Position numbers and translations under genes: made by a program. Shown here piece after piece: positions 1 through 26,739 of a stretch of 26,739 bases of DNA. The first letter of the stretch is position 1, and every line of letters starts with the position of its first letter. The DNA is from a virus, in the IMG/VR virus record IMGVR_UViG_3300031351_000015, positions 1-26,739 of that record. One strand, given 5' to 3'. Under the pieces are notes generated by a model. It was not told the DNA's origin, did no database searches, and saw nothing but the letters and a program-made list of their open reading frames with translations.

Positions 1-876
1 GAAGAGCATGTGCGAGCGGTCGTCCGCGTCGGCGGGCTCGCCATCCATGATCATGGCCAGCGTGCCGTCGGGATAGTCGCCCGCGTCGATGTCGCTCAGG
101 ATGCGCACGGAAAGCGTCTGTCCCTGTGCCGTGATGCGGTGCGCCGTGATTTCCCAGCCGCTGATGCAGTCGTCGTCGGCCGGATCCCTGGCAAAGACGG
201 GACAGCGAGCCGTGTGCGTCTTGCCGTTATCGTCCGTCACGGTCAGCGACACCCAGCGGAAACCAGCCGGGAACGTCGCCGTGATGGCAGAACTGGCGCT
301 GGTCCCCACGGTGATAGTCCCGTCGTCAACGTCCCAGGCGTACGTGCTGATGCTGGCCCCGTCGGCCACTGCAAACGAGCTCGTGCCGTCGAAATTGACT
401 GTAATCTTCGCAGGTACGGCGTCGTCGATCGTGGCCATCAGTCCCGGGCCGAGATTCGCTACCGGCGGCGGGTCCGTAGTGCGGTCGCTGACGACCAGAT
501 CCGCATCCTTATAGATGGTGGCATTGCCGTCGCCGTCGATGTCGATGTGCGGCACCTTGCCCCAGATGCGGAAATCGTTGAGCACCGTGATATAGGCGTC
601 ATTCTGCAGGTCCACCTCCCCGTCGCGTGTGCCCTCCGAGGAGCGACCGAAATAGAGCGTGTCCGACGTGGCTGCCTTGCGCACGCGCTGTCGTCCCAAA
701 TCATCGGACCCGGCGCTGGTCCCGAAAAGAATCGTCATGCCGGGCAGAACGTCGCCGTATGCGCCCGTGGTCACGTCGTCGAACGCGACTTCTGCCAGCG
801 GATACGAAAACGACGCCTGGTTCACACGCGCCGCGACGATCGTCTCAGGGCTGAGTAGGAATAGTCGTAGCGTCAT
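1..876 (-). CDS. Distal tail / tail-associated protein with PKD-like domain (partial, C-terminus outside window)
   Basis: The frame is open from ATG at 876 to the window edge, giving 292 residues with no stop, so the 3' end is missing. The N-terminal 110 residues look like a beta-rich tail domain. Residues about 141-221 resemble a PKD/Ig-like fold: NFDGTSSF, then ISTYAWDVDDGT, then FPAGFRWVSLTVTDDNGKT. Such domains are common on exposed phage tail and receptor-binding proteins. It follows the tape-measure and a 127-residue tail protein, which is where distal tail or baseplate proteins are found. The start is uncertain. Coding-like sequence in the same frame continues upstream to 963 (for example QVGLLRLGGGRLTRDNV), with a GTG at 924 but no ATG before a TAG at 964-966. 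ATG 876 overlaps the stop of the small upstream frame as ATGA. The true gene may begin further upstream with a broken frame (see finding). Confidence 0.75.
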   Translation of the reverse strand, partial: MTLRLFLLSPETIVAARVNQASFSYPLAEVAFDDVTTGAYGDVLPGMTILFGTSAGSDDLGRQRVRKAATSDTLYFGRSSEGTRDGEVDLQNDAYITVLNDFRIWGKVPHIDIDGDGNATIYKDADLVVSDRTTDPPPVANLGPGLMATIDDAVPAKITVNFDGTSSFAVADGASISTYAWDVDDGTITVGTSASSAITATFPAGFRWVSLTVTDDNGKTHTARCPVFARDPADDDCISGWEITAHRITAQGQTLSVRILSDIDAGDYPDGTLAMIMDGEPADADDRSHMLF

Positions 877-1058
877 GACGTTGTCTCTCGTGAGACGGCC
901 GCCACCCAGTCTGAGCAGCCCCACCTGGGTGGCCCTGGCCTGGTCGGAGTAACGATGAACGTGCTATGTTGGCTCCCTGCGACTCCAACAGGACTGCCAC
1001 GTCCTCCGGCTGCTACTGCCCAGGCGCCGTCGATCGACGAAGTATTGTCATGCTGCAT
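873..1058 (-). CDS. Doubtful 61-residue frame between two tail genes; possible remnant of the distal tail N-terminus
   Basis: ATG at 1058 overlaps the end of the preceding tail gene by 11 nt, and the TGA overlaps the next ATG as ATGA, so it fits the packing of this operon. It has no recognisable domain and only a weak GGGAC-like ribosome site. The coding character is inconsistent along it. The first 15 codons (SSIDGAWAVAA) look natural, but from about 1013 to 965 another frame reads better (PEDVAVLLESQGANIARSS), and from 963 onward the frame of the next gene reads better still. The simplest reading is that the three frames are pieces of one N-terminal domain separated by single-base shifts, rather than a separate small protein. 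Confidence 0.3.
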   Translation of the reverse strand: MQHDNTSSIDGAWAVAAGGRGSPVGVAGSQHSTFIVTPTRPGPPRWGCSDWVAAVSRETTS

Positions 1059-1431
1059 AGGTTAGGTCCCGAAAAAGAATCGTGATGTTGCGAACGAAGA
1101 AGTCGTTGCGTGATACGTCTCGTCCGAGCTCGGGACGAACGGCGACGCCATTGAATCTGTTGTACGCGTAGTATTGCTCGGGTGCGTATAGCGTCACCTC
1201 GTTCGTGAGCGCCGAACCCAGGCCGAACTGATTCAGCAGACTCTGAAAGGCAGCGATGTCGCCCACCAGGTCCCATACCAGCTCGATATATCGTCCCTCC
1301 TCGATCACCGCGCCGCCGGCGGCATATGTGCGTCGAACGCGAAGCACGCCTTCGGACCGTGGCTGTGGCGTAATCGTCACCAAGTCCACGAGCGCCTGAT
1401 CGAACCCATCTTTGACTTTGTAGCTGCTCAT
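1048..1431 (-). CDS. Tail protein downstream of tape measure
   Basis: 127 residues. The start ATG shares one base with the tape-measure stop (TAATG), so the two are translationally coupled. No family is recognised with certainty. The sequence is a mixed alpha/beta protein with an acidic central part (VIEEGRYIELVWDLVGD) and a hydrophobic, aromatic C-terminus (NDFFVRNITILFRDLTYAA). Its position directly after the tape measure and before a PKD-bearing tail protein suggests a small distal-tail or tail-tip component. An alternative is a minor tail protein of unknown role. Function is inferred from position only. Confidence 0.7.
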   Translation of the reverse strand: MSSYKVKDGFDQALVDLVTITPQPRSEGVLRVRRTYAAGGAVIEEGRYIELVWDLVGDIAAFQSLLNQFGLGSALTNEVTLYAPEQYYAYNRFNGVAVRPELGRDVSRNDFFVRNITILFRDLTYAA

Positions 1432-3875
1432 TACGCAAACTCCCTCAGCAGACCCGCTAGCTCATTGCGCACTGCGAGCCCGATCTCGCCCGGAAGTTGA
1501 CCCGACGCCCAGATCTGAATTGGTGCGTTGATGTTGACGCTACGTGAGGTCTGCATCATGGCTGGCGTCATTACATACTCGCCTGCGTGCACGAACGCCA
1601 GTCCCGTTCGCTCGACCAGGCCGCCTCGAGCGAAACGCTCCATCGTGGTTCCGCCGCCCCTGTCCATTGCCCCGCCCGTAGCCAGCCCCGCCGTTGCCTC
1701 GCGGATAACGCCGTTGATCTCGTCCCACCATTCGTTGAACAGCCGTAGCGCCGCGTTCTGGCGCAACTTCTGCTGTGTCAGAAACGCCTGCGTCGCAAGG
1801 TCTTCCTGCGCAAGTTGTTCCTGGAACGCCTGGTCCAGTTGTTCGCGCTCTTGCTGCGCCTGGCGTGCTATCTGGTCAAGGCGCTGCTGATGCTGTACAT
1901 CCATCTCTATCAGCTCATTCTGGTGGTCCTCGGCAAGGCGCTGTAAGCGTATGGCGCGGTCCTCATCCTCGATGCGTCGCTGTTCGACCACCGCCTCCTG
2001 CAGGTCCCGAATGCGCTCTTCGTCGGCTTCGCGGAACTGGCGCAATCGTTTTTCGTGCGATTCCTGTTCCTGCTCGATGCGCTCCTGAAGATTCTCCTGC
2101 TCGGTCTCTAGTCGATCACGGTAGGACTCCTCCGCGTCCTGCCCCTGACGAGCGAAGCGCCGCTGCTCCTCGGCCACGGCTGCGGCGTCCAGTCGGGCCG
2201 CTGCGCTGAGCAGATTGTCTCTGTGGTCCCGCTGCGCGCGTTCGCGCTGCCGCGCGTAGTCCTCTTCTAGCTCAGCGATGCGCTCATTGGCGTCGGCGCG
2301 GATATCCGCGATATTCTCGACGTATTCCGCCTGCCATTCGGCTTCGCGCTCGATGGCATCGGCGCGAATATCGGCGATATCCGCTGCAAGCTGCGCCTCC
2401 TGGCGCGCTCGTTGCCGGGCGAAATCCTCGGCCTCGCGAGCGATGGTGCGCTCGTAATTGGCGATTGTCTCACTGCGCTGCTGCTCATAGTTTTGCGTCT
2501 GACTCAGCCGCTGTTCGTTCGCGTCGCGCTCGATGTCTTCGATTGACTGCGCCCACTCCTGAATGAGATCGACTGGCAGAGGCCCGCCTATGCCAGCCTC
2601 TACTGTCCCCGCGCCGCCAATCGGCCCGAATAGGGAGCCGCCTGCCTGTATCCGTTGCGCCGCCTCTATATCCGCTTGCGTGACGGGACTCGGAGCATGA
2701 GCAAATGTTTGCGGGGCGATGCGAGCGAGCTGCTCACGAATTACGTCCGGAACCGACAGCAGCGCTTCGGCGGCATCCATCAGCCCAAAATCGCTTACGT
2801 CCTGCTCGCCAAATATCCCTGTTCTGCCCAAGCCGCGTACAATTGGCACGCTAAGGCCCAATCCAAGCAAGGCGCCAACTGAAGCTGCGCCGGCGGCTCC
2901 GCCTATCGCGCCGGCGGCCCCGCCCATCGTGCCGCTGAATAGCCGTGTTGCGCCTACGGCAATGCTGGCGATTTTCAACCTTTGCAGCGCAGTCACCAAT
3001 TGATTGATGAACAGCAGTAAGGGAGCGCCTACGGCGACAATGCCCAGCAAATTCGCGCCAAGTTCCAATGTCTCCGGGCTCGTTTCGCGCACCATTTCCA
3101 GCCATTCGCGAAACTCCCGCACATTTGATTGCATGCTGTTGAAAAGCGGCGTGAAGCCGACGGCGGCAGTTAGTTTTAGCTCATTTTTCAGGCCCTGAAA
3201 TGAATCCGCCATCTCGCGAGCGCCTTCTTCTGTGGCGCCCATACGAGCCAAGATGAAATCCAACTGGCTGCCATAATCCGAGAATGCGGCCTGCGCTTCC
3301 AAAATCATCGCGGGCGGAATATTGAATAACCGTTGAAGCGACATTGTTTGCCCGGCGAGAAATTCCGCGATAGCGCGTGTTTCAGCGCCGCGCTGCGCAG
3401 CCGGGAAAATACTGCGCAATAATGCCGCCCGTTTTACCCATTCATCCAGTTCGTCTGTATTGCCTTCGAGGATCGGCATAAGCGCTCGCCCCAGTTGCAA
3501 TACGCCTTCAAGTTCGAGGCCGAACTCGTTGGCCGTATTGGTCAGGGTGTGCATCACCTCTTCCGCCTGTTCCTGCGTGCCCAACAGCGTGCGAAAGGCG
3601 ACGGTGTAATTGCGAAGATCGCGAGCGGCGCCCAGGCCGAACGCAGTAGCAAGCCCGCCAACCGCACCGACAGCTAACAATTCAGAGCGGAGTTCTCCTA
3701 TCGTCCGCTGTGCGGTTCTCGCCGCGCCGCCAATGCTCCCAAATCCGCGCTCTACCTGCGCGCTGACGCGCTGCACCGCCACTGTGGCCTGGTTCAATCC
3801 GCTGGTGTCGATGCTGATGCGGCCCTGGGCATGGCCCAAGGATTGCCCGCCGGCGATTCCGCCTAGTAGTGGCAT
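1431..3875 (-). CDS. Tail tape-measure protein
   Basis: 814 residues, the longest gene here. It acts as the ruler for tail assembly and sits in the tail tube before DNA ejection. The N-terminal ~330 residues contain a helical region rich in Ala and Gly, then a hydrophobic Gly/Ala stretch (about 280-350) that could insert into a membrane at ejection. Residues about 430-700 are almost continuous charged coiled coil rich in Glu, Gln and Arg, with repeating IADIRAD segments. The C-terminal ARGGLVERTGLAFVHAGEYV is a motif typical of phage tape measures. ATG at 3875 is preceded by AAGGGG. The expected neighbours (chaperones and gp10-like protein) lie upstream, but a 577-bp interval holding an opposite-strand gene separates them. 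Using the usual ~0.15 nm per residue rule, the tail would be roughly 120 nm long (inference). Confidence 0.95.
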   Translation of the reverse strand: MPLLGGIAGGQSLGHAQGRISIDTSGLNQATVAVQRVSAQVERGFGSIGGAARTAQRTIGELRSELLAVGAVGGLATAFGLGAARDLRNYTVAFRTLLGTQEQAEEVMHTLTNTANEFGLELEGVLQLGRALMPILEGNTDELDEWVKRAALLRSIFPAAQRGAETRAIAEFLAGQTMSLQRLFNIPPAMILEAQAAFSDYGSQLDFILARMGATEEGAREMADSFQGLKNELKLTAAVGFTPLFNSMQSNVREFREWLEMVRETSPETLELGANLLGIVAVGAPLLLFINQLVTALQRLKIASIAVGATRLFSGTMGGAAGAIGGAAGAASVGALLGLGLSVPIVRGLGRTGIFGEQDVSDFGLMDAAEALLSVPDVIREQLARIAPQTFAHAPSPVTQADIEAAQRIQAGGSLFGPIGGAGTVEAGIGGPLPVDLIQEWAQSIEDIERDANEQRLSQTQNYEQQRSETIANYERTIAREAEDFARQRARQEAQLAADIADIRADAIEREAEWQAEYVENIADIRADANERIAELEEDYARQRERAQRDHRDNLLSAAARLDAAAVAEEQRRFARQGQDAEESYRDRLETEQENLQERIEQEQESHEKRLRQFREADEERIRDLQEAVVEQRRIEDEDRAIRLQRLAEDHQNELIEMDVQHQQRLDQIARQAQQEREQLDQAFQEQLAQEDLATQAFLTQQKLRQNAALRLFNEWWDEINGVIREATAGLATGGAMDRGGGTTMERFARGGLVERTGLAFVHAGEYVMTPAMMQTSRSVNINAPIQIWASGQLPGEIGLAVRNELAGLLREFA

Positions 3876-3991
3876 ATCAGCCCCTTATTCCCACAAATGC
3901 CGCACTGCCCATAAGTTATTTGACGCGTGCTGTGAACCGTCGCTCTCTCTACACTCCTAATGAACAATCCACCACCCAATGGAGGGCTCCT

Positions 3992-4456
3992 GTGTACACG
4001 CTCGAACCGGAGAACAAGTCATCAGGCTGTCTGCTCAAGGCATTGGCCGCGATAGGCGCCTTGACGATGGGATTCCTCGTGTTGTTGGTTGTCATCGGTT
4101 TGGCCGGCTCAGGCTCCACATCCTCGGTTAATGCTACGTCAACATTGCATCAGGTTGTCTACAAAATCACGACAGACCGCGAGACGGGGCGCTATCCCGA
4201 TTGTTTCTATTTCGGCACGACGTATCAGGCGCCGAATGGCGCGGCCCAGAAGGAGGTAGCTATCTGTGGCGGCGCGCAGTCCATCGTTGTCGATACGTTC
4301 CGCGTCGAGCCCGGTGATTTCGTCTATCTCTCCGTGCAGAATAGTGAGTATTCGGCGAAAATCTCGTGCGAAATCCTCATAGACAATGAGCTCATCTACC
4401 AGACATTTTCCGAAGGCAAATATGTAATCGCTAGCTGCAGCGGCTTGGTCCCCTAG
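3992..4456 (+). CDS. Membrane-anchored MmpS-like exported protein (moron candidate)
   Basis: The only convincing plus-strand gene, 154 residues. I chose GTG at 3992 because GGAGG lies six bases before it; the frame is open further upstream, but that part does not look coding. Residues about 13-38 (CLLKALAAIGALTMGFLVLLVV follows Lys/Ser) form one transmembrane segment near the N-terminus. The rest would be outside the cytoplasm and is beta-rich. The ending, with CEILIDNELI then SEGKYVIASCSG, fits the C-terminal pattern of MmpS-type accessory proteins, where two cysteines flank the last strands. The gene lies antisense within the late tail operon and its stop shares CTAG with the stop of the convergent gp10-like gene. 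A TTGACG at 3920-3925 could be a -35 box, but no well-spaced -10 is seen. Likely roles are lysogenic conversion or superinfection exclusion (inference). Confidence 0.75.
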   Translation: MYTLEPENKSSGCLLKALAAIGALTMGFLVLLVVIGLAGSGSTSSVNATSTLHQVVYKITTDRETGRYPDCFYFGTTYQAPNGAAQKEVAICGGAQSIVVDTFRVEPGDFVYLSVQNSEYSAKISCEILIDNELIYQTFSEGKYVIASCSGLVP

Positions 4457-4806
4457 CTCAACAACGCCACTACATCTCGCCAGATGCGCGGCGCGAAGAT
4501 GTCCAGCGTCGGCCCGATGATGGCGAAGCGGCCTTGGTTCGCCAGCTCCAGGTAGATGCCATACTCCACGCCGTGCGACAGAATAATGTCGATCATGTCC
4601 AGCGCCACGTCGCTCACTTCCGTGTAGAGCCTTTGTCTAGCGTTGCCGGTGCGATCAATCCAGACCGCGTTGGCCTTCATGTATGCCTCAATTTCCGGTG
4701 CATAGCGGTCGGCCAGCATGCGCACGGCGCGCCGGATTTCGTGGACATATGCCTCTGCCATTTCCGGCCATGCCTCGGTCGGCGGCCGCGTCCATGTAAA
4801 GGTCAT
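4453..4806 (-). CDS. HK97 gp10-like tail/neck protein
   Basis: 117 residues; ATG overlaps the previous stop as ATGA. The sequence has the pattern of small phage proteins of the HK97 gp10 group: a helical N-terminus, then WIDRTGNARQRLYTEV, a short helix, SHGVEYGIYLELANQG and GPTLDIFAPRIWRDV at the end. Members of this group act at the head-tail junction or in tail completion. Here the gene lies after the tail chaperones and directly before the tape measure, rather than beside the head-closure gene where it is more often found. It is the last gene before the opposite-strand insertion, and the stop codons of the two convergent genes overlap in a single CTAG. Confidence 0.8.
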   Translation of the reverse strand: MTFTWTRPPTEAWPEMAEAYVHEIRRAVRMLADRYAPEIEAYMKANAVWIDRTGNARQRLYTEVSDVALDMIDIILSHGVEYGIYLELANQGRFAIIGPTLDIFAPRIWRDVVALLS

Positions 4807-5105
4807 CTCACTTCGTCGAAGAGCATGCCATCGGTCCCCAGCAATGCCTCTATCGGCGCATCGCTCATATCGGGCAGCGGTAGCCGGAACTCCGGATCGA
4901 GCAACTGCGCCATCGTGTAGCGCGGCTGCCAGCGCGGCTTGTCGTCCGGCCCGACCTGCTCTTGCTCCTGCGCTGCGTTCTCGATGGCCGTGCCGACCAT
5001 GATCACCGCATTGTCCAGTTGCAGCGCGGCCCAGCGGTCCGGGATGTCTACCAGCTCACTCGGTCGCTGTCCCGTCGCCCTGGCCGTCAGATACAGCCGC
5101 CACAT
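4803..5105 (-). CDS. Second tail assembly chaperone-like protein (frame-overlapping with the first)
   Basis: 100 residues from ATG at 5105. The frame is open back to 5234, but that upstream part is Arg/Ser-rich and does not look coding. The core GQRPSELVDIPDRWAALQLD resembles the downstream part of two-gene tail chaperones (the T-like extension), which bind the tape measure and tail subunits during assembly. It overlaps the end of the first chaperone by 50 bases in another frame. The ribosome site before ATG 5105 is poor (GCGGA directly adjacent), so translation may depend on reinitiation or on frameshifting from the first gene. The frame offset would need +1 or -2, not the lambda-type -1. 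The gene ends in an ATGA overlap with the gp10-like gene. Confidence 0.65.
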   Translation of the reverse strand: MWRLYLTARATGQRPSELVDIPDRWAALQLDNAVIMVGTAIENAAQEQEQVGPDDKPRWQPRYTMAQLLDPEFRLPLPDMSDAPIEALLGTDGMLFDEVR

Positions 5106-5523
5106 TCCGCTTCTGTTTGTCACGAAAGCGACGCAGCACCTCCGCCGGCTGCGTAGCGAGCTGATAGATCGCTGCCTTGTCGGCGAAGTCGATATCCTCC
5201 AGGCTAATTTCGTCATCGCCTGTAGGATCGTCAACTACTCGCGGCTCGACCATGGCCGCCGGTACGATAATGTTGATCAGCTCGGCGTAGCCTTTGGCCT
5301 TCTCGGCCTCGTTGGCGATTTCCTCGCCGTCCGTCTCGATCCAGAGCGACTTGGCGGCCAGCGGCGTGAGCAGGTCCGGCAGCTTGCCCGATATGATCAG
5401 CACATCCAGCGCCACAGGGCGCAACCGCGCCACATGGCCGGAGGGCAATGTCACCACATAGCCCTCCTCACGCGCTTTGCGCCATTCTGCAGCACTGGTC
5501 GGCTTCGGTTCGCGCCCCGCCAT
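5056..5523 (-). CDS. Tail assembly chaperone (first, G-like)
   Basis: 155 residues. It sits between the major tail protein and the tape measure, the standard place for tail chaperones, and its start shares a base with the previous stop. The N-terminus EEGYVVTLPSGHVARLRPV followed by ALDVLIISGKLPDLLTPLA is a pattern seen in chaperone-like proteins at this position in many siphoviruses. The C-terminus is acidic (DDPTGDDEISLEDIDFADK) followed by a basic tail. It is not expected in the finished virion. The last 50 bases overlap the second chaperone frame, so the pair may be one expression unit giving a short and a long product. Confidence 0.75.
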   Translation of the reverse strand: MAGREPKPTSAAEWRKAREEGYVVTLPSGHVARLRPVALDVLIISGKLPDLLTPLAAKSLWIETDGEEIANEAEKAKGYAELINIIVPAAMVEPRVVDDPTGDDEISLEDIDFADKAAIYQLATQPAEVLRRFRDKQKRNVAAVSDGQGDGTATE

Positions 5524-6074
5524 TAGAGCCCGCCCGTCTCGGTGCGCAGCGGAATCTCCACACCGGTCAAGGCCGTGAACTTGCGCAGCCTGAGCATGCC
5601 ATTGACCGTGCCCTCGTTCACGCCCTGGAATTCGGCGCTTGGCAGCATGTAGGTGTCAACCTGCGCCTGGAGCCGGAGATTGCCGGCGAGCTTGGCTTTA
5701 GGTACGAAGACATGCAGATCGCTGCTCCCTCCGCTGCCCACGATACGGCCGGCAAGCGCCACATAAGGCACTTCATCATCCTCGGCGACGAACAGATCCT
5801 CGTAGTCCGCGCCGCTCACCAGCGTGCCGCCCATGAGCATGTCCACCACCTCCAGGTCGACGGCGGCCTGCTCAATATTGACCGTCACGCTGACCAATTT
5901 GGTGTAGCGATCGAGCACTACATCATCGCCGCGCAGCTCGTCGGTCTCCACGACCCACTCGACGTTCATGTTGCGGGCGCCGTGAATATCGTAGGCTGTC
6001 CCGTAATCATTTTCGTCATTCCACGCCGCGATCTTCAGATCGCGCAGTCCTCTGTGGAACGTTTTAGTTCCCAT
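5523..6074 (-). CDS. Major tail protein (tail tube subunit)
   Basis: 183 residues; ATG at 6074 preceded by GGAG nine bases upstream, with the stop of the tail-terminator gene inside that leader. The protein is beta-rich with no membrane segment. It begins FHRGLRDLKIAAWNDENDYG and has repeated short beta strands and an acidic centre, as in phage tail-tube proteins. The assignment rests mainly on gene order: tail terminator, this gene, two chaperone-type genes and the tape measure. It would form the stacked rings of the tail tube through which DNA leaves. No added Ig-like domain is seen. Confidence 0.85.
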   Translation of the reverse strand: MGTKTFHRGLRDLKIAAWNDENDYGTAYDIHGARNMNVEWVVETDELRGDDVVLDRYTKLVSVTVNIEQAAVDLEVVDMLMGGTLVSGADYEDLFVAEDDEVPYVALAGRIVGSGGSSDLHVFVPKAKLAGNLRLQAQVDTYMLPSAEFQGVNEGTVNGMLRLRKFTALTGVEIPLRTETGGL

Positions 6075-6077
6075 TAC

Positions 6078-6530
6078 TTACACTCCTCTAACTTGATAGA
6101 TTGCCCAATCCATACGTGCCAACGACGCCCCATCGAGCGCTCCCCGGTCCCGCTGGCGGTCAACCGTGTTAGTCCATTCGAGCGGAAACGCTCCCGACAA
6201 CTGATAGCCCTGCAGCAGCGCATAGATGCGGTCCATGGCTGCGTCGATGTTGTCGTAGCCCGTGTCCTCATACAGATAGATTTCGACCACCTGAGATGCG
6301 CTTGCCTGCTGACTCATCTGGTCCTGCACGTTGCCATCCGGCACGAGCGCGCGCTGCGCTACCACCGCGCACGGCTCCAGATATCCATTGGCATCGAACG
6401 CAGCAGTCGCGGTTTCCCGCGTCAATCCCTCCCGGCCTAGCGCCCCGCGGGCATACACGCCGCCGGTCAGGATGGCGAGCAGCGTGGCGTCGGTATTCAG
6501 CTTGGCCGCAATCGTGTCCTCAGTCGCCAT
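6078..6530 (-). CDS. Tail terminator-like protein
   Basis: 150 residues. ATG at 6530 is chosen because GAGGGA lies just upstream; the frame is open slightly further without a better site. The N-terminus EDTIAAKLNTDATLLAILTGGVYARGALGR is typical of tail terminator/completion proteins, which begin with two helices and a short turn naming the lowest loop (GGVY). Then come strands with CAVVAQRALVP and SQVVEIYLYED and a final helix around MDRIYALLQG. The family caps the tail tube and joins it to the head. It lies immediately before the major tail protein, as in most siphoviruses, but is separated from the head-completion genes by the sugar cassette. Confidence 0.8.
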   Translation of the reverse strand: MATEDTIAAKLNTDATLLAILTGGVYARGALGREGLTRETATAAFDANGYLEPCAVVAQRALVPDGNVQDQMSQQASASQVVEIYLYEDTGYDNIDAAMDRIYALLQGYQLSGAFPLEWTNTVDRQRDRGALDGASLARMDWAIYQVRGV

Positions 6531-6537
6531 GCGTCCC

Positions 6538-7251
6538 TCAGTTCGGATGCTCCACAATCAGGTCCGGCTGCAGCCAGACTGGCGTCCCATTGGCGGCCAG
6601 CATCTGCGTCATGCCCTGCACCATGTTCTCGGCCGGAAAATGCACGCGCCGCGCCTCGCCAGCCCGCATCACCACGCAACTGCCGGCGCTATCCAGCGCC
6701 ACCGGCTTGCCGTTTACGCTCGGATGGTAAGGCGGCGCGTTTGTGAAGTGCTCTCCCTGAGCCGCAAATCCCCATCGGTCGTAGAACCAGCGCACATTAG
6801 GGTCCCGCCCATAGAGAGTGCATCCCGGCGCATGGAAGACCATGGCCGCCACAGCCGGGAAACGGTCCAGCCGGTCAACCATTTCCGCCATGACGGCTGG
6901 CTCCCAGATGAGGTCGCCCTCGACGAACACGACAGCGCCGGCGTCGTCCGGAATATGCGTCCACAGCGTGTTATAGACTGCGGCCAGTTGCGCAAAGCGC
7001 TGTGTATTGATGATGGACCCGAATGACGGCCCCCCATGGCTGGCATCCAGAATCTTGCCCGCTAGCCCTAATTTCTGCATCCCGGACAGCAGCATGGCGG
7101 GTGTGTGGTCGTCGCTGTCGCCCTCTCCGATAAGTAAATATGGCCTGTGGCCGCGTTCGTCGAGCAGAAAATAGAGACCGGCCACCTGTTGAAAATAGCG
7201 CGGCACGTGCTGTGCACAGTTGCGAAATGCAGAAACGAATGCGATCTTCAT
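6538..7251 (-). CDS. GT-A-like glycosyltransferase (Anp1/GT62-like pattern)
   Basis: 237 residues; ATG overlaps the previous stop as ATGA. The protein begins KIAFVSAFRNCAQHVPRYF, an ordinary Rossmann-like GT-A start with a helix of the type that follows the first strand. A central strand ends in VVFVEGDLIWEP (about 107-118), where EGD takes the place of the usual DxD metal and nucleotide-sugar site. Later, PVALDSAGSCVVMRAGEAR (about 183-201) resembles the acceptor-side loop of Anp1-type mannosyltransferases. The best guess is transfer of a sugar from a nucleotide donor. Donor and acceptor cannot be read from the sequence. It is the last sugar gene before the tail module. Confidence 0.65.
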   Translation of the reverse strand: MKIAFVSAFRNCAQHVPRYFQQVAGLYFLLDERGHRPYLLIGEGDSDDHTPAMLLSGMQKLGLAGKILDASHGGPSFGSIINTQRFAQLAAVYNTLWTHIPDDAGAVVFVEGDLIWEPAVMAEMVDRLDRFPAVAAMVFHAPGCTLYGRDPNVRWFYDRWGFAAQGEHFTNAPPYHPSVNGKPVALDSAGSCVVMRAGEARRVHFPAENMVQGMTQMLAANGTPVWLQPDLIVEHPN

Positions 7252-7991
7252 GCGTTCGCCTCCTTGCGCTGGACGAGTTTCAGATTGGCCTCCAGCACCC
7301 AGGGCGCATCATCGATGGCATAGGGCCTGGGCATCCCCGTCGCATATGCCATCGTGTGGTTGAGATTGCTCTCCTCGCTCTCCATCATGGCCTGCTTGCC
7401 GCCATACTCTATATAGGCATGGTTGATGTGGATGGCCGTCAGCGCCTGCGTAGCGTCAATCACGGTCATGTCCCAGCGATGCATGGCCGCCCATACCAGC
7501 CAGTTAGCATAAATGGTCTTGCCCACGCCGAAGGGCGGGATATCATCCACCATCAGTGTGTCGCGATAGAGGAAATAATCTATATTACAGGTCGGATGCA
7601 GCACTGCCGACTCCGGCGCGGCGCCCGGTTCAATGTCCCAACGCTGGCCGATTACGAACGGGCGCTCTACATCTTCCAGTACAGCGAGTACATTTCGCAG
7701 CTCTGCGCCTAGCACAATATCGGCGCTGATTTCACACAGCCATGGCTGCGTCGCATAGCGCTCGCCCAGGGCAAACAGGCTGTCTACACGCGGCGTGCCC
7801 CATTTATTGCGCTTCACATCCATGCAGTGGATGATGCCGAGATCATGGACTGCCTGGCGCGAGCCGGGCGGATCGCCTATCACGATGATCTGGGGATTTG
7901 GGACTGCACCTTGCCATGATGCAATCGCCGCGCGTTGCAATCCATCGAACTCTCCAGTGAACGCCCGTGGCGATGTGAAGAAGGTGATCAT
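7248..7991 (-). CDS. GT-A-like protein, paralogue B of a tandem pair
   Basis: 247 residues from ATG 7991, which shares one base with the stop of paralogue A (TGATG). It shares several exact blocks with its upstream neighbour: RPFVIGQRWD (about 110-119), IPPF, NWLVWAAMHRWDMTVIDAT (about 163-181) and an IHINH-Y-E motif (about 187-194). A short strand with SADIVLGA (about 89-96) is in the place of a DxD motif. The NWL... VIDAT ...HINH layout matches the C-terminal half of poorly characterised GT-A-fold proteins that sit in bacterial polysaccharide clusters. A nucleotide-sugar transferase is likely but unproven. One DNA block is almost identical to the other copy (see finding). Confidence 0.65.
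   Translation of the reverse strand: MITFFTSPRAFTGEFDGLQRAAIASWQGAVPNPQIIVIGDPPGSRQAVHDLGIIHCMDVKRNKWGTPRVDSLFALGERYATQPWLCEISADIVLGAELRNVLAVLEDVERPFVIGQRWDIEPGAAPESAVLHPTCNIDYFLYRDTLMVDDIPPFGVGKTIYANWLVWAAMHRWDMTVIDATQALTAIHINHAYIEYGGKQAMMESEESNLNHTMAYATGMPRPYAIDDAPWVLEANLKLVQRKEANA
7453..7505. repeat. 53-bp near-identical block, copy in paralogue B
   Basis: Matches 8187-8239 at 52 of 53 bases, the first 41 without a mismatch. It encodes most of NWLVWAAMHRWDMTVIDAT in both genes, while the surrounding DNA of the two paralogues is clearly diverged. Confidence 0.9.
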
Positions 7992-8704
7992 CAAGCCTCC
8001 CGCATTTTCAATACGTAGTTGGCGCCTAGTACCCACGGCGCATCATTGACGCCAAGAGGCCGCATCATCCCGCTCATGCGCGCCAGCTGCACATTCTCGG
8101 CGCGTTCTGCGCTCCTGAACATACCCTCTTTATCGCCATGCTCAGCATAGGGATGATTTATGTGCACGATTTTTATGCTGTCCGTGGCGTCAATCACGGT
8201 CATGTCCCAGCGATGCATGGCCGCCCACACCAGCCAGTTGTCATGCAGCGTGCGCCCGATGGCAAACGGCGGAATGCCGGCTGCGTCGAGCTGGCCGCCA
8301 CGGAAGATGCAATAACTAACCGCGCTTGGCGGATGCAGTTTGCAATGGCCGTCTGCGTTCATGTCCCACCGTTGCCCTATGACAAAAGGCCGCTCGATTT
8401 GCGCCAAAGCCATAAGTGCGGCGGGCAATGTGGCATCAAATAGCAGATCGCTCTCGCCCACACACACCCATTCGCTCTTCTGCGCACAAGCAATCTCCCA
8501 TACGCCGGACAACGTAGTAATGCCGCGTGCATTGGTGGCTGGCGTCCGCAATTCATCCGCGCCCGTGTCCGCAGGTAAATCCTGTCCAAGCAGCACAATG
8601 CGCGCGCTTGGCACAGCCTCACGCCAGGACGTGAGCGCGCGGCGCTGAATCGTGTCAAATATGCCCGTGAAGGGCCGGCAAGGGACTACGAAAGTGATCT
8701 CCAT
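7991..8704 (-). CDS. GT-A-like protein, paralogue A of a tandem pair
   Basis: 237 residues from ATG 8704, four bases after the stop of the mutase-like gene. It begins EITFVVPCRPFTGIFDTIQ, comparable to ITFFTSPRAFTGEFDGLQ in paralogue B. A strand ending WVCVGESDLLFD (about 79-90) gives ESD in the DxD position. RPFVIGQRWDM, NWLVWAAMHRWDMTVIDAT and IVHINHPYAEHGDKEG are shared with its partner. The two proteins differ clearly elsewhere, so the duplication itself is old, or two related genes were acquired together. Likely role: transfer of a sugar in the same pathway as the neighbouring mutase, with the two copies perhaps acting on successive positions (inference). Confidence 0.65.
   Translation of the reverse strand: MEITFVVPCRPFTGIFDTIQRRALTSWREAVPSARIVLLGQDLPADTGADELRTPATNARGITTLSGVWEIACAQKSEWVCVGESDLLFDATLPAALMALAQIERPFVIGQRWDMNADGHCKLHPPSAVSYCIFRGGQLDAAGIPPFAIGRTLHDNWLVWAAMHRWDMTVIDATDSIKIVHINHPYAEHGDKEGMFRSAERAENVQLARMSGMMRPLGVNDAPWVLGANYVLKMREA
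8187..8239. repeat. 53-bp near-identical block, copy in paralogue A
   Basis: Partner of 7453-7505 in the tandem glycosyltransferase-like genes. The single difference is a C/T at 8228 (7494). Confidence 0.9.
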
Positions 8705-8708
8705 CGTG

Positions 8709-9581
8709 CTACATGGCTCCCTGCCATTGCTCACGCCGCTCGCGGTATTCGTCGAAATACGGGTCCTCTACGTCGCCCTGCCAAAAGCGCTCGTTGAGCT
8801 CCAACCCGCGCGCTTCCTTCTGTAGATTGCTCCATACATTCGAGGCGCGCTCATGCAGTACTGTGGCGTACCCGCTCACCACTGCCCAGCCCTTGTCGTC
8901 AATCACGCGCTTGCTCTCGATGCCGCACCAGATATCGGCAAAGCGATCCATCCCTACGCGCGGCCCCATCGGCGCGAAATACATCCACGGCAGCAATTTG
9001 CGCTTGAATGCAAGATTCATGCCGCACATAGGATAGAAGACGCCTTTCGGTATCGGGCCACGATAAAAGTTAACCTCGCGATTGCCCCTGACCAGCTGCG
9101 TCGGCGCGTCCCAATCCCTGACGCCATTCCAGACGCCGTGCGATAGCACGACCTCGGCTTCGTCGCGCACGCCATAAGGAAAGCCACGCATAAACTCAGA
9201 TGCCGTGCTCATCCAGCTAACCGGCACATACATATCGAGCGCGTCCAGATGGTCTTGGATGGTATCGCCTATGGGTGCTACGTCGTCGTCTAGCGTGATA
9301 ATGACCTCGATCTGCGGCAATGCACGCGCCACGTAATAGAAGCCCGCATTGCGCACCCCGTCATTGTGATTGTAGAGCAGGCGATATTTGTCACCCATCA
9401 CGGTCTCAACACAGATCGATTCCGTCTCGCCATCTACTTGCAGGAGCGGTGTATCTCCATCTTGCACCGTAATCAGGCGGATATCATGCTTGATGAAAAG
9501 TGCGCGCCACGCGGCCAGGAACTGGTCATAGATCTGATGCCGGCTGCCCATCGTCGGCACGACTACGGCGATATTCGTCAT
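8709..9581 (-). CDS. UDP-arabinopyranose mutase-like protein (reversibly glycosylated polypeptide, GT75 type)
   Basis: 290 residues from ATG 9581 (ATGA overlap with the methyltransferase-like gene). The whole length follows plant reversibly glycosylated polypeptides, which interconvert UDP-arabinopyranose and UDP-arabinofuranose. It has IAVVVPTMGSRHQIYDQFLA at the start, LITVQDGDTP (about 36-45), IITLDDDVAP (94-103, with the DDD metal/nucleotide site at 98-100), FMRGFPYGVR (130-139), DAPTQL (158-163), IPKGVFYPMCGMNLAF (about 177-192) and HERASNVWSNLQKE (about 243-256). Arg132 and Arg139 have the same seven-residue spacing as the two arginines reported, as I recall, to be essential in rice UAM. 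At 290 residues it is somewhat shorter than the roughly 350 of the plant enzymes. Lying in a phage late operon among glycosyltransferases, it probably supplies or rearranges an activated pentose. Confidence 0.85.
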   Translation of the reverse strand: MTNIAVVVPTMGSRHQIYDQFLAAWRALFIKHDIRLITVQDGDTPLLQVDGETESICVETVMGDKYRLLYNHNDGVRNAGFYYVARALPQIEVIITLDDDVAPIGDTIQDHLDALDMYVPVSWMSTASEFMRGFPYGVRDEAEVVLSHGVWNGVRDWDAPTQLVRGNREVNFYRGPIPKGVFYPMCGMNLAFKRKLLPWMYFAPMGPRVGMDRFADIWCGIESKRVIDDKGWAVVSGYATVLHERASNVWSNLQKEARGLELNERFWQGDVEDPYFDEYRERREQWQGAM

Positions 9582-10198
9582 CGCTGGCGCGGCCCTTTGT
9601 CCGGATGATTGACGCACCAATCGCGTACTGCCTCGCGATATCGTTCGGCAACGGCAATCAGTATCCCACTGTGCAGTACAATATATCGCTCCGGCAGTGC
9701 TGCGCAGATCTGGTCGAGACTCGGCCATTGCGCCGGATTGCCGCGCAGCCGCGGCGGACTTACGAAATAATGTGCATCGTCAATCATCACGGCATGATTG
9801 CCGCGCAGATGCTCCAGTTCCGCCAACAGCGGGCAGGCGTCAACTGCCCCTTGCAGCGGGTCAACTTCCGGCGTCGGCGTGCCGCAGCAAATCCAATGCG
9901 CATCCAGCCATACGACAGCGGGCCGTGCCAGCATCTTGAGCATTGGCCCTAGCATCTCCCCGCTATCCCCGCAGAATCGTTGCACGTTTGACGGCCACTC
10001 CAGTGCATTGCCCGCCTCAAACCGTTTTGCCACTCCTTCCACGGTCATCACAGTTTCAAAGTGCGGGGCTACGGTGCGCACCGTGCCGCCTTGATATGTT
10101 CCGGTCTCGACGAACGCTGTCAGATTGCATGTATCGCGTAGCATCAGGGCGATTTCCAGCGGGAATGGCGGCACGGGATTCATAAAGACGTTAGGCAC
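9578..10198 (-). CDS. SAM-methyltransferase-like Rossmann protein of the sugar cassette
   Basis: 206 residues from GTG 10198, chosen because AAGGAG lies seven bases upstream; an ATG at 10183 is the alternative. The N-terminal part has LTAFVETGTYQGGTVRTVA, a glycine-rich motif I as in class I SAM-dependent methyltransferases, followed by an acidic strand end (VMTVEG) and GDSGEML. A central AVVWLDAHW, then CPLLAELEHL and VMIDDAHYF, are the marks of a methyltransferase-like group often found with glycan-synthesis genes. Whether it really methylates a sugar or a protein is not shown. The start overlaps the end of the GT2 gene, and the stop is coupled to the mutase-like gene. Confidence 0.65.
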   Translation of the reverse strand: MPNVFMNPVPPFPLEIALMLRDTCNLTAFVETGTYQGGTVRTVAPHFETVMTVEGVAKRFEAGNALEWPSNVQRFCGDSGEMLGPMLKMLARPAVVWLDAHWICCGTPTPEVDPLQGAVDACPLLAELEHLRGNHAVMIDDAHYFVSPPRLRGNPAQWPSLDQICAALPERYIVLHSGILIAVAERYREAVRDWCVNHPDKGPRQR

Positions 10199-11045
10199 GG
10201 GTCCTCTCCTTTTCAGGATCGATTTCCGCCCATCCCTCTGCATGGTTCCTAAGCCACGGCCCCATATCCGCCGGATGCGGCCCCTTGTACGGCTCTATCA
10301 TGCCGCCAATCAAGCGTTCCGCCATGCGATAGTCATATGGCTCCACCTGCGGCACACGCCCGTCCTGCAACCCGGCCCCGTCCGCGTACCAGGCCGTATG
10401 CTTGGTCTGCGAGATGGCCAGCGCCTGCGGAGTGCGACACCACCCGTAATGCAGCATGGGCGTATCCACCCACACCGCGCCGTCATCGTGCACGTTGTGG
10501 GCATCTACCTCGCGCCCATTGCGCCGGATTACCATCTGGCACGCTGCCCACTTGGGATGCTCATCACTGCACCAATTGCGCATCCGGTAGCCTGCCGAGG
10601 CCCGGCCCAACCGCGAGTTATGATCGTAGAATCCCTTGAGCACCCGGTAGCCTGCGGTCCCGTACAGATGGATGTACGGGAAGATGATCACCTGTATCTT
10701 TGGGTCCCGCATGATTTTCCGCAACTTGGGCGCATACTCCTCATGCAGCGCCTCATCCGCATCGTGGTACATATGCCAGTCTGCCGTCGTCATCTCCCGG
10801 CTCCAGTTCCACCATCGTTCCTGCCAGCCGCGGTCAAAACGGAATGTCTCCTCGCGAATCTTCAGCCGGTCCCTACCATAACGGTCCTGTAGCGCGTAGA
10901 TAGCGTCCCGCGTGCCGTCTACCGATTGTCCAACCACTATGCACGCCTCATCACACACGCGCAGCCCGGAAGCAATAGCAGCCTCATAGGGATAATCCAT
11001 AATGATGAGGTTGGCCGCGCGATAGAATGCAGCAGAGCCGCTCAT
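10191..11045 (-). CDS. GT2-type glycosyltransferase
   Basis: 284 residues; ATGA overlap with the head-closure gene. A GT-A fold is indicated by an N-terminal region with an SVDGTRDAIYAL loop (about 41-52), a basic middle (RFDRGWQERWWNW), and WHMYHDADEALHEE (about 90-103), in which DAD at 95-97 is the DxD metal and nucleotide-sugar site. The last third has PMLHYGWCRTPQA, a motif seen in short GT2 enzymes of bacterial polysaccharide loci. It is soluble with no membrane segment. It starts a continuous run of six sugar-related genes that separates the head-completion genes from the tail terminator. Donor and acceptor are unknown. Confidence 0.75.
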   Translation of the reverse strand: MSGSAAFYRAANLIIMDYPYEAAIASGLRVCDEACIVVGQSVDGTRDAIYALQDRYGRDRLKIREETFRFDRGWQERWWNWSREMTTADWHMYHDADEALHEEYAPKLRKIMRDPKIQVIIFPYIHLYGTAGYRVLKGFYDHNSRLGRASAGYRMRNWCSDEHPKWAACQMVIRRNGREVDAHNVHDDGAVWVDTPMLHYGWCRTPQALAISQTKHTAWYADGAGLQDGRVPQVEPYDYRMAERLIGGMIEPYKGPHPADMGPWLRNHAEGWAEIDPEKERTRA

Positions 11046-11425
11046 CCCGTCGCCTCCGCCACGCCTTGCACCTCGCCCAGCGTCGTGATGATATCCACTA
11101 CCCGGTATAGATCATTCCCGCTGATGAAGCGATAGCCCTCGGCGATATCGGTATCCGTCACCGTAGCATGGTTGCGCACGCCAAAGATGATGAGCTTGCG
11201 TCGCGGCGCGGCCCCTGCTTCGCTCTCCGCCAGGCTGGCCGAGTTGTCGCTCTCCAGACGCACCGTCTGCGCCGCGAGCGTGGTTCCATTCGGCTTCTTA
11301 AACGTCACGCTGGTCGGCTTGTCGCCGATGCGCCGCCAGGCACGCGCCGCCCGCTGCGCTTCCGTCTCCGTGGGCAGGGCAGCCAGGTCCCCGCCCGCCG
11401 CCAGCCATGCGTTGATGCTAGGCAT
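11042..11425 (-). CDS. Head-closure / head-tail joining protein
   Basis: 127 residues from ATG 11425, with GGGAA nine bases upstream; it overlaps the connector gene by 8 bases. A helical N-terminus (INAWLAAGGDLAALPTETEAQRAARAW) leads to a beta-rich domain with TSVTFKKPNGTTLAAQTVRLES, KLIIFGVRNH and a final strand pair EGYRFISGNDLYRVVDI. This resembles the small SH3-like joining proteins that close the head after packaging. The role is inferred from fold impression and from position right after the connector-like gene. The next gene is a glycosyltransferase, not the expected tail terminator. Confidence 0.7.
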   Translation of the reverse strand: MPSINAWLAAGGDLAALPTETEAQRAARAWRRIGDKPTSVTFKKPNGTTLAAQTVRLESDNSASLAESEAGAAPRRKLIIFGVRNHATVTDTDIAEGYRFISGNDLYRVVDIITTLGEVQGVAEATG

Positions 11426-11789
11426 CTGGATATTCCCGGATCGCTTTCGGCTTGCGGCGCAAGCTGCCGAATCTCGCCGCACCAACCGCGCTGCCGGTCG
11501 TCACTGCATCATCCAGCTCGCCTTGCCACATCTCCAGCAAGGCCCTCAGATGCGTGAACACATCGCTGGCGTTCTCGCTGCTATTATTCTGCCGATAGCT
11601 GGTCAGTTTGGCGCTGGAGGCCAGCAGCCGGCGGATCGCAATCACCCGCGTCGCTGCCTTGATACTATTGGCGTCCGTGTAGCGTTCGCCTGCCTCCACA
11701 TAAATCGCATCCGCTTCGGTATCATCCAGCGTCGTGGAGTCTGCGCCGATATCGTCTCGCAATCTGCTACGCTGCAACGCGGTCGCCAT
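11418..11789 (-). CDS. Head-tail connector (gp6-like adaptor)
   Basis: 123 residues from ATG 11789, chosen for the GGAAGGGG site just upstream; the gene overlaps the GT4 gene end by 23 bases. It is mostly helical: ALQRSRLRDDIGADSTTLDDTEADAIYVEAGERY, then AIRRLLASSAKLTSYRQNNSSENASDVFTHLRALLEMW. This pattern (acidic first helix, LLAS.AKLTSY, a second long helix) is that of gp6/gp15-type adaptors that bind the portal ring. In most siphoviruses it follows the capsid gene directly; here a GT4 glycosyltransferase gene is wedged between them. Confidence 0.8.
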   Translation of the reverse strand: MATALQRSRLRDDIGADSTTLDDTEADAIYVEAGERYTDANSIKAATRVIAIRRLLASSAKLTSYRQNNSSENASDVFTHLRALLEMWQGELDDAVTTGSAVGAARFGSLRRKPKAIREYPDA

Positions 11790-12828
11790 ATAGCACCCCT
11801 TCCCATATCCCCAATATTGCGCGCGCAAAAGCGCGCCAGTCATACATCGCTCCCACATGCGGCGCATTGCGCATTGCGCGCATCTGATATACATCGCGCC
11901 GGTCCGCCACATCGCGCAGCACGCCTGCTAGATATTTCGTGTCCACATGCGCCCACTCGCCTAAATCCTGTCCCTTCAGATTGCTCGTCTTCCATCTCGC
12001 CGGCACCAGCGTATAGTCCAGCGGAACGCCCCATATGTCGATATCGTCTGCAGTCCCGCTCCAGTTCGTGGCCAAGGCAACGCCGCCCGTGGCTGCGAAT
12101 TCCCGCGGAATCAGACCGAAGCCCTCGCCGGTAGATGGATGGATCAGCACATCGGCCGATAGATAGAGCTGATAGAGAGCCGCTTCGCTCATGTCCTGCG
12201 CAATGATGGTCACGTTGTCGTTGAGCAGGTCGAGCGGATATTGCTGGTGACGCATCTTCAGGATCAGGCGCACGTCCCGGCGATCGCCGAAGGCGCGCAC
12301 AAACGCATTCAGCGCCAGCATCCCACCCTTGCGCGACCCGCGGTCAAGGAAGGCGAGGAAGGTTAGCGGGGCCTGATTGAGCGTTTTGCGCGGCTGATAT
12401 ATCGGCGACAGGCCGAGAGGCGCCACATAGCTGGGTGTGCGCACTCCGCAATCGCGGAACAGCTCGGCGCCGAAGTGCGATGTTGTTACCAACGCATCGC
12501 AACGATTCAGCACAGGAGCCCAGTCGGCGGGGATCTTGCTCGACTCGAACATGGTCAGCGCGACCCGCGGCCCATATGCGGTCACGGCTCCATGACGGTG
12601 ATAGCCGGTCGGATAACCCATTAGCACCGCACCCAGGCTTGGCCGCCGCGGCCGCGAGACCATCTTCTTGATATCGGCGGGTTGATTGGCGAATCTGGTG
12701 TCGCCTAGCGCATAAGCATTGACATAGCAGCCCATGCCTGTCAGTTGCCGCGCAAGCTGACAGGCGATAAGTCCGTAGCTGTCGTATAGATCCCAATACC
12801 CCGGCGCGCAGATGTTAATCGCGTACAC
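11767..12828 (-). CDS. GT4-type glycosyltransferase inserted between capsid and connector genes
   Basis: 353 residues from GTG 12828, which shares one base with the capsid stop (TAGTG). The open frame continues upstream inside the capsid gene but is not coding there. The protein begins VYAINICAPGYWDLYDSYG, a first beta-alpha unit of a GT-B fold. The middle has a typical LVTTSHFGAELFRDCGV acceptor-domain end and VAPLGLSPIY at the domain linker. The C-terminal donor domain contains VLIHPSTGEGFGLIPREFAA, where Glu235 and Glu243 form the EX7E motif of GT4 enzymes that retain anomeric configuration. No membrane segment is seen. Its tight coupling to the capsid gene points to late expression and virion-related glycosylation (inference). 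Confidence 0.85.
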   Translation of the reverse strand: MYAINICAPGYWDLYDSYGLIACQLARQLTGMGCYVNAYALGDTRFANQPADIKKMVSRPRRPSLGAVLMGYPTGYHRHGAVTAYGPRVALTMFESSKIPADWAPVLNRCDALVTTSHFGAELFRDCGVRTPSYVAPLGLSPIYQPRKTLNQAPLTFLAFLDRGSRKGGMLALNAFVRAFGDRRDVRLILKMRHQQYPLDLLNDNVTIIAQDMSEAALYQLYLSADVLIHPSTGEGFGLIPREFAATGGVALATNWSGTADDIDIWGVPLDYTLVPARWKTSNLKGQDLGEWAHVDTKYLAGVLRDVADRRDVYQMRAMRNAPHVGAMYDWRAFARAILGIWEGVLYGDRVAA

Positions 12829-13838
12829 TATGGCAGCGTAATCTCCTCCACTGCGCCCACGGGATTGGCGTACACACCGAAGTACGTGTCCCACACGGTC
12901 TGAGTGAGCAGCCGGCTGATATCCTGCTGCTCGCCTTCCTGCAGGAGATCCTGTTTCATGTATGACTGGAAGTCGTAGCCCTGATATTGCAGGCTGATGA
13001 GATATGCCGTGCCCGAGCTGACGCCGGAATACGTTGTGGACTTGCTGCCGCGCGTGCCGGTCCAGCCGTCATACGCGATGACGCTGCGCACCATGTCGAT
13101 GGCTCGGCTCTGCAAGCTCACGCCCTCCTGCGGGACCCTGGTCAGCGCCTTCTCGATCGTGAAGAGATTGGCCGCCGAGCACAGAATCGCATACGGCCCG
13201 CGCCGCGGATTGTCGGTATCGGTCATGCTATTGGCGATGGCGTCCTCAATGGTCAGCATGTAATCCTCTACCGTGGTCACACCGCTCGAGTTAGCCGCCG
13301 TCTGGTTGGCCGCGGCATAGGCGTAGGCCAAAATCGGATTGAGGTGCAGATGGTTGAGCAGCGCATTGTAGGCGATGCCTACCTGACGCTCGACCAGCGG
13401 CACCCGCCACAGCTCATTGAACTCCACCAGATCCTTGCTGTACTCCAGACCTACGCCGTAGTGCACGATTGGCACGGAGAAGTCGGAACTGCCCACGCTG
13501 GCGAACTTGATTTCGCCGCCCTCGAAAATCTGTTCGAGCACCACGCCCGCCGGCCCCAGCCGATTGACAGCCACGTTACGCGGCAGATTACGGTCCCGAA
13601 TCTCCTGGTAGATGGGCGTGTAGAGGATAGGCTCCTCATCGCGCCCTGCGAACACCTCATAGCGCTGGCGCTCTTGCCACGCGTCTCCGAAATCGCCCAT
13701 GCCGACAAACTCATGGACGATTTTGCCGCTCACATCACGCACCTCGCGCACATGATCAGACAGACGGAAACCCGGCTTGAAACTGCGGGTCGGCTTTTGC
13801 GTGGCCAGCATTTCCCGGCTGTGAATTTTGATAGTCAT
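12828..13838 (-). CDS. Major capsid protein (HK97-fold type)
   Basis: 336 residues; ATG 13838 is preceded by GGGGGAGG. It follows the protease/scaffold and decoration genes, the standard position for the capsid subunit. The sequence has the expected build. An N-terminal arm runs about 1-70, then GRDEEPILYTPIYQEI, a spine-helix region with YSKDLVEFNELWRVPLVERQ, a central domain, and TAYLISLQYQGYDFQSYMKQDL. It ends with a strand DTYFGVYANPVGAVEEITLP. A lysine that might crosslink cannot be identified. It is not obviously preceded by a long cleaved delta domain, which fits a scaffold encoded by the separate nested gene upstream. Confidence 0.9.
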   Translation of the reverse strand: MTIKIHSREMLATQKPTRSFKPGFRLSDHVREVRDVSGKIVHEFVGMGDFGDAWQERQRYEVFAGRDEEPILYTPIYQEIRDRNLPRNVAVNRLGPAGVVLEQIFEGGEIKFASVGSSDFSVPIVHYGVGLEYSKDLVEFNELWRVPLVERQVGIAYNALLNHLHLNPILAYAYAAANQTAANSSGVTTVEDYMLTIEDAIANSMTDTDNPRRGPYAILCSAANLFTIEKALTRVPQEGVSLQSRAIDMVRSVIAYDGWTGTRGSKSTTYSGVSSGTAYLISLQYQGYDFQSYMKQDLLQEGEQQDISRLLTQTVWDTYFGVYANPVGAVEEITLP

Positions 13839-13849
13839 CTCGCCTCCCC

Positions 13850-14242
13850 CTAGCTCAGCAGCGCGTTGTGCGCAAGCATAATGCCAGTAACGATATTGTT
13901 CGCGTCTTTGTCGGCCGTGGCCTTGAAGAACGCGATATTGCCCGCGCCGGCCGACGTGCCGTACGCCTCGTCATCAGGGTAGTGACCAGTGGCGGTCGCT
14001 ACCGTGATGTAGACGATATCCCCCTTCGACACGCTCAGCCCGGACGGAACCTCGAACTGATATTCTCGATTGTCGGCAATAAGGGCGATGCTGTCGCCGC
14101 TATCGCCGTCATCCCCGGCCAGACCCAGCCATGCATCTGCATAGATAACGGAGTTCTTGGCTACCGTGTAGAGCAGATCCACATTGACGGCCTTGCCGTC
14201 GCTTTCGAAATAGGCCTCACTTCCGGCCACTGTCGTCGCCAT
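13850..14242 (-). CDS. Capsid decoration protein (DUF2190-like)
   Basis: 130 residues; the start ATG shares a base with the protease stop (TAATG). The protein is a small beta-rich domain with DNREYQFEVPSGLSVSKGDIVYITVATATG, the strand pattern of DUF2190-like proteins encoded between protease and capsid genes. These sit on the outside of the head and stabilise it. The N-terminus VAGSEAYFESDGKAVNVDLLY carries another strand pair. It lies 11 bases before the capsid start. An exposed decoration protein would be a natural acceptor for the sugar genes nearby, but nothing in the sequence shows that. Confidence 0.8.
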   Translation of the reverse strand: MATTVAGSEAYFESDGKAVNVDLLYTVAKNSVIYADAWLGLAGDDGDSGDSIALIADNREYQFEVPSGLSVSKGDIVYITVATATGHYPDDEAYGTSAGAGNIAFFKATADKDANNIVTGIMLAHNALLS

Positions 14243-14709
14243 TATGCCTCCTTGGCGGGCGCATCATCCCACCATTGCGAACTGGCTGATCCTTTCTTCT
14301 GCGAGCGCACGTTCGTGGTCTGGCGCGGCCCCATCGCACCGCGCACCTGCATCTCCAATAGCGTCTTCACGCTCTCTGACTCAACCACGGCCTTGTATGC
14401 CTCCTCGGCATCCTCGACGCTCTGCGGTTGCCGCGCCTGCACTAACTCTACGATCAGGCCGCGTGCGCTTTCCAGCTTGATGCCGTTCTCCGCATCCTCG
14501 ACCAATTCCTGGATACGCTGGTCCACGATTTCCCGCGCCCGCTGCGTTTCTGCCTCGTGCAGCTCGCGCACATGGGCCACGATATCGGCGTCGTCCGATA
14601 GGCCCAGCTCATTGCGCAGCTCCTGCGCCGCCCCGGCCGCAATCTGCTCGCGCAGCGGCGTCGGCACCTCTTCTACCGTCAGACTTCGGATGATTTCCTC
14701 TCTATCCAT
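14242..14709 (-). CDS. Nested in-frame scaffold protein (internal start of the protease gene)
   Basis: An internal ATG at 14709 would give the last 155 residues of the protease gene product as a separate protein. AGGAG stands six bases before this ATG, stronger than the sites of many genes here. The product starts MDREEIIRSL and is acidic, helical and without cysteine, as expected for a scaffold that fills the procapsid and then leaves. Residues 19-29 (LREQIAAGAAQ) are identical to a segment of the MuF-type minor head protein. In lambda, Nu3 arises in the same way from the C gene. Separate translation is inferred; only the site and the frame are seen. Confidence 0.65.
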   Translation of the reverse strand: MDREEIIRSLTVEEVPTPLREQIAAGAAQELRNELGLSDDADIVAHVRELHEAETQRAREIVDQRIQELVEDAENGIKLESARGLIVELVQARQPQSVEDAEEAYKAVVESESVKTLLEMQVRGAMGPRQTTNVRSQKKGSASSQWWDDAPAKEA

Positions 14710-15942
14710 TTCGGACTCCTTTTCACTTTCACGTAGATTCCTGGCCGCCATCTCGGTCGTCACATGCGGCACTGCCGCCAGATCCGCGATGCCGGCCCTG
14801 TCCGCAGGTGCGATATCGATTTGATTCAGCTTGAGCGATTTCGCCGACATGCGATACGCGCCTAGATCGTCGTCCCATACGCCCTCCGCGAGTGCGTCAA
14901 TCGACGTGGCGATCTGCTTGTTCGTGGCCTTGTATCGCAGCAGCCTCGCCCGTGCGTCGCCCGCCGGCACATAGCCCTTGCCCCACAGCAGCCCACCAAT
15001 GCGCCGCGCGCCGACCCAGTGTACCGCCTCCATCGGGAACTCCGTGGCCCGCTGCTCCGGCCGCAGGTGCCCCATGAGGCCCACGGGCCGATTGGCCAGC
15101 ACCTGGCGTTCCAGCTCGGTCAAGAACGCGTCGTCGTAGTAGCGCTTGTTGCCGCTGGTTACGTCGGCCTTGCCGATGGGCACGGTGATGAAGACCGGGT
15201 CATCATCGCCGTCCACCAGCGCCTTATAGTCGACGCCGTCTGCGAAGGGAACTTCCGGGTACTTGCCCTTGAACTCGCTGACAATCATGATCTCGCGCAT
15301 GGCTTCCCTGGGCATCTCGGCCACATATTGCAGCGCTACCGGCTGCCAGTCGGCCCACGGCGCAAACTCGATACCTTCAACGCCAGTTGAAGCGTCGTCC
15401 GTCACCGTAATGACCACAGACAGATAGCGGTCTCCTGCGCGCACGATGCAATGGTCGGGAAAGACGTCGGTCACATACGGGCGTTCCGACTCTGGCGGCC
15501 GATCCAAGTCATATTGGTTCGGCGGTCGCATCTGGCGGTCGAACTCTCTGCGCACACGGCTGACGAAATCATCCATCGACCCGCCGAACTCGGAAACGTT
15601 CGCTTTCAGGGCGCGCTGGCGCTTCTCCCGATACGCGTCGAGCACGGCCTCGGCCCGCTGCCGCACGTCGGCCGGCACATCGGTCTGCGGCAAGCGGCTG
15701 GCTGCCGCATTCAGCCCGCCTGTTACCGCCACCAATCGCCCATCGCGCACGTCTGCAAACGGCAACTTGTAGCTGCCCTTCAGCGCCGGCGCCTCAGCAT
15801 CATAGACCAGATGCCCGCGCCGTGCGCGCTCCTGGTCGATCTCCTCGCCTCTGCCAAAGAGCCGGGCCTGGGCGGCCGCGCCGTCCCAGTCGCCCGCCAC
15901 GACGGGCAGGTCCCTCGCCGCTCCTATTGTCCACTCAGCCAT
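14242..15942 (-). CDS. Head maturation protease with C-terminal scaffold domain
   Basis: 566 residues from ATG 15942, with GAGGAGG five bases upstream. Residues 1-105 (TIGAARDLPVVAGDWDGAAA and SYKLPFADVRDGRLVAV) form the domain often found before phage head proteases. Residues about 230-395 carry the protease-like core: PVGLMGHLRPEQ with a candidate catalytic His292, MEAVHWVGARRIGGLLWGKGY, and TSID with candidate Ser348. The last ~155 residues are charged and helical, as in assembly scaffolds. An internal ATG with a strong ribosome site begins exactly at that part, so the scaffold is probably also made alone. The arrangement recalls lambda C/Nu3. The catalytic residues are assigned by pattern only. 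Confidence 0.8.
   Translation of the reverse strand: MAEWTIGAARDLPVVAGDWDGAAAQARLFGRGEEIDQERARRGHLVYDAEAPALKGSYKLPFADVRDGRLVAVTGGLNAAASRLPQTDVPADVRQRAEAVLDAYREKRQRALKANVSEFGGSMDDFVSRVRREFDRQMRPPNQYDLDRPPESERPYVTDVFPDHCIVRAGDRYLSVVITVTDDASTGVEGIEFAPWADWQPVALQYVAEMPREAMREIMIVSEFKGKYPEVPFADGVDYKALVDGDDDPVFITVPIGKADVTSGNKRYYDDAFLTELERQVLANRPVGLMGHLRPEQRATEFPMEAVHWVGARRIGGLLWGKGYVPAGDARARLLRYKATNKQIATSIDALAEGVWDDDLGAYRMSAKSLKLNQIDIAPADRAGIADLAAVPHVTTEMAARNLRESEKESEMDREEIIRSLTVEEVPTPLREQIAAGAAQELRNELGLSDDADIVAHVRELHEAETQRAREIVDQRIQELVEDAENGIKLESARGLIVELVQARQPQSVEDAEEAYKAVVESESVKTLLEMQVRGAMGPRQTTNVRSQKKGSASSQWWDDAPAKEA
14624..14654. repeat. 31-bp exact repeat, copy in scaffold
   Basis: Identical to 16978-17008 in the same orientation and reading frame; both encode LREQIAAGAAQ. 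This copy lies near the N-terminus of the nested scaffold. Flanking DNA is not similar. Confidence 0.9.
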
Positions 15943-15952
15943 TGTCGCCTCC

Positions 15953-16705
15953 TCATCCATGCACCGCCGGTATGTACGTCGTGTGCTGCTCCGGTTTCGC
16001 CACAAACAGATCGCCCAGCTTCGTCAACTTGCCGTTCTCCGTGAGCAACGACGGCGCTTCCCACAGTTCGTCATAGGCGCTGAACCAAGCCGCTGCTTGG
16101 ATATTGCCCGCTCGCAGCGCCTGTCGCACTGCCTGCAACACATCCGCATTCGTCTGCGCGCTCCAGCTTGCGCACTCCGTCACAATCACCGGCAGGTCGC
16201 GGAGGCCGGCCAGATATTCCAGCGCACCATGCAGCCGTTTCGTCCATGCCTGGCCCCTGTAGTCGTAAAGATGGATGTGCCAGCAGTCGGGCAGCGGTCC
16301 CCCGGCGGCCAGATAGTCATTGAGCCAGGCGCGGCCGTGGTCGAATACGTCCCACAAAATGCCGGGCAGCGCGAATCTCACGCCGAGAGGTTCTGTCATG
16401 TGCCGGAACCTGCGCACGCCCTCGGCGAAGCTCCCCGGCGGCGTATCGGACTGGTCCGCGCGCTCCGGCTCGTTGCCCAACAGCCACAATCGCCCCGGCT
16501 GCCGCTGGACGGACGGCAGCGCCGTGTTCACCGCGTCAACGTTGCAGCGCCAGAGCATCGGTATGTAACCGTCCATGTTGAGCCGGCCGTACTTCCAGTT
16601 ATGCCACCAGGCCGGTCGCAACCTGTCCAGCGCGTCGTAGTACCAGGCTGGCTCGTTCTCAGCCCGCTGCCACGGCAGGCCCACGCCGAAGCCGGTTGGT
16701 ATCAC
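15953..16705 (-). CDS. Clan-A glycosidase, GH128/Asl1-like, inside the head gene block
   Basis: 250 residues; ATGA overlap with the 56-residue gene. It has a single TIM-barrel-like domain with the pattern of Asl1/GH128 glycosidases: PAWWHNWKYG (about 31-40), YIPMLWRC (47-54), LWLLGNEPE (73-81, with Glu79 as candidate acid/base), LPDCWHIHLYDYR (about 138-150) and LPVIVTECASWS (171-182, with Glu177 as candidate nucleophile). GH128 enzymes cut beta-1,3-glucans. No signal peptide is visible, so it would act from the virion or after lysis. It lies between the MuF-type and protease genes, where virion head proteins are normally encoded, and shares its fold with the N-terminal half of the endolysin here. 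Confidence 0.75.
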   Translation of the reverse strand: MIPTGFGVGLPWQRAENEPAWYYDALDRLRPAWWHNWKYGRLNMDGYIPMLWRCNVDAVNTALPSVQRQPGRLWLLGNEPERADQSDTPPGSFAEGVRRFRHMTEPLGVRFALPGILWDVFDHGRAWLNDYLAAGGPLPDCWHIHLYDYRGQAWTKRLHGALEYLAGLRDLPVIVTECASWSAQTNADVLQAVRQALRAGNIQAAAWFSAYDELWEAPSLLTENGKLTKLGDLFVAKPEQHTTYIPAVHG

Positions 16706-16872
16706 GATAGCGCCTCCATGCGCGTGGTTAGTGCGGCGACTTCGCCATCTTCTATGTCTGCCTTTACGCTGCCCGTTACGCCAACATATAGACCCCGCGT
16801 CACGCCGCCCGGCAAATCAACAGTGTTGCTTGGCGTAACTGCCATCGCACTGCCTGAACTCGCTATCGTCAT
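16702..16872 (-). CDS. Small conserved head-region protein (56 residues)
   Basis: The start ATG at 16872 overlaps the MuF-type stop as ATGA, with GGAGG five bases upstream, and its own stop overlaps the glycosidase start the same way. The sequence is a compact beta-rich unit: NTVDLPGGVTRGLYVGVTGSV followed by a short acidic strand. Small proteins with this RGLYVG-TG pattern are seen beside head or tail genes in many siphoviruses and are thought to be structural (spike, fibre or decoration). I do not know its exact role here. Confidence 0.75.
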   Translation of the reverse strand: MTIASSGSAMAVTPSNTVDLPGGVTRGLYVGVTGSVKADIEDGEVAALTTRMEALS

Positions 16873-17921
16873 GCTTGCCTCCATGCGCCTAAGCGCTCTA
16901 TTACATCCACCAATGTGCCGGTCAGCAGCGCCGTCGCCAACCAGTTCGGATTCAAAATGCCCTGCAGCCGCCGCGCTTGCGCCGCCCCGGCCGCAATCTG
17001 CTCGCGCAAGTCCGCCACCAAACTCTGCGTATCGCCCGTCGTCACCGGCGAGAGATTGCACATGCAGTGGGGATGCGCCGGATAGTCCGGCACCTCGTCA
17101 ATCGGATAGACGCCGTCTCCGTTCTCGCCGCCGTGCGCCCGCTCGTCGCAGATATCGCAAGGCCCATGCATGCTGCTTCGGCTCCAGCGAATGCCGCTCA
17201 CGAACGGATTAGCCGCGGCCGCGTTCACCGTTCCCCGGCCCGCCGCCGCCGTGATCTCTGTCCTCGCCAGCCGCCGCGCCGCATAGCTGCCCTCGCGTCC
17301 GTAGGGCGTGCGCGTGCGAATCAAACGCGCCCCCGGCGTCATGTAGTCCTCCAGCAACTCGGCGATATCCACCGCGGACGTGCCCTGGCCGATGTGATAA
17401 TCCAGAAACCGGGCGATGTTGGCCCGCTCGTAGATGCCGGCGCGCCAGATGCGGTCCGAGAGCCGGTAGCCGTTGGGGTCCACCCACATATGCCACGGGT
17501 CGTAGGTCCCTCGTTGCTCCGTCACCACATCCGCAGCCACGGGCCGGGGACCGGTCAGCCACTGCACGACCGCCTTGTCGCGTACCAGCCGATTGATCAG
17601 CGACGCCTGGCGCTCAGCCTGGATGCGCAGCGCGCCTTCCACGCCCTCCCGCAATAGCGTCGCATAGGGGGACCGCGGCTCGATCTCAAGCAGCGGGTCG
17701 GTGCCGGGGCCGATGAAGTACGGCTTTAGCATGTCGTTCCAAATCGCCGTCTTGAGCGCAGAGCGCGTCGACCGCATGTTGAGCACTACTCGGTCTGGTC
17801 CCACTGCATAGCGCTGCACAATGCGCCCGATAGCGCGCGCCAGAACCCGCTGCTCCTCGATGTAGCGCCGGTCCATCGTGCGCTCGTGGCGCAAGCGGCG
17901 GGAATTCCAGGTCTCAGCCAT
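16869..17921 (-). CDS. MuF-type minor head protein (SPP1 gp7-like)
   Basis: 350 residues from ATG 17921, one base after the stop of the preceding gene. The C-terminal part has the MuF signature: AARRLARTEITAAAGRGTVNA (about 214-234), then GIRWSRSSMHGPCDICDERA (Cys255 and Cys258) and YPAHPHCMCN (His283, His285, Cys286, Cys288), probably a metal site. These proteins bind the portal and enter the procapsid; some are ejected with the DNA. The first 210 residues are helical. No toxin domain is fused at the end. Residues 305-315 (LREQIAAGAAQ) repeat a segment of the scaffold, also at DNA level. It follows portal and a helix-hairpin-helix gene. Confidence 0.85.
   Translation of the reverse strand: MAETWNSRRLRHERTMDRRYIEEQRVLARAIGRIVQRYAVGPDRVVLNMRSTRSALKTAIWNDMLKPYFIGPGTDPLLEIEPRSPYATLLREGVEGALRIQAERQASLINRLVRDKAVVQWLTGPRPVAADVVTEQRGTYDPWHMWVDPNGYRLSDRIWRAGIYERANIARFLDYHIGQGTSAVDIAELLEDYMTPGARLIRTRTPYGREGSYAARRLARTEITAAAGRGTVNAAAANPFVSGIRWSRSSMHGPCDICDERAHGGENGDGVYPIDEVPDYPAHPHCMCNLSPVTTGDTQSLVADLREQIAAGAAQARRLQGILNPNWLATALLTGTLVDVIERLGAWRQA
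16978..17008. repeat. 31-bp exact repeat, copy in MuF-type gene
   Basis: Identical to 14624-14654, same orientation and frame. This copy lies 36 codons before the end of the minor head protein, after the metal-binding MuF motif. Confidence 0.9.
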
Positions 17922-17922
17922 G

Positions 17923-18126
17923 CTACTTGAGCAGCTCCAGGATTTTGTCTGCCGTCGCCGAGCCCACGCCATCGATCTGCATCAATTGCTTTTTGGTGAT
18001 CTTTGCGGCAGAAGGCTTCGACTCCGGCTGTTTGTCGCTCTGTTTGCCGCTCAGCGCGTCCAGATCCTTTTGCAGCGTATCCAACTGACTCAGAATTTCG
18101 GCAAATGTTTTCTCGGGCCAGGGCAT
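17923..18126 (-). CDS. Small helix-hairpin-helix protein
   Basis: 67 residues; ATG 18126 with GGAG ten bases upstream. Residues about 7-25 form a charged helix, followed by a flexible Ser/Lys/Glu linker (about 26-43). The C-terminal LMQIDGVGSATADKILELL (48-66) is a clear helix-hairpin-helix unit, a fold that binds DNA backbone without sequence preference. Its place between portal and the MuF-type gene suggests a small head protein touching the packaged DNA or the portal, or a packaging accessory. No full family match is recognised. Confidence 0.8.
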   Translation of the reverse strand: MPWPEKTFAEILSQLDTLQKDLDALSGKQSDKQPESKPSAAKITKKQLMQIDGVGSATADKILELLK

Positions 18127-18128
18127 AA

Positions 18129-19604
18129 TTAGATCTCCAGTTCTAGTTGGTTAATTTCCTCAGCCAGCGCGCGGTCCACGTCCCGCTCCGCAAACGGCGA
18201 ACCCTCGTCCGGCTCTTGCGCGCCAACCTCATCGCGCGCCCGGTCCGTCACCTGCTCGATATCCTCAATGTCCACCGGCGCCAGCATCAGCGCCGTGTTG
18301 CCGTCGATCAGGCCCTCGGCATACGCCCAGATCACCGTGTCCAGCGTCAGGCGCCCGTCAGCCTGGTCCAGCGGGTCCCACTGCAGCGTCGGGCGTTCCG
18401 CCTGGATGCCCGGCTGCAACAGCGCCATGTAGCCCAGCACAATCTCGGCCAGGTCCAGTAGCCAGCCGGCCGCATCGGCGCGCCGGCCCTCGATGAAGCG
18501 CACAAAGATCGGCATCTGCGTCTCAGCCGACGCCTGCGAGGATGCGATGGCATTGCCGAACACGAACTCGGGAATCTCCGTGTGCTCCAGAATCAGATAG
18601 AACATGAGCCCCAGCAGCCGCTCCGTGTCCTGTGCAAAGCTGCCCGGCGCCTGATAGCTGAACCTCGCGCCGCTCACCGTGAGCAGTTGCGTCAAGTCCA
18701 CACCTAGCGTGTTGACGGTCTCCGTGGTCCCGTCGGGCAGCGTCTGGCTCTCCGTCTCCCCGTACAGCGTCCAGAAACTGTCCAGGTCGGTCTGATTCTC
18801 GAACTCCAGCACCGGCGTGGGTCGGCCTTGCAGCTCGTTGCCTTCGACGCCCGCCTGCAGCACCGTGTTGTAGCGCTGCAGCACCTCCACCAGCGCCTCG
18901 GCCTCGGCATGGCCAAACGTCTCGCCGTCGTCCGGATTGTTGGCGATGTGCACCACCGGCACGCGGCCCAGCAGGTTGCGATACTCCGTCTGCCGTGTGC
19001 CTGTGCCGGATTCCACGATGTGGATGCGCCGGTCCGCATAGTATTCATCCGTCACCGTCATGCGCGCCGACGGTAGCTGCGGATGCGTGAGCGTCTGTGT
19101 AATGCGCCAGCCGATGACGTTGCCGTAGTCGTCATCGGCGACGAGCGGCTCTACCAGGTCCGGCGCAATCAGCGTGAGCGAGAGGTCGGCGTTGACCACC
19201 ACGAACTCGTCGCCCTGCTTCAGGCTAGAGCGATACGCGCGCAGCACCGATGGATGCCACTCCGTCCACCAGTTCGCCAGCGCTTCGGACGCCGCCTCGT
19301 TGTCCAGCTTCCAATATGGGGTTCGCCCCAGCGTCCAGGTTGCGATCTTATTGACCAGCGGCTTGATGAAGAGGCCGGCCAGCTCCAGCCCGCGCACTCG
19401 GCAGTAGTAGGCCCGCCGCCAGAATGCGTAGTGCGGCCGGCCCCAGTCGGTGGAGGGGTTGCGAAACACGCTGGCCATGGGCCGGCTGGTGTAGATGCGC
19501 GGGCGCTGCCCGAAATCGGCGCTGGATGTCGTCGAGAGGCGTCCCAGCGCGTCATTGACCGTGCTGAAGAATTCCTGAATGCGGCCCCAGATACGGTACG
19601 CCAC
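18129..19604 (-). CDS. Portal protein
   Basis: 491 residues from GTG 19604, which shares a base with the terminase stop (TAGTG); GAGGAGG lies eight bases upstream. The protein forms the dodecameric ring at the head vertex through which DNA is packaged. It has an N-terminal arm, then PLVNKIATWTLG, a stem/wing region with QGDEFVVVNADLSLTLIAPDLVEPL, RRIHIVESGTG, VPVVHIANNPDDGETFGHAEAEALVEVLQRYN (a frequent portal motif, followed by the tunnel helix), and an acidic helical C-terminus (DEVGAQEPDEG onward). Order terminase-portal-MuF supports the call. The SPP1 gp6-like type is the best guess, by gene order. Confidence 0.9.
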   Translation of the reverse strand: MAYRIWGRIQEFFSTVNDALGRLSTTSSADFGQRPRIYTSRPMASVFRNPSTDWGRPHYAFWRRAYYCRVRGLELAGLFIKPLVNKIATWTLGRTPYWKLDNEAASEALANWWTEWHPSVLRAYRSSLKQGDEFVVVNADLSLTLIAPDLVEPLVADDDYGNVIGWRITQTLTHPQLPSARMTVTDEYYADRRIHIVESGTGTRQTEYRNLLGRVPVVHIANNPDDGETFGHAEAEALVEVLQRYNTVLQAGVEGNELQGRPTPVLEFENQTDLDSFWTLYGETESQTLPDGTTETVNTLGVDLTQLLTVSGARFSYQAPGSFAQDTERLLGLMFYLILEHTEIPEFVFGNAIASSQASAETQMPIFVRFIEGRRADAAGWLLDLAEIVLGYMALLQPGIQAERPTLQWDPLDQADGRLTLDTVIWAYAEGLIDGNTALMLAPVDIEDIEQVTDRARDEVGAQEPDEGSPFAERDVDRALAEEINQLELEI

Positions 19605-21103
19605 TATGCCGTCCTCCTCACCGCTCGCCGCGTGCCGGCGCTGCTGGCAGCTCTCCCGCGCACAGCCCCCTGGCGCATGCCGGCCGGCTGCACGAGCGCC
19701 AGCTTGTTGAAGGCGCCCGAGCTGGCGTCTACCTGGTCCTTGTATGTGCCATGCGGAAAACCGGCCAGTTCCTCCAGATAGACGTGATTCCAGCCGCCCT
19801 CGAGCAGAGTCACGTTGCCGACCTCCGCCTGTGCGGCAAACGGGGCAGCCCGGATCTCCTTGCTGCCCGTCACCGGCTCCTTGAAGGCGGCAAAGCCGGC
19901 CAAGCGCTTGATGGTCGATTCCGCGCTCTCCTTGCCGCCGCTTCCCGGTTCCTGCTCCACCCAGACGGTCACGTTATCATAGAGCTGCTTGTCGATGTGC
20001 GCGGTCTGCTCTATTGTCGTCTCGCGCTCGCCGCTGGACCACTGGCCGCGCACCACATCCACCACGAAATAGCGGCCGTCGGGCGAACGGGCCATCAGCA
20101 CGCCGGCCGTGTACGCGCCGCCGCCGGGCGTGGCGGCCTTGTCCCAATAGCGCACGAAACGGCAGCCGGTAGGCAGCGCCTGCACAACCGGAAACCAGCC
20201 GCGCTGAAAGAATCCGCCCGCACGCGGGGCCGGGCGCTGCTGGAACAATGCGTTCCAGAAATACGAGCCAAGCCGCCGTTGCAACCGTTGCAACCGTTGC
20301 GCCGCGTACCGTTCCGGGCAAAGCGCCTGACCCGGCTTGCGCAGATCGCGCTCGACCGTGCAAGTGGATGGAAAGCTTGGCCGCTCCGCCTCGGCGATGG
20401 CCGGCATGCTCATAATGCGCCAGCGTTCCGGCTCGCCGTCCTCCGCGCCTTCCTCGGTCAGCAGCCAGCCTGAGAGATCGTCCTGGTGCCAGCGCGTCTG
20501 GATCACGACAATGGCACAGCCGGGCTCTGCGCGTGTATAGAACGTGGACCTGTACCAGTCTTTCTGCTTCTCGCGGATCGTCTCGCTGGCCGCTTCCTCG
20601 GCGTTCTTAAGCGGGTCGTCGATAACGCCCAGGTGCATCCCCTTGCCTGTGATGGGACCGCCCACGCCGGCCGCCCACAGACCGCCGCCGGCCTGCGTCT
20701 CCCAGTGGCGCACGGCGCGCGCATCATCGCGCAGGAGACCGCCGCCGTTGACGTAGTGCTCGCGGGCACTCCGGCTCAGCGTATAGGCCAGCTCCGCGGC
20801 GTATGAGTTGAGTCCGACCCAACGGTTCGGGTGACATAGCAGGTAATAGGCGGCAAACAGGCGCGAGACGGTTTCGCTCTTGCCGTGCCGTGGAGGCCAG
20901 AAGATCATCAGCCGATCGATCTCGCCGTCGGCGACGCGCTGCAGCAGAGCGACAAGCTGCTCGATGTGCGGATAGAATCGGAAGCGCGGCTGCACCCGCC
21001 GGATGAAAGCGCGGAAGGTAAGCGACTGCTTGGCGAGCTGGGGCGCGCCGAACACGAATGGACCCGTATTCACCCTAGGCAAGTCAATCCGTAGATTCAG
21101 CAC
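19604..21103 (-). CDS. terL: Terminase large subunit
   Basis: 499 residues from GTG 21103, with GAGG upstream; the start lies within the end of the small-subunit gene. This is the ATP-driven motor that cuts and packages DNA. Residues 67-77 (IFWPPRHGKSE) hold the Walker A motif and 157-163 (HLGVIDD) the Walker B motif with the catalytic Asp. IQTRWHQDDL (about 201-210) is the coupling motif. The nuclease domain shows RYWDKAA (Asp321), WVEQEPGSGGK (Glu383/Glu385) and KDQVDA (Asp456/Asp459), a complete RNase-H-like acidic set. The last 30 residues are Arg/Ala-rich. Both activities should be intact. Confidence 0.95.
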   Translation of the reverse strand: MLNLRIDLPRVNTGPFVFGAPQLAKQSLTFRAFIRRVQPRFRFYPHIEQLVALLQRVADGEIDRLMIFWPPRHGKSETVSRLFAAYYLLCHPNRWVGLNSYAAELAYTLSRSAREHYVNGGGLLRDDARAVRHWETQAGGGLWAAGVGGPITGKGMHLGVIDDPLKNAEEAASETIREKQKDWYRSTFYTRAEPGCAIVVIQTRWHQDDLSGWLLTEEGAEDGEPERWRIMSMPAIAEAERPSFPSTCTVERDLRKPGQALCPERYAAQRLQRLQRRLGSYFWNALFQQRPAPRAGGFFQRGWFPVVQALPTGCRFVRYWDKAATPGGGAYTAGVLMARSPDGRYFVVDVVRGQWSSGERETTIEQTAHIDKQLYDNVTVWVEQEPGSGGKESAESTIKRLAGFAAFKEPVTGSKEIRAAPFAAQAEVGNVTLLEGGWNHVYLEELAGFPHGTYKDQVDASSGAFNKLALVQPAGMRQGAVRGRAASSAGTRRAVRRTA

Positions 21104-21452
21104 GGTTCAGCGCCTCAAGCATCCGCATCAGTTTGTCCGTCTGCACGCCGTGCAGCACCGCCGCATCCGATGCTGACTGTATCTTCAGCCACTGCGGATC
21201 TCGAAATATCTGCAGCTGCGCTATCAGCGTCTTGAGCGATTCCTCCATGTACTTGACCAGCAGGTCCCCTATCTCTACCTGTTTTTCTGTTGCAACCTTG
21301 GCAACTTTTTCGCCTAAATCGCGGCTTTTCCAGCTCTTGACGGTCCCTGACGGTATGCCATAGTCTTTCGCCACCGCATTGACAGATTGGCCTTCGAGCA
21401 GAGCCGCCAATACCGCCGCTTTCGTCTCGGGGTCGTAGCTGCGAGCGCTCAT
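21084..21452 (-). CDS. Terminase small subunit-like protein with helix-turn-helix
   Basis: 122 residues from ATG 21452, which overlaps the endolysin stop as ATGA; GGGAGG stands four bases upstream. Residues about 6-42 (YDPETKAAVLAALLEGQSV then NAVAKDYGIPSGTVKSWKS) form a helix-turn-helix of the kind that recognises packaging sites. The remainder is long helices (KQVEIGDLLVKYMEESLKTL), suitable for ring formation. Its place directly before the large subunit supports the call. An unrelated transposase-like regulator would show a similar helix-turn-helix, but no transposase genes are near. Confidence 0.8.
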   Translation of the reverse strand: MSARSYDPETKAAVLAALLEGQSVNAVAKDYGIPSGTVKSWKSRDLGEKVAKVATEKQVEIGDLLVKYMEESLKTLIAQLQIFRDPQWLKIQSASDAAVLHGVQTDKLMRMLEALNRAESTD

Positions 21453-22855
21453 ACCGCCTCCCGCAACAGCGCGGCCACCCTCCGCATCCACGCCGCGCCG
21501 AATGTCTGCCAGCCGCTGATGCGCGTGTACCAGTCGATGCGCCAGGCCATGTAGCGAAGGAAGATCGGGCCAGCTTCCGCCAATGCCTGTTGCGCCCGCC
21601 CTACTCCGCCATTGACAGCCAGGTCAAAGTGCGCCAAGGATAGCGGCCACGGCATGGCGTTGGCTCCGCTGGCCAGCCAGTACCATTCATAATAGATTTG
21701 GCGCACCTCACCATCAGAGATGTTGCGGAGATCGTCCTTGTTGGGGATTGGATGGCCGTGTGCCTGGCGCCAAGCGCGGTAGGTGCCGAGCGTGACGCCC
21801 TTCATCGTTGCGCCGCCCGGATCGGCGGGATTGTCGGACCAGCCGTCCTCCTGCCCGAGCACGACGGCCAGTGCACGCTCGAAATTGGCGTCGCCGTCGC
21901 CTGGTGCATCGTCCAGCGCATCCTCTCCGCTCTCGATTTGCGGACCATCTATGACAACAACCGGCGCATATACAGCGTGATCGGCCGCTGCCTCAGATAC
22001 TGCGTACTTCAGCCACAGAGGATTCACCGGACCTGCATCACACTCCTCAACCCAGGGATGCGCTCCGTCTGTCGTGAATAGCGTTGCGCCGACGATGTAA
22101 TCATCTAGCTGCAACTCCGCTTCCGCCTGGCGCCATTGCTCGAAATATGTATCGGCCTCAATGTCGCCCTTCCACCCATCGCGCGCATAGAGCCCCCATG
22201 AGCCGTCCGGATTCTGATATGCCTTCAAACCGCCCAGCTCCGTCAGGATGGTTGGAACCTTGATAGCCATCTTCCGATAGCGCAGGAACCACCAGCCTGC
22301 GTAGAAATGCACGCCCTTGTTGAAGCCCCAATACTCGTGCAAGCCGAGGTATCTGCCAGAATGCGCCGTGATCCAGCGAAGCAATGGTAGCCAAGGCGTC
22401 CAATCCGGCGGTGTATCCTCTCCATGGTTTGCAGGCCAGCCAACCGCCAATTGCCCATGGATCGTCGGCAATCCCAAGCGCAAACCTTCTTCGCCAAATG
22501 CCAGTTCGTACGCGAGCTGCGTCTCCATGCCGCCGGGTTCCCAAACCGGGAACTCATTAACGCCCTCGACGAGAATGCGCTCGCGCGGGATGCCCGGCAG
22601 GTGCTCATGCCATTCCTGAGCATGTCGCTTGCCGGCGCCTATTGGCTCGCGCCAAACATCGTCGTGCTGCTGGCTCAGTGGATGGTCGCGCAATATAACC
22701 AGGCCCGGGGCGCTTTCAATGACGCGTTTGACATGCTCCAAATTCGGAGCGCTGGAATAGACAACCTTGGAAACTGGCGCAGGTACCTGCGCCAGCATTT
22801 GCATATCTTCAGGGCGATGATGTTCTGGTAATAGATGTATTCCGATTTTTGTCAT
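21449..22855 (-). CDS. Two-domain endolysin: clan-A glycosidase plus GH108 muramidase
   Basis: 468 residues. I start at ATG 22855; the frame continues upstream to a TTG but that part is the terminator hairpin. Residues about 1-285 look like a TIM-barrel glycosidase: RILVEGVNEFPVW (Glu101 candidate acid/base), YLGLHEYWGF, and VPTILTELGGLKAY (Glu206 candidate nucleophile). After a Pro/Asp-rich linker (about 300-325), residues 327-465 match GH108: FERALAVVLGQEDGWSDNP with Glu336, DPGGATMKGVT, and a C-terminal peptidoglycan-binding part with LSLAHFDLAVNGGVGRAQQAL. It should cut the host wall from inside at lysis. No signal peptide and no neighbouring holin were recognised. It opens the late block, before the terminase genes. 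Confidence 0.85.
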   Translation of the reverse strand: MTKIGIHLLPEHHRPEDMQMLAQVPAPVSKVVYSSAPNLEHVKRVIESAPGLVILRDHPLSQQHDDVWREPIGAGKRHAQEWHEHLPGIPRERILVEGVNEFPVWEPGGMETQLAYELAFGEEGLRLGLPTIHGQLAVGWPANHGEDTPPDWTPWLPLLRWITAHSGRYLGLHEYWGFNKGVHFYAGWWFLRYRKMAIKVPTILTELGGLKAYQNPDGSWGLYARDGWKGDIEADTYFEQWRQAEAELQLDDYIVGATLFTTDGAHPWVEECDAGPVNPLWLKYAVSEAAADHAVYAPVVVIDGPQIESGEDALDDAPGDGDANFERALAVVLGQEDGWSDNPADPGGATMKGVTLGTYRAWRQAHGHPIPNKDDLRNISDGEVRQIYYEWYWLASGANAMPWPLSLAHFDLAVNGGVGRAQQALAEAGPIFLRYMAWRIDWYTRISGWQTFGAAWMRRVAALLREAV

Positions 22856-22876
22856 GAGCGCCGCTACCAAAACAAA

Positions 22877-22909
22877 GAGGGCCACCGCGTTATTGATGCG
22901 ATGGCCCTC
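22877..22909 (-). terminator. Intrinsic terminator between early and late blocks
   Basis: On the minus strand GAGGGCCA pairs with TGGCCCTC; the stem continues through a G-U pair and three more G-C pairs, leaving a loop of about nine bases. The stem is followed directly by TTTGTTTT. It lies 30 bases after the stop of the last early gene and 22 bases before the endolysin start, so late transcription must either read through (antitermination) or start at a promoter I cannot see. Confidence 0.85.
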
Positions 22910-22940
22910 GGCTCGAGGCAACCTGTGAAATTGTCTAGCG

Positions 22941-23129
22941 CTAGTTCGTGATTGGTCCGCCCGTCTTGACTACGATACCGAGCAGTTCGATGTCCGCCTT
23001 CACGTCGCTTCCGGCGATATGGAGTGTAATACGACACTTGCCCTGGCGCAAATGGGGAGGCAACGAGCGCACAGCCTCTTCCAGCCACACGTCAATGCTG
23101 CGCTGCTCTGCTGCCGTTTGTGTATCCAT
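22941..23129 (-). CDS. Small hypothetical protein, last gene of the early block
   Basis: 62 residues from ATG 23129; a GTG at 23174 would add 15 residues but neither start has a good ribosome site. The sequence starts with a helical half (AAEQRSIDVWLEEAVRSLP) and ends in beta strands (CRITLHIAGSDVKADIELLGIVV). No family is recognised. It follows the nucleotidyltransferase gene after a 73-base gap, the largest in the early block, and ends 31 bases before the terminator. Function unknown. Confidence 0.6.
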   Translation of the reverse strand: MDTQTAAEQRSIDVWLEEAVRSLPPHLRQGKCRITLHIAGSDVKADIELLGIVVKTGGPITN

Positions 23130-23202
23130 CAGCGCTTTTCGGGCGACGCCGCCAACTTGCCTAAAGGATAGCACGGGTGCACGACAAAATCAATATTCAG
23201 CC

Positions 23203-23766
23203 TCAGGCTCGCTTCGCCGGCGGGATGAAGTCCATGCCCCACAGCTCGAAGAGCGTCTCCTCATCCGGCACGCAGATTGTCTCGGCAGGATGCGGCGCTT
23301 CGCCGTCCCAATATTTGGCCCGCCATACATATCCATCGCGACATCGGAGCCCCGGCGGGCGCAATCCTCCAGGCAGCCTACGATCCTGTACCATGCGCTG
23401 GCTGAATCGCGCCGAGCCCGTGCGTAGCATGAGAATATAACCCCAGTTGCACGGTTCAGCTAGAAATAGGTCAAGCTGCATCTCGTCGCCCTTAACCAGG
23501 ACCTGCATCTGTTTATATTTCGGCCCATTCTTGCTCGGCTCCTGGCCCTCGTCTCTCAGCATCGCATCCAGCTCCGTCTCGTCCGTAGGCTCGCCGAACA
23601 GGTTGAGGATCGGCTTGGCAATCGCGACAATCTCGATATCGCCGACCATCTCGCATTGACGCCGGATGCTGCCGGCAATCTCGATGCGCTCGCAGGCCGG
23701 TGCATAGATGTCCACAATCGCCTTGGCTATCGCCTCGGCCTGTTTCAGTGGCAATCGCGCTTTCAT
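23203..23766 (-). CDS. Minimal polymerase-X-type nucleotidyltransferase
   Basis: 187 residues from ATG 23766 (ATGA overlap). The palm of family X polymerases is recognisable: IEIAGSIRRQCEMVGDIEIVA with the GS motif and RR at 32-36, Asp43 and Glu45 as two metal ligands, and MQLDLFLAE with Asp99 as the third. NWGYILMLRTGSARFS (108-122, with TGS at 116-118) follows as in PolX thumb regions. The 8-kDa helix-hairpin-helix domain and the C-terminal PHP exonuclease of bacterial PolX are absent, so it is a stripped-down form common in phages. It may add or fill nucleotides in repair or end processing together with the RecT-type annealing protein. Confidence 0.85.
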   Translation of the reverse strand: MKARLPLKQAEAIAKAIVDIYAPACERIEIAGSIRRQCEMVGDIEIVAIAKPILNLFGEPTDETELDAMLRDEGQEPSKNGPKYKQMQVLVKGDEMQLDLFLAEPCNWGYILMLRTGSARFSQRMVQDRRLPGGLRPPGLRCRDGYVWRAKYWDGEAPHPAETICVPDEETLFELWGMDFIPPAKRA

Positions 23767-24392
23767 GGCTTCACCCTTCTGAATTCGTAGACCCACACGA
23801 ACGGGTTTGCGAAGTAGTCGAACCCGCGCTTCGCGTTGAGATTGTTCCATGTCTGGGCAAAGCCGCGGTTGCCGTTCAGCGAGATGAACCCCTCTTTCTC
23901 TACGTCGCCCGATCCCATAATGCTTTTCAGCCGCTCGGCCCGCACCATCGTCACTTCCAGCGTGATGCGGCTTGCCCATTTCGGCATAAAGATTGGCGAC
24001 TGCCAGGGATCATCGTCGGTTATCTTCACGGCGAAGCCAAATTCGCTGTTCGGTTCCGGCGATTCGCCGTTGCGCTGCAGCAGCCTGTCGGTCTGCTCGA
24101 TGACCCAGTCCTCCCAGGCGTCCAGGCTGTTCTTCCTGAACGCCGGGTAGGCTTTCCATAGCTCCATACCATCGCTATACTGGATTAGGCATTCGCACAC
24201 ATCCCAATCCCAACCACGCAATCGCCAGCGTTCGCGCACCCACAATCGATCTCCGATCAGATAGGCTGGTTTTTTCAGCAATTCCCCGCTCTCTTCCGGT
24301 TGCGGCCTGATGACGCGGCGGGTCATGCTCTTCCGTCCTTCCAGAATTGCTACGATGGACTCGGTGCTGAAAATGATCGGTTTACTTTTCAT
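23763..24392 (-). CDS. ASCH-like phage protein
   Basis: 209 residues; start and stop both in ATGA overlaps. The N-terminus MKSKPIIFSTESIVAILEGR then KSMTRRVIRPQP (21-32) and GDRLWVRERW (48-57) is the pattern of ASCH-fold proteins widespread in phages. PWQSPIFMPKWASRITLEV (129-147), RAERLKSI (151-158) and a final NPFVWVYEFRRV strand complete it. ASCH domains are related to PUA RNA-binding domains; some cleave RNA or bind modified nucleosides. The role in phages is not known. It sits between a small unknown gene and the polymerase-X-type gene in the early operon. Confidence 0.8.
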   Translation of the reverse strand: MKSKPIIFSTESIVAILEGRKSMTRRVIRPQPEESGELLKKPAYLIGDRLWVRERWRLRGWDWDVCECLIQYSDGMELWKAYPAFRKNSLDAWEDWVIEQTDRLLQRNGESPEPNSEFGFAVKITDDDPWQSPIFMPKWASRITLEVTMVRAERLKSIMGSGDVEKEGFISLNGNRGFAQTWNNLNAKRGFDYFANPFVWVYEFRRVKP

Positions 24393-24664
24393 GGCGCCTC
24401 CTCAATATGCTGCGGCCGGCCGCAGTGCAGCACGTTAGCCGCGTCGACCAGGCGCGCTGCGGCATCGTTTTCGGCCACAATCCACTCCTTGTTACAGACA
24501 TAAATGCGTTCGCCGTCTGTGTACCAGTCACAGCCGGCGTCGTCAATCGGTTCGCCGAGCAGATCGAACACAACCCGAAACAGCGCATAGGCGAGCTCCT
24601 CGCGTGAGACTTGTGCGTCTATCTCGTGCATGGCATGAATTGCGTATCGTTTCTGTGGTTTCAT
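24389..24664 (-). CDS. Hypothetical protein, 91 residues, early operon
   Basis: ATG 24664 follows the recombinase stop after one base, with GGAGG six bases upstream inside the end of that gene. Sequence: a basic start, a helix EELAYALFRVVFDLLGEPID, a short strand region CDWYTDGERIYVCNKEWIVA, and a helix AARLVDAANVLHCGRPQH. The middle recalls small phage proteins that display or bind a nucleotide or metal, but no family is certain. It is translationally coupled to the ASCH-like gene. Function unknown. Confidence 0.75.
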   Translation of the reverse strand: MKPQKRYAIHAMHEIDAQVSREELAYALFRVVFDLLGEPIDDAGCDWYTDGERIYVCNKEWIVAENDAAARLVDAANVLHCGRPQHIEEAP

Positions 24665-24665
24665 G

Positions 24666-25793
24666 CTAGTCCTCCAGCAGCTTACGAATGCACGCTGCAT
24701 AGGCAGAATTATAGTCAGGATTCGGCTCCTTCTCATCATTCTGGCCGCGCGTTTCCGGCAGCCAGTCCAGCAACCTCGACACGACATTGAATGCGGGTAC
24801 AGACTCGCTGCTGATTTCTCGGCCAAATAGACGACTCAGCACCGCCTTGTGCGTGGTCTGCCCGCTGATTTCGTCTATCACGCCAGCAAGATATCCGTAC
24901 TGCTCATCGCTGCATGGTCCGCTGTTGGGGTCGCGGTCTTTCTTACGCGCCCACTCGGCGAATTTCTGGCATTGTTCATCGGACGGCGGCGGGGCCGGCG
25001 CCTTGCGGCTGGTCGTCTCCGGCGCGAAGAGGACGTTACCGTCCTCCTCATATTGGATCTCCTTCTCGACCGGTAGCGCATGGTCCCGGTCGTAGGATTC
25101 GATCCTCTGCTCCATGTCCTCGATTACGGCGACGCCCTCGTAAGATGGGTCGCCGACCGCGATCTCGATGTCGAACACTTTCTTCAGCGCGTTGACCTCG
25201 GCCCGCTTCTCGGCCACCTGGTCCGGCGACCAGGTCTCGGGCACGTTGTCCGCCTGCCACCGCTTATCATACTTGTTGTAACGGGCCTTCTGCCGCCAGA
25301 AGCCGATGCCCTTGGTCGGCAAATACGCGATGCCGGCGTCTTTGCACTCGCGGGCCACATCTAGGCGATAGATTTCGATCTCGTAGCCGACATCCCTGGC
25401 ATCGTATTCGTCGCGGCGATACTGCCTGACCTCCTCGGCGTCCAGACGCCGGCTCTGGATCTGATAATTGGCTTGCCGGCGCGCCATCTTGCGCAGCCCC
25501 TTGACGCCGACATGGACCGCATACTGCTTCTCCCAGCGGCCCGTCTCGTCCTTGCGCTTGCCCAGCTCGATGATGTAGGCATCGCCGGTGAACGGATTGA
25601 GTTGGTGCGCGGTGCAGACCTGGGCGAATTGCCAGATGACACTATCCGGCGTGTCCTCGCTGAGCTGCGTCATGGCCGTGATCCGGCGCTTGATCTCGGC
25701 AATGAGGCTGCGGTCGCCGAGATAGGGAGCCGGCGCGCGTGATGCCGCCGGCACAATCTGATAGTCGCCGTCCACGTCGCCGTTGTCCGTCAT
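24666..25793 (-). CDS. RecT/Bet-family single-strand annealing recombinase
   Basis: 375 residues from ATG 25793 (ATGA overlap; GGAGG six bases upstream). The core matches the RecT/Bet family: VIWQFAQVCTAHQLNPFTGD (52-71), AYIIELGKR, YAVHVGVKGLRKMARRQANY (91-110) and, later, PETWSPDQVAEKRAEVNAL. Such proteins anneal complementary single strands during phage recombination, normally with a partner exonuclease; none is visible in this window. The C-terminal third is a Pro-rich, charged linker followed by a helical domain (DEQCQKFAEWARKK, DEQYGYLAGVIDEI) of unknown role. Gene symbol withheld because Bet and RecT cannot be told apart here. Confidence 0.85.
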   Translation of the reverse strand: MTDNGDVDGDYQIVPAASRAPAPYLGDRSLIAEIKRRITAMTQLSEDTPDSVIWQFAQVCTAHQLNPFTGDAYIIELGKRKDETGRWEKQYAVHVGVKGLRKMARRQANYQIQSRRLDAEEVRQYRRDEYDARDVGYEIEIYRLDVARECKDAGIAYLPTKGIGFWRQKARYNKYDKRWQADNVPETWSPDQVAEKRAEVNALKKVFDIEIAVGDPSYEGVAVIEDMEQRIESYDRDHALPVEKEIQYEEDGNVLFAPETTSRKAPAPPPSDEQCQKFAEWARKKDRDPNSGPCSDEQYGYLAGVIDEISGQTTHKAVLSRLFGREISSESVPAFNVVSRLLDWLPETRGQNDEKEPNPDYNSAYAACIRKLLED

Positions 25794-26281
25794 ATTGCAC
25801 CTCCGTAGCATTCCACGTCCGCCTCGTCCAGCATCCACTCCAGATAATCGTCGTCCGCATTCAGTCCCGGCTTGGCGTCCTTCTCCTCGAAGAGCGCGTC
25901 CTCCTCCTCGACTCGCTCCATGTAGCCCCGGCGCATGGCTTCGGTCACGCATTCGTCGAAGCGATGACCGAACAGCCGATACTCGTACCCTCGCAGCTCA
26001 TCGCGAGCCGCCTCATGCCAGCCTGCCGCCATGGCCGGCGTGTGGCACGTCTCGACGCCCAGGCCGAGCAGGAAGTGCTGCCGGCCGGCTACTCGCTGCT
26101 CCTCGATCTCCTGCTCTTCCCAGAACGGCTGCCAGTAGGCGAGCCAGGCGGCGTGCTGTGCATCGTTGTGCGGGAACTGGGTGCGAGGGTTGTATTCCCT
26201 TCTGGCCGCCTGACGAGCGGCCTGCCGTGCGAGAAAGACCTCGGTGGCATTGACATTGTTTCCGTACTCTGCGATAATCAT
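25790..26281 (-). CDS. Hypothetical acidic protein, 163 residues
   Basis: ATG 26281 is chosen for the AAAGGA eight bases upstream; a GTG seven codons earlier has no such site. The sequence is helical and rich in Ala, Arg, Glu and aromatic residues (WLAYWQPFWEEQEIEEQRVAG), with an acidic tail (ADDDYLEWMLDEADVECYGG). Residues 70-110 contain three histidines and two cysteines but no clear metal motif. No family is recognised. It is coupled to the recombinase gene by ATGA, so a role in DNA recombination or replication is possible, from context only. Confidence 0.8.
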   Translation of the reverse strand: MIIAEYGNNVNATEVFLARQAARQAARREYNPRTQFPHNDAQHAAWLAYWQPFWEEQEIEEQRVAGRQHFLLGLGVETCHTPAMAAGWHEAARDELRGYEYRLFGHRFDECVTEAMRRGYMERVEEEDALFEEKDAKPGLNADDDYLEWMLDEADVECYGGAI

Positions 26282-26317
26282 GTTGTCATTCCTTTCACAC
26301 ACCTTCGGGGTGACTGT

Positions 26318-26348
26318 GGGGACCGGGAGCTGCTAGGCGCCGGTCCCC
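26318..26348. repeat. 9-bp inverted repeat (hairpin) in the leader of the 163-residue gene
   Basis: GGGGACCGG and CCGGTCCCC lie 13 bases apart. On the minus strand there is no U-tract after it, so it is a poor intrinsic terminator for leftward transcription; on the plus strand it is followed only by TTTG. It may be an RNA stability, processing or attenuation element between the tiny gene at 26364-26492 and the next gene. One arm is part of a near-repeat of the leader at 26617-26636. Confidence 0.6.
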
Positions 26349-26363
26349 TTTGCTTAACTGTTC

Positions 26364-26492
26364 TTACTTCCAGCTCGGGTAATAGACACTAGTCCCATTC
26401 CCGAACTTCCTCTCAACTACAATTCCGCCGCCGCTGTGATGCTTCCTCAGCCATCCATTGGCCAATCTGGTCAAGCCGCTGGGGCCATACAT
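26364..26492 (-). CDS. Tiny hypothetical protein, 42 residues
   Basis: ATG 26492 with GGAG eleven bases upstream; a GTG four codons earlier is an alternative. The product is basic, with a helix (GLTRLANGWLRKHH) and a strand pair (GGGIVVERKFGNGTSVYYP) reminiscent of a small winged or ribbon DNA-binding module, but too short to assign. A second frame over the same DNA (35 codons from a GTG, ending at 26413) is also readable, so the correct frame is not certain. It comes second in the early operon. Confidence 0.5.
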   Translation of the reverse strand: MYGPSGLTRLANGWLRKHHSGGGIVVERKFGNGTSVYYPSWK

Positions 26493-26507
26493 CGATTGTT
26501 GCACTCC

Positions 26508-26609
26508 CTACCAGTTCCACATTCCGTGTAAATAGCGGGCCAGTTCCTCGGCGGCGATGTAAGCCTCTTGATATTGCCCTCTCCATTCGACCAGTTCCGT
26601 CTTTTTCAT
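26508..26609 (-). CDS. Tiny hypothetical protein, 33 residues, first gene of the leftward operon
   Basis: ATG 26609 with AAGGAG seven bases upstream, the best ribosome site near the promoter. The product, beginning MKKTELVEWRGQYQEAYIAA, is one amphipathic helix rich in Glu, Tyr and Trp and ends GMWNW. No family is recognised. First genes of early phage operons are often small host-interaction or regulatory proteins, but that is inference from position. The spacing to the next start is only 16 bases after the stop. Confidence 0.6.
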   Translation of the reverse strand: MKKTELVEWRGQYQEAYIAAEELARYLHGMWNW

Positions 26610-26616
26610 CGCATGT

Positions 26617-26636
26617 CTCCTTAGCGCCGGGTCCCC
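26617..26636 (-). repeat. Leader near-repeat of the segment at 26330-26348
   Basis: On the minus strand this 20-base segment reads GGGGACCCGGCGCTAAGGAG and includes the ribosome site of the first gene. The segment at 26348-26330 reads GGGGACCGGCGCCTAGCAG, differing by one indel and a few changes. The similarity is imperfect but both lie in leaders, so a duplicated regulatory segment is possible. Confidence 0.4.
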
Positions 26637-26654
26637 TCTCTTTCCTTCGCAATC

Positions 26655-26683
26655 ATTGTATCACAGTTTACTGTGATTTGTAC
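26655..26683 (-). promoter_or_regulatory. Leftward early promoter
   Basis: The minus strand shows TACAAT (26660-26655) as a -10 box, 46 bases before the first start codon. The -35 region (about 26678-26683) is a poor match to TTGACA, so the promoter may need an activator or be weak. The palindrome at 26660-26677 fills the space between the two boxes, which is the expected place for a repressor site. Confidence 0.55.
26660..26677. promoter_or_regulatory. Perfect palindromic operator candidate
   Basis: ATCACAGTTTACTGTGAT has two exact 8-base arms around two bases. It overlaps the leftward -10/-35 spacer, in the only AT-rich stretch of the window. Such a site fits a dimeric helix-turn-helix repressor of the Cro/CI type. 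The repressor gene is not in the window and may lie to the right. Confidence 0.6.
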
Positions 26684-26739
26684 CCCATCAATTAGGAAGT
26701 TAAACCTTAAAATTATGATACAAATGACGTATAGACAGA
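26684..26739. promoter_or_regulatory. AT-rich region with a possible divergent rightward promoter
   Basis: No gene is seen here. TATGAT at 26714-26719 on the plus strand is one base from the -10 consensus, with only a weak -35. The segment at 26716-26727 is nearly the inverse of 26653-26663 (TCATTGTATCA), so the two sides of the region are roughly mirror-like, as in a divergent control region. Confidence 0.35.

What the first reader, a model, noticed from the sequence alone, without database searches (positions are those of the whole stretch)
6538..12828. Seven-gene sugar cassette interleaved with head-completion genes in the late operon
A GT4, a GT2, a methyltransferase-like protein, a UDP-arabinopyranose mutase-like protein, two GT-A-like paralogues and another GT-A-like protein share a strand and start/stop overlaps with capsid, connector and tail genes. 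Phage sugar genes for DNA modification usually lie with early genes; here they are bound to virion production. I infer a late-acting glycosylation system, most likely for virion proteins (capsid, decoration or tail), possibly with an arabinofuranose-type sugar. Host-surface modification is the main alternative. I know of no described phage system with this set.
Basis: partly seen in the sequence, partly recalled or inferred. Interest (0 to 1): 0.88.

Follow-up and report, generated by a model that had tools for sequence, protein, structure and literature searches.

The report
Capsid-linked sugar gene cassette in phage
An uncultured tailed phage carries seven sugar-handling genes threaded among its capsid and tail genes; one of them sits beside the capsid gene in dozens of related phages, so the phages probably coat their own particles with sugars, as some mycobacteriophages are known to do with unrelated enzymes.

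Summary
Seven same-strand sugar-type ORFs (GT4, GT2, O-methyltransferase-like, RGP/UDP-arabinopyranose mutase, two 41%-identical GT-A paralogues, a third GT-A) lie between capsid and tail-tube genes, with 1-4 nt overlaps at five joints. They form two layers. The GT4 is lineage-wide: of 66 non-redundant viral relatives, 43 sit at the capsid/connector junction and 18 in the neck region before the tail tube; its divergence tracks the capsid's (r = 0.58, 0/5000 permutations). The other six fill an exchangeable slot that in relatives holds an acetyltransferase, a sulfotransferase-like gene, a methyltransferase or GTA3. GT2, MT and GTA recur together in another head-gene slot, once with GT2 and MT in one ORF. 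RGP homologues lie in GT arrays right after unrelated capsid genes. Isolated phages with a homologous capsid lack the GT4. Best explanation: late glycosylation of virion proteins, with arabinofuranose and O-methyl decoration inferred. The kind is known (mycobacteriophages Che8, Corndog, Myrna; Corndog also keeps an O-methyltransferase and GTs among head genes), but the enzymes show no convincing homology. Acceptor, glycan and host are unknown.

The parts
12828..13838 (-). major capsid protein (not part of the cassette; immediately 5' of GT4)
   Evidence: homologues in 10 viral loci and Bacillus/Clostridioides phages; phrog_3116 1.9e-57, a PHROG without annotated function; called MCP by position and synteny
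11767..12828 (-). GT4 (GT-B) glycosyltransferase, conserved capsid-adjacent gene; 1-nt overlap with the MCP stop
   Evidence: PF00534 9e-8; phrog_2170 9e-24; EX7E-type motif E257/E265 invariant in 7; synteny in 66 non-redundant loci
11418..11789 (-). head-tail connector-like gene between GT4 and head-closure gene
   Evidence: synteny with relatives; phrog_5274 0.0033; inferred
11042..11425 (-). head-closure/stopper-like gene
   Evidence: synteny and 32-71% identity in MCP relatives; inferred name
10191..11045 (-). GT2 (GT-A) glycosyltransferase
   Evidence: PF00535 2.7e-4, own-record rescan 1.8e-6; invariant D95/D97/E98 in 5 relatives
9578..10183 (-). class I SAM methyltransferase, O-methyltransferase-like (longer start 10243 possible)
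   Evidence: profile hits PIMT 9e-6, COMT 1e-4; VIA Z 6-6.7 to methyltransferases on a poor model; one ORF with GT2 in L020
8709..9581 (-). RGP family protein, probable UDP-arabinopyranose mutase
   Evidence: PF03214 5.5e-34; PDB 8cid 1.6e-28; RGFPxxxR Arg pair and LDDD motif kept
7991..8704 (-). GTA1, GT-A fold glycosyltransferase-like paralogue
   Evidence: 41% identical to GTA2; homologues L018-L021
7248..7991 (-). GTA2, GT-A fold glycosyltransferase-like paralogue
   Evidence: AlphaFold2 pLDDT 92.5, GT-A matches Z about 15
6538..7251 (-). GTA3, GT-A glycosyltransferase (CAP59 / procollagen galactosyltransferase-like profile)
   Evidence: CAP59 4.7e-4; profile vs procollagen galactosyltransferase 1.3e-5; same slot in L024, L027, L100
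6078..6530 (-). neck/tail-completion-like gene closing the slot
   Evidence: synteny in relatives; inferred
5523..6074 (-). major tail (tube) protein, possible acceptor
   Evidence: phrog_4971 8e-16
13850..14242 (-). small capsid decoration/cement-like protein, possible acceptor
   Evidence: PF09956 Phage_cement_2 0.0037, below cut-off; 85% identical in L010 against 63% for the MCP

Best explanation
The genes encode a cytosolic, late-expressed glycosylation pathway that decorates virion proteins (major capsid, decoration and/or tail-tube protein) of this siphophage lineage. Shown by computation: enzyme classes, co-operonic layout, lineage-wide conservation of the capsid-adjacent GT4, exchangeable second slot. 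Inferred: the GT4 adds or primes a sugar on a capsid-associated protein; GT2, GTA1, GTA2 and GTA3 extend or branch it; RGP turns UDP-arabinopyranose (from the host or from genes outside the fragment) into UDP-arabinofuranose as one donor; the methyltransferase O-methylates a sugar. Relatives swap the elaborating enzymes, so related particles would carry different glycans on a shared plan.
For: Gene coupling. GT4 neighbourhood: 43 of 66 non-redundant relatives at the capsid/connector junction, 18 more in the neck region before the tail tube, 2 unclear, 3 with no structural gene; the capsid genes belong to two groups (homologues of the window's, and phrog_3990). GT4 and MCP distances correlate, r = 0.58, 0/5000 permutations, 23 syntenic loci. 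Isolated phages with homologous MCP (BalMu-1, BSP7, phiCD27) have no GT-sized gene between MCP and the next small head genes. The 110 unassigned ORFs in relatives' structural modules include methyltransferases (17 hits to one family), GT2 (5), GT1 (4), epimerases (4), hexapeptide acyltransferases (2), sulfotransferases (2). GT2 and GTA recur, with MT in three cases, between head-morphogenesis and scaffold/protease genes in L018-L021, with GT2-MT in one ORF in L020. RGP homologues L002 and L004 lie in GT arrays right after MCPs of other families (phrog_1328, phrog_371). No predicted membrane segment in any of the seven, as expected for a cytosolic acceptor. Precedent: Corndog-type phages.
Against: No acceptor, glycan or expression data; the host is unknown. 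The GT4-MCP correlation is weaker than MCP-portal (r 0.85), so the GT4 is also exchanged. The 80 loci kept are the best of 164, so the neighbourhood count leans towards the close clade. The GT4 superfamily also occurs in Streptomyces phages where it is not next to capsid genes. RGP could itself be a transferase: PDB chains named 'Transglycosylse' (7xpr and others) match its profile. No UDP-arabinose-making enzyme is in the window. MCP C-termini of the lineage show no Ser/Thr-rich extension.
Confidence: 0.66

Rival explanations
1. Host-surface modification: the enzymes alter cell-envelope glycans late in infection or in lysogens, blocking superinfection or progeny re-adsorption to debris.
For: GTs, O-acetyltransferases and methyltransferases are common envelope-modifying cargo (general knowledge); integrases occur in 7 of 18 related records, so some relatives look temperate.
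Against: No GtrA-type flippase in 18 records while the control rang in 7 of 14 genomes; no transmembrane segment in the seven proteins; genes are knit into the head operon rather than set apart like lysogenic-conversion genes; GT4 divergence follows the MCP.
Confidence: 0.17
2. DNA hypermodification: the GTs glycosylate a hydroxymethylated base, as in T4 or arabinosylated RB69.
For: Phage DNA arabinosylation exists (PMC6024577) and an arabinose-type mutase is present here.
Against: No thymidylate-synthase/hydroxymethylase homologue in the window record or 17 related records (control rang in 9 of 14); location among virion genes; seven enzymes plus exchangeable acyl/sulfo/methyl cargo are more than base glycosylation needs. 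Records are fragments, and the Tet/JBP search had no working control.
Confidence: 0.07
3. Mobile cargo (morons) that merely lands in permissive gaps of the late operon, with no link between the products and the virion.
For: The second slot is highly variable and the GT2/MT/GTA group occurs in another slot.
Against: The GT4 is retained at one place through deep divergence (mean identity 43%) and cargo is biased to glycan chemistry.
Confidence: 0.07

Closest known systems
Virion glycosylation in mycobacteriophages Corndog (cluster O), Che8 (F1) and Myrna (C) (Freeman et al. 2023, known here only through citing papers PMC11600133, PMC12363180, PMC12619734; Corndog genes in PMC4351075)
   Same: Phage-encoded GTs plus, in cluster O, an O-methyltransferase, placed among head genes (portal-OMT-GT-GT-GT-protease-MCP in Mori), reported to modify capsid and tail-tube proteins.
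   Different: No convincing homology of the enzymes (at best GTA3 against Che8 gp109, E 0.0056 among 9 sequences); other phage lineage; a capsid-adjacent GT4, an RGP mutase and an exchangeable slot are not described in the papers read.
RGP / UDP-arabinopyranose mutase (PF03214, PDB 8cid)
   Same: Family match, LDDD motif and the Arg pair of the RGYPFSLR region.
   Different: Phage-borne, in a capsid operon; activity untested.
RB69-type DNA arabinosylation (PMC6024577)
   Same: Possible arabinose donor chemistry.
   Different: RB69 candidate genes lie by DNA polymerase/UvsX in a phage with a hydroxymethylase; here late operon and no hydroxymethylase found.
gtrABC-type lysogenic conversion
   Same: Phage GT genes.
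   Different: No flippase or membrane GT found; head-operon location.

Membership tests
Mycobacteriophage-type virion glycosylation system | phage-encoded glycosyltransferases | tested here: met
   GT4, GT2, GTA members by Pfam or fold
Mycobacteriophage-type virion glycosylation system | GT and O-methyltransferase genes among head genes (cluster O form) | tested here: met
   window layout, Mori layout, L018-L021 in an equivalent slot
Mycobacteriophage-type virion glycosylation system | homology to Che8 gp108-110 / cluster O OMT and GT enzymes | tested here: not met
   hmmsearch and hhalign give no convincing match; only GTA3~gp109 is marginal
Mycobacteriophage-type virion glycosylation system | glycans covalently on capsid and tail-tube proteins | not testable with these tools
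   needs virion mass spectrometry
RGP/UAM family (PF03214) | profile match over the family cut-off | tested here: met
   118 bits against a cut-off of 23.8; 8cid 1.6e-28
RGP/UAM family (PF03214) | DDD motif and conserved Arg pair of the active site | tested here: met
   LDDD and RGFPxxxR aligned to 8cid RGYPFSLR; their catalytic role is from general knowledge
RGP/UAM family (PF03214) | pyranose-furanose mutase activity | not testable with these tools
   needs an enzyme assay
Phage DNA base glycosylation (T4/RB69) | base hydroxymethylase (TS superfamily) | tested here: inconclusive
   absent from the window record and 17 relatives, but the records are fragments
gtrABC serotype conversion | GtrA flippase | tested here: inconclusive
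   no PF04138 in 18 records, but the records may be fragments
gtrABC serotype conversion | membrane-anchored glycosyltransferases | tested here: not met
   no 19-residue window with mean hydropathy over 1.4 in any of the seven proteins

The most novel reading that the evidence does not exclude
A large lineage of uncultured siphophages carries a modular virion-glycan system: a core GT4 fixed beside the capsid gene and an exchangeable slot (GTs, O-methyl-, O-acetyl-, sulfotransferases, an arabinofuranose mutase) that diversifies the particle's sugar coat between close relatives, a serotype-like variation of phage capsids, including phage-made arabinofuranose.
Probability: 0.4. Interest if true: 0.78.

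Novelty: new variant of a known kind. Interest (0 to 1): 0.6.

Why it matters
Experimentally reported virion glycosylation is confined, in the papers read, to a few mycobacteriophages. Here a GT gene is locked to the capsid gene across dozens of uncultured phages, with interchangeable glycan-tailoring enzymes and a plant-type arabinose mutase. It makes the question of whether phage particles commonly carry variable sugar coats, and why outside animal immunity, directly testable by co-expressing a handful of genes.

Tried and rejected
GT2 single-protein viral scan found nothing although its relatives later came with the GTA alignment. GT2 and GTA2 tblastn in GenBank phages: no match. MT structure model too poor (pLDDT 59); Foldseek gave only weak PLP-enzyme matches, which I discount; profile and VIA results favour a methyltransferase. 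Tet/JBP dioxygenase search had no working control, so it shows nothing. Corndog itself was not found under two accessions; Mori of the same cluster was used. Freeman et al. 2023 is not in the library. Host assignment: MCP relatives in one Gammaproteobacteria MAG and one Chloroflexota MAG contig; both contigs are short and look all-phage, so no host call is made. A C-terminal Ser/Thr tail on the MCP as glycosylation site: not seen.

Full report
WHAT IS THERE. The window is a 26.7 kb virus record of unknown host, a siphophage late region read on the - strand: terminase, portal, head morphogenesis, scaffold/protease-like, decoration, capsid, two small head genes, tail tube, chaperones, tape measure. 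Seven sugar-type genes lie between capsid and tail tube. establish the enzyme classes: GT4 (PF00534), GT2 (weak PF00535), class I methyltransferase (by profile, not Pfam), RGP (PF03214, strong), two paralogous GT-A proteins of no named family (confident model), and GTA3 (weak CAP59; profile hit to procollagen galactosyltransferase 1.3e-5). Junctions are tight and no promoter- or terminator-like match lies on the coding strand of the region; that scan covers sigma-70-type sites only.

TWO LAYERS. Scanning viral contigs with a GT4 alignment gave at least 164 relatives, the best 80 kept. Collapsed at 95% identity together with loci from other scans they form 66 groups; 63 have at least one recognised structural gene on the locus. 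With a second capsid family added (12 loci; phrog_3990 'major head protein' in the three tested), 43 are at the capsid/connector junction, 18 in the neck region before the tail tube, 2 unclear, 3 without a structural gene. In the 23 syntenic loci GT4 and MCP distances correlate (r 0.58, 0/5000; r 0.35 when two non-syntenic loci are included), less tightly than MCP with portal (0.85). So the GT4 is a long-standing, partly exchanged member of the head module. Isolated phages with homologous capsid genes (BalMu-1, BSP7, phiCD27) go straight from capsid to small head genes.

The other six genes fill the slot between the head-closure-like and neck-like genes. In relatives this slot holds a sulfotransferase-like gene (L010/L011), a hexapeptide acetyltransferase (L013), acetyltransferase plus GTA3 (L024, L100), GTA3 (L027) or a methyltransferase (L016). 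Some of these names are my reading of the sequence, backed by Pfam tallies over 110 ORFs, which count families and do not name each gene. GT2 and GTA occur together in L018-L021 but between head-morphogenesis and scaffold genes; MT is found beside them in L018 and L019 and is joined to GT2 in one ORF in L020 (a sequencing indel could mimic this). RGP homologues of 60-63% identity lie in arrays with 8 and 15 other sugar-type neighbours right behind capsid genes of two other families, in phages that share no other detected gene with the window.

MECHANISM. Shown: classes, layout, conservation, lack of membrane segments. Inferred: cytosolic transfer of sugars to a capsid-associated protein before or during assembly; RGP as supplier of UDP-arabinofuranose; O-methylation of a sugar. 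The GT2-MT single ORF and the recurrence of the group favour GT2 and MT acting on one glycan. Which protein is the acceptor is open: the decoration-like protein is unusually conserved (85% against 63% for MCP in L010), the MCP is the constant neighbour, and the tail tube lies close to the GT4 in the second group.

COMPARISON. Mycobacteriophages are the precedent. PMC4351075 describes, in Corndog, an O-methyltransferase, two GTs and a putative N-acetylglucosaminyltransferase between portal and protease and suggested capsid modification; later papers citing Freeman et al. 2023 state that capsid and tail-tube proteins are glycosylated. Mori confirms the layout. Che8 keeps its GTs at the far end of the genome. 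Window enzymes show no convincing homology to either set. So: works like that system, by position and chemistry; not a member by descent on the evidence here. DNA modification and envelope modification are disfavoured but not excluded, since the records are fragments.

VERDICT. Real and more than chance; the kind is known; the lineage, enzyme set, capsid-locked GT4 and exchangeable slot were not found described in the papers searched, a library limited to open-licence papers.

Noticed in passing
window 15953-16705 (-): A glycoside-hydrolase catalytic-core gene (PF11790, 1.1e-17) sits inside the head operon between head-morphogenesis and scaffold genes; unusual place for a hydrolase and possibly linked to the sugar theme.
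   Followed up: partly
window 21449-22921 (-): Lysin-like protein with a Glyco_hydro_108 domain (1.6e-22) and a long N-terminal region that by eye resembles the same hydrolase core, directly upstream of the small terminase gene.
   Followed up: no
window 3869-4456 (+): A 195-aa ORF on the opposite strand upstream of the tape measure gene with a hydrophobic stretch; no Pfam match.
   Followed up: no
window 13850-14242 (-): The small decoration/cement-like protein is more conserved among close relatives than the capsid, portal or GT4.
   Followed up: partly
L004:2183-15612 and L002:5143-13666: Long GT arrays directly behind capsid genes in two phages of other capsid families, with DegT aminotransferase and nucleotidyltransferase genes, suggesting phage-made NDP-sugars.
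   Followed up: partly
L071:10990-11904: A phosphodiesterase/phosphatase-like ORF (by eye) follows the GT4 before the connector.
   Followed up: no
L101 (Streptomyces phage Wofford) 4243-8945: A GT4 homologue lies with two GTs and a heptose-type nucleotidyltransferase a few kb before the portal gene in Stanwilliamsviridae; possible further virion glycosylation candidates.
   Followed up: no
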